DNA of 64,000 nucleotides, from assembly GCF_021155765.1 (NCBI RefSeq), contig NC_060116.1:4216001-4280000 (forward strand). The letters are read 5' to 3'. Below, in pieces: positions 1 to 64,000 of this stretch; within the stretch, counting starts at the first letter, position 1; every line of letters starts with the position of its first letter. The stretch comes from Diprion similis (lineage: Eukaryota > Arthropoda > Insecta > Hymenoptera > Diprionidae). The notes beneath the pieces are model-generated. The model was not told the origin of the DNA and did not search any database. It saw only the letters and a list, made by a program, of their open reading frames with translations. A program made the translations under genes and the position numbers.

Positions 1-1604
1 TGAGTGCCCATTAAACGTACCTATCGTCTTAGATGCTTTAGCATATAAAGAAATTCCACAAATAGGAGACAACAAAGTTCACAAAAGGCACACGATGCAT
101 GTACAGAGTATAAGTAATTGGGCACCTGCTAATATTGGACCATACTCCCAAGCTATTCGAGTAAGTAGTGATTTATTTTTGTGTTTTCAACTCACATGCA
201 GTACAGTACAATAGCAAATAAACAGATCGCTTATGAATCATTAAACATTTTTAGGTCGGAGATATTATTTCTGTTGCTGGTCAAATACCTTTAGTTCCTG
301 GGAGCATGACGATGTTGGATTTAAATATCAAAAGACAATGTCGGTTAACATTGAGGCATATCAACCGAATTGTTAAAGCAATGGATGCCAATACACAGCT
401 CAGAGATATTGTACAGGTAAGCGAAATTGAACGATTCCTCAGAGATGAACAGAGAGAACCTTTGATAAACATTTATAAACTTTATTCTTTTTTTTTTTTT
501 AGAATTAAACGTAATCTGGAGACATCCAAAGCCGTTATTCGTGTAATTTTCGTTCAATCATTTATCATTAGTGATACGTCCATGGTATTAAATTCTTGCA
601 TTCATCTTGTCTTGCAGGGTATTTGTTTTTCGACACATCCTAGTTATATTCCTGACGCACGCAAAGAATGGGAAAAACGAACTAATAATGCAATTGTAGA
701 TTACGTTGTTGTACCAAACTTGCCACGAGGTGCTAAAGTCGAATGGTGTGTTTGGGCACATCGGGACAATAACCGTTTCGAATGTGAGTAAAGAGATAGT
801 TGAAACTTAACAGAGAAATCATAATTTACTACTTCCATGAAAGTTGACCTCAATTTTCAATACATGTAAATAAACACTCTTATAACTTTGTACAAGTGTT
901 ACTACATATTTTTGTTTCCCAGCTAGTTTGGGCGAATTAGATATCTATTATTCACATTTGCGTTTTCACTTTCATTATAGATGAAGAAACTGGAAAATGT
1001 GTTGGTGATTTTAAAGTTGCCATAAGGCGACGATGGAATTATGAGAATAACGTATCTGCTATTGTATGTTACCTGTCGACTGGTGAGTAAATAATATTCC
1101 CTAATTAGATGCTCAAGGTTTTATGTGGATGGGATCAAAATATATTCAGTATTAGTTTTGAATACACAATAGAACGTTAATTTGATTTCTTGAGTGTATC
1201 AACTAGTTGATGATATTATGTTATTTCGTTAGAAGATGCCTTAATTGATATTATTCGTATCAACAATTAATGCTTCAGTATTTGATTACCAACTTGCAGG
1301 ATCTTCAAATTCAATGGGAAACCTGGCGGTAGACACGAATCTGAGTTTTGCTGAACTTAATGCAGCCGAACTTACAGAAGCTTTCGAATATCTTCTATGT
1401 AAGTTGACAAAAGGTTCACAAACTGTAAATCCTACTTGTAACTTAAGAATATTTTATAAAGTGGGTAGCTCACCAGGACCAAATTTTATTCAAAGCGTTC
1501 TGTCAAGTTTTGAAAGCCGAAATATAGTTACCACCATAATCCCAACGACTCATCTTCATAATTACAGCACTTTTTTATCAATTTGCGGTATCAGGCATGA
1601 ATAA
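1..1604 (+). CDS. Dph6: Diphthine--ammonia ligase DPH6, C-terminal half (5' end outside the window)
   Basis: DPH6 performs the last step of diphthamide synthesis, the ATP-dependent amidation of diphthine on elongation factor 2 in the cytosol. Only the 3' part is here. Coding exons are <2-160, 255-416, 618-783, 981-1082 and 1300-1604 (TAA at 1602-1604), and all splice phases agree (0, 0, 1, 1). The visible protein starts at an inter-domain segment and runs into the two RidA/YjgF-like domains typical of eukaryotic DPH6. The first contains NWAPANIGPYSQAIR followed by VGDIISVAGQIPL; the second is weaker and spans the last exons. The N-terminal ATP-pyrophosphatase domain would lie left of the window. 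The small introns (94 to about 220 bp) have regular GT-AG ends. The end of the protein (SICGIRHE) is poorly conserved in the family, so the last residues rest only on the open frame. Confidence 0.9.
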
Positions 1605-4029
1605 TAGTTTTGTTGCTTAACAACTTGGTCAATTATTTATATAAATTTTGAAACGCTTGATAATCTACGGATTATTACAGAAAGCCAATGCCCAAACGGA
1701 TGTATTTTTCTTTTTCTTCTTTTTTTTTTTTTTTTTTGATTCACAAGTAGAAGTTTCTGAATAGAAATAGTTTTTCATTTTTTATAATGCTCGAGTACAA
1801 ATTTTCTGGAATTAGTTAGTTACCTGTAACTGTATAATACTGTAGCTTAGACTCACCCCAGTCTGAATGAAAATCAAAATTCACCTAATATTACGTAGAA
1901 TTTATTCTGATAATTTCCAATTTTTCTTATGGAAAACTTCTTTTTAAGGTTTACTGTTTTTTTTCTGAATACAAGTAGATTTTAGATTGGAAGATTTCAT
2001 CTTAAGAATTGTTTTCTGAATATCCTTTCAAAGTCAAATTGGCATATAAGTAGGATGTCAGATCTTGTTTAGTTGTATTCAGTCGCAAAGACCTAGACTT
2101 ATATTGAAAAAATTGCGGTATTTATACATGTAACAGCAGCATTTTCTAGATTATGTTTTTATGAATGCATTTTTGCTCAAACTATAGAGATTTGAAATGA
2201 ACAATTTATAAATCAATTCTTATCAGGAGCATTGGCTATCTACTTAATTTAACATTTTTACTGTATAGTTGATATTACCGTGAAACGCTATTTCTCTCAT
2301 GAGCCAGTTGATTGGTGATGAGCAAAGTTTTCTAATTAATTATTCCTAACGAAGAAAAAACTCTTCCACGCAGAGGGGGCTAAACTATTGGTTATTATGA
2401 ATTATTGTATGATACCCTATCTAATCTCATGAATTTTACTTAAAATTAGAATTAAAGGAAAAGAATGCGTTTGGATATTTCTGTTACCCTATAATATATT
2501 CGTTAATATTCAATGAATAGTGTTTAATTTCGTTAATAATGATATATATACTACAATCATAAGATACGTTTAAAGTAATGTCACAATTAAACTGTCACAT
2601 TGAATGAAAATAAAAATGCATCTTACTTCTCAGTAAAACGGATGCGATCTCTGTTATGTGTTTCCACATTTTTCCAGAATACTCTAGAAATGCAATATTC
2701 TTGTACAGTTGAAAAAGAAATAATGTCAGGATACAGTTTTTCTCATTTCAACAATCCAAAAACCTATCACAGTTGCTAACTGAAATGATTAAATACAGTA
2801 AAAATAAGGTTGCTTTGATCATAAAATATTGATAAATATTACTTGATCTATTTTCTATATAAAAAAATAACACTATTCTTATTAAAATTAATCCTAGATT
2901 ATGTTAGCGATGGAAAGACTGAATATTTCACAATGGGCTCGTGATGCTCAAAAGTATCCCACATCAGAGTCACTTTTTCAACAGATTAACTCTTAATTTA
3001 ATTAAGAAGCCCTACGTCAAAAATGCGGATTTATTATAGGGTTTCAGACAATTGTTTTTCTGGCGTATTTCGAAGATTTCATTTACCTCGATACTTGCAA
3101 GAAATTGATCTCAATTCAATTTAATAATACGTTTTTTTTCCCCTCTGTGTGGTGTTTGCTGATTGTCGATCACAATCTGTAAACTCTTAAATTATCTAAA
3201 ACTCGCCTTAAGTTTGCTCAAAATCTCATTCTTTTCTCAAACACATCATCTGTGCGGATTGTTACACGTGTGTTCTTTATCTCATTTTTCAATTACATGT
3301 CACTGTTTATTTATCGTTTAAAATGAAAGAAAGTATGTGTATAAAAGTTAAGAACAGAGAACGGGATAATTCAATCCGACAGTTAATACGTTGAAGTAAT
3401 GAACATCTATTATTCAAAATTATTGGAGCCTTTTATATATTTTGCTTTGTATGTTATTACAACTAATTAACTCATTACTGAAGAAATAATATTAGAAACG
3501 TTGATTGCAATGTCATTAAAATACTATCCAAGGATAGTGTATGTGTGATAACAGAGTAAAACCATTTATTATTGTTGTAACTACAACAGATTTCAAATTG
3601 AAACTTATCGTTAGATGTAAAAAATTGAAATCCACTAGTGTATGAAGTTTGTTCCATCTTGTAACGGGGATACCCAAATTATTTACACGGAAATTCAACA
3701 AGAAGAGACATGGATCTCAAAATCATGAACGATGAGATTGTTTTATTACCTTTGTGCAGAAAGCTAAGAATAGTGTAATCATAATAATTATGGATCATGT
3801 ATTTTAGTATTCTACAGAGGCCTGAATATTAAACTAAGGCCCATAAAGCCACTAAACTAAGACCACTAAATGAAAGAAAAATTGCTTTTGCATATTATTT
3901 TCAGTCGAATGTAGATTTACTACATTGAGATATCAATTTTCATGGAGATTAACAAGATTGGAAAATTTCTTGTTAACAATTACAATTTTTGTTTGTCAGA
4001 TTTCATTTATGCAGATGTCAATTCGTTTA

Positions 4030-4990
4030 TTAAGGGGAAACATATGAGTAGAATTTTCAAAAATCATTTTTAGTTTCGATTTTCTGAAAGTTTGAAGTAT
4101 GAAGAATATTGTGCGTAAATTTTATGACGAAATTCCAAAAATTGTTAAAGTTATGGGTGATTCACTGACAGGTGGTTGAGTGGCCCGACTGGTTTTTTCT
4201 AAAACGTCAGTCTACCGTTGACTGTGCAGCAGTGAATGTATTTTCTTTTGCATCGCAGCTTTATAAAAATTAAACAGTTAACTGGAAAACAGATATGGCG
4301 AGAGGAATCGCAAAGATCAACTAAAAAAAAAGCCACCTGTAACTGGTAATATAGCTGAAAAAGGTGGCAGTTATATGAGTGCTTCGGCGAAAAAAGTGCC
4401 AAAATCACTAGATTCAGAACCAAGCATCAACCATAATATTGATTACCTAAATTATTCTAAATTTCATCGCAGTTTTTTCGTTCATCAGTTAAAATGTGAG
4501 ATGCACAGAATGCCGAGCAGAAATTTATACAATAACAAAAATCTGTACTCCTAGTCTCAAATTCAACATGGAAATAGAGTGTCCTTGCAAGCGCCGAAGT
4601 GTACCTTCTTGCTCATATACCTATAACTAATGCATACGGAATAAATAAAAGAATCTGCTGAATCAGTACGAAAATGATTTGTCGGTCAGTTGTTTAGGAA
4701 AGCAAAAGAAATGATTACAAAAGCAACAAATCAGGCAAATGAGGGATTGAGACGAGAGCTGCGGCAGCTGTAGAGGGAGTATTTTGTGTAATGGTAGATT
4801 AAAAAAAATATAAATTTCACACATAATTTGTTTGCAAACTTTAAGCTCGATATCTCTACACATCATTTTTGAAGTTGGTTCCTAGAATATCTGAAAAACG
4901 GTTAGCCGATTTGCTACAAATTACTTCGCAATGTTTTTGGACTTTTATTAGTTTTTTGTTTTTTTTTTCAAACGAAACCACAAGGTTAAA
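4030..4990 (+). mobile_element. Degenerate DNA-transposon remnant, possibly Mutator-like
   Basis: The stretch begins with TTAAGGGGAAACATATGAG, followed by an AT-rich tract resembling the terminal parts of long-TIR insect DNA transposons. On the plus strand near 4363-4440 one frame reads GGSYMSASAKKV followed by a Ser/Asn-rich tail. It resembles a motif I recall near the start of insect Mutator-like transposase proteins. The frame is interrupted on both sides. I could not find a clean partner inverted repeat, so the right boundary is approximate and the class is inferred from memory of similar elements. An ordinary intergenic sequence is the alternative. Confidence 0.3.
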
Positions 4991-5192
4991 AGTTTAGATC
5001 AAAAAACGAACTCTAAGTTTATAGAATGACTATTTCTGCAAAAAAAAATTATTTCAGAATAATATCTTCCAACGCGAACTGCTTTATGTATTATATTTTA
5101 ACAATCCCTTTGTAACTCATGGTTCAGATGAACAGATTACTCGGAATCTTAGGAACCGCAAACCACGTCCTATAGAATATTCATGGATATAT

Positions 5193-5222
5193 ATTTATTT
5201 ATTTATTTATTTATTTATTTAT
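5193..5222. repeat. (ATTT)n microsatellite
   Basis: About seven tandem ATTT units. It could be a simple repeat or the tail of a minus-strand retroelement, but no reverse-transcriptase coding sequence is visible to its right. Confidence 0.85.
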
Positions 5223-6130
5223 ATGAATATGTATCCATACATCGTTTATAGTACCAGCAATTAAAAATTTCACACATAAAAACGGATTAATGATCGCGAT
5301 TAATAAGTATTTCTTGTCTTCCTTATTACTGAAAACCCTATTATATAGGTAAAAAATGAAAAATATCGATATTTTCAAAACAGGGTCAGTTAGTATTTTA
5401 ATTCAAACGGATTTTTCACCTATAATCACCCACAAATATAATAGCGTTTTCGGTTTCTGTCTACATTTTCATTCAACCTATCGATGCTTCAGTCCTAGTG
5501 TGCATATGTTCTCCCTTAAATCCAAATGAATGAAGCGTGTAAAAAATTAATTTTAAACTTAAATTCAGATTGTGTGTAGAATAAAGGGCTGCTGTCTCAT
5601 TATAAATATGTAAAAAACCCAAAACTAAGGTGTACCCCAAACGAAAAGTAAAGGCAATGGTATATATTTTCAAGAAATTATTCTATTCATAATCTCATTT
5701 TATTATGTGTAAATTATACTGTTTATATTCACATAATCATAGATGTGTATGTAGGGTTGGCTATGAATTTTAACAGATATCTTCAATTTCAATAAAAGAT
5801 ATCTGTACAATGGTTATAATTAAACTTTTATACTGAAACTTATCGCTTATTACAAACTTAAATACGAAAAATAATTTTAATAAATTATAGAATTATGAAT
5901 ATCATTCTTCACTATTCATCATTTATACCTGTGTACAATTTGCATCTTCATATATCAGACTAATGCAATTATCACGAAAATTATAACTTGGCTGATGGAT
6001 TTTATGATTTATAGCCTACTCTACAAATTGTAAAGAATACTATAATTGACCCATACATTCACTTTACATACTCAATATATATCAAACATCATTAATCAGC
6101 AGGTGTTTGATTTACACAAAGCTATCCGTT

Positions 6131-6136
6131 TTTATT
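6131..6136 (-). terminator. Candidate poly(A) signal of ESF1
   Basis: TTTATT on the plus strand reads AATAAA on the ESF1 strand, about 340 nt beyond the ESF1 stop. It is a single hexamer in AT-rich DNA, so support is weak. Confidence 0.35.
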
Positions 6137-6475
6137 GCAAGTAAAAAACGAATATTTTGATTAAATTAATATTCAAGAAGTTTTTATTATGTTATGTTGT
6201 TATACGCTGAATTTATGGTGAACAGGGAAGTTAGAGTGCACATGTGTCAACACATGCACAGATTTTAAACGAGTTCAAGCACTAGAGCGCACCACGATAT
6301 GCTGCCGTCAGGCATTTCGTCAAATGGGTTGGCAGAATTTCGAATCACGTACTGGGCCACGTTCACTAATGGAAAATCTGTGCATGTGCACTTGATCTTC
6401 TCTGTCCACTATAAATACCATATGTATATATGTACAAGTTGCAGAGGTATCCTCATTAAAAATGTAGACACATTA

Positions 6476-9400
6476 CTATTTTATCCTTTGTGAAATATTT
6501 TGAGATTTTCTTTTCACAGATTTTACTAACGCAGTCAACTCTGCATTCAACTTCTTGTCGGTTTTAATCTTCTTTTCGGTACCCTGAAAAATTTTGAAAA
6601 TTATCATGCCATACTTTATTCATTTATTTATTTATTACGGATAAAGGGGAAGAAAATTTTCTAGATATGGAAAACGTACAGAAATTTGGTATTTGTGAGG
6701 CTAACATATAAATAGAGAACATGAAGAAAAAAAAAAACTAAGATAGCAAACATATTTTAATAAGATATTCTGGCTACATTAGTATTTGAGTAAAAGCTTG
6801 TATTGTAAATATCAAATATTATTATTACATAATGAGACATGATGCATTGGGGATCAAAAATCAGAGTTAGAGTTAACATAAAAGTAAAAGTTATTGTTTT
6901 TCAAAGTACAGCTAGATGCAAGAGAAGTTAAACTTAGAAAGTAATTTGAGCCATTTAATGAGATTGGTTAAGATTTTCAAAGTGAAAATCAAATCGGTTC
7001 TAATAGAAGCTGAACGTAAAGATGGAATGCCTAATCTTTAAGCGATAAAGATATAATTTTAGTCACTGTACTACATAGCACAAACAATTTTGAAAGAGAC
7101 AAATCTAAAGAAAAAATGCTTACTTTGTCAAATTTCGAGAGAAAATCATTAGTATCAGTCCTCCCTATACTCTAACAGTAGATCAAATTCGAATAGATGA
7201 AAGTTAAGCAGAGGATGCTAATAGTTTTGGTATTCCCGAAGTTTTTTGAAAACCTTTTGATAAAGTTCAGTGTCTTAGTAGTTTTGTATACATATTATTT
7301 TCAAGCATCAAATTGATTTTTTCAGTCCGTTTCAGTTTGTGAAAAAACAATATTTTAGAAAAACCTTGAAAATTTCGATCTATTTTACATTAAAAATTTG
7401 AATTGCCATCCCGGCGCGTGTTAAAAATATTCGAAAATTTGTATATTTGTTTTATTTAAACGGCCAAAATAACAGACACTTATTAAAATTACCTGGTTTG
7501 AGCACTGTGAAACCTGAATATAGTCTACGTGTTTTTTGAAAGAAAGTTTGCAATCAAAATAGATACCTAAACCTTTGATTTCCGTGACTGGTTCAGTATA
7601 TAGATCACCAATCGTATAGACGCTTTGCTCATTGTTAGTGAGTTGCTTACAAAAAGTACAACAGAAGCACTTGTTAATATTGTAGAATAAACCATTAGAA
7701 GTATATCAATCAACCATACATTTCAAGTCGATTTGCAAAAGAATTCTGTTGCTCGGACTTTTAATCATCTTCAACAACTTGGCATAATCCGCGAATAATA
7801 ATGGAAGAGAGTAATGAATCATAGAGCATAGGTCATTAATGTAAGCCAAAAAAGAAACTTTATGATCAGATTACTTTTGGATGGGCAAATACGTGAACAC
7901 AATATTAAAAATATGAGCGAGCCTTACCTGTTCTAATTTGCCATCAGCTCGCCTTTTCAATTTTTCTTCTATCAAGGCTTCTGTTCCTTTGGTTTTTCTG
8001 TACCGTGGATCAGCAGGATCGATATTATAATGGTGAGATGAGTATAGAGCTTCAAATCGCCGATCGCAAACATTGACTTCAAAATCATCAACTGTTTCAT
8101 CTTTGTTTGAATACTTATTCATTTTTTTCTGGCGCTTCCTTTTAGATTTTGAAACAGATTCATTATCTTCGATTTTCTTCATATCAAAATGCTTTCGTCC
8201 TGCGTCTTCAGTTTTATCCATTAGCAATAATTCTAGCTCAGCATCCTGTTGCTTTTTGTTAACATCATGTATATCGTTGGCAATCTGATTTTTCGAAGAT
8301 TTTTTTTTCAATTTTGGCTTCATGTTTTTGAATTCTTCAGCAAAATATGGGTCATCCATGTCGATATCCGAAGGTACACTATCCTCACTTTTATCACTAT
8401 CTGATGCATTCTCATTTTTCTCTCTCAAGTTTTTTCTTTCGGCCATTTTTGCTTTTTTCTTTGCTTTACGTTTTTCAAGGTATTGTTCAAAAGGTGTTAG
8501 CTCTTTGTTTTTCTTCATTTTTTCAGCAACTAGTTTTTCAGATTTAGCCTTGCTTCCTAATCCCCATGTGATTTCCATTTCTAAACCTTTATTTTTATTT
8601 TTCTCTTGCTGCTCTTCGATCCCATGTAAAAGCGACTTGTACTTTGCTATTGGATCGGCATCATTGTCAGATTCTAAGTTCCTTTCATCGGAGTTATTTT
8701 TCACTTCGTTTTCATCGGAGTCTATGATAAAGAAAAAACAAGTCGATTTATTAGTTTCAAACATCAACAGTGAACAGTTGATTTTAATCAATAGAAAACA
8801 GCAGTCAAAATATTAAATGGATCATAGGGTAAAATTTACCATCTTCGTTGCTAGAACCACTTCCTAAATATGCCTGGATATCACTGGGATCAATGTCGTC
8901 AACTTTTCCACAATTAAGTTTTTCTGCAATTTCTTGTCTATGAGGATTTGTTTCGTCCCAAGTCAGTTCTACTTTCACTTGTTGTAATGCAGTAGTAACG
9001 AACTGCCTTGGCTGATACTTTGACAATTCTGGGACTTTATCACAGACTTCTTTAGGTTCCTGTGGAAAAAGTTTGATTTTCATTTACTTTCAATGATAAA
9101 CTTGATAACTTAAAATAAACAAATCACTGTTACAACTCAAATTAAACTAATTACTTATAAAAATTGCATTGTCATATTTGGATTGGAAAAAGACTTTAAT
9201 GTTTAGTACTTGATCAAAAGTTGTATCATCCGGTATGAACCTCAAATCTAATTTCGTTGCTGTAGATTCATATTCAATCCCATCACATTCTGTATAAATT
9301 TTATTGGCCGTTTGGGGTGAATCACAAACTATTACTGCATAATAATACTTCAATCGATTCAATTGATACTGCCTTAATTTTTCCATGTGGTATTTGCTAC

Positions 9401-10783
9401 CTTCCTCGTTCTAAAACAAACAGTATTATTTTCAAATCTTATTTATCTATGCAGATAATTTTGTTCACCATAATACAACAGTTTTCATCACAGTCATAAG
9501 AACAAAAGTAACAAATTTATTCAGACAGAATCACCTCATCGTCTACGTCAGCATTCTGAGTTTTATTCTTTGATTCGACCAGTTCAATCGGGCCTCTTAT
9601 TTCTTCCTCTTTCATCCGTTGTATACCAAACTCTGATGGGTAAATCTGTAGACAATTAAACTTTTTACTAAATTTAAGACATTTGAGAAACGTGGTTGGT
9701 CTTGGCTATATGCTAAATATGCATCCTTATGCCTGTAGTTCAATAATAAGTAAAAGTGGGGGCTAAATTTCTTTTAGAAATAATGATTGTATTCAGGATT
9801 CTATATTACCGTAACAGAATGAATAAGACCATTGCTTGGTAGAAAAGAGTTGAACAGAACTAATAAATCAACAGCACGAATCCTGTCCCAGTCCATGTTA
9901 CAAACAGCCAATCTATTCGTTATTTCGTCTGTCGTTTCAGCTTCTCTATCTAGCTCACCCCATTCATGATTTATTTCATTTTCTTGATCTGAAAAAATTG
10001 AATATTATTTTATAGCATAATTTATCATTAGTATGTATAATCTTGGACCATTTTTTCTCTGTAATCACAGTGCTCAGCTCAAATTTTCTCACCATCTTCA
10101 TCTGAGCTTTCTTCCTCGGATGAACTTTCTGTTAGTAAAGTGCCTTCTCCTCTGGCATAATCTACTGTTAGGTCTCTTAATTTTTTTTTTATCGTAGTCG
10201 GTATACTTCCGGTGTTGGACTTGTTAATTTGCAATGGATCTGCGCCGTTCTCAATATCTATAGCAATTTTAGAATTCGTTTCCAATTCATCCTCAGATGC
10301 AGAGTATCCATTCTCATCATTTTCTGATCCTGATACTACGTCACTGTCAACTTGCGTTTTAGTGCGCAGCAATTCTCCATTTCCCAACAAATGGGACACT
10401 TTTTTAGTGAGTTTTATCTTGCTGTTTGATTTTCGGTCAGACAAATGATCCGAACTTTCTTTGTTAATCCCAGTAACACTTTTAGCCTTTACATGTTTTC
10501 GTACCTTCTTTGCAACATCAATTGATTTGACATTCTCATCGCTCTCTGACTCTTCGTCATCATTGCTTGACAAATCATAATATTTTTTCAAATTTTCACT
10601 CGACGACTGATTAGTCGGTCTTCCTCTTTTATCAATGGTATATTTAAGCAAAAACTTTTTGTCACTAAACATGGGCCGAAATCTCTTGTCAATTTTTACT
10701 TTTCGCTCAGTTTTAGGAATGCGTCTGAACCTCGGATCTTTTGCAACATGTGCAAATCGCGCGTCTTCCAGTATTTTATCCAT
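6476..10783 (-). CDS. Esf1: ESF1 homologue, nucleolar pre-rRNA processing protein (complete, 7 exons, 767 aa)
   Basis: ESF1 is a nucleolar protein of the small-subunit processome, needed for 18S rRNA maturation. Exons in gene order: 10783-10093, 9988-9810, 9645-9535, 9410-9210, 9059-8840, 8721-7928 and 6583-6476 (TAG). Every junction has GT-AG ends and consistent phase. The start is [20 protein letters not shown], a conserved ESF1 N-terminus. Residues 60-230 are acidic and low in complexity. Exons 2-5 (about 231-468) hold the conserved RRM-like core, including the [12 protein letters not shown] and [13 protein letters not shown] segments. Exon 6 is Lys/Glu-rich and ends in the NUC153 domain near residues 687-715, containing [20 protein letters not shown]. 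The last exon encodes a short basic tail. The protein is somewhat shorter than the human one. Its promoter region is shared divergently with alpha-catenin, and its last intron contains a retrotransposon remnant. Confidence 0.93.
6615..7875 (-). mobile_element. Decayed non-LTR retrotransposon 3' fragment (Jockey-like reverse transcriptase) in an ESF1 intron
   Basis: Read on the minus strand from 7875 downward, the sequence has the order of reverse-transcriptase motifs: FLAYINDL, then [10 protein letters not shown], then [10 protein letters not shown], then [10 protein letters not shown], then [18 protein letters not shown]. This is the palm and thumb of a non-LTR retrotransposon RT. The catalytic [FY]xDD box reads FADY (7784-7795), so the second aspartate is lost. 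A TGA at 7706-7708 sits where Trp is usual, and frameshifts follow. Nearer 6900-7000 a segment resembles the C-terminal region of Jockey-type proteins. The copy ends in a TAAA-type tail at 6615-6636, and the 5' end is truncated. It lies in the sense orientation of ESF1 about 50 bp from the intron donor. It is clearly inactive. The clade is inferred. Confidence 0.8.
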
Positions 10784-10955
10784 AATTATTGATACGCAGA
10801 GTACCTGAGAACAGAACTAATAAATCCGCCAATCTGGCACGTAAAGTTTTTTCAGCTAACTAATATCGGATGTTTATATGTATCCTTAATTCTCGAGCAA
10901 AATATTATACGACTGTGTGCAATACAGCGCCTCGACATAACCTGTATTATCAACT

Positions 10956-10975
10956 CACGTGTCTCACCTCACGTG
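10956..10975. promoter_or_regulatory. Pair of CACGTG E-boxes upstream of ESF1
   Basis: CACGTG occurs at 10956-10961 and again at 10970-10975, 14 bp apart and about 170-190 bp upstream of the ESF1 start codon. CACGTG is the Myc/Max (and USF/Mnt) site, and ribosome-biogenesis genes are classic Myc targets in insects. Binding is inferred. Confidence 0.55.
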
Positions 10976-11118
10976 AATGCAACCATGGGGAATAGAAAAT
11001 AAGATGAAGGAGCTATCGAATATAGAGCTATAAGAATAGAGTAGGGGGGCGGCTTTGAAAATATCTCCCTACTAGAAAGAGAAAGAAAATGAAAGGCAGC
11101 TACCATCTTTCTTTATTG

Positions 11119-11130
11119 GCGCATGCGCAG
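11119..11130. promoter_or_regulatory. NRF-1/Erect-wing-type palindrome
   Basis: GCGCATGCGCAG contains the palindromic core GCGCATGCGC that matches the NRF-1 (insect Erect wing) consensus. It lies inside the ESF1/alpha-catenin divergent promoter, a typical location for such sites near housekeeping start sites. Confidence 0.55.
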
Positions 11131-12273
11131 TTGTACATTTTCAAAGATGGGATCATTGGGATCACAGTCACGGAGTAAGATACTGTAGAACGGTGCGTCT
11201 AGCTGTATTTGCGCGAACGAATCTTGTGTCTAGCATCTGGAAATCGTCATCAAGTGCCGTTTGACGTCACAGCGGGTCGGTTGGATGTCACACACGAGTG
11301 GTTGCAGCTAGTCCCTGCTACCAGGCGCATGTGATTTGTCGGCTTCTATTGTGACCAGATTTTTATTCGCTTTGAGACCAACTGCTGGCAACCCGGTCGG
11401 ATGATTAAAGTGAATGGCGGTTCATATTCTTTGTATCTCTTCGTTCGTGGTTCGGGCGTAGACCGTGCCCCCTCCCTGCGCCAGCCGTACCATTTCCGAT
11501 TGAAGACAGCAATGACGTCATGAACGAAAGGTGTGTGATAAATCGAGGTGACATCAAGCTTCTCGTGTTAAAACTGGTCATCAGCAAGTAGATAAATCGA
11601 TTGGAATTAGGTTTCGAGTAAAACATAAATTTATTACTAGTGATTGTGAGAATTGCGAATATTTATTTTTTCGCATCTTATGAAGGTCAGTATAATGGCG
11701 AGGCGATTGTTTCGCCCATTGTTTGTGACACTCAACAGTGGCTTATGCATTTTCGTTTGATGAGTCAAGTTGCATTCCTGGAACTTTTTATCAGTCGCTT
11801 TGATATTTCATTTGACTGTGTGTACGCGCCCGTTTTCCAGTGATAGTTGTGGAATTTCAAAGTCACTTCGGAAATACTAGAAATACTCATGGTGCCTGAT
11901 TGCTTTTGAAAAGTTTATTCGTTTTTGGATTTCTGCAATTCTTAACAACTTCAATCTTCAAAGTTATTCTGGATGCGTTTTATTACTCATTTTGACATTC
12001 AAGTTTAAAATTCAGCCCTAGGAAACGTGCTGTGTAACACAAATAAAGGTTCAAGGTTCAACTCGAGATTGATGTGTAAACTTCACCAATAGTTTGACAT
12101 TTTCTGACTTGGTCACTAAATTTGGTGGCGTACTCATCGATTGGCTTCCCAAAAGTGCTTCTTACAATCATCCACATCACATAGTCTGAAAATTAAGGTC
12201 ATCAGTTTCGTAAGCAAATCAATAACCGAACCCTAATTCAATTTTCCAGAGCAGTACTCGATAAGGATTGAAA

Positions 12274-15200
12274 ATGTCGGATCACTTCGGGCCAATAACA
12301 TTAAAATGGGATCCCAAAAATTTAGAGATTCGGACAATGTCCGTAGAGAAAACGTTGGAGCCATTAGTTCTGCAAGTAACTACTTTGGTTAATACCAAAG
12401 GTCCAAGCAAAAAGAAGAAGGGAAAGTCTAAACGTGCCAGTGCCTTGGTTGGAACAGTTGAAAAGGCTACAACTAATTTCATTGAAAAGGGAGAGCAGAT
12501 AGCATATGAAAATCCCGATATTACGGCTGAAATGCTCAGTGCCGTTGAAGAAGTGAGAAAAACTGGAGCTGCGATGAGCATTGCTGCTCGGTCAGTACAG
12601 TTAAATGAATTTTGTTAATTGAAACTCGTAGAAGTTTGAGAAAAGTTTCTCATAACTATTGAAGCTAGTTTTTCCAAGTATTTTGTCGAATTAATTCCAA
12701 TTAATCTAATACAGTAATCTTTTACAGGTACTCAAAGATTTGATGGTCTGTTCAGTTTATTCCAAGTTTTCATTACAATATTAATTTTCTATTTCAGGGA
12801 GTTTTCAGAAGATCCTTGTTCTTCGCTGAAGCGAGGTAACATGGTACGTGCAGCAAGGAATCTTCTATCTGCTGTCACACGTCTTCTAATATTGGCAGAC
12901 ATGGTTGACGTGCATTTGCTTTTAAAATCTCTGCATGTGGTCGAAGATGACTTAGAGAAGTTGAAGAATGCTTCTTCCCAAGGCGAGCTATTGGAGAATA
13001 TCAAACAATTTGGCAGAAATGCCTCAGAGCTTATGAATCAAGCAGCTAAACGTCAGCAAGAACTTAAAGATCCCCAACTTCGTGATGACTTAGCAGCTGC
13101 CAGGGCTGTTCTCAAAAAACATTCAACGATGCTTTTAACAGCTTCTAAAGTCTACGTTCGGCACCCAGAACTAGCTGCTGCTAAAGCTAACAGAGATTAC
13201 GTTTTGAAACAAGTCTGCGAAGCTGTTAATACTATAAATGATGTAGCACAGGGCAAAACACCAACAGATGGCCAGCATCCATATGATGGACCAGGGGAGT
13301 TGGCTGCAGCTCTTGACGATTTTGATGAAAGAATGGCAATGTCACCCCTGGCTTATAACGAAGTACGCACTCGTCCTAGTCTGGAGGAGAGATTGGAAAG
13401 CATCATTAGTGGAGCTGCACTTATGGCTGATTCTTCATGTACCAGAGATGAGCGCAGGGAACGGATTGTTGCTGAGTGCAACGCGGTTAGACAAGCGCTG
13501 CAAGATCTACTCAGCGAATACATGAATAACGTAAGTATTAATACGTCTAATTTACGACTTTTATTGACATTTAAACGTCATGAGATTCTTTAACTTATCA
13601 GTTATTTGATTTTCAAGAGACGTGTCAATGCTATTCCAAATTCTTTCAATCAGAATGATATTTTCCCTGTCAATAGAGTTCCACGAAACAAATACTTTTA
13701 CATTTATTTGGATTGTTGTACTCAGTATGTTTCTAGATAATGATTTACACAATGTCAAGAATGAGTGTTCTTTAATATGTGTGTTGCGTCACCCTTTCAA
13801 TAAAATTTGAAATAACTTCACAGCTTTATTGGTAAAATCAAGCAGAAAAGTCACTAACCAAATCGCAATTTAATAATCCACTATGAAATTATGCCAGTTT
13901 CATGCAATTGAGAATATTCACACTAATTTTCAATTGAAGAAAGTTTGGTGATTTGTTCAAATTTAATTTCAGAAATAAATTTAATTATCAAGATTAAGAT
14001 ATTTATTTTATTCTTTTATCATTCTAACTAGGTTTTGATATTATTGGCGCAGTTTGATAGTTGATCATCTAATGACAAAACACGTAACAACTTTTCTTAC
14101 TGATGCTACAAAAATAGTTATGGCATTAATAAAAATTTTGATGAAAAACATTGCTATGCAACAAATCTTTTCAAGAACATAAAATTTCAACGACATTCAC
14201 GCCGATATCTAACATACTGAATGCAATCAAGCCAAATGGGTATAAACCGTTATTGATGGTTGAAATTTGATGTCAATCGATCAATCTTTGACTTTCCTGA
14301 TGTATCCCCTTAAGAAAAGAATGATCTGACGACAATGGTTATCACGTCCTGTATCGCATAATGTGAAAGTTTCATTGTCTGTTGGACTTTGGTTATTATT
14401 TTTTGTCCCAAAACAATTTCAGGATAGAAATATAGCTGAGAATTCGTCATTTAAAGTATCAATTACATTTTGAATTATAGTTTGTAAACATTTACAAAGT
14501 TATGAAGGTACTCAGACCAAATATGCTAGCTACATTTTACCTTTTGTCAGCTTATCTCTTTGTTACAATCTTGAGTTTTTCGGTTTGCCCCACAAGTTCT
14601 ATTAGAATATCAAATTGTAACATTCTACTGAGTTCCAAGCTGCATAAAATAACGTTATTAATTATTATTATTGTATAAAATTATTGTATAAGGTTTAAAA
14701 ATAAAAATAAAGACAGAGTAATGCACTACCCTGACCAATAACCAGTGGTACATTAAATCGATTTGAACTAAAATAACAAAAACACATGAAAATATAAGAG
14801 TTTTATTATGAGTAAGTATACATTGTCAAAGGTGTGCATAATTAGTCTGAGTCTTTCATTGTCATTACATTTATTATATTGATTTGTTTCTGTTGGCGAT
14901 CACAGTTACAGCTCGCTCGGGGTGGGAAACGGGTAAATATTCAGCCGACCCTGTTTGTCTCCTGCATTTCTATCACATATTATTTGTTAACTGTACTATC
15001 TTAATACCATTTTCTGGTTATTGAAATATCCGGGTGTACTCACAACTCACCACCGCATCTTACAACCCATGTTATAACCAATCGATTTACTGATTTCAAT
15101 TTTTAATTTGCACTAATAAGAAAGTATTTGTTCAGTCAGTCCTGTGTATTTTTTTTTATATGTTATAATTCATTACCTCACTTGTTGCATTCAAAAATTT

Positions 15201-18200
15201 GATGTACATATCAGGAAATGTTTTTCAATTTTACCTTCTATATATCCTCTTTTTCTCACTACAGTCCTCACAATATTTAAAATGTGCCACATTCCTTTAC
15301 AAACGTTATGCATTATTAATCTACTCACAGATATACAAATTTAATTGCCTGTAACATTTTTTGATTATTTGCCACTCTTCTTACATTTTACTGCAGTGAA
15401 TAAATAAATATAAATGTTCAACTTTACCCACCGATAGTTGTAAAAAAAAAAATCTAAACAATGTAATACTGGGAAGAGTAATGGTTGAATTTCACACATG
15501 CACAGCATACATAACACAGCAGTATGCACAGCATTGATGTACAAAATACAGCTTTACCATAAATTCCACATTGTGCTTAAATTTGAAATATTGAAAATGA
15601 TGTTTTTTTCTACATTACAGTTGTAGCTATAAAAAGTTAAAAACTGTGAACATGGATTAATTTGTAGAAAGATGTGAAGTTTATCGAAATTTTCGAAAAC
15701 ATCAAAACAAAATTAAATTTAACATGTTGTATAACTTTTCAAATAATTATTTGGAACAATTTTTGGTAACTATGAAAGTCGAAATAATGATTAAATGCTT
15801 CTGCAGATGGGTGTAAAAGAACAAACGGAGGGCTTGGAACGAGCTATAGATCACATGTGTAGAAAGACACGTGACTTGCGCCGGCAGTTACGTAAAGCTG
15901 TTGTTGATCATGTATCAGACAGTTTCCTCGAGACAAGTGTTCCACTGCTTGTGCTTATCGAAGCTGCTAGGAATGGAAGAGATAAAGAAGTCGAAGAATA
16001 TGCTTTAGTTTTCACTGAGCATGCCAATAAACTAGTCGAGGTAAGCTCTACGTCTTAAAATTCAGGATTGATCAGAATAAAAAATTAATTTGTGACGTTT
16101 TTATCGAAAATTTTTTAAACTATATTTTCGGCGTAGGTAGCAAACCTGGTCTGCAGTATGTCAGGAAATGAAGATGGAGTAAAAATGGTTCGTTATGCAG
16201 CAGCGCAGATTGAGAATCTGTGTCCTCAAGTAATAAATGCTGCACGTGTATTGGCAGCTCGTCCTCGTTCTAAAGTAGCCCTTGATAACATGGAAGTATT
16301 TCGCCAAGCTTGGGAAAATCAAGTTCGCGTTCTTACTGAAGCTGTCGATGACATAACTACAATCGATGACTTCTTGGCAGTTTCCGAAAATCACATCCTG
16401 GAAGATGTGAATAAATGTGTGTTAGCTTTGCAAGAAGGTGATGCAGATACTTTAGATAGAACAGCTGGAGCTATCAGAGGGAGATCTGCCAGAGTTTGCA
16501 ATGTCGTTCAAGCTGAAATGGATAATTACGAGCCGTGCATTTATACCAAGAGAGTTCTTGAAGCCGTCAAAGTTTTGCGTGAACAGGTTATGCCAAAGTT
16601 TGCACAAAGAGTGGAAGTTGCAGTAGATGCTTTAGGGAGTAACCCGGCTAAAGATGTTGATGAAAATGATTTCATTGATGCATCTAGACTAGTTTACGAT
16701 GGAGTTAGGGAAATCAGACGTGCTGTGTTGATGAATCGAGTAAGTGAGCATGTGGACATATTATATAAACTAGTCAATCATCCTGATTTTCCAAAATTAT
16801 CAGTATGAATGCATAATTAGTTTACTTTTTATAAAATTTCTGCTTATCTATTGGCACATTCTAGTATACTGATTTTTTCACCTGTTTGAGATTCCACATT
16901 TTCTTTTAGGCTGACGAAGATCTAGACCCAGAAGATGTAGAACTTGATGAACATTACACCTTAGAAACCCGAAGTAAATCGAGTGCTCAAACTGGAGAAC
17001 ATGGTGTAGATGAGTATCCCGACATCAGTGGCATTACCACTGCCCGTGAGGCTATGCGGAAAATGACTGAAGAAGATAAGCAGAAGATTCTCCAGCAGGT
17101 GGAATTTTTCAAGAGTGAAAAATTGAAGTTTGATAGGGAAGTTGCCAAATGGGATGACGCTGGAAATGATATAATTGTCCTGGCAAAACATATGTGTATG
17201 ATTATGATGGAAATGACAGATTTCACTCGAGGACGTGGCCCATTGAAAACTACAATGGACGTGATAAATGCAGCAAAGAAAATTTCGGAGGCAGGAACAA
17301 AATTGGATAAATTGACAAGACAAATAGCAGATCAATGTCCAGAGAGTTCAACTAAAAAAGATCTGCTCGCTTATTTACAACGGATCGCACTTTACTGTCA
17401 TCAAATGAATATTACGAGCAAAGTGAAAGCTGATGTACAGAACATCAGTGGAGAATTGATCGTTTCTGGTTTAGACAGCGCAACGTCACTTATCCAAGCA
17501 GCAAAGAATTTGATGAATGCTGTTGTCCTCACAGTGAAAGCATCCTATGTTGCGTCTACTAAATATCCCAGACAATCTACAGTCACGGTAAGAATAATAA
17601 TTTTTAGTTACCGGTATCACATGCTACCAGATGCTAGTTTTGAATATAATTATACACATAGTAATCGTGAAATAGCCATTTTAAAATTCGAATGATAAAA
17701 ATATTCGTACGCATAAATTGTTTCGCCTGAACTACTGATGTACAAGAAAAAGATAGTAAAAGCTTCAATGCTTATTTACGACTACTGAACATTATTTTTA
17801 GTAAGTTAATTGAAAATTTTTTATTCAATATAACTAATTAGTGCTTACTATATGATAGTGTGTATACCTGAATTTTCCATGCTCAATCTGGTCAATCTGG
17901 TCAATCTGGTTCTCAGCATACTCCCAATAACGGCTTATAGAGAATAGAGAGGCGCAGCGGTAATAATTTACTAAAATTTTGTAAAGAATATGATCAAAAT
18001 TTCTGCTATTGGTTTGGCAAGTAGATTTCATGTCGTCTGGCAATATCAATTTTTATATGAACCATAATTTAATTTCAATATTGATTTTACGTAGAAAAAT
18101 GAAGTAAAAAGAAAATCAACACTGTTTGTAGACAATAGAAGACAATGGGAAAGAGATACGATGGCCACAAAAGCCGACCGCGCTGTACCTACCTGTATCC

Positions 18201-19579
18201 CACAGCCTGTCCATTCTCTACTCTGTTTATTTGGTATATACCAAACCCATCCGTGTTCTCATTTGCTCCAATAACCATTGCAGTTACAGTTTCACAATAC
18301 AGATCAAGTGAATCGTTTAATTCTGGATCATTAAGTATTCTAGATATACGTTTTTTTATTAGACGAGTATTTAATACATGTATAACGAGAGCATTCAAGT
18401 TTTGGCTGTGATCGGAACTCAACGTTTCACTTAGAAAAATATAAATAATTATTACTTAGAAATGCTTAATACCAACTACAATGCTGATAGAGGCTTTATC
18501 TGTTGTTTACTAACTGTTATGGATTTTACAGTATGTAAGTACCAATAATCTTATTGTTTGTACATAACATTACGAATGTGTGTTTATTAACAGGAAAATC
18601 TAACAAAATTTTAGCTGAATTCAAATACCTTGGCTTCTCTCTTATTTTAATAATGATTTAACAAAGACGATGAAATTTTTTTGAGTATATGTCTGATATG
18701 TGTTCAACTTTGAGCTAAAACTATAAGTAGCACTATTCTTATGAAGCATTGCAATACCTAATTCAGATTTAAAAATTAATATCACTCTTAGCTCATATTT
18801 TCTGATGTTTTAAAAATATACATATGTTCGTGTCAATTTCTTGATACACGTTAAGATGTGCACACAAACTGTGTTATGAAGTCAACATCAAAATTGGCAT
18901 TAAGAACTACCCATACCTATTTCTTTTCGCAATACGCGCACATGGGTACTGATTGTCGTGGTAAAAAATTCTCTGTCAACATAATTCAGTTCATTACAAA
19001 ACTATACTTCAGCAGCTGTAGCTATCATGTTTTTTGGCCCAAAATAAAATTTTGTATCTGACAAGTGCCAAGAATTGGTGTCGAGCCGAAATAAAATTAC
19101 CAGCATTTCTGATAGCAACCATGTCTAGTCTATGCCGAAATTCGAATAAACGTGACAAATATCGTGAAAGACAATGATTCCCTCCACATTGTTAACTAAG
19201 AATTAGCGAACTTTATTTACAACAAATATTCTTATCGAAAGAATAATTTATACATTAAGTATTCGATAAATACATTTTCAATTCTAAGAGAAAAGTCACC
19301 TGCACAAAAAGAAATGGGTATGCTTGACTATTAATGACTTGACAATATTTCTGAATTGATTTTCTTCCGCTACACTGTGTTCACTAATCAATTTTGTCTG
19401 TGATTTCTCAACAGTCTCCTATCGTCGTATGGAAGATGAAGGCACCAGAGAAAAAACCTTTGGTTCGTCCGGAGCGACCAGAAGAGGTTAGGGCCAAAGT
19501 GAGAAAAGGATCCCAGAAGAAAGTTCAAAATCCCATTCATGCTCTTTCTGAATTCCAGAGCCCGACCGAGAGTGTTTAG
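12274..19579 (+). CDS. alpha-Cat: alpha-Catenin (complete, 6 coding exons, 909 aa)
   Basis: alpha-Catenin links the cadherin/beta-catenin complex to F-actin at adherens junctions. Coding exons: 12274-12590, 12798-13530, 15807-16040, 16137-16739, 16910-17587 and 19415-19579 (TAG). The sum is 2730 nt with matching phases. Start context is AAAATG. Residues 1-105 open with the family sequence LKWDPKNLEIRTMSVEKTLE. Residues 1 to about 260 form the vinculin-homology 1 region (beta-catenin binding and dimerisation). Exons 3-4 (351-629) are the M/vinculin-binding region with KTRDLRRQLRKAVVDHVSDS and AVDDITTIDDFLAVSENHIL. Exon 5 (630-855) begins the C-terminal actin-binding domain with WDDAGNDIIVLAKHMCMIMM. 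Exon 6 is the basic tail, WKMKAPEKKPLVRPERPEEV, ending in ALSEFQSPTESV. The length matches the 906-917 aa usual for the family. No residue looks aberrant. This is the standard alpha-catenin and lacks features of vinculin or alpha-catulin. Confidence 0.97.
13531..15806 (+). other. alpha-Catenin intron 2
   Basis: A 2.28 kb AT-rich intron with donor AAC|GTAAGT and acceptor TTCTGCAG. No conserved coding or RNA feature is visible. A TTATTATTATTG-like tract near 14655-14690 and the AT-rich text after it could be a retroelement tail, but no coding remnant precedes it. Confidence 0.6.
17588..19414 (+). other. alpha-Catenin intron 5
   Basis: A 1.83 kb intron joining ...QSTVT to SPIVVWKMK in phase 0. 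It contains three tandem copies of TCAATCTGG at 17883-17909. On the minus strand a 78-codon open frame (18189-18422) reads like a plausible hydrophilic protein fragment but was not recognised. No exon is needed between exons 5 and 6, because the junction matches the insect protein directly. Confidence 0.6.
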
Positions 19580-19682
19580 ACTATAATTTATTGATGATTG
19601 AGTAAAGAAAGAAAGCGTAACCAAGAGATGAATGTTTAGTTTGACATTTTTATTTACAAGGAAACACAAATATTTTATTACC

Positions 19683-19688
19683 AATAAA
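19683..19688 (+). terminator. Candidate poly(A) signal of alpha-catenin
   Basis: AATAAA about 105 nt after the alpha-catenin stop. A second AATAAA is at 19892-19897. Either could be used. Confidence 0.5.
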
Positions 19689-22600
19689 GAATAATGAATT
19701 TTGGATACCACACAATTGCTGGTAAATGATGAAAGATAGTTTGGTTGTTCCATCTGGTACATGGTTTTCAATAATTCATGTTAAAATATTGAACAATTCA
19801 ATCTGAACAAAATCAGTTTTAAATTATTAATAACACGAAGTTTTTTTCAACCTATGTTGCAAAAATTAAAACGAACTACCTATATCATTTTAATAAAACC
19901 AACATGATAAATTGTTGATTTATATTATCAAGTAGAATATGTATTTAAATATTGGATGCTCTTTCAATAATTGGACTAAACAATATTTTATACCTGCTTT
20001 GGGACGTGATGATTTTCGAAGAATCAATCTTCCTACAAATATTTTACAGATAAAGTAACTTATTTAAGTAACGAAATACATTCACAAGATGAATAATAAG
20101 TAGTATGTACTAATAACTATACTCAGGACTGAAATTTACTTGTTTTGCAATGACATTTTGAAAATTTATAAATATTTGTTATTTCATCCGGCAAAACTTT
20201 TGCTAAAAGAGCATAGTAGTAAATTTCAAAAATACTTTCCAATTTTAAAACCAATGTCAGACAAGATATAATATGCCTTGTGATCTAATAGAATCACTCG
20301 TCAGTATTTCCAGATGATTATACCCCTATATCATGAAGTATCTCTAGCTTTTCTGATGACATATATTTAAAAAAATGAAACTAAAGACATTTTTTGCCAC
20401 AACGCTATACTTGTGGTTATTTTTATATTTTTTTCCGTGTCATTTTCTTATAAACAATTAAAATAAAAATACCATTCTCAAAATAAGCTTCAATAGGTTT
20501 TATTATCAATTTGGTTAGCCAAAAAGTTCTTTGCATAAACCATAAACCATGGGTATGTCTCAGGCCACACTATATCATCTAGTATTAAATATACGCTTGA
20601 CATAAAGGTTATTTATGCTCTTACAGGTAGGGTTTTGTAGGAATAATTTAGAAGGGAAAATTATTTCTCTTAGCTTGTAAACTCCTTTGCAATGAAATAG
20701 TCGCAATACTTACTGCGCAAAATTATCCCTCATACTTTAGATTTTGCGTGTCAAGATCTGGTACTTCTTTGAATTCATTTCTATTGCTATTCCAATTTGC
20801 TAAATTCTCAAAACAATATAGACGAGAGTGGAAAACGTCAAAATAGATTTGTTGAAACAAGACAGTGTGCACAGCAAGTAGGGTATATAATTTTTCAAAT
20901 ACAAACCAAAACGCGATATTCACAGTCGTAATTGTCTAGTGTGTAACAGATTGACAAATAACAAAGTTTAAAAATCCTCATTTCTTTGAACGGTTTATAT
21001 TGTGTTGAATAAATTAGTTTGCATTCACAAACTTGGATTCTATAAATATAGTATTACATATTCCGTACATATAATGTCACTTTGAGAGCAGTATTGCATC
21101 CTATTCATGAGACTGCTGATTCAGTAATTGTATATAAGTGAATGTGAGTTTATATTTATGGATAAAGATTAATGATTTACAAAATATTTTATATTAAACG
21201 TAAGGAATTATTTTAATCTGAAAGAAAAATGAATCCAACTTTATGTAATCAATATTGGTCGGTATAGCACTAATGGCGGTATATACTATTGTTTTTGGGA
21301 TAGAGATAGCTCGTCATATGTAGTTCACCGGGATTCCGGTACAGATTTGCGTGGAGTTGTCCAGAAGTATCACTTATTGTTCTGGTGTGGCTTCGATTAT
21401 ACGCAAATGATTTACATAAATTCAGTACCTTGTCCCGGAAGCTGCTTTGTCCACTCTATGTATGATTTTAGTTTGTTTTTGCAATTTCACAGAATAGTTT
21501 ATAATAGTTGCCTCAGTGTTTGGTTGGTCATACGCAATACTAAGGAAAGTATCATGTATAGAGACCACTGTGGGCATATTTCAGTAACGTTCGAATACAA
21601 TACACTATTACATGTAATGCGTAGTAATTTACAGTACAATAAGAAAATTGATCATCCATTTTATGTTGTAATGGAAAGTAACAGCGGCAGCTGTAATTTC
21701 ATTTTCTTTCAGTTACAAGTTACAGCTGTCAGTTACAATTTACCATCATATATGGACTTGAACTTGTTGAATAATTTTTTTAGCAACCATCAGACCCTAT
21801 GACCTGTCAGCGGCGCCCCCTGTAAAACCCACCTTCAATATATTCGATTGTAACAAAAATTGGATTCCATAATAAATTTTTACATAACATATCAAGTTTT
21901 TTGTAATGCCAAATCCGACTACACAGAATCGAATGCAGTGATTTATTCCCTAATTGAATTTATCGGACAGTTGTTATACTGAAATGATTACACAATAACA
22001 GTGGACGATATTTTTGATAGGATTGAAAAAAGACCACAATTCGATGAAAGAGACACTAGTGGATGGACTGAAGGAGAGGAAAAGAGATGCGTCTAAAAAA
22101 AAGTGCAGGATTTAATTATGATTTAGCTCTATTTTAATACGTACATTCATCTGCAATATATTTTATGCTACATGTTAAATGCTATGTAGAAGAAAATAAG
22201 GGATGCAGTGAAAAAAATCACAAATGCCAAAATCATTGGCGAAAAATGAAATACATAACTAGATTAATAGTAGTAATAATGATAATGATATATCAAATAA
22301 AATGAACTATTCCTATACCAATTTTACAATTTCTTTGATAACAATTCATTCACTTAATAGTTTTTCACTCGGATAACTGCCACGCGTGGACGCTTAAAAC
22401 GTTTTATTAAATGTATGTATATCGATTTTGTAAAAAAAAAAAAAAAAGAACCTACGATTCCATCGATTGAATTGGAGTATTTTTATTTTCACTTTTGATA
22501 GTTTTGTACTTTTTTTTCTTTTTTATTATTTTAATTTTTTTTTTTTCTTATAATTCCAATCCTAGTCATAAAGACACACGAAAATCTCATTATTCTCACA

Positions 22601-24372
22601 AAGATGCAAAATTTAATCGGAGCCAACAACCAAATTGCTTTACCGGACAAGCCAAAATTTCATTGCACTTCAACGAGGTCACAAGATTGATGTTCCTTCA
22701 ATTTCATAATTACACAGTGAAATTCTACACTTGTAGTAAAATCTTATAAACAACTCGACTTACAAGCTAACAATCACTTCGCTGTAGATCTATATTCTTA
22801 GTTTACAACCTTCAAGGAGATATATTCTTGTTGACCATTAATCCCAAATGATTATTAAAAGTTTCTAAAAATTTTAATATGGTGAAAATTTGGATAGTAC
22901 ATGCAACTGTCGTGATAAGGTATTTTTAATATGAAATTTCCTATTGCATATTTGAAATAATAACTAAGAACAGTTACGTATTGTTAATTTTTTCAATTAC
23001 CTATATTCCATTCTGATTCTCTCATGGCATGAAATTTTTAAAGCCATTTATAATTCATCGTAATTATTGGATCTTACAAACTTGAGTAACAAATTAATTC
23101 TCTCAGGAGAATTTCTCGGAAATCCAAAATAAATTATCGTAATATTCGAAATCCAGCAATTGAAAAGCGATTTGATGTGATTACAACATTATGAATAAAT
23201 GTGATATATTGTAAACGGTATGATTCATGTACACATATTTCTCTTCTTTCAATCACAGTCTCACAAACGTTATTCAAGTAACCTTATTTCGTAAGAAGTT
23301 TAACAATTTCGAGTGTTATTTGAAAATTTAACTGGAAGACAACAAGTAAAAAGTAAGACGTAGTGGCAAAGATTAATTAAGAAAAAAGTTATATTCACCA
23401 TCAACGGTTATCTGAAATAATAATTTTTCTTACTTTTCGCGGCTGTTAAGTGAATAAATAACTATAAGGTAAAATAATATTACGTATCGCAATTCGAGAT
23501 AAGACCCCAACATACACCCAGTTATTATTCAACTCTGTTGAACGTTTCAAATACCTGCGTTAGTTAAATTTTTATTCTCTCACAAGGTTGTCTGTGAAGT
23601 GAATATGCGATGTTTTAAATCCTATTACCCACAGAGTCAAAAGGGGCCACTAAAAGAATCTCGTACGTTGAAACAATATTTTCCTCAAAATTAATTCGAA
23701 AAATCTATCAGTAGTTAGAGGCTCGGAATCAATTACACGCGTTTTCTTTCTCTGCGTGTGATTTTGAACCAAACTGGAATACTAGAATTATACATATAAT
23801 GTACGGTCAGCATTGATATCATGTGCAAAACTACTGCTGAGGAAAATATTCTCAGTGGTTTCGATGTTTATATTTACAAAAGTACAATTATGGTGCGCAT
23901 TTCGCTCTTTCTCGAATTTAATTATGATTTACTATTCACAAAACAATCATGTTTATCTGCTCACAGATCTGTTGAATATGTTTTTGTCTATTAATATCAA
24001 TAACGCAGTTTGAATCAGCCACGTGAAGGATCGAAATGTGGAAGATAATCAAAATATTGATATGAAATAAACCAATTTTTTGGCGTATGGATTAAAAAAT
24101 GTCATTGATTTAAGTGTGTTAAAAAAAAACGCATTTTAAACACTATCGTAACCTCAGTAATCTATAGTGAAATGGACGATAATCCTACAAAAATAAACCG
24201 TAGACTGTGTTTTTTCAGAGATATATGTATAGGGTTTCGTAATGTGTCCTGTTCTGTATCAAAAACAAACAAATTACGCTTTTCTCTTAATATTACATGA
24301 ACCTGTTGTTGTTAATTTCACGTTCTACAGAAACCATATCCTTTCGTGTCACATGTATTATCTATTCATTTG

Positions 24373-24378
24373 TTTATT
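24373..24378 (-). terminator. Candidate poly(A) signal of PAIP2
   Basis: TTTATT on the plus strand (AATAAA on the gene strand) lies about 140 nt past the PAIP2 stop. Confidence 0.45.
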
Positions 24379-24516
24379 TGTACGTAACAGTAGTCGCCAT
24401 CATGCACAATCCCAATATCTTCCGGCTAAAATTATAGACTGTGGCAGGTTGACTCCGGACATCTCCTTGACCTCCTCTAGGCTTATGTCTGCTGTAAACA
24501 AGATTATGGAGGGTCT

Positions 24517-25372
24517 CTACGACGATTCGGTAGCAACCTCTGATTGTCCGCTTACCAATGTTACTGCTGGTTTGTAAGCTGGGACAAATTCAGCTGCATC
24601 CGGATTCAATGTACTCTGGAATCAGGTCAGTTTTCATTTGTAACATACCTACATGAAAGCATCCACAGGTTTTGGATGAAAAACTAAATATGGTACTTTA
24701 TTTCTCAACTAGTGGAGTAGGGTAGAGAAGTGCGTAAGGTTCCGATTGATTTGGTTTTTGATGTAATGTTGGAAATACCTGCTTGGCGAGGTCATCGTGC
24801 ACTCGAAGGCCACCTAGCTGCTGGCAGAGATCAATACCATTGTTTTCCACAGTACTGGTGGCAGTAGACCAAGCGGCAGAGTTTTGATTTCTCTGATGCT
24901 GCCTTTCCTCTTCCAACATAGCTTCGAGACATTCTTCCATCAACTCCTCCTCTTCAAGCTGCTGTAGTACCTGCAAAATGAATTATTTCCTATAATGATG
25001 CCCCAAACATGTTGCTAATTCCAAAAAATTAGTGTTTCTTAGTTTTCCTTGGTTATAGTTTTTATTTAAAACACTATATATATAAGATGTTCATCAATCG
25101 AGTTGTAAGTTTTAGATTCGACGAAAGAGAACCGATTATAAGAGTTAAAAACCAACTATAGAACCTTGTATCATTCGATTTGATTTTTGAAATTCAAGTA
25201 CCTGTTTGTCAAATTCTTCTTCGTTTTCCATCCACATATATTCGGAAAAGTCTCCATCTCCCGCAGCCTGGACATCGGCGTCGGCTTCGACAGTATCAAG
25301 GTATGAGATGACCCCACTATCATGGCCATAATAGCCGTTCCCTGAACCACCGGTTGGAATCTTCATTTTCAT
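24517..25372 (-). CDS. Paip2: Poly(A)-binding protein-interacting protein 2 (PAIP2; complete, 3 coding exons, 153 aa)
   Basis: PAIP2 binds cytoplasmic poly(A)-binding protein and displaces it from poly(A) and eIF4G, repressing translation. Exons in gene order: 25372-25202, 24970-24779 and 24615-24517 (TAG), all phase 0. Two signatures identify it. The first is the acidic PAM1 region at about residues 42-80 (FSEYMWMENEEEFDKQ joined to VLQQLEEEELMEECLEAM). The second is the PAM2 motif at residues 122-138, STLNPDAAEFVPAYKPA, with the LNPxAxEFVP core that binds the MLLE domain of PABP. The start used is the ATG of MKMKIPTGG. An upstream in-frame ATG at 25400-25402 overlaps the acceptor (GTTACAG ending at 25392) and lies in the intron, so it is not coding. 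An upstream noncoding 5' exon is implied but not located. The protein is longer than the 127 aa human PAIP2 because of a Gln/Asn-rich stretch between the two motifs. Confidence 0.93.
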
Positions 25373-25390
25373 GCCAGTTTTGTATTCAAC

Positions 25391-26917
25391 ACTGTAACAC
25401 ATTATTTTGACTCTAACAATGCTACTATTAAGATTCGAGTTTTTGGTTTACACGCGTTTTTGTGTGTGAATCTGAATTCAAGATTGAAGAATAGTCAAAG
25501 GCAAATAATCCGTTGTTGAAAATGAAATCGATCAAGATCATTCAAAGCCCAGTAATTCACGGGAACAAACGACCGACTGTATCGCGAAATAAAATGGACT
25601 GATATATAATTCCAGTCGCAATTGTGTGGCAATATTAGAAACCGTTCGCGTAGCAGAGGAGGGGAAAATGTGAAGGAGGCCAGGCGGGTCTTTCAGTCTG
25701 TCTGAACGCTCAAAAAATACGAGCAAAACGTTCGACACTGATCAGATTGGAGACGGTGACCGTGTAATAATTATTTTCGAAAGGTTGCTGACCAAATTCA
25801 ACCTTGAGTATTCCCGATTCACCTTGGATGCGTCGCAGACGGCTTTATTGGAAACAAAAAACACCGAGAAGTTGCATCGCATAATGGAAAAAAAATGTAT
25901 AAAGCTACAGCTGTGGGAGTGAATAATTACGCACGTATCTTTGCATTCACGGACGCGCTTGTGCATTTACACCACACATGTATACGTATGGATACAACTT
26001 ATGGGAATGCACAAAAGTGATATTCGGTTGGATAAAAATGCTGAAGAATAGTTTACCGTCAATTTAGTACCGAAAATCAATGAATACCCAAAATTTAGCA
26101 CAGTTTAGTCTACCGATTCATATTAAAACGAAATAACCAACGAATATCGCTTGACAGATCAACTAAGAAGCAACCATTTTTCACTGTTTCGCTCGCAGCT
26201 ATCGCAGAGTTGAACACATTTTTGTTATTCACGATTCAACCGAGAATTATTCACATGTTATATGCAATTCGATTACAAGTATAATCGGTATGCGTCTTAT
26301 AATTAATCTGCCACGTACCTTACAATCCGTTCCTCAAAATATCTCGTCTAAAATACGAATTACGCAGTTATTCAGGTAAAATACGTGTCACAAAGCACGA
26401 ATTAGCGGTGCAGCGTATCCGTACGGTGCTGCCACCTATGTATTAACCATCGAAAAACGTACGGAGGATAATACGAATTGGGGACAACAAGTTAGTCAAA
26501 ACAAGTACCGCCTGCGACTTATTCAACAACGCTGAATTAATAGACGTTGATAATTAATCCCAACGGATGAATCCTAAGCTATTTCAAAATTGAGCCGTGG
26601 CCTGAAGGCGTTGAAAGGACGAAACGCTCCAATCGAGACTCTGAACCAATCAACGTAGTATATTTACGTTGGAACGAGACCGCTGATTGGCCAACCGTCT
26701 GACGTCTGTAGTGTTGACATTTTATCAAAACAAAGCAGCAGCTTCGGTCGCCTTTGCTCCCGCTTACGCTGGTTGGCATTTTATTGTAGGAATTCGTGCC
26801 GTGAGCGTGTGGTCTCTCCGACCCGTTGATATATCGTTTGATAGAATTTGGTGGTGCCTTCAGTTGTCTGTTTTAGCGTTGATAATATAACTTCGAGGAG
26901 CCTGTTGTGCCTCCAGG
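25391..26917. promoter_or_regulatory. Divergent promoter interval of PAIP2 and BNIP3
   Basis: PAIP2 reads left and BNIP3 reads right from this 1.5 kb interval. It must contain the noncoding first exon(s) of PAIP2 and the 5' UTR of BNIP3. The right part, about 26580-26917, is G+C-richer and probably holds the BNIP3 start site. I could not place either start site precisely. Confidence 0.55.
26312..26387. promoter_or_regulatory. Two hypoxia-response-element cores upstream of BNIP3
   Basis: ACGTG occurs at 26383-26387 (context TACGTGTCACAAAG, with a CACA just downstream as in characterised HIF sites) and on the opposite strand at 26312-26316 (CCACGTA). Both lie 530-610 bp upstream of the BNIP3 start codon. 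Vertebrate BNIP3 is a direct HIF-1 target. Function here is inferred from 5-base cores only. Confidence 0.3.
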
Positions 26918-29900
26918 ATGTCGTCAACGGCGAAGTTTACCTCCGACGAGCTGCTCGGTGGTGAGTAATGCTAAACCAATCCTCATAATCACCTGTGAAA
27001 TCAGACGACTAATGAACGCCACGAACGCCACACAGCAGCTGTCAGTGTCATACATACGTTGTTCACACGCAGCCATTTCCCCTGCTCTCGAACCGCACGT
27101 AAACAAACCGGAGATATTCAAATTTCTCCTTCAATATACCGACACTTTGTTAATATTCAATTTACTGTTTACGCTCAGTTGCTACCACCGCGGTGTTTCT
27201 TTTTCTTTTCATTATTTTTTTTTTAATATTTTTATTTTTTTTTTTTTTTCATCTGTAATACGGGTAAATCGATATCAGAATTCGCTTGCTTCTACCACGC
27301 ATTTTAATTGCGACCTAAAATAGACCCGATTTGAAGGGATAAAAAATAGTATCCAGATAAAGTTTCCTCGCATCGCACACCTTCTCTTATAAATTCAATC
27401 CCGCAAAATGGTGTCTTGAATCATGTTAACATGTGTACACAAGTATTTGTCGTAGGATCGTCAAAGCGACGCGATAGTAATGGGAATGTAATTAAATACT
27501 TAGGCAAATTATATCATATATGTTAGATTTATATATGCGCACAATAATAATATGTAGTCAATCTGTTTTGCCTGCAGAGCAGCGTCATTTAAGAGTCTGA
27601 AGCTCACTACTTCGCAGAATTGCTAGTATTTGCCTTATAATTTCTATTCAACCGGTAGAGTCGAATAAAATGCTTCGCTGTATGCAATTTCATTCCTCTA
27701 TGTTGCAACAAGTACATATGTATGTACATAAATAAATGCACGTTACGTTCAACCCGCCTTGTTTTGGAGAGTAGAGGCTGAGCCTCGGAACATCAATAAA
27801 CCCACGCTGTAAGTCGCATTCCTTTTCTGCGTCGTTCGCCGCTCGTGACTCGACTTGTTCGGACAAGAGAAAAAATGAAATTCGAATTCTACTGCGTTGT
27901 AGGAAACTGACAACGCGCTATCAGTCGCGCTACGTTTTACCCGAGCGTGACCTAGGAATAATTATGTGTTCTGTAATTAAACCCGGTTGAAAATCTGTCC
28001 TTGATTTCTTCGTCAATTTTAATCTAGATTATTTTTTCAGCTGTATTATAGATAATAAGGAATGCGATCTAGAAACTAATCGCACGTTTCAAATTTTTTC
28101 CTGCGGGCATTGATTCGGTTGTGCTCGGATTTCAAATTTTTTTTAAATAAGTACAATCACTAATCCGTCTACTGAAATTCTTAAACCGTATAGAATATAT
28201 ATAATCTTTCGGCGCATCTATGCTTCATGCGTAATTTCAACGTGGCACAATGACGAGGAATAATGAAAAAAAAAAAAAAAAAAAAAAAAATGCGCAATAC
28301 GCGAAGATAAAAAGCAGAAAATCATTTATGCATTTATACACTCTACACGAGCATAATGAAGTAAGAAAGAATGAAAAGAAAGAAGGTGCTGACGCACCGA
28401 GAATCGGAAGACACGACGCTGTTCGACGTCACGAAATCATCAGATCCGTTGAGGATCTATTTACATATCGTACATACAGATCAATACATGCTCACTTATG
28501 TGCGGGTGCAATCGTTTATAATTGCGATAAGAACGCGATTATTACTGCAGCATACTTGAGACGATCGATTGAAAAATACTTTGAAAAAACGGACGAATTA
28601 TCTGACGATTTATTTTATGCTTGCAACCTGACGTCGATTTTGCTTCGCTGTAATATCGCAATAATATGTACGCATGTAACGGACACTTGAGTTTTCCATT
28701 TCACACGGCTCTCTGATCAACTTTTCATGTGTATAATAGATATAATATTTCTATAATAGATGTAGGTAGAATAATTAAACGCAACTTCCGGTGGATACTG
28801 ATATTTGAGTTACAATAAAGAAGTTACGTTTCTAATTGATACGTAATCGATGTGTATTCTTCTATTCTTCCTGTTTGCTTATTGCAGAAGCAAGATTCTT
28901 TCTTCCAATACGCGTATATCAGCTAAATCAATTACAAGATAATCAAGAATTATTTAAGATTTCCTCGTACGTTGAATTTAGTGTTTTTCGGTCGATAAAG
29001 TTAGACATTTTTTGTTTCGAATCTGTCTATTTATCGCTAAATTCCACTCTCTCAATAAGGCCGCTTCCCCGTTTTCGTAGTCAGTTGCTATTGGCCTAAG
29101 TTTACGAGGTTGAAGTCAGTAACGTAATTGTATAATTATTTACTTTTCGGTAAAATCGTTATTTCGCAATTGCAGGGCGATCTGATACGCACTAAATCAT
29201 AAACAAGGTAAAACTTATTCATATTTCGAAGACTTAACTACTTCAAAGTCACTATATAAACTTACAAAATAGTCATTTTTCCGCCCAATCTTTTGTTGTT
29301 ACGTTAACGTTACTAACTTCAGCCTTATCCAAGTTTATCTTTGAAGTACAACTCTCTCAATAGGGCCGCGTACAACATAAACAAACTTATTCCCATTCAG
29401 ACACGCGATCTTTAATGTAAAATGTTTACATGAATAATTTTGTAGAGGAAAAAAAAAAAAAAAAAAAAAACAACTTTACGTGCTAACAAACTATCGATAC
29501 ACAAATATTTTTCCATGAAGGCTAAAATAAAAACAAACAGGCGTCTAACCGATGTAAACAACGTATTCGCGCTCGCATCATCAGAGGCTGGCCCTAATGA
29601 AAAAGTTTGTGACTTTTTCGCGATGCAAAATGGATTTCGTCTCTTTTATTATTGCGGCCCTATTGAGAGAGTGCATTTTACTCGCAAATTTCTACCGTAA
29701 CTATGGAAGTAATGAGCGATGACGTATACGCTTTCACGTAAAAAATTGTAGGGTGTTGACATAGAAGCGGAGATACACGCGTTATCATAGATAAAACGTA
29801 GTAGACAATTATCGGAGCGTATCTACCACCTGCCGACGGCTAATCGTCCCGAGTTATTGATTACGTTTCACCAATTTAACAATAAGATAAAGACTGAACT

Positions 29901-31801
29901 AAAGTATACGCGTAAAATTGTCCGCATATATGTATATACATATATATACACACATATTACACGTATGGAATTGATATATATATGCATAATACAAAGATGA
30001 AGACATTCTGCCGTGAAATAACGGTTTTGTCACTCGGTAATCATTTATGTGCTTCTATGTGCGTAATATTCTACGTCAGGAATATAAGCGGCACAAAAGA
30101 GCCTTATATGCATGCACGTATTTACACTGCGACAGTGTAAATTATACGATATAGAACGATAACTCAGTGGCAATGAATCTATGATCTAGCTGATAAGGTT
30201 ATATAGAGCTGGAAAATCGAACTGACATAGTTCTTCTTCTGTGTCGTCGTGTGTTTAATATGTATTAATAATTATCTCGTTTTTCTTTCATTTTTAAACC
30301 GAAATCAAGTTAATTCGAATCTTGGGGAAATTTCTCTCTCTCTCTCTCTCTTCTGCGATTATTAACGATAATAGAAAGCGGGAAGGAAGAGGTGCGGAAT
30401 CTGAAGAACCAGAATAGAATAGAATAGAATTTTAAAACGAGAAAATGTCTGTTGTTTGTTTATTCATGAATGATGTATAGCGTTTAACCTTTGAAGCTAT
30501 TGTAACGAAACTTTCGTATTTTTAAATAACGAATTGGCTCGCTGGGTTTGTTGATCAAATTTTTCTCGCTTTTGTTCAACACTCAATCGCTTGTATTCAC
30601 GCGTTAGGTGTACGTACAACTGCAATAACACACGTTATACGCCTTTGTACAACGACCCACGTAATTTCTTGTAATTCGATCAAGTATATTCAAATCCCAT
30701 CTGCAATTCACTTTTATTAAACATTCGTTGTTACATACATATATTGTATCACGAGGCTAAACCTGGCAGGCAGAATCATCAGCCACAAACGTTCTAATAT
30801 ATTCATTCAAAGAAGGTAATATGAAGTCTGAATATCAAAAAATTTTGTCAAACATCTGGAAACTCTAATACTTTTATAAAATTATTTGACATTCTAGGTG
30901 ATTCACAAAATTTTTATAAAATGCGATGCAAACGTTAATAAAATTTCAGTTTATTCCGACAAAGGAATATCAAAATATGAAATACCTTAACGACACGATG
31001 AAACGCTTATGCACTGTTTCGCAACTTTAACTTTGGAGCATTGATGAATTTTATTGCTAAATATACGATTATGGGTTTGTTGAAATCCAGTCAATTATAA
31101 CGTTACTGAACACCGTGATTTTTTCCAAAAATAACATCGCTCAAGAAAAACTTTATGCCAAATTGATCCTTGTTCAAGAAGAGTGTTCGCATGTCCTACT
31201 TCATAAACTCATCGTCTTCATAAAAAACATTCCCGCAACCGGTAACTCCATAAAGCATGTTCAATCGTGCCTTTTCGTGTAGGTACAAATGCAGCATCAA
31301 CTCTATAAGTCGACTCGATTTAAATATGACAGATCAGTTAACAGCGGGGTCATCATTCTATCGAGGTTATTTTTAGTCAACGGTTACTACATGAATCGCT
31401 CTCCTCTTCAGTCTGCATACTTCATTGTATGCTCTTTACTGTCATAAGAAGAATAAATTCGACGCATCTATTACCGGTTCTTTTCAATATCGTCATGGAT
31501 TAATCCCTGATATCCGCATCCTGCGTGAACGATTTTTTCTCGATATTATACTGACGACTCGAAATGTGGGCGGATACAGAAATCACCAACGATTCGTTAC
31601 CATAGAGACTCCGACATCAGATAACCGTGATAAGAATTATTAACCGCAACAACATGTTGTCTAAATTACACTGGAAATACAAAAGGCCTCTTTTTCATAA
31701 CTGTGTTGTGGTTTCTCGTCAGTTTTTTATACTGTAATATTATTTTCCTTGTGCAATGCTTACCGATCCGGTGCACACATAATCAGACCTATTTATATAT
31801 T

Positions 31802-31832
<31 letters not shown>

Positions 31833-34032
31833 CTGCTGTGGATTGTTATCAAAAAACGGAAGGTAACTTCCGTATTTACGTTGGGACGCTTTCCTGCATT
31901 GTTTTGAATCGGAGTGTGTCGTTTATTATACAACATGTATGTAATATGTGCAGAGGTAAAATTCAGTAGCAGCGTGATGACGATACTCTTCACTTCGTAT
32001 AACACCGTAACTCAATCACTTAGCTTTTTCCATTGTTATACAATCGTCGATTTGTTGTGTATTATCGAAATCAAGCATCAGGTATGTCGTTTGTTGTAAA
32101 ATCGAACCGAGCATTTCTTTCTCCTCCCTCGTTGCCTTTTCCATAATAGATTCAATTTCAAATTACTTAAAGTAAAAAGAAAATACTCGCTTAATAGCTA
32201 ACTTATTTATTTTCTTGTTATTCATACACATATAATTATACTGATAATTACAAACTACGTACTAGAGTTGTACGAAGATTTTGGCTCGTGCAATGATACT
32301 GAACTAAGGTCAGACTATTTAATTTCAAATCAAATAAAAATTCACTACTTTCAGAATAACGTATTTTTTTTTATTTTGCAAAGACAATAAACTGTGATAA
32401 ATTCTTAAAAAGTTTATAACGTGGACTAGAAGAATGTGCAAATGTATATATATATATATACTACAACTGGACAAGAAAGCTGTGCATGTCTGCTTGACAG
32501 CCTGTTGCTCAAATACCGCAATTTTACCTTCCAGCCTCTATCGAATTACCAAATAATGTTATATATATTCATTGGTACGCCTCTTCTTTAAGCTTCGCCG
32601 TTGTTAATCCGAGATTTTATAAGATATGACCTCGCGGCTCGTATGACACGAGTCTTTCGATCTGTGACTAGGCGATGGTGTGTTTGTGTTTTCTATACAA
32701 ACAGCATACAACAGTTGAACTTAATTTGAGTGTCCATTTTTTTTAAATCAAAAAGACTAGCTTTTCGAAGCTACAGAGAATAAATAATTTTTTTGATCAC
32801 AGTTTTTGAAGAGAATAATTATTTTAAAAAAAGTTTTACCATTTCTTAAGAATAATCTATATATATTAATCCTTAATTTTGTCTTGAAAGTATTTATTTA
32901 ATCTGTGTACAAGATTGGAATGAAAAAATTTTAACAAAAGAATAAGCACGTAAATAAATAAAAATCATTTTCTTTTATAGAAAATTTACACAATTTCCGA
33001 TACTACGTTAAATACTAATTGTTTCGAAATTTACTTTTAACCCGTTTACTTTATTTTAGAAATAATACTTTTACGCACGTTATAAATACGATTTTGAAAA
33101 AATTTAAAGAATTAAATATATTGTTTTTATTTATTTATTTTTTTGTTCAAACACAACAATCTATATCGAATTTCTAGTAATATTTTATACAATACGACAC
33201 GCACTGAATACGTAATTCTGAAACGGACACGTGTCGTTGTCTACTTGTAAAACAACAAGAAAAAAACAACAAAAAAATAAAAATAAAATAATTCACGAAG
33301 AAAATACTATGCACATGACGTATAACGCGAGGCGAGGAAGGTTTTGGGTTATCGCTGGGGTCACAACCATTATGGTATAATTAATGTATTACATATAACG
33401 AAATTGCTGACTGGTAAGACTTTTATGCACATATACCATGAATAACGATTACATTAGTGTTGGTATAATTTAACACATTCCACGATTCTGTGTGTTCAGT
33501 ATATATATATATATATATACATATACTTATGCTGATCATTTTCATCAAATGTTTAAATTTTTGCATTATTACAAAGTTTACTTGTTTACACTGCAATATG
33601 TTGTATATATAGTATTATAATTAACATACAGCAGATATTTCGAGTAAATAAATAATACGCACAGAGGACGTTGAACCACCGGACAAGTGCATTGTTACAA
33701 GCTCGTTCAGATTATTTACTCTTTACTTTCGATTCGACGAGTTTTTTTTAATAATCTGTAATATATTCGTTGATGTGTGAAAAATCGAATTCAAATTGGA
33801 TTAATTTCTACGAGTGTGTATAATCTTTTAATGTATACTGTTTTCTTCGCTGTGCTTTTGATACTCTTGTTGTTAATATTATTATACATTTTATATGTTT
33901 GTATATACATTATACATACGATCGAGAAGGGAAGGTGCATGTGGCAAAACACTTTGTGTGTATAAATCTTCTGCGATACAATTTATATTTTTTACACGTC
34001 GTATGGATGATGAACGTAATTCATAAATTACG

Positions 34033-34064
<32 letters not shown>

Positions 34065-37000
34065 CCAATGCGTATAATAATATCATATCTATATATGTAT
34101 ATGTATGTATTACCGTTGCGGAAGAGGACGGTCGGCAATGTTGGTACAGGTGTTTGATTCTCAGGCATGTTTCATGTAATCCTGAATCCGACATTCGACA
34201 TTCGACATTCTTTATTTTCTTGGTTGGAGAAAAATTTTACACGTTTAAAAATATAAACTTCGTAACTGCATTGCAGGAACTACTTTGCATTTTGATGCTG
34301 AAATTATAGACGCAAAATGTAATATTTAATTTTTGTTACTCGTACGTATGTAGAATTGTTATCGAGCAATAATTTTTGCATTCATTTTTCTCGCGTAAAT
34401 TTTGTTTTAAGCCTGATTGCACAGTTTTTATAGAAATACTAAAATCAATTTCAGATCGATATAATTCCTTATAATGTATAAATACTTTATACTGACAATT
34501 CTTTAAACAACATTTATATGTAAGATTAATTTATATTTCTGCTGCTGGTTATGAACAGTATAAATCTTATTTTTGTATACTTTATACGTGATAACAAGAT
34601 TCTTGGTAAATTGGAATTTCCAGCGATATTGAGTAAATCGTAGCTTTTATTGTAAGGCGATACACGGCGCGTGTCAAATTTGCGTAACTTTGTTAAAGTT
34701 TTATTCGTTGTTCAATCCAGTAGAGAAACAGTCTGAGCGATACAGGCAAAAATAGCTGATAAAAATCAAAGTTTAAGAAGTTAAACTTGAGTTAATAGGC
34801 TGAAAAGTTAAATATGGAAGAAAATCAAGACGCAAGTCAAAGCGAAAATAACTTATTGTTATTAATAATATTAAGTAGTCCACATAATTGTGCGTTGTTT
34901 TCTCTCTCTCTCTCTCTCTTGAAATATTGAAGTCACTTTGTTCGTTTCACTTTGAGTTTTGAATATAGATTTTTTATTTTATATTAAGAAGAGATTCTTA
35001 TACAATGAATTTCGGATTAAATTAACGTCAAGTTTTACTTTTTCAATATTGATATTATTATTTCTTTATTTGACTAGGTATAAATATTTGTTTCACAGCA
35101 GCAGCATAACTTCTTGGGGCAGGTATGGAATGTAAATCTAGCTGTTGATTTTTCAATTTTATTTACTTATATAACGTATTGGTTTAGCCTTATATTTCTT
35201 CGCAAACACCGCTTATCCCATCTTCGATTTCTCGCAAAAACGTGACGAAGGAGGAATTTTCACTTTGTCTTTAGAATTGTGTGTAACAATTAGTCGGAGG
35301 CGTCGGGTATCGGATTCTACGAGTTCACGAAGTCGTCGCATGTCGATTTTCACGTAATCCCTCGTACAAATAACCTCACAATTATCAAGTTCGTCGTAGA
35401 AATGCGCAGTTTCCTTGGTAATCTTGTAATTCGACGACGGTAGTTCCACGTAATTATTTCCTTCAAACTTGAGCCCCTTACTGCTACAGTGATAAAGTTT
35501 CGGCATTGATTTCCTTTTAAAACTCATTTACTTCTTCAGTTTATTAAGTATAATCAACAATTTAACGCTACGGCAAATGCGTTAGCAGAATTTAGAAAGA
35601 AGTCTGTAATTTTTTGTTCAGGTATAATTATTGAAAAAGACGAAAGACGAACTCTCGCGGCTTTCTATTCATGTCTATAAAATTATAATAGTGGATCACG
35701 TGATCGGTCGATGCAGCTCGATTTAAAGAATTGAGTCTCGTATGACAAAATGTTAGTTTTTGATATTTTAAGAGCCCACTCCAAAGGACAGCTGAAAAAA
35801 AAAATTTTAAGAGGTCGCTCCAAATTTTTAAAAATGTCAAAAATCGTCAAAAAATTAAATTAAAAAAATTGTATTTTCAGTATTTTGTTTGATTTTTAAT
35901 TCATGTCGTGGTGTATTGATATCGATTCTTTCTTACTAAATTGAAGAAAAAAAATTTATGAAATTTTAATATGAATATTAAAAATACGCTCGAAAAGGTC
36001 TAAAGAAATGCACCGAAAATTGAAAAAAAATTATGAGCGATCTTTCAAAATTCAAATTTTGAACTGAAACTTTCGGAAACTTATTTTTTTTTGTCTATAA
36101 TATTATACCGTAACGAGAAAATTTTTTTTTTTTTTATAAAAAATCGATTTTTGACGATTTCTGACGTTTTAAAAAATGTGGAGCGACCTCTTAAAAAATT
36201 TTTTTGAACTGTCCTTTGGAGTGGGCTCTTAAAACATCAAAAACTAACATTTTGTAACACGAGACTTGATAAAAAAAAAAAAAAAAAAAAAATCGGTTTT
36301 TTGCGCCACCCTAGTATACACTTTGTGTTGCGGAATTTCAAGCATCTGTGCACAAAAACGTCGAGATAGAAAAATGGCGTGAAAGTTAAAGCAACGGAAG
36401 TTCATGTGATACACGAATTCCTGCACATCTGCTCAACTTGCTACTGTAACCTATTATTTTAACTAATAAAAGAAATTGTGCGATAGGAATAAGAACAACT
36501 GTCTATAGTTGTAAAATTGAGATTAGAATTGCACGCGAATTGCATTACTGGAAAAATGAGTCGACGACTCGTGTAACCGCGGTCTGTATCGGTATAAGGT
36601 GCAATCGAAGGAAAGAACGCCAAACAAGGCATCCTTGGTCTTTGGAACAGACGCGTGACCTGGTTTCTTGAGATGTTCAACGCCCAGCAACCTACGCTGA
36701 TCGGGACTCCAGAGATGCAGAGCGAGATTACTGGAAGAAACTGCGATCTGCAGGCCTACGTAGAAACGTCGAAAGTCTAATTTTACACAACACCGAGCTG
36801 ATTCTTTGATAATTAATCCATGAATTTTGGACTAGACGATAAACTAGAAGATAAACATCGTAATTTTTATCAAGTATGGTGAAATAATTTTGGCAAATTT
36901 AAATTAGACATTCACTGCATGGTATTAAGAATTTATTTTATTACACATTTTATACCGATGAATTATTGTTTTACAATATCAATGAAATTCTGATAAATTG

Positions 37001-40000
37001 GAAATTAATTATTTTTTCAAGTCGTCATTCACGTTAATTTCTTTATCACGTTACGTTTCGCAAAATACTTGACGATAAAGACGTTAAATTTGATTTGTAT
37101 AAAGATTTTCTCCTCAGTCTATAAAAAATAGCGCCAAGTTTTTCTGAAGAACAGTTATACTAAAACATGACTCATCCGCATTCTCACTGCACTTGTTGTC
37201 AAGTTGACCGTATAATCTGTAGAGATACACACATGCGTATTCATACGATCATTACAGCGAAGTATGTATACGGATTCGCAAAAAGAAGACAGAGAGCCTC
37301 GCGAAAGCTTGGCTATCCTGCTCGACGTCACGTAGTCAAACAGGAGAACAACTTGTGCGTACTTCGTGCGAGTGGCATCAGGTTAATGTTCCACCAGGTG
37401 TGCATCTCGTGCGCGTTCGCACGTATTCCGTTTCAGCAAATTTACGTAATATGAACACGCGCTACGTATCGCGAAATGAAAGTTGCGGTTCCCGATTGTG
37501 GGAATTTCTTTTAAGGGGCTTTCGCACCTACTTTAGTCAGGATGATTCCAAAATACTATAAAAGTAAACGAAACTCGTTGGTTGGTTTTTATGAGAACTA
37601 ATCGATGTTGAAGATTCATTATATTTGTAATCTAATTCAAAATTCATTGTACTACTCAAATTTACTTTAGCAACTTTACGCGATACTCGTTATAATTGCT
37701 GAATAAAATTTTCTAGATTTTATCGAAGTGTTTTAGTCATTTTTAACACCGGTTAGTTAATTGAACTGATCCACTAGACTGAAAAGTCATCGGGACTCTT
37801 TCGGGTCAAGAGATATTCCACGATATGCTTATAAATCGAATTTCTCTAAACCTCCTTAAATATGATATTGCTTTAGAATTGTCATCCTGAGATCTGTGGT
37901 CAGAATTTTCATAATTTAACTTCATTGGCTACAATCTGAATCCACGTATGTAATTAACACAAATCAGGCTAGACTTAATAGCTAGTTAGCTCCAGTTTCA
38001 TCGATTCTTTGTTTTGGATCCACTTAACGTGGTTCTTTCGGCAATCTAAATTCCTCAACTGTGTATGAGCTAAGTAATAATTTGAATGATTTTCTTAAAA
38101 TTCATGAATTTTATTTTCGTACATCATCCCAACAACTTTTTTACACAAATTATGCACTTTTCCCTAATGACTCCCGAGTCACTAAAGAACCAGCTTAACT
38201 TCCTCGAAACATACATTATCCTCAGCCCATTTTGTTCTGCGTGCCCCGAGTCACGTAGACGACATTTCGGGGTCCATTCACGAACCCTCCATGCACGATC
38301 GGACGATTGCACGTCATCCACTCGTCAATCAAACACCTACAGGAAACCGTCTCGCGACGGTCTGCTCGTTTTATCCTATATAATAATATTAGGGACGATA
38401 AACGCGATGCGTCACCAAGAAAAAATACTACAGCGTAAAAAAGATAACGTAAATATTATGTATAGTTACTGTTGTTTTCTTTTTACTTACTCGTCGTTTG
38501 CCAAATTATAATTGCAAAATTGCCAATGCGTCATATTATTTTTTGGAAAGAAACAAAAATCACGTACATTCGGTACAAGGTATATACTTGCCTGTAGAGC
38601 AAACGACGGTTATAATAATCGATGATAATGATACTTGTAAATATTTTTGAAGTCGAGATAAACAGACCTTTATGCCACTGTAACTGTAATGTTTATACGT
38701 ATATATAATAATGTAATGTTTATACTAGATTAACTATTTCGATATTGATAATAATAGGAACAAATATAAATACGCTGTCAATATATAAATACGATATACT
38801 TTTACACGATGTATAAAAATGTTTTAAACGAATAAAAGCGATATTTTTTTTTTTTTTTTTTTTGTTACGCACGATTCTAGTAATCATACGCGCATAATTA
38901 TTTCTCCAAGTACGATATTTCGCCTTTCCTCGGTCTTTGAACCCTGGTTGAATCACATGACGTTTAGGTTACCGGCTATACAAATCGTAGCTCGACTCGG
39001 GTAAGGTAATTTAAAAAGCAGTTGCGTTTTTGCAATCGGTTTAAAGCATCATTGCGACCTCGCCACAGTACCCGAAATTTATTTCTGTCTTGTTTGGTGC
39101 TCGAGAATATTCAGACCCGTGTTTTTCTACCCTGCATATTAAACCTACAGTACGCAAGATGCGAGCGTTTTATTTATTGATCAACGTTGAAAACAGGATG
39201 ACGCAAGAAAAATAATGAAAATGAAAACTTATCCGATGTAATCGAATTAACAACGAGTCCGTTATCATCATGCGATTTGGTATAAGGCTCTCAGTTACCT
39301 CTTCACAAGTTGGCAACGTTGCAGTTTTTTTTAATCACATCATAACAAAAATTGATCTGCTTATTACAACTGCTTGGGGAGTTTCGTCCCTTTCACCGAC
39401 TCCTGAATGTGCATTTCGTCATCCAGTTCAACAGCCCGGCTAGCTCAGTCGGTAGAGCATGAGACTCTTAATCTCAGGGTCGTGGGTTCGAGCCCCACGT
39501 TGGGCGGAATTATTTTTGATTTTTCGACTTTCTGCCAACCTCAACGAGAAACGATTGAATAATTTTCAACAGTCTTGCAACCTGAATGCAAAGTAGTTAG
39601 ACTAAGGTCTGGTGGACAAGTTAGATGACTAACTTTTCACTTTTCCCATCATTCAAGCGTTCTGATTGGTGGACTAAACTTTGCAAACCAATCAGAATGC
39701 TTAGATGGTGAGAAATGTGAGAATGTGAAACGTCAAAAATTGCATGATAAATAGTCTGGACTCAATTGATGAACTTTTGTAAAATAATCGCAGCATCCAA
39801 CTCTTAATAATGCCTCCGTGCGGTTTTTGACCGCATGCAGTCCGATTATTTTATAAACCGACTCGTCTGCAGTGGTTATCGAGTTGATGATCCGAAGCAA
39901 TTACGATGATTTATAATACCACAACGGATAAATTTAGCAACGATCAACGTCGTCACGGTCGCGTCGATGGTGCAGAATGAAGTTGAATCGATCCTCGTCT

Positions 40001-43000
40001 AGCTTCAATGACCTCCTCTTTCCCCTTGAACTTGACTTATTATAGCCGTATACCTATACTGATGTATTATCCTTTTGAAACGGGAGTTCCAATCTCTCGA
40101 TTCAATTATATCCTGCGTTCAAATTACTTCATATTTTACCTCAACATATTAATGAAAACCCCGAAAATCTTATCATCGATTTTTAAAAATGAAACATATT
40201 TCAACAAGGGATTTTCAACGCGTGATAAATCTATACTGTTGAATTTTTTTTTACTCGTTTGCTCATTATTGTTATTCTAAAAAATAAAAATTAAAAAAAA
40301 AGTATTTATAAGGAATCTACTAGGTTTTCAACAATTTTGTAAATATTTGAAACGAAACGTCGAAGTGATCAAGCTTTTATTGATCGTTCCGATATTTTGA
40401 AATTTTTTCTTATTTATTCTTGAAGAAATATTTCGAACAAAAAAACTTAAAACGAAAATTTATCGATTTCTTGCCAATCAACTGCGGATTTTTATTTTCC
40501 CATGTCGTAGCATGTTGTTATAGACTCTTATTAAAGGTTCAAACTTGACCTCTTTGCTGCTATACTGCTGTGGCATGAACTGATAATATATTATCCATGA
40601 TACTGCAGAGATGAAATTTATTTAGGAGGATATTTTTCTCGAATTTTTTGAGGTGCAGAATCTTGGGTTGAGCTCAACCCCGTCCCTGCCGACAGGGTGA
40701 CTCCTTTACCGTTCAGCAGCAGCGGGGGAGGCGGCGAAGAGTACCTGCGACTTCTTCGAGAGGCTCAACGCGACTCTACACAGTCTTCGGCGAGGCATTC
40801 ACTAGCTTCTTCGCGCAGGGATACTCCTAGGGACAGGTAAGCCGACTTCCAGCTTCCATTATCCATGTAGAGGGCAGCCTTGACCCTCTAAACTACCTCT
40901 GGCTGCTTGCAGTGCGAGACATGTAGCTGCATGTGTTCCGGTCGATTTCAACGTTGTCGTATATACTTCCAATTGTCCAAGTCCACGTATCTCAATCACG
41001 GAAAAGTGCTTTACAGGCCGATTCTATACACAATTCTAAACAAAAAACACTCCCAAGACATTTTCTTTATTTCTGCGTCAAATGAAAACGTATTGGAGTA
41101 TTTTTGTTCAGAATTGCGTATAGAATGGGGCTGCTAAGCCATTTTTTATATTTCAGATCTGTGGACTTTGGTATTTGATGGTACGTAATACGTCAACGTC
41201 GAATCGATCAGGGCACCACTTGAATCTGCAAGAAATTGGAGAATCTATCTACATGAGAGTTGAAATTGTACATAAAGTTGTGTGAGTGCTGTCGTCTGTC
41301 CTTAGAGATGTCAAATATCGATTACTATGCGCGCTTTGTTTTACCTCGGGACAAGTACTTCCGGTTGTTACAATTGCGCGAAGAGTATACATATATGTAT
41401 AATAATTTTACGTTTCAATTTTCTTTCAAGTGTCTAGTTTATTTTTTTATTTTTTTATTTTTTTCTTGTGATTAAACAGTCTCTTGGATTTATATTTACT
41501 GTTATTGTAGTTATTGACGAAATAAAGTCAGTAATCTTCACACCTTGCCGTCAAAAGTGGCGACTTGTGAGCGGGATTATATCTATATTCGCAAAACTAT
41601 GAGGTATAAAATTAACACATCAGTCACTCATGTTTGGGAAAATTTATATTTATTACCAGTGTTCGTTGTGTACAGAGTATAAAAGATCGCTAAATGATTG
41701 GTCAGATTTTAACGGGAAACTCACCGATTTTTATTCTACGCAAAAGTGTTTATCGGCCTTTGTTTGAAAAAGTTTTTGTACAAAATCAGAGGTCATTCGG
41801 TTCATTCGGTAGTTTGTTTCTATGTTACTCCATGATTAACAACGATCCTGTTGCTCTAAATTTTGCAATATGTCGTTCTGATTTAAAGATGGTTTTTCTA
41901 CTTTCTTTCTAGTCCGAAGAGCCCGCCAAACAGTCCAAATACCGAATTATCGACCGAAGACGAATTCAAAGGAGTTTATATCAACTACAGCTGCAACAAG
42001 GCAAGAAATTGCAATTTGATCTAATAGTTACACGATCTTCATCAATCTCATTGCTTAATATTTGGGGGTTTCGTCAAATCTGAATTCGTTTAACCTAATT
42101 TCGTATTACATCGTTGAAGCTTGCATTATACTATATATAAAATGCACTTTGTATACCATTTTACATGTAAGATTTCATGAAATTCAGAGCATGATTCGAG
42201 AATTTCAAGTCCATACGAAAAATTCGATCCGGACGTTGATCGTCTTTCTCTGAAAACCTGCAGCTGATGCACTCGTTGAACCTGTTTTTAAGGTCGCAAA
42301 AAGTGAGCACGGAAGTAGAAAAGATGAGTCATCCGATACCGTCGACCAATGCAATGAAAGAGAAAGAGGAGAGACGATCGCAGAATCGTATCATTGCGCA
42401 ACATTGTGTCTTCGATAGTTTATTGACACACATATTAATCGGTACATTTCTTGTTATACAAAATACAAAACATCGAGTTTCAGTAATTAACGATAAGCGA
42501 AATTTAACTTTTTTTTTATATTTACCGGATGAAAAACTTTTGTAAACAAGTCGCGGCGATAAGATTCTTTGACTTCGTCTAAGAAAAATAGGGAATCGAT
42601 GATCATCTCATCTCATCATTCAATTGTTTGAAAAATATTACCGAAAAAAAATTACACAATTTGTGAATTGGTAGCACAATTTGGTGCTCTAGAGTGAATG
42701 AATGAAAAATGAACTGATTCGCTTATTCATTAATTATGTTAAATCCTTGACGAGAAAAAAAAGCAATTAAATTATTATGTTAAAAGTTTAAAACCGTCAA
42801 GTTCCTTATAACGTAAACGTGTGTAACATCTCTTCTCTACTTTGTCTACATATCTCCAGAACTACCAAAAGGATTTTGATTATTTATTTTTTTTGTCTTT
42901 TTTTTTTTCTAAGGATAACTTCACGTTCTACCATGTTTTAGGCTATATTTCGTTAAAGTCGGATTAATAGTTTTGGTAACACAACGATATTCGCATGCAA

Positions 43001-46000
43001 AGTCTGAACGGGATCACAGATACAGAAAGTCTTAAGAATGTTTCGAGGTCTCGATGAACTTTACAAAAAAGTCTATTGCTTATAGTTTTGCCAGAATAAG
43101 ATACATCTGAAAATATTTACCGGCGGAGCTGCAACCGGCTGCTGTTTAATACATATTTATACTTATACGATTATACATATAGATATTAGTTTAATAATAC
43201 ACGTGTACTCATACGCCACTGGCGTGAGTCTCCTTTGCTACACATAACGCTGCGTGTTGTGATTGTTGGTTTTGCGCGTGGCCGGTTTTCTAGCGTTTTG
43301 CTGGTGTGTTGTGTGTGACATGACGCCACGCCGTAACGGGCACGTATCAAGGCCGCCAAGAGAGTCTCGTGTAATCTCTCTCCTTGGCAACTCGAATCTT
43401 CTTGATGACGAACGAACGGCTCATGTTAACTCCGAGACTGTTCGGCCATTGTTTGATTTTTAATTACTTCTTTGATTTAAAGTTGTTTTTTTTTTAATCT
43501 TTTTTCCTTGCTCGATCTACTTTCTTCCCTGTGTAATTATTTTCATTTTCACCGTACGAGATCTTTGTAATAATTAGCCACTTTTACTTGTTATGTTTTT
43601 CGCAAGAGTATATAATAAACTTATAAACGATTAACAATTGATCGATTATTACTGTTATTCGTATATTTTCTTAAATTGTATGACAAAATTTAAATACCTG
43701 TGAACTAAATGAAGAAAAAATCATATTTACAAGTAACGTTATATTTGTTCTTACCAAGTGAGTGTAAAAGTAGCAAGAAATTGACAAGGTTACTCACTTG
43801 GAAGTTATATTGAAAGATTTTAAATACTTCATATGATATATTCAGGTATACATAGATATTATACATTCTCTTATGGAAGAGGGGAATTTAACTCTTCGAT
43901 TGCGTCATAACCAGTTTTGAATTTGATTTACTCAGAAAAGAGCTTCTCGTGTCATGATAATATGAAGCTCACTAACTTCAAGGGTTACGTCTTCTCTTTT
44001 TCTCTTCTCTAAATGTAAAAAACTCAACGTCTTTCTGTCTGTCTGTCGTTATGTTAGCTTATAACTCCACAACTATTGCCGTCTAAAGACTTTATACCGT
44101 AATATTGAACTTGGCGGTATAAAGCATCACTTTGCGAAACCAAAGCAGCCACCAAAGAAGTACTTTTCATGCCTGTACCATAAATATAGACTTTCTTCTT
44201 TCATAAAACCAAAAAACAGTTCGACTTTTTGTTAAATATCTTCCTGACGTTTGTTGAAATAAATAACAAACAACAATGATTATTGTTGCGGGGGATCCTG
44301 ACTAGATGTTTCACGAATATATGTACAGCAATTTTCATTAATAGGTTCTCAGTGACTCACTATTTCTTTTCAATCAAAACTGAAACAAGTTTTCTTTATA
44401 TCGAAAATTTACGCATCTATGATCAACGTATCGTTTTTTTCTCGTGTTATTTTGGTCACTAGTCATTGACACATAAAATTTGATTAGAAAGGAATCTCGG
44501 TCCAGTTTCGATTCCAAAAAATAACAAGCTACTCAGAACCTATTAATGAACATTACTGTATCTATAATAATGAATTATCCACCCAAATACACACGGATAA
44601 AAGACACGTAATCCTGACTTCATAGATATTGACTATAGAGTTGTCCTCCTTACTCGATCATTGGCATGATTTTGTTAATTACATCTCGCAGCCAATGTAA
44701 AAATTTTCGGGGACAAACGGTTGACTAACTGTGAGCCAGGAAATCCGCAGACTTATTACTTATCAATTGCTACAATTCGCACACGTCGAGTGATGTGTTT
44801 ATATATTTATATCGTCTTAGTTGCGCATAAAAACTCGGATGCAGTTTAAAATTTATTTGTTTCAATTCGTTTTTCTCCAAAACTGAAACTTGCTATACCG
44901 GATGTATGGCGTTTGGTAAAAATATGTATTCCTCACAAAATATTGACTCCGTTCCAATTCCTGACTCGGCATATACGCACATACCATATAGTTGTAACGG
45001 CAATTTTGTAAATATAACTCGGAAGAGAAAGATAAAATCATATTGCAAGAGATAAAATTAAAAAGTTTGTCTTTGTATTGCTTCACTTCTGTTTTTATTT
45101 TTCACTCAGGTTATTCACACGTATGTGTAAAAATATGATGGTCTAAATTAACGCTCTTCGAGAAGTTTCTTTTTTTTTCCATTATTACGTAGCATTCAAC
45201 TTGTTGAATTATAATTATATGACCGCCGCTTAAGAATTCCGGAAGAGATAGACATTTTCTTTCAGGATCGCTCATTTACACGCACTTATGTACAGCGTTT
45301 TTTATCCTATAATTATAAAAGTTCTGCATACGATGTAATCGAATTCGTACACGGACTTTCACTGACAACTTCAATCGAAGGACGTAATTACATAAAAATT
45401 CATTCCTTCTAAAAGAACAATGATCTGAAAAAGTTTGCACTTGGAATAAATAACTCAAGAACTTCATCTATTTATGCACTATCTAGTTCTTTTATTTTGA
45501 CGTTTAAACAAGACTTTTTCCCGCTCTTTTCGCCTTTTTTCTACTCCTCCGTATACATCCATTGCTCTATTTATACCTCCTACATTAAAACGGCTATCTC
45601 CAAGGCTCTCGAAGGTTACATGAAACGACTAATTTGTCCAATGATATCCGTTATCCGTCCACGCACTTTTCTTTTTTATTTATATTGCACAGCGTCAGTG
45701 CCGCATTGTTTTCGGTTGGTTAAACAGACAACCGGAAGTCGACGCGCTTGATGATTTGAATTTAAGTTATTCGCGAGCAACGTTGTTGTTACCTTCGCGT
45801 CATTTTTAATATTCTCTAACGCACACCCCAAGGCTTGCTGAATAGATAACAGATTGTGCATCGAATTAACGAGAGACTCATATTTATACGGAAGTTTTTA
45901 CTTCAAATATAGAAACGATTCGAACAGTATCATCGTTGATAAATATTTTGCCCTAAAAACGTTATCACTTCCAAATATTATATAGTTTTCGGTTACTTCC

Positions 46001-48879
46001 TTAGTATGTACCCAAAATACATATATTTACGTCCTACTACACTTTTGTACGGCTTTTGTTGATGTTTTTATATTCTTATGTAGGCGTCTCGAAATTTTGG
46101 GGCTAGTTATATAGACGTGTCGTTTAACTGTTTCCGCTACTCGGTCACCTCATGCGAACCATGAAAAGCGAAACAGAAATAACTCTAGAAATGTAGACCG
46201 ATTGGCAAGCGCGGGGGGAAAATTCTTGCCTACGTATTCATTTACATCTGGGCATCATTCCAGTAAATGAGACACACACGTGTGCCGTGATCATCTCTAC
46301 TATATATAAACATCGTAATATAATTATATACATATATCAGCACAATATAGTTTGTAGATATTAATTGTAAGTGCATCCTTCTCTTATACGTGCTCGATTA
46401 TTTATTTCACCTTTTAATTCTGCGTTCAATTTATTTCGAACTTGTATATGAAACTGCGTTTTAATATATTAGACACGCAGGATCTATAGCAGACTAAAAA
46501 TATAACTTGATTTTTAATTGTAAATCCGATAAGTGTATTCGTCTCTCTGCAACTGACATGCAAGTGAGATGTTTTGAGAAGAACGTCACTGTTTATGACG
46601 CGAAAAAAATACTTGAGAAACTTGGGAAGCAGCTTGTTGCTATTGTTGTTGTTGTTGTTCATTTTCTTCGCAATATCTTTTGTATCATTCGTCGCAGATC
46701 TCTAACGACGTACGATATTCATCTTTATCAGGCAACCACTTTAATTGACAATAAATGAGTGGAAAATTTTACTGCCAAATTGGGCAATACTTTGATATGG
46801 GAAGAAACATTGGGTTTGTGTTGCATGACAAAAGTTATTTTTAATTATCTTACGGTCGCAAAGCACCATCAAAGTGGTAATACGAGATTTGTTAGTGGCT
46901 CAAGCTGTGATTCAACGTACTTTTTACTGCGTCGCATCGTTTTCCGAGGTGACTCTCTTCGTCTTCAACCTGCTTTTCACGTGTGACTAAAATATATGTG
47001 AAATTCTCTTTGTTCTTACGCGTTCTCAAATGTGCCTTTAATTATTTTATTTTTCAAATTTATTTTTATTTTCATCTTTTGCTTCCCCCATGTTTGTTTG
47101 GAATTTTACCAAATCTCATAAATCGTATATTTACACAAAACTTTCTAATTTGAATCACTTAAAGACGGACAAAACAATATGCAATTATATATACGAATAT
47201 CATACAATAACTTATACCTATAACTCACGCAGGTATCATCATAATATTGTATCGTGAAGTTAAATCAGTGTACGCGCATTCTCGCGGTAGAGATAACTGC
47301 TGTATCAATTATTGATCGAACGGGTGACCAAACAAAGAATTTTAAATGTATTCGTCATTTATTTTTCCTCTTTTGTTATTATTGAACTTGAAGATAATTC
47401 AGTATGGCCACTTTATAGTAAGGTAAAAATTTGTAGCAACGAATAAACGGTTCTATACATTAATATTACCGTTTACATACACCTATATCGAATGACCAAA
47501 TGCAAGTTACACTGCAATAAAAAAGTTAGATTCAAAATAACATTTATTTCAATAGTCCTTTAGTGAATAATTTGTTAATTCAGAAAAATATTTGGTTGTT
47601 CCGACAGACAAATTTTATTTTAAACAAACTTTTCTTGCTGCAAATAACCATTTGCAATGATTATATGTCTGCTAACGACTATTGGAATAAATATTCTCTT
47701 GGATACAACTATTTTTTTTATTTCAGTGTAGTGTTACGGATATGAAAATCTTATTCAATAAACAAACGTCTCTACAATCTTATCTTACACGTTTACCTAG
47801 TCGTCATAATTCAAAACAATCCTGCTGATCATTTAAAGAATATGGAATCGTGAGACACGATAATACTGTTTCCTTCAACTTTGTACTTTGCAAGTTCTTG
47901 ATGTAGTTGACGACGAGGTGCAATAAATATTAATTCATCCGCACATAAAAGCAAAATTGTTGAATTTTATTTCAAGCCTAGTCAACCACTTCAAATCTTC
48001 TCGATTTACTAAAGAAGTATAATTTATTTCAGGATGGGGAATTAGTGGACAAAAATACCGACTGGATTTATGAGTGGAGTTCTCGTCCTGACCAGGCACC
48101 ACCGAAGTAATGTTCTAAACTAATCTTAAATTGATTATGCAGTAATATTAATATTACTTAAACTGTCAAATATACGAAATAGTAATTAGAGTAGAAATTC
48201 AGAAACTCTAATTTAATTTCCATCCGATTACGTTCGAATTGCAATTAAATGCAAATGTATCTGACCTTCTGTTTGCTGATACCAAATAGTCCTGCGTACT
48301 TTTCCTAATTTCTCTTTTTGTTTTACTTTCTTTCTCAAAAGGGACTGGAAATTCAAGCACCCTCTAGGAGTGACCAAGAGGAAAACGTACAGCATTCGAA
48401 CAGCTAAGGTTGGAAAGAATGGACTTTTTTCTAAGGAAGTTCTCTACACACTATTTCTCACCAACTTTCTGTCCCTTTTAATTGGCACCGGCTTCGGGTA
48501 AGACTTAAATTTAGTGTTGATGGACTTTGTTATTACTCTATTTTCACTTCAACAAACCCATAAATATTTATTGATGAAAATATTTTACTCATCCAGGGAA
48601 TTCAATCCCTTGATAATGTCAAATTGTGTTAAAGCTAGAGCTTTTCTCGATACACATGATACAAATTTTAAACTACTTCAAATTGATTTCATTCTGGATT
48701 AATAATTGCAATAAACAATAGCTATAAAATTGGAGTCAAAGCTAGTTAACAAAATTTCTGAATTATTTGATTATTCCAATAATTGAAAAATGAATATGAA
48801 TTGATTTAAATTTTCTTTACCCTCCAGAGTCTGGCTTACTAGACGAGGACTCATGGTCCCTCGCATAACGATCGAGTGA
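26918..48879 (+). CDS. BNIP3: BNIP3-family mitophagy receptor (complete, 6 coding exons, 196 aa)
   Basis: BNIP3 is a tail-anchored outer-mitochondrial-membrane protein that recruits Atg8/LC3 for mitophagy and can promote cell death. Exons: 26918-26960, 40659-40836, 41913-42000, 48033-48106, 48342-48497 and 48828-48879 (TGA). The sum is 591 nt with consistent phases. Residues 17-20 (WVEL in ESWVEL) are the LC3-interacting motif. Residues 66-90 are Ser/Pro-rich (DSPKSPPNSPNTEL). Residues 113-135 carry the family core DWIYEWSSRP..PPKDWKFKHP. Residues 161-184 are the C-terminal transmembrane segment, LYTLFLTNFLSLLIGTGFGV, followed by RR and a short intermembrane-space tail. The dimer motif keeps Ser172, Gly176 and Gly180, but position 173 is Leu where human BNIP3 has His, and 184 is Thr. 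Intron 3 appears to use a GC donor (AACAAG|GCAAGA). An unseen in-frame exon within the 6 kb third intron is possible. Confidence 0.9.
29046..29672. repeat. 19-mer present three times at about 300 bp spacing (two direct, one inverted)
   Basis: ACTCTCTCAATAGGGCCGC is at 29351-29369, its exact reverse complement at 29654-29672, and a one-mismatch direct copy (AATAAGGCC) at 29046-29064. The spacing is 305 and 303 bp. The inner pair brackets 322 bp with a 22-A run in the middle (29449-29470), like a short inverted-repeat element. No target-site duplication is evident. Confidence 0.6.
35158..35163 (-). terminator. Candidate poly(A) signal of the antisense ORF
   Basis: TTTATT on the plus strand is AATAAA on the minus strand, 50 nt downstream of the stop of the 104-codon ORF. 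Confidence 0.35.
35213..35527 (-). CDS. Unrecognised single-exon 104-aa ORF nested antisense in BNIP3 intron 1
   Basis: The frame opens with ATG at 35527 immediately after an in-frame TAA and closes with TAA at 35213-35215. The predicted protein is hydrophilic and mixed in charge and has no signal peptide or membrane segment. It starts MSFKRKSMPKLYHC, has a central YDELDNCEVICTRDYVKID, and then an Arg-rich DMRRLRELVESDTRRLRLIV followed by a Lys-rich end. The balanced composition, without the Ile/Phe/Tyr/Asn excess of chance ORFs nearby, suggests a real or recently real coding sequence. A poly(A) signal follows at 50 nt. It lies about 210 bp from an inverted-repeat element, so a transposon or retrocopy origin is possible. 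I do not recognise any family. Confidence 0.45.
   Translation of the reverse strand: MSFKRKSMPKLYHCSSKGLKFEGNNYVELPSSNYKITKETAHFYDELDNCEVICTRDYVKIDMRRLRELVESDTRRLRLIVTHNSKDKVKIPPSSRFCEKSKMG
35735..36265. mobile_element. 531 bp MITE-like element with long terminal inverted repeats
   Basis: The two ends, read inward, share about 115 bp at roughly 90% identity. They start GTCTCGT and continue through ACAAAATGTTAGTTTTTGAT, then AAGAGCCCACTCCAAAGGAC and AAGAGGTCGCTCCA. TTGA flanks both sides (35731-35734 and 36266-36269), consistent with a 4 bp target-site duplication. No coding capacity is visible, so it would be a non-autonomous DNA element. The superfamily is unassigned. A 22-A run follows the right flank. 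Confidence 0.85.
39434..39506 (+). tRNA. tRNA-Lys (anticodon CTT)
   Basis: A 73 nt cloverleaf: acceptor GCCCGGC paired with GTTGGGC, D-loop with AGCTCAGTCGGTAGAGC (A box), anticodon arm GAGACTCTTAATCTC with CTT, and T arm GTGGGTTCGAGCCCCAC (B box), ending in discriminator G. There is no intron and all stems pair. It is located inside BNIP3 intron 1 on the same strand. It looks intact and functional. Confidence 0.97.
39634..39723. repeat. Fold-back (90 bp hairpin) downstream of the tRNA
   Basis: The arms 39634-39670 and 39687-39723 are inverted complements at 30 of 37 positions, perfect for the 11 bases next to the 16 nt loop (TTCTGATTGGT / ACCAATCAGAA). Several mismatches would be G-U pairs in RNA. 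It could be a MITE relic or a pre-miRNA-like hairpin. Confidence 0.65.
41157..41180 (+). other. Candidate 24-nt microexon of BNIP3 that would introduce a stop
   Basis: A strong acceptor (TTTTTTATATTTCAG) precedes and a strong donor (GATG|GTACGT) follows 24 nt between BNIP3 exons 2 and 3. Joined to exon 2 it reads SVDFGI then TGA, so inclusion would truncate BNIP3 after about residue 80. Direct splicing of exon 2 to exon 3 gives the conserved protein. A regulated poison exon or a fortuitous site pair are both possible. Confidence 0.35.
42001..48032 (+). other. BNIP3 intron 3 (6.0 kb)
   Basis: Begins GCAAGA and ends TTATTTCAG. No conserved coding feature was found. A G+C-richer patch at 43190-43460 contains a short frame starting MTPRRNGHVSRPPRESR that I could not assign. 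A CCAAGTGAGT / ACTCACTTGG hairpin sits at 43754-43801. A TTG-triplet run lies near 46637-46658. Other frames look random. Confidence 0.55.
43754..43801. repeat. Short perfect hairpin
   Basis: CCAAGTGAGT at 43754-43763 and its exact inverse at 43792-43801, with a 28 nt loop. It is short enough to be chance. Confidence 0.4.
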
Positions 48880-51800
48880 AAACAACGATTGAGAAGAGGA
48901 AGTACGATATCGAGAACAAAGTATGGCAATATTGTTAGCAATGGGACGAATAATGCTGGTTAATGGAACGCAAGAAAGACTGATGCTGGGAGTCGGCAAT
49001 ATGCCTAAACACACACATACACGAAACTATTATTTGCATGATTAATTACAATTGAAACTGCAATTCTAATTAATAACTATACAATTTAATTCTTAAATAA
49101 TGATATGACTATGGATTAAGTTAGGAGATTTATTTGAGAGATGAAAAAGTGACGAAAAAAATATTCGCTTTGTTACCTTGGCTGCAAAGTGAAAGAGAAA
49201 GAAAAAAAGAAGGAGAGAGAGAAAGAAAAAACCTGTCCATTTTATACCATTTCTAATGCATACATATGTTTCTGTCTACGATAGATTATTATAGATCTAG
49301 CTTGGATAGTATTTATCTATAACTTACTAAGTATTAGGGATTTATATCCCTGACACAGGGGAAACTATACATATATTCCATGTGAGTTTGATGGATTATT
49401 GTCAAAATACTATAAACACATGATACTGATTGAATTTCAAGATGCGATTGGTCTGTATGTTGTGTTTGTCAACATTCAGATTCATTCATGACATGTCTGA
49501 TAAATTCTGTCTAGAAAATACTGACCATAATGCGTGTTCTTCTCTGCTTTTATGTACAATCTTTCACACATGTGATGATATGATTTGTAGTGCTTTCTAA
49601 TACTTTTATGAACTCAAACATAAAAGCATTTAAAATCCAAATTCGTTCTATTATTTTACTGCAGCTAGGCCGCATCCATAAAAATAATAAATACATTGAA
49701 TGAATTCTGCATAAAACAATCATTTCCAACATGTGACGACTGTTGAATGCAACATTTCTTGCTCACACCGGGCTCAGTATAGTCTTAAAATAGCAAATGT
49801 ATAGTTTGATGAGATATCGGCTGATAATTACCAACTTTAATCAGATTATGATTACTTGAAAACTAATTGACTACTACAACGAGCCTGAAATATTTAAATT
49901 CCTAATCTCCAATAACGGGTTAGGGAATTGCAAAAGATATTAATGGTTTCAAAATCATACTTACAGCTCTGCGTAATTTGAATAACGCTCAAACTTCTAT
50001 CAACGACATATTTCAATTTATGCTGGAACGGAACGTCTATTTAGTAAGAGTAATACCATCTGCGTTTCATTTCACTTCAAATCCAGATTTGTAAAATATT
50101 CTGATAATATTTTCCTCTATCCCTCAAATATATATTTATCTAAGTTGTATTTAACGATTTCAAATGGGCAATCTTAACATTGCTCGAAATATTTGGAATT
50201 GTCTTAACAATGCTATAGTTATGTTTTCTACTTTAAAAAATTAAAATATCATTGTACATTTATTTGCGAGGCGTTAAAAATTATTTGAATATCTATCCTA
50301 TAATTATTACTATTAAATATATGTTTAACTGTTTGTAGTTGCTCTGAAATAAATTTTGTAAATTTATCAACAATTAATCTACAATATTCATCATTCGATA
50401 TGTGTGTGTGTCGCATATAATCAAGAAACTGTTTTTTCACTCATCTTTATGGATTTGTAAATTTACTTACTTTAATGGCTATTTTCGTCCATACCAAAAG
50501 ATTTCTTTACGTCACAGCTGGGTAATCATGAAACTTTCATATACGATCGTATTGCATGTATGTACATACGTCGTCAATGCAGCCAAAAATATAAAGCGGT
50601 TGATAATCGATAGTAAACATGTGTACCTCGGTAAGTCGGCACAGAGCAACTGTTAGGCAGAACTTTAAATACAATTGGATAATAGTAAATTGTAGCAGAT
50701 GGCAACAACAGAATGATTAGCAAGCAAATTGAATCTCATGAAATGAAAACAGGGACTTTGTAACACATGTGTATCGAAACGTCAATTATTCGGTTTTACA
50801 TTATAACTTTAACATAAAGAATTGGAGTGAAAAACGAATGAGGATAATACTAGAAATCCAAGCTTTAGGATCATCCAGTGAGTTTAACGCCTTGCAGTTG
50901 GTGCGTGAAAATAAAATCGAACTGTATGCTGCAGGTGTTGAGACTTGGTAAGCTTTGAATAATATTAATTTCTCGACGGTCTGATAGTCCTCAGTATTCT
51001 TACCCCCAAAAATTTTAATATCTGCCAAAACTTGTGTGTCAATACACTCACACGTTGAATACAGCTTGAACGGTGCTCACAGAGAAGATTCTTAGAATAG
51101 TAATAACTGTTCTTCTCTTACATGATCTAGCGATAACATAGAATCGATATTATGTAGTTATATTTTTAATTTCCGAGCGAAACATTGCTAGTGTTTTGAT
51201 AGACTATTGGAACCTGCTACTGGAACCAAAGTGAAAAATTTCTTATAGCATAATAATTCATTGGAATAACGACAGTTTTATTCATCATCGTCATTATTGA
51301 AAAGTGAAGATTGAAAATGAAAAAGTTCGATATTTCGCTGACATCCTCAATTCACCATTGAACGATGAACTTTGAAGATCAAGGAATACGTATGTCAGTT
51401 TTTCGTATGAACTTAGTATGTATGGCATGAATAAGTAAATATCAGGTAATTTTTGTCATTTCAATTTAATACCAATAAGTCAATATATCGAATATCTGGC
51501 AGTATTGTGCCATTTATAATGAGTTAACTGTACAACGACGATATGCAGGATCTTCAGAAAAAAGTATTTTATAAAGCTTTGGGAGTTGATTAGACGTATG
51601 AAATAAACTATATTCATATGTATGCTGTTTATATACACATACATACATACATAAATATATATACACATATATGCATGTATGTACGTATATATATTTATAA
51701 TAACGATAGTAGACAGATGTACATATTTAGGCTGCATACAACACACGCCTAAGCTTATCAATAATTTTTAGTATATAGTCTACAAATACTTCTATATAAG

Positions 51801-53541
51801 AATATTGGAACGAAATTATAATTACAATTAGTAACCCATTAAAAGCATACATTTTTTTAGGAGACTTTTTACTATTCGTCTACTATTCTGTAAGATTTGA
51901 AGAAAACAACAAAAAGTATTGCAAGAATGGAAGTAGAGTTGAGATCAATTTCCATCAAGAATTTGATAGCGATTTAATACAATCAGCAGTACAGGTAATT
52001 TCGTTGAAACTTACACCTGAAATAACAAATAACCTTTTCTATGGAGGATCTGCCTACCTACATGGGCACAATTCTTTAACTTGTCTCATTGTATATATTT
52101 AGGCAAACTTCCTAAGATTTGTTTCTAATTATTTTACAAGCAGCGTCGGTAAAATTACTTGTGTACAGAATCATATACACATTGTTAATATACTCATGTA
52201 GGTCGTAAGTTCCCTATTTATCGTGAATGCACGCATATTTTTTGAGTTTACAATTTAATTAAATCTTTTCCCGCTAGCATACTTCGATTTTGAATTATGA
52301 GATAGGCATGTAGTGTAACCAGACTAGGTAATTAAAACATAAACGATACGTGAAATAATGAAGCAGTTATATTTTTTAAATAAATTCGTAATTCAATCCA
52401 AAGTCTTAAGTTTATGCAATGTATAGACTGTATCGATATCATTAGCTTAAATAAAAGTAAATTCATCATTTTTTTTATATATTCAAAGGGTTTTTCATTA
52501 TGTACAGTCTGTATGGCAAATTGACAAATTCTTTATATTAATTTTTCAACAAAAAATTTCGCAGAACCATAACGTATTTTTAAAATGTGTATAAGATAAA
52601 AAAGAAGAAAGGACAAATACTTTCTTCAATCTACGTCTAGCAAAATAAGTTCAGACTCTCATTAGTAGTTGTGGTAAATATAAATAAGCAATACTTGCTA
52701 GAATTATACAAGAAAATCACAAGCAATTTTCAATTTATTTTTTTTAGTTTAACATTAACGTTATCGCCATGATAAGTCTTATACTTCCATGTGAGTTTAG
52801 TGCTGAGTGTGATGTATTAATAAACCAAAAGTGAAGCTACTAATTTTGTATAGAAACTAGAAATATTCATTATTAAACAACATATCGATAGAACTTTATC
52901 TATTTCCTCACAGAAGATACAAATTCGATCGATTTATCGATATGGTTACGATTATATTTATTTTTCATTTTCAACAGTATATGTATACGTATTGCGTAGT
53001 TCAATAACAAAAATATAAGCATTGCTTTGTTGTATCATAATTTGAAAATGTATTCCTCAATTGAAAAAAAGTGTACATAGAAGCTTGATCACCATTGGTA
53101 TCATATTTCTCCATATGCTGGTTGTGAAGCTGAATTGTTTCTATGAATTCAGTATGCTCTTCTCTTTCTTTCTTTCTTTCTGATGATCGAAATACAGTCG
53201 TTACGGTTAATTAACTAGAAATAAACCTTTATGATCAGTATACTATTTACGATTCCTCCCATGTTCGAAATTCTGATAAGTACATATCAGGACATTATCA
53301 AAGTTCCAACTTAAATTAAAAACTTTGGACGTTCATGTCTTTTTTTCTCCACTACTTTACTAAACTTGTGTCATAAGAGTTTATGGATAAAGATGATTGT
53401 AAAAATAGTTTGTCGCTATTTTCTAATCATCATCATTTGATTACAAATTATCGTTCATGTACTAGCAAAGGTCTACGAGATAGAATTGACGAAAATAGAC
53501 GATAGAACGTTACCTGATAAATAGAACAACCGACTAATAGC
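48880..53541. other. Convergent intergenic interval between BNIP3 and SCAMP
   Basis: 4.7 kb containing both 3' UTRs. AATAAA at 49686-49691 is a possible BNIP3 signal, and TTTATT at 52957-52962 a possible SCAMP signal on the minus strand. An ACAT/TATG microsatellite is at 51636-51680 and a TTTC run near 53160-53180. No supported gene. The 60-codon frame at 50769-50951 looks like chance. Confidence 0.55.
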
Positions 53542-56500
53542 TTAATATCGTGGTTGGTTCGAGTTAGCCATCTGTGAACGAACTGCACTTGCAGCTACGT
53601 TTCCAGCAGCGTTCTGCACGTGTTCATTTCGCAGGAACGTTGAGGTAAATTCTTGTTGTGCCTTTGCAACACTAGCCCCTGTACTGCGATAGATACGGTG
53701 GATCTGAGAAAAAGCATACAAAAATAAGCCATTCTACCATAATTATAATTCGTGCAGATCAAAATCTGAATATTATGTGGTAATTTTTATTGCTTCCCAC
53801 CTTGGATAACAAAAGTATGTCACCAACTGCCGCCACTGCGTAGCCAATAGCAATAATGAGTAAAAGAATACCGACAAATACTCCCGATCCTGTACCATCA
53901 AATGACTGAATTGCTATGATTATTCCGCTGAAACAAATAGATAAACTTGATGAGATATGAATATTTAAAAATCTTTCAGATGGATGAACAACACCCAAAA
54001 CTTGTATATATCCCTCAGATAAATATTTTTATTAACTTTAATACAGTATAATAAGATTCTTTACCATGTGCCTGATCCAGATATCCCAAGAGCTTGAATA
54101 ACCGTCACAACGAATTGGAAAAAGAATACGAAGAAAAAGACCATGAAATTAAAAGAACTGTCACTCCTGAAAATTGAAGAATAATTAAAGAAATAATTAT
54201 TTGCGAGGGTTAACAAAGTTACGAATATTCTATGGTAGTATTGAAATAAAATACTTCACTCTAGAGTTAGTTATTTTAAATGAAGTACAAGTGAATAAAG
54301 ATATGTTGTAACATTACAGAAAAGTACCTGAAAGCCTTGTATGCCGGCCTATACCAGCAGAGGAATGAAAATGGAGTAAACAGCAGAAGATAAAGGATGG
54401 CAAGACCAAATGTAGAAAATCCTTGGCTATGTAGCAGCAATGCAAATCCACCGACCACGTTTAACACCATCACACATCCATGAACTGTAATGAAATCAGT
54501 GATTAAACACGACATAGATCTGCTATTAAACAATGAATTCAACTTACAACATTTTTACACACATCTCACAAGATTTTACTCTCTAGATTTTTATTAAAGA
54601 TTTTAGTAAATTTTACTTCAGGAACCAATACAAGAAATGATCATGTGAATGCAAATGAAAAATTATACATACACATCCAAAGGTAGTAAAGTTGTCTAAC
54701 AATCTTTTGGAAGTCAGCAGGAATATCAACATCGATATCCTGATAGACACATGGTTGAAAACAACACTTTTCAGGCAATGGTGGCCAATTGTTTCGTCTT
54801 GCTGAAATAAAATTGATGGCAACATTAATCATGCAAATATTTATTTATTGAACAGAACTATCGTTCGCTTTTTTCTTCATTTGTTTACATGTCCAGAATA
54901 ACGTTGAAATATACAAATACTATTAGGATTTATGAAACTTTTATGAAACAATCTATTATTCCAATAATAGAAATTGATAAATTCAGTGACGTGATCACTA
55001 TTTTTTAACACCTCTCCTACTTGAGACAAAAATGATTGTCCGTCAACAAAAGTTCAAACATCAAAATTTATCTGAATAAGATTAAAATTACTATGTACGA
55101 GATTGTTTGAGTTACTCAATTTGAACCTGAGGGCTTATTCTGTAATTCTGTCACAAAATTGCAACAATTTTACTGTGGCCAAATTACATTAGTTGAACAT
55201 TGACCGGGTAAGAGTGAACTGATGTCAACAGTTTTTCACAAATTTTAAATGACTATTTTGAGGCAAGTTACGGAATAAGCCTGCTAAAAATGCAATTCAA
55301 AAAAGAAATTTGGACACGTTTTTTTGTGGCTACGTTTGATCAAGTTTTCTCATTTAGGTCAGCAAAGGATGAATCAATACATGTATATCAGGAAAAATTC
55401 AGAAACAGTTCATGATTAAATCGGTCACTATTCTATAACGAATCCATTGTTGTAAGGAACAAAATAGAAAATAGAATTGAGTAAAAGTAACACGAGTTTT
55501 GTCATTAGTTTTTCTGAACTATGAAACATGAAGTATTTTCGATTATACACACATAGAGAATTTGCTAATAGCTATCAGTAAGGTATTTCAAACCTTTCTG
55601 GAGTGAATAAACGAGAATATGCTTTTATTGGCGTAAAAGAATCAAATAAATTCCAAATTTCGACTTATAAAATTTATGCAAGATTTTCTGCATGGTCAGG
55701 TAATTTAACACGGCAAGCACGGACCCGATTTTACTGTACAAATTAATTCCATTCTCTGTTAGTCCCCAAGAATTGACGCCGTGCCTTGAAGTGTTAATGT
55801 AATTATTATGTATTACAACTGACCATAGTATGGCGTATTTCTCATTTCCTCATCTCTCCTCGCTTTCCATTCCTCTTCCTGTCGACGCTGGAACACAAAA
55901 TGTAACATTAAATTTCAAATCTATTTGTTTCCTAGGCTATCGAACGAATCATTACATTCCAAATTAAGCCATACGCATCACTTCATCATGCACTTACGTC
56001 TGGTGCTGGAGGTGAGGTAACTGCAGGTGTAGGGGTCACTGTCTGCTGCGCACTTCGGGTGTAATTAGGTGGTGGAACCTCCTGATTTGTAGGCTGAAGT
56101 GTAGCAGGTTGTTGAGTGGCTCCTACACCTCCATAAATGGGCGGGTTCGAAGCTCCTCTTGCCTGTGTTGCCCCCTGTGATCCTTGGTCCGCAAAGGGAT
56201 TGTAATCTTCGATACCCCTGTTGGCAGGAGTCGAGCTGGCGGCTTGTCGAACTGCGGGATCCTATCGACGGTAATGAAATATTCTACATCGTAATCAATT
56301 GTCTGAACCCAAAGACAATGGCCTTTTCAATATATAAAACAAACAGTGTATTTAACTAATATTTTTCTCCGAATGTTTTGTAAATAAACAATTGTGAATA
56401 TGTAAAGGCTAAATAATTAATAAAATACGTAGGTATGTTAAATTTGTACATAATAAAATTTCACGTCAAGGTGAAGGTGATTATAGTCGAAGATATACTG

Positions 56501-56728
56501 CGCGGAATTTTTTTTTGAAAATATTATTACACGTCACTGTTACTATTATATGATTCATATAGCTCAAGTGTTTTAACAATCTTTTGACAAGTAAGAGAGA
56601 CATTGCCAGTGTCGATCCGGGTGTCACGTATTTCGTCGAGTATCGTGGAATAAAAAAAAAAGATTACTTGCCGAGAATGGGTCGTTCAAAGCTGGTTCCC
56701 CAAAGGGATTTTCGTCAAAACCGGACAT
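53542..56728 (-). CDS. Scamp: Secretory carrier-associated membrane protein, SCAMP (complete, 8 exons, 353 aa)
   Basis: SCAMPs are four-pass proteins of secretory and endocytic vesicles that act in membrane recycling and exocytosis. Exons in gene order: 56728-56672, 56261-55998, 55887-55824, 54801-54673, 54484-54328, 54166-54065, 53927-53801 and 53703-53542 (TAA). The sum is 1062 nt, phases agree. Residues 1-107 are the cytosolic Pro-rich N-terminus with NPF endocytic motifs at 7-9 and 40-42. Exon 3 (108-128) carries a short charged coiled-coil segment, [15 protein letters not shown]. Residues 132-167 hold [10 protein letters not shown] and [15 protein letters not shown]. Four hydrophobic segments follow in exons 4-7. 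The family hallmark [11 protein letters not shown] lies between the second and third. The C-terminal tail is cytosolic. Intron 1 appears to use a GC donor (TTCTCG|GCAAGT). The coiled coil seems about 10 residues shorter than in typical SCAMPs, so a missed small exon between 54802 and 55823 cannot be excluded. Confidence 0.95.
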
Positions 56729-59508
56729 TTCTTAGGGATTGGATTTTTCCCGGTATTTAATTTCAGAAACAGCGTATACGCTGGCTTTCAGTCGAATAAT
56801 ACTTGTAATCTTATCTAGCGACGGTTTTCCATCGTTGACGTGCCCCTGGGGCCTTCTACGTGCGATTAATGCTTTAGCTAGAATCACGGACTGACTCGAA
56901 ACTCCTAAAAATAGCTAAACTGCCGACCCGATGCATATACCCTCGTAAAATATACAATGTATCTATATCTTTATAAATCAGCCGGTAATTTCTTTTAATT
57001 CGATCATTAATTATCGATTGAGAATAACCAATTTTCTGTAAGAATAAAAATTGTGTGGAAGCCAGGTCTTTGAAACAATTCGTAATTATACACGATAAAA
57101 TTACAGTGCGAAATAGTTATTCTCGTGGAAAGTGCGCATATATATAAAATAGAGATTTCTTGACGAGTGCAAGGTGCCGCACGAGCCGAAGGCAAGTGCA
57201 ATGTGAACCCACATGAGTCAAGAAGTCTATAATTGGACTCTTGTAACAAATCCTATTTTCTGTACTACCTCCTGACAAAAGAGAGAAAATATTCTGTAGT
57301 TTTTACAAGCACCTGTGCTTTAAAGTCGACTTTTAAGCACTTATAGTGCTTTAAAAAACTACAAAGTAATCGAGTTGTTGACGGAAATAATAGCGCGCGC
57401 AGAAAACAATGGTGAAGTGACTTTAGTCGTTTCCAATATGGTTCCACGTGCTCTGAGACTGGGCCAATCACATCGCATAATATGAAACCGCAAAAATTGG
57501 TATAAACAGCGCAATCAAGCGCAATGTCGTCATTGCCACTGAAATTGAGATCTATCTAGCTGTGGCCGAAATTTCGGCAAATAATAGTTCTGATTCTTGC
57601 CGACGGCGGCGCTGGTGCAGATTATTCTTGGATTTGTAATTCGAATCGGGAGTAATATTGCGTTCCTTCATATACAGATATATATATGTTTTACATATTT
57701 ATATATGTTTATTTATTATATTGACGAAATGGACATACATGTAAAATAAAATCGTTCGTTTTTGACAAATCCCTAATTAATTGCTATTTTTGAAACACCT
57801 TTTCCAGACCATCTATATTTCAGATTATTAGATTTACGATACAGGATATCTGTGTTATAGTTATATTCGGAACAAAACGATAAATAAAAATAAATAGGAA
57901 AAACTATTTTACTATAACTTTTGAGAGCTTTTGTATGAACAATATCAACCACAAAATCCGTAATTGACTTAATTAGACGCAGGGTCGACTTATATTCGAG
58001 ATTTTTCCGTAAATTTGTTCCATCTACTAGATATCATAACATTTGCTCAATTCACCTACAGATTATCATCTCCGGAGCCTATTTATCCACAATATTGAAT
58101 TGTTTGCATACACTTACTACTGGGACTTGACTTAACAAAGTACGTATATTATTGTTCCAGGTACCAGGATTAATAACTTAATCTAAGTACGAATGTCTTT
58201 AGTTGTACAGTTCCAATTTGAGTAGTTAAAATTTGCAAGAAAAAAAAAAAAAGAAAATAAGGACTTCAAATGAATACTCTCCTGTGATAATAATTTGATC
58301 ATAAAATTCGACTTATATTCGGTATTTAAAAAAAATACTCTCAAACCAAGTCGAAAAATAGGGGCCGTCTAATATTTCGAACAATACGATATGATGCTTA
58401 ATTTGTGAGTACAAGCAAGGGTAAAGAATTGTGTCTGAGGAATTATATCAATACCACGGCACACGAAATTTTGAAGAATTTAATCGACATCTTACAATTG
58501 GAGAATGTAACACATGGAGGGAGACTTGCCCTAAAGTGGAGAGACAGAGAGAGAAAGAGTAACATGAGTACCTTTCTCTTTCTAAGCCAGGAGCGTAGCG
58601 TGGTAAATTTAGTACCCGCGTCAATGATACGCACCTAATTAAAATTTTGTATGACATTTTGAAGAGTGTATGTTGCATTCATTATAGTGTATTTTATGTA
58701 CGGTAATTAATATATAATTATTATTGTATATCGTATTCAATATGTTATATATATTTCAATATAATATATAATATATAATAACATATTATATTATATTTAC
58801 ACTCAAGAATTCACGACGATTGTAACCAAAAAGAATAATTTTTGGTCGAAAGAAAACTTGCTTTACGAATTTGTTATTTGGTTCGAATTATTGGGATTTT
58901 GTTAACTGTGACAAAAAAATGATAGTTTTATTCATGCTATGGCACTTTGACCATTTAGTACGTTACTTTACTTATCTTTGCACTAACTAAGCACTTAGAA
59001 TAATTATATTATCAGTACTTATGTTTAAACAAAACTTAATATCAACGATAATCAAGAATAGACATCAATAATGAATTGCTGGTGAGCGCTGATATGTATT
59101 ACATACATACATACATGCATACATACTACATGCTCTAAGTTGGGCCCTTTTCTCTCTATTCTTCAAAGGGACTGTACAGAAGTGTACAGAGATCTCTGTT
59201 GCGCTATCTCTCTCTAACCCCCCCCCCCTTCCGACGCCGCCACCGCCACCACCACCAGGTGGCGGCAGTGAGAAAAGGCGAGTTAAGAGTCGCGCAGAAT
59301 CGCGCAGCGCTTATTCGGCTCCAGTCAGTGCTCGCTGGCAGACGCGTTTAGCGAATAGGATCTGCTGCGATTCTAATAGCCCGAAGAAAGCAGGCGCACT
59401 TCAGCGTTGTAGAATCCAAATGTTATAATCAGTGTCAAATTTTTTTAATCCAGTGTTATAATCAGTGTATATTTGTGGCACATTTATATTCGGTAATTAC
59501 TAGGCAAA
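56729..59508. promoter_or_regulatory. Divergent interval: SCAMP promoter, decayed repeats, promoter of the downstream small gene
   Basis: The SCAMP start codon is at the left end and the start of the unknown gene at the right end. The right part (59150-59420) is G+C-rich and contains a C-run at 59219-59228 and CCGCCACC...GGTGGCGG (59243-59265). It also has a 15 bp direct repeat TGTTATAATCAGTGT at 59421-59435 and 59454-59468. This is a plausible promoter and 5' UTR. The middle is AT-rich with an ACAT microsatellite (59099-59126). Confidence 0.5.
57970..58375. mobile_element. Possible decayed inverted-repeat DNA element
   Basis: Left end AATTAGACGCAGGGTCGACT and right end GGGGCCGTCTAAT match imperfectly in inverse, and TCGACTTATATTCG occurs twice in direct orientation (57985-57998 and 58308-58321). 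The phrase GTCGACTTATA with a GTCTAAT end resembles ends of widespread non-autonomous cut-and-paste elements. No coding capacity, boundaries approximate. Confidence 0.35.
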
Positions 59509-60913
59509 ATGCAGAAATGTGGCCCAGAGAATCAAACTATTATTGAAATCAAAAGCAGCCTGCAAATGTTGAAGGTGAGTTACATTCGACGCATTTGACT
59601 ATCGTACGTGCAACTTGAAATTGCCGCTGACTCCACGGTGCTGTGTTTTGTTTTTTGCCCGCGCATTTTTGGTAACTTAACTCATTATCGGCTGTTGAAA
59701 AATCTTATTATATATATGAAATCAGCAATTTGAAGTTAGGTACATATTACGAATTATTCATGTAGATTCTAACGGTCACCGGTCTGCGCCGATACCGAAA
59801 TTACAAAACTGTAAGCGAGTTAAACAATCAACAGAGATTGGTTTTTCAACAGTAATCTCGATCATTCTTCGGAAGAATCTTACATGCGTATTACTTTTTT
59901 ACTGCAATCAGGAGATACGGTGGTTGTATGGTGAATTGGGTTTATAAAACGGATCTTGCGGATCTTCAAACCTTCGTTTGAATCATTGTTTCGGATGTCG
60001 GATCGCACATAGCGTTCCCACAGGTGTACAAAATGCACTTATCGCGTATAGATCACTCCAGCACCCATTCTTGCGTATTGAAAACAAGTTAGATGAAAAT
60101 AAATAGTGTCGGTCGAGCTTAAGGATGCATTGTTTACATATAGTTGTGCTTGTGTGGCGGTTGGTGCAGCTTACCCTCTGAAAACATACCGAGATTCATG
60201 TTTATCACTGTGAGTGTTTACTTGAATTTCGAATCAGTAAATTCATCTTCCGTCGCGTTTTTTCTGAGGATCGATACTATAGTACATCGTTTCGTATTCT
60301 ATTCTATTGTATTATTTTTTTTTCAGAAGTTCGTATATTACGACGTTATTTATTTTCGAATTTCGAACACCTCGTACGTTTCGGTAGCTTAGTTTTCTCC
60401 TTTTAAAATTATATAATCTTATTATACGTTTGACAACGACGAAGTATAATTAACGGTAAAAACCAAGGAACATGAATGATTAATTGTTTTTCAATCGTTG
60501 TATTGTTTTTTCTGAATAGTAGTAGTAGTTAAGTTATGCTTGATTAGTAGATCGATTTTAAAGTTAAATCGTGGTATCTTACCTGTTTACAGAAACGAAC
60601 TGCAATATCATTGATTGGTGTTGGTGATTATCTGGATCGAGTGACCCTGTTAATAAATCCTGGAAAACATCCTATATTGACTGAGAAGATCAATTTATTT
60701 CCGAAAAACAACAGGTACAATGCAATCTATTACATTTTTAAAGTTTAAGCATAACTATTACAACACATTTGAAATATATACGTACGTGTTGAATACTGTA
60801 CATACGTGGATTTTCGAAATGAAATATTAACAAAATCTGGTGTTGTTTTATCTGATTACAGAAATAAAAAATATGCTGTAAGACTGATCGAGGTTTTCGA
60901 TTATTTGAATTAA
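59509..60913 (+). CDS. Unrecognised three-exon gene, 79 aa
   Basis: Proposed exons 59509-59574, 60593-60714 and 60862-60913 (TAA). Junctions are AAG|GTGAGT ... TTTACAG|AAA and AACAG|GTACAA ... GATTACAG|AAA, with agreeing phases (0 and 2). The start has a near-ideal insect context (GGCAAAATG) and follows a G+C-rich promoter-like region. The predicted protein begins MQKCGPENQTIIEIKSSLQM, continues ISLIGVGDYLDRVTLLINPG in exon 2, and ends YAVRLIEVFDYLN. It is mildly basic in the middle, with no signal peptide, membrane span or cysteine pattern. I do not recognise it. It could be a small insect-specific protein, the 5' end of a longer gene through alternative splicing, or a noncoding RNA with a chance frame. 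Splicing looks more secure than coding. Confidence 0.45.
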
Positions 60914-61368
60914 AGCCAGCAATAAACATCAAAACACAAAATGCAACATCTGACCAGGCCTCAGTGCTGTTGAAAAATAAAAAACAGGTACATCATAAAA
61001 ATCATTTTCAATTACACCATCACGCTGAATTCCCTCTAAGAAAGTTGACCTTTTTATTTGAAATTTAATATTATTTAGTCCTTAATTACGTTTCATGAAA
61101 ATGGTAGTAAATTTTCAATGCTTTCTATTACTGATTCTGTGTTTCATGTATCGGTGCATAAAAAATTACTGATTTTTATAGAAAAAAAATTGTTCGAAAT
61201 AGACAGTTTCTAATGAAACGAAATCTGATCCAAGTACATATATTGCATGAGTATTATTCTGTTATATTCTTATTGCAGTGTAAAAAGTGCGTCACTTCAC
61301 GATTCAACCTGAGACCTACTAGACTACTACATCTGAAGTGTGGAGCAGCCCGGAGGAGGTGAAAATTG
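60914..61368 (+). ncRNA. 3' untranslated/noncoding spliced exons of the unknown gene
   Basis: Exon 3 appears to continue to a donor at 60987|GTACAT. A further exon is likely at 61279-61368, with acceptor TATTGCAG and donor ATTG|GTGAGT (an alternative donor is at 61358). It has no long frame and lies after the TAA. A spliced exon after the stop, if real, would mark the transcript for decay or show that the reading frame above is not the main product. Confidence 0.35.
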
Positions 61369-63384
61369 GTGAGTTTGCATGTGTTTAGGTTACGGATATT
61401 TCCCTGGTATTCCCTGTCACGTGGCGTGGCGGTAACAATAATATTACATCAATCTTCGATTTCTTAGCTGCATGGGTAGGCTCATTCGCAATCGCAACGG
61501 TGCTTGACTTTTAGTTGAATCATTTCTTGTCTTTGCAATTTGATTTACTGTAGCTTAGTTAAAGTTAGAAATTTTGCCCGTTGCTAAATGTGGAATGAGC
61601 ATCGCGACAGGTAACCATCGCTCATTCGCAAATTGCAAGATCGAATCGTGTTTCGTTACAGATGTAATAATTTAAATTTGAATTTAGAAATTATATCGTT
61701 TAAGTGGTGGTTTCACCTGAGGTCTGAATGTATTCAGTTATTCGCATTATTGTTGAATTAATGAAACTACAAATTCTAGCATAAAGTAACATAATGAAAT
61801 TGCATCTTCTATTATGAATCATTTTCAATTTTTTAACAAACAACAAGTATCAGTCAACTGTAAGCTTAGCTCGTTTAGAAAAATGCTGATTGGCATACAG
61901 GATGTTTTTAATCCATTTTACAAAATGTTGGTGTATCGATAGTCTGCCAGTATTTTCTAAAATAATGCATACAATATTAGGGTTGGCGTGATACAACCGT
62001 GATACTGTATTCTGAGTAGGCGGACTATGGTACAAAAACATTTTGCTCCCTACAGGTAATCAATGAACAAGTAAGTGACAGTGACCACGGCGCGAATGAG
62101 GAAGAATGATGTGTGTTGGAAAAAATGGAGAATCGTTTAGATCGAATATAGGTAACCGGGGAGGTAGGTGGTCGTTTTGGAATCCGTCGCGGGATTTGAT
62201 GTGGATGTGCGTGTGAATTTTGTTTCACTATTTCCGTTGGGTGGTTCCGTTGGGAATCAGGCGAGGGTAGGAAGGTCGCGATGTACCGTGATGTTACTAA
62301 CTTTTGTAATCCACAGCGTCAAATGATCACAGAAATTTAGTCCCAAAACAATTGAAAGATTGTACCCGAGTCTAGACTATTTATCAGTATTTGAATATTA
62401 AAAAGGTTGAATTTTTCATTTATTGTCACTCTGCAATTATTCATCAGCTGTTATTCAATTCAATTATTCAGTCATTATCCATCATTATTTCATTCAATTA
62501 ATCTCTGTGATCGTTTGAATGGGCAAAACTCATCTCTGGACTATCTATCGCGTTCCGTGGTACGCTAGATAGGGAGAGATGCTGAGCTCGAAGACTTCGC
62601 GTCGAAGAGGACCGCCGACCGTCACGCCACACAATAATGCATGCTCTCCAACCTCCCTCCCGGACTTGATTCGTATCTGAGAACAACAATCCGCATCGCA
62701 GTGTATCTGATTTAAAAATACGTAGATGTGGATTGGATTTCTACAGAGTTTTTACGACAAGTCCTAAATATTAGAAATTTTTTGAAAATTCATTCGATTG
62801 CGCCTTTCTGTGCGCCGAGTAATCACTGAAACCTGACACGCTTTTGACGCGAATCGATTGCTCGTGCCTTTTGCGCATCGATTTCGCTAATAGTACGTGG
62901 GAAAGTAAAGCACTCCTGATATGCTTAGCTTTCAGCTGTTGAGTCAAATTTGTTATGAACAGACAAGTTTTCAAGTTCGATCGCGCCTTTTGCGCGTCCA
63001 CTTGATACCTTGTGGTTATGAGAGAAAGCGCGGCATATCTAAGCCGGTGCTCAACGCGCGGGGATAAAAATCGCAGAGAGAGAATACTGATAGTGAAAAA
63101 CCTTGGCCTAAGTATTTATCAAATATATCTGAGGTGTATAAAATTATTTGATTTTTAACCATAGTATTATTTTTTCTTCCAGGGCCACAAAGCAATTTTT
63201 TTTACAAGTACACTGATATACTGATTATTTGAATAACTCTTGGTGGGAAATAGATAATGATTAAAAAAATATGCAATTTGTTGGCATTATTAAAAATAAT
63301 CGAGTTAAATTTCGTTGCCGCGAATATCATGTTGGACTCTACATAGATTTTATCACTGTACTTGTAGCAACTTTCTGTGTTTTA
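61369..63384. other. Region downstream of the unknown gene
   Basis: Mixed AT-rich DNA with a G+C-richer patch at 62540-63070. Three related stretches containing TGCGCC/GCCTTTTGCGC follow TCGAT at 62793-62815, 62854-62880 and 62976-63000. No supported gene. It may be an intron or promoter of a gene extending past the right edge. Confidence 0.45.
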
Positions 63385-64000
63385 GCTAATCAAATCTTTC
63401 CTCTGTTTCAGCTAATTAAACCTTTTCTTTATTTCAGACAATTAAAGCTTTTCTCTATTTCAGCTAATTAAACCTTTTGTCTGTTTCAGCAAATCAAACT
63501 TTTCATCTGTTTCAGCTAATTAAACCTTTTCTTTATTTCAGACAATTAAAGCTTTTCTCTATTACAGCTAATTAAACCTTTTGTCTGTTTCAGCTAATTA
63601 AACCTTTTGTCTGTTTCAGCTAATCAAACTTTTCTTCTGTTTCTGCTCATCAAATCTTTCCTTTGTTTCAGCTAATTAAACCTTTTCTCTATTTCAGCTA
63701 ATTAAATCTTTTGTCTGTTTCAGCTAATCAAACTATTCCTCTGTTTCTGCTAATCAAATCTTTCCTTTGTTTCAGCTAATTAAACCTTTTCTCTATTTCA
63801 GCTAATTAAATCTTTTGTCTGTTTCAGCTAATCAAACTATTCCTCTGTTTCTGCTAATCAAATCTTTCCTTTGTTTCAGCTAATTAAACCTTTTCTCTAT
63901 TTCAGCTAATTAAACCTTTTGTCTGTTTCAGCTAATCAAACTTTTCCTCTGTTTCTGCTAATCAAACCTTTCCTTTGTTTCAGCTGATTAAACCTTTTCT
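63385..64000. repeat. 26-bp minisatellite with a 104-bp higher-order period, open at the right edge
   Basis: At least 23 tandem units of 26 bp. Each starts CTAATTAAAC or CTAATCAAAC, continues as a T/C-rich tract, and mostly ends TTTCAG (some end TTTCTG). From about 63670 the array repeats as blocks of four unit variants (104 bp), near-identical over three blocks, which points to recent expansion by unequal exchange or slippage. The array runs off the window. Confidence 0.95.

Follow-up and report, generated by a model that had tools for sequence, protein, structure and literature searches.

The array and the copy that carries it

The window, the whole 64,000-nucleotide stretch that was analysed (C12:4216001-4280000 within a 269-Mb genome), runs out inside a 26-bp minisatellite, the single array that TRF calls in the window at 63,372-64,000 (period 26, 24.2 copies, score 778). 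Genome sequence beyond the window carries it on to C12:4280614 and to a total of 47.7 units. A sequence-only reading of the same DNA had placed the array at 63,385 onward; the array is real, its true start lies 13 bases earlier, and the first YAG is complete at 63,385. The features to which we refer below are the following, with a slash marking the exon-intron boundaries:

59296..63371, plus strand: family body in the window copy, delimited by blast against the other fetched loci
59509..59574, plus strand: candidate first-exon end, with ATG and donor AAG/GTGAGT (GTGAGT in 18 of 18 copies)
60862..60987, plus strand: candidate exon between TTACAG and GTACAT (acceptor in 17 of 17 and donor GT in 16 of 17 copies with letters there)
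61279..61368, plus strand: candidate exon between TTGCAG and TTG/GTGAGT (AG in 18 of 18 and GTGAGT in 18 of 18)
62531..62581, plus strand: conserved hairpin-forming stretch
62587..62628, plus strand: 42-nt core, with 100 genome copies within 3 mismatches
63183..63242, plus strand: candidate exon after acceptor TTCCAG/GG (TTCCAG in 18 of 18 aligned close copies)
63243..63385, plus strand: candidate last intron, from donor-like TTG/GTGGGA to the first YAG, possibly the seed of the array
63372..64000, plus strand: 26-bp minisatellite with unit CTAATCAAACCTTTTCTCTGTTTCAG, continuing 614 bp past the window

The earlier reading had seen in these units the geometry of a 3' splice site, and this holds for the whole array: yTnAy stands at the start of 40 of its 47 near-complete units and YAG at the end of 40, with both yTnAy and YAG in 34. 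The part inside the window contains 19 exact CTAAT and 20 YAG, and the 19 gaps from one YAG to the next measure 26 nt in 15 cases and 52 nt in four, so that a potential acceptor does recur every 26 or 52 nt, as had been claimed. In the array at this locus TTTCAG occurs 37 times against 1.2 expected from dinucleotide shuffles, and CTAAY 38 times against 4.3. When AGs were scored with an acceptor matrix, the 3,004 AGs in the rest of the window served as reference and the median of 44 array AGs fell at their 97.9th percentile; the scores of the array AGs were similar to those of the family's own kept acceptors. Recent amplification in 104-bp blocks, also suspected from the letters, is borne out within 63,616-64,000, where self-identity is 0.975 at lag 104 versus 0.795-0.818 at lags 26, 52, 78, 130 and 156.

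Arrays at paralogous copies hold from 2 to more than 50 units, and the sequence is a minisatellite in the sense of head-to-tail units of 10-100 bp with variable copy number, the variation here being between paralogous copies and not individuals. The unit spacing and the CAG, on which the earlier reading had staked itself, are retained beyond this copy: among the 933 near-complete units of 25 arrays, 770 close with YAG and 688 combine yTnAy with YAG, a splice-site consensus of the IFI6 type. The minisatellite of IFI6 has a unit of 26 bp.

Looking for the end of the array and an adjoining exon, as had been suggested, located the end but no adjoining host exon, the sequence beyond being partly common to other copies. 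Judged by its sequence, the array is a member of a family of ~100 copies and not part of a host exon at the window locus. An open frame of 854 codons lies on the same strand ~2.8 kb past the array (L009 7437-9998, C12 ~4283437 onward); it stays open at the end of the fetched stretch and has no Pfam match.

A dispersed family with a conserved core

A genome search with the array returned at least 84 matches (40 of 69 candidates scored), and 84 matches together with one more place (100 of 162 places listed) were grouped by hand into at least 41 arrays, on at least 12 contigs. Twenty array loci were fetched at ~10 kb each. In 18 of these, the close or A copies (L009-L026), family sequence extends for kilobases to the left of the array; the distant or B copies are the remaining two, with more distant left-flank matches (L028, 76% over 1.7 kb; L027, 73% over 278 bases), and the later L033-L038. 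All 41 arrays so grouped lie downstream of family sequence on the same strand. For 36 of them a script found the core less than 10 kb upstream; four further arrays, three of them on C2 and the other on C1, have their nearest core downstream but also a same-strand upstream core 4.6-5.2 kb away, located by hand in the same list, and the 41st (C6:18299987) has family flank 215 nt upstream. The converse fails: a listed array accompanies at least about 40 of the 100 cores, a lower bound because the short array of L043 is absent among the matches listed.

The larger point is the family itself, whose 42-nt core is kept in 100 copies, on 13 contigs, against a divergence of roughly one quarter between copies in the sequence near the array. 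Among these copies 55 have no mismatch, 37 one, six two and two three, so that 92 of 100 have at most one, and the reversed core, used as a control pattern, had no match in the genome. Six tandem cores were observed on C1 (10219883-10271260) at a spacing of 10,264-10,268 bp, and four on C2 (5890696-5912094) at a spacing of 7,119 bp.

From left to right, a family copy comprises a ~340-bp block with AATAAA, in several copies ~64-bp repeats, the 4-kb body, the array, a ~0.4-kb stretch that is common to most A copies, and repeats of ~140-210 bp. Fuller copies extend ~340 bp further left than the window copy, from which the AATAAA-bearing left block is missing. Read in array orientation, the left ends of L010, L012, L013, L022 and L025 carry the ~64-bp tandem repeats, which in several copies carry TATAAAAG and TCATTC motifs; these are promoter-like, and we take them to be TATA- and Inr-like. 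On the right, in the same orientation, L016, L019, L021 and L026 finish close to a motif that is GAGGTTAGGTTA or resembles TTAGGTTAGGTTA, with AGTGAAG after it. After the array, at L009 ~4900-5060, the stretch GTGGAATAGGCCTATTGGGGATACCAC...CTCTACCCC is conserved among A copies and is possibly structured.

The 5' and 3' ends of the family are partly common between copies but staggered, and neither target-site duplications nor a clean element end could be established at the copies compared. An LTR retrotransposon was rejected, as self-comparison of the 20 ~10-kb loci brought out no pair of long terminal repeats; the single 101-bp pair in L018 (86%) is a repeat also present in L019, L022 and L024. 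Window positions 48,000-64,000 contain no open reading frame as long as 110 aa. A virus was likewise set aside, with no exact match to core or unit in viral contigs, a search from which near records may be left out. Nor does the family appear to be a known structured RNA: across the whole window only a tRNA at 39,434 reaches the Rfam gathering score, and the family stretches searched gave no convincing Rfam match, with a chance-level snoRNA match only (E 0.95) for 59,250-64,000 and none for L017 3300-7000.

Splice-like sites, reading frames and the hairpin

In the aligned A copies splice dinucleotides are kept in 18 of 18 at 59574, 61278, 61368, 62055, 62316 and 63182, and the splice-like hexamers GTGAGT at 59,575 and 61,369, CTACAG before 62,056 and TTCCAG before 63,183 are invariant in all 18. 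The background of invariant hexamers is 1.1% in 59,296-60,000, 14.5% in 61,200-62,000, 15.4% in 62,000-62,500 and 5.6% in 62,900-63,371. Since the splice-like sites had been chosen partly by eye, the identical scan was run on the minus strand. On the plus strand it yielded 8 donors and 10 acceptors, of which five and six are kept in every copy; the minus-strand control yielded 4 donors and 5 acceptors, of which two and three are so kept. The resulting 11 versus 5 fully kept sites, a roughly two-fold excess, are suggestive of splicing on the plus strand, and the minus control weakens the case. An acceptor like the TTCCAG before 63,183 stands ahead of GGCAAC in L027, L034 and L043; the same pattern did not find it in L033, L035-L038 and L028.

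A coding gene was rejected for the close copies: candidate exons 1, 2 and 4, read in all 18 with insertions kept, share no common long frame. Exon 1 starts with ATG in 15 of 18 copies and contains a stop in 15 of 18; in L015 and L024 it is 64 nt long and without a stop, and the 66-nt open form is found only in the window copy. Most of exon 2 is deleted in 11 of the 18 and exon 4 has a one-base shift in 14 of 18, and codon-position rates are roughly flat (in exon 2, for example, 0.058, 0.076, 0.085). Three translated family stretches had no Pfam match. A short ORF of 20-21 codons at 59509-59574, from ATG to one common stop, is open in 11 of the 18 close copies. With a 29-residue piece of exon 4 taken from L033, tblastn gave 55 genome matches, 53 of them open, although such a search favours open matches; for a piece of exon 2, 15 of 33 matches are open. 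Going by these open matches, distant copies may code. As a candidate spliced RNA without a long frame, the family combines the lack of such a frame in 18 close copies, splice-like sites that are kept with only a two-fold excess over the other strand, and the open exon-4 stretch. In our view the array forms the 3' module of a single unit in a gene-like dispersed family of ~100 units that is apparently non-coding.

The hairpin-forming stretch beside the core was compared in 24 copies (15 distinct), in which 98.9% of pair cells are standard and pair columns 23-52 are seen as U-A, C-G and A-U. Its covariation score was reached by none of 500 shuffles; the number of double-sided pair changes was reached by 348 of 500 and the number of pair types by 336 of 500, and energetically the fold is unremarkable (z -1.76, matched by 10 of 200 shuffles). 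By hand count, 60 genome matches within 3 mismatches of the U-A form comprise 30 C-G, 15 U-A, 1 A-U, 12 C-C, 1 U-U and 1 C-A, so that 46 can pair and, of the 14 that cannot, 12 are of the C-C type. On this comparison a conserved RNA structure is plausible, and the hairpin could be a small-RNA precursor.

Origin and possible roles of the array

That the array grew from the 3' end of an intron, as the sequence-only reading had ventured, is the idea that fits best, and we infer it from the donor-like GT, the YAG and CTAAT at the left edge and the placement of AATAAA. In its favour, the left edge is closed by YAG in 16 of 18 A copies (exceptions L013 and L020), and 13 of 18 have a donor-like GT 128 to 139 nt ahead of the array, with none matching in L011, L012, L019, L020 and L025; CTAAT is absent from the left edge in the close copies. 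For the B copies, we take CAG/GTAGAA at -155 in L034 and at -82 in L038 as the homologue of the A donor-like GT. The left edge of the L043 array is GTGCTAATCGTATTTTCGTCTGTTTCAA, with similar edges in L027, L034, L035 and L044; CTAAT or TTAAT with a pyrimidine tract is present in L027, L035, L043 and L044 and CTAAA in L034, and the left-edge YAG is present in L034, L035 and L044 and absent in L027 and L043. A search for an array-free ancestor turned up only L044, which has two units, may be ancestral or shrunken, and is 72% like the window in its flank. The exon before the array is gone in L035 and L036.

On the other side of the array, AATAAAGC lies 55, 65 and 67 nt downstream in L038, L036 and L027, which places AATAAA at 55-67 nt in three of seven distant flanks, and ~80 nt downstream in L043. 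AATAAA comes later, at 117, 192, 197 and 513 nt, in L034, L037, L035 and L028, and a genome search for one form of the post-array AATAAA element found it at five places. Among the A copies, CTAATAAA(C/T)AAA occurs 24-311 nt after the array in 7 of 18 (L011, L012, L013, L016, L020, L021, L022); the window copy has no AATAAA within 1.1 kb after the array.

We propose that tandem amplification of the last intron's 3' end created redundant acceptors towards the end of an RNA that is spliced and apparently non-coding, a reading that we hold to be about equally likely to prove right or wrong. Weighing against it are the donor missing from five of 18 close copies, the exon lost before the array in L035 and L036, the lack of AATAAA after the window array, the modest strand excess of splice-like sites and the low rank of the acceptor A among the unit columns. 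The family would be transcribed from the promoter-like left repeats and spliced on the plus strand; the intron end that was duplicated in tandem, with its branch point CTAAT, its pyrimidine tract and its CAG, would lie near where the transcription unit stops, and unequal exchange would keep the array long and uniform. Close to its 3' end such a transcript would then offer U2AF and the branch-point machinery dozens of near-equal 3' splice sites; the last intron might join any of several acceptors, or surplus units might remain as a last-exon tail that binds splicing factors. If spliced, the loci form a natural series of 2 to about 50 near-identical acceptors for studying the spliceosome's choice between equivalent 3' splice sites, and would also suit asking whether acceptor clusters retain RNA in the nucleus. 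That the whole is a spliced ncRNA gene family of ~100 copies, in which the almost invariant core, the covarying hairpin and up to about 50 redundant acceptors are kept as a functional module across subfamilies, we put forward tentatively, as something rather unlikely.

Amplified last-intron acceptors must be weighed against a neutral minisatellite in a non-autonomous repeat, its units resembling splice sites only through what they were copied from and multiplying passively, which we consider a serious if somewhat doubtful possibility. Such an account is consistent with array lengths of 2 to more than 50 units between copies and with private substitutions that are scattered over all columns (6-18 each, 293 in total). 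Furthermore, special constraint on the acceptor AG is not supported: across ~960 units, A25 is kept in 88.0%, with 10.6% T, and ranks 20th of 26 columns, the G is kept in 95.5% and the branch A in 97.2%, and the best-kept columns are T21, T19 and T22 (98.3-98.7%). Against neutrality, shared variants, which are not independent, are few at columns 19, 21 and 22 (1, 1 and 3) despite normal private ones (12, 9 and 10), and the unit consensus is nearly unchanged across copies whose flanks differ at roughly one position in four. Sequence pieces flanking B arrays share 72-79% identity with the window, while the consensus of L027, L034 and L036-L038 departs from the majority at column 16 only, which is polymorphic everywhere, and that of L035 has an additional difference at column 5; columns 6, 11, 15 and 16 vary among the A arrays themselves. 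At 26% divergence the binomial P is 0.0005 for no change in 25 and 0.005 for one in 25 (L035), values that count as one test and not several because the B loci share ancestry, and inter-locus gene conversion could likewise keep units alike.

Alternatively, the array might act as a repeat scaffold, lying in the last exon and binding U2AF, SF1 or another U-rich-binding protein with nuclear retention of RNA or protein, in the manner of hsr-omega and PNCTR; we think this unlikely. The excess of TTTCAG and CTAAY over shuffles would suit such a role, as would the short exon 1 ORF of the close copies and the AATAAA that follows the array in several copies. Depletion of YTCTYY, the PTB motif, speaks against it: in four arrays, of 25 in hand, it occurs 18 times versus 38.9 expected, 1 versus 22.1, 2 versus 13.7 and 1 versus 9.4. 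The PTB-binding sponge of the earlier reading fails on the same counts, under shuffled expectation in four of four arrays tested. Because A25 ranks so low and PTB motifs fall below shuffles, selection for acceptor use is unproven and the PTB sponge is unsupported. The lncRNA hsr-omega of Drosophila is described as a spliced non-coding gene with a short exon 1 ORF and tandem repeats downstream (PMC9865238), an order that the family would share in its candidate exon 1 ORF, splice-like sites and downstream repeats. The likeness is one of layout; hsr-omega has 280-bp units at one gene, whereas the family has 26-bp splice-site-like units at ~100 loci. Human PNCTR consists of tandem repeats with many sites for a splicing factor (PMC6224606); the family's tandem repeats likewise carry many candidate splicing-factor sites, but PTB-type motifs are depleted in them.

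The amplified acceptors that we favour have a counterpart in human IFI6 (6-16), where two minisatellite units serve as splice donors (PMC4526556). Both are minisatellites with splice-site-like units; IFI6 has donor sites in one coding gene, whereas the present units are acceptor-like, are found at many loci and have no long frame in the close copies. No acceptor-type minisatellite was recognised in the literature searched.

TAATTA is a homeodomain-type site motif, and it occurs 21 times versus 0.8 expected in the array at the window locus; however, there are only four in L017, nine in L028 and none in L035, and since column 6 can be either C or T the motif does not characterise the family, making a DNA-level array of such sites very improbable. 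That the array sits within a host gene intron beside a host exon, as the same-strand 854-codon frame downstream might suggest, is contradicted because sequence on both of its sides is common to other loci, and we give it hardly any credence.

The genome is probably that of an insect, judging from other frames neighbouring the array locus, which match Vinculin, in a frame that is presumably alpha-catenin-like, and SCAMP, the latter just below Pfam's own cut-off.
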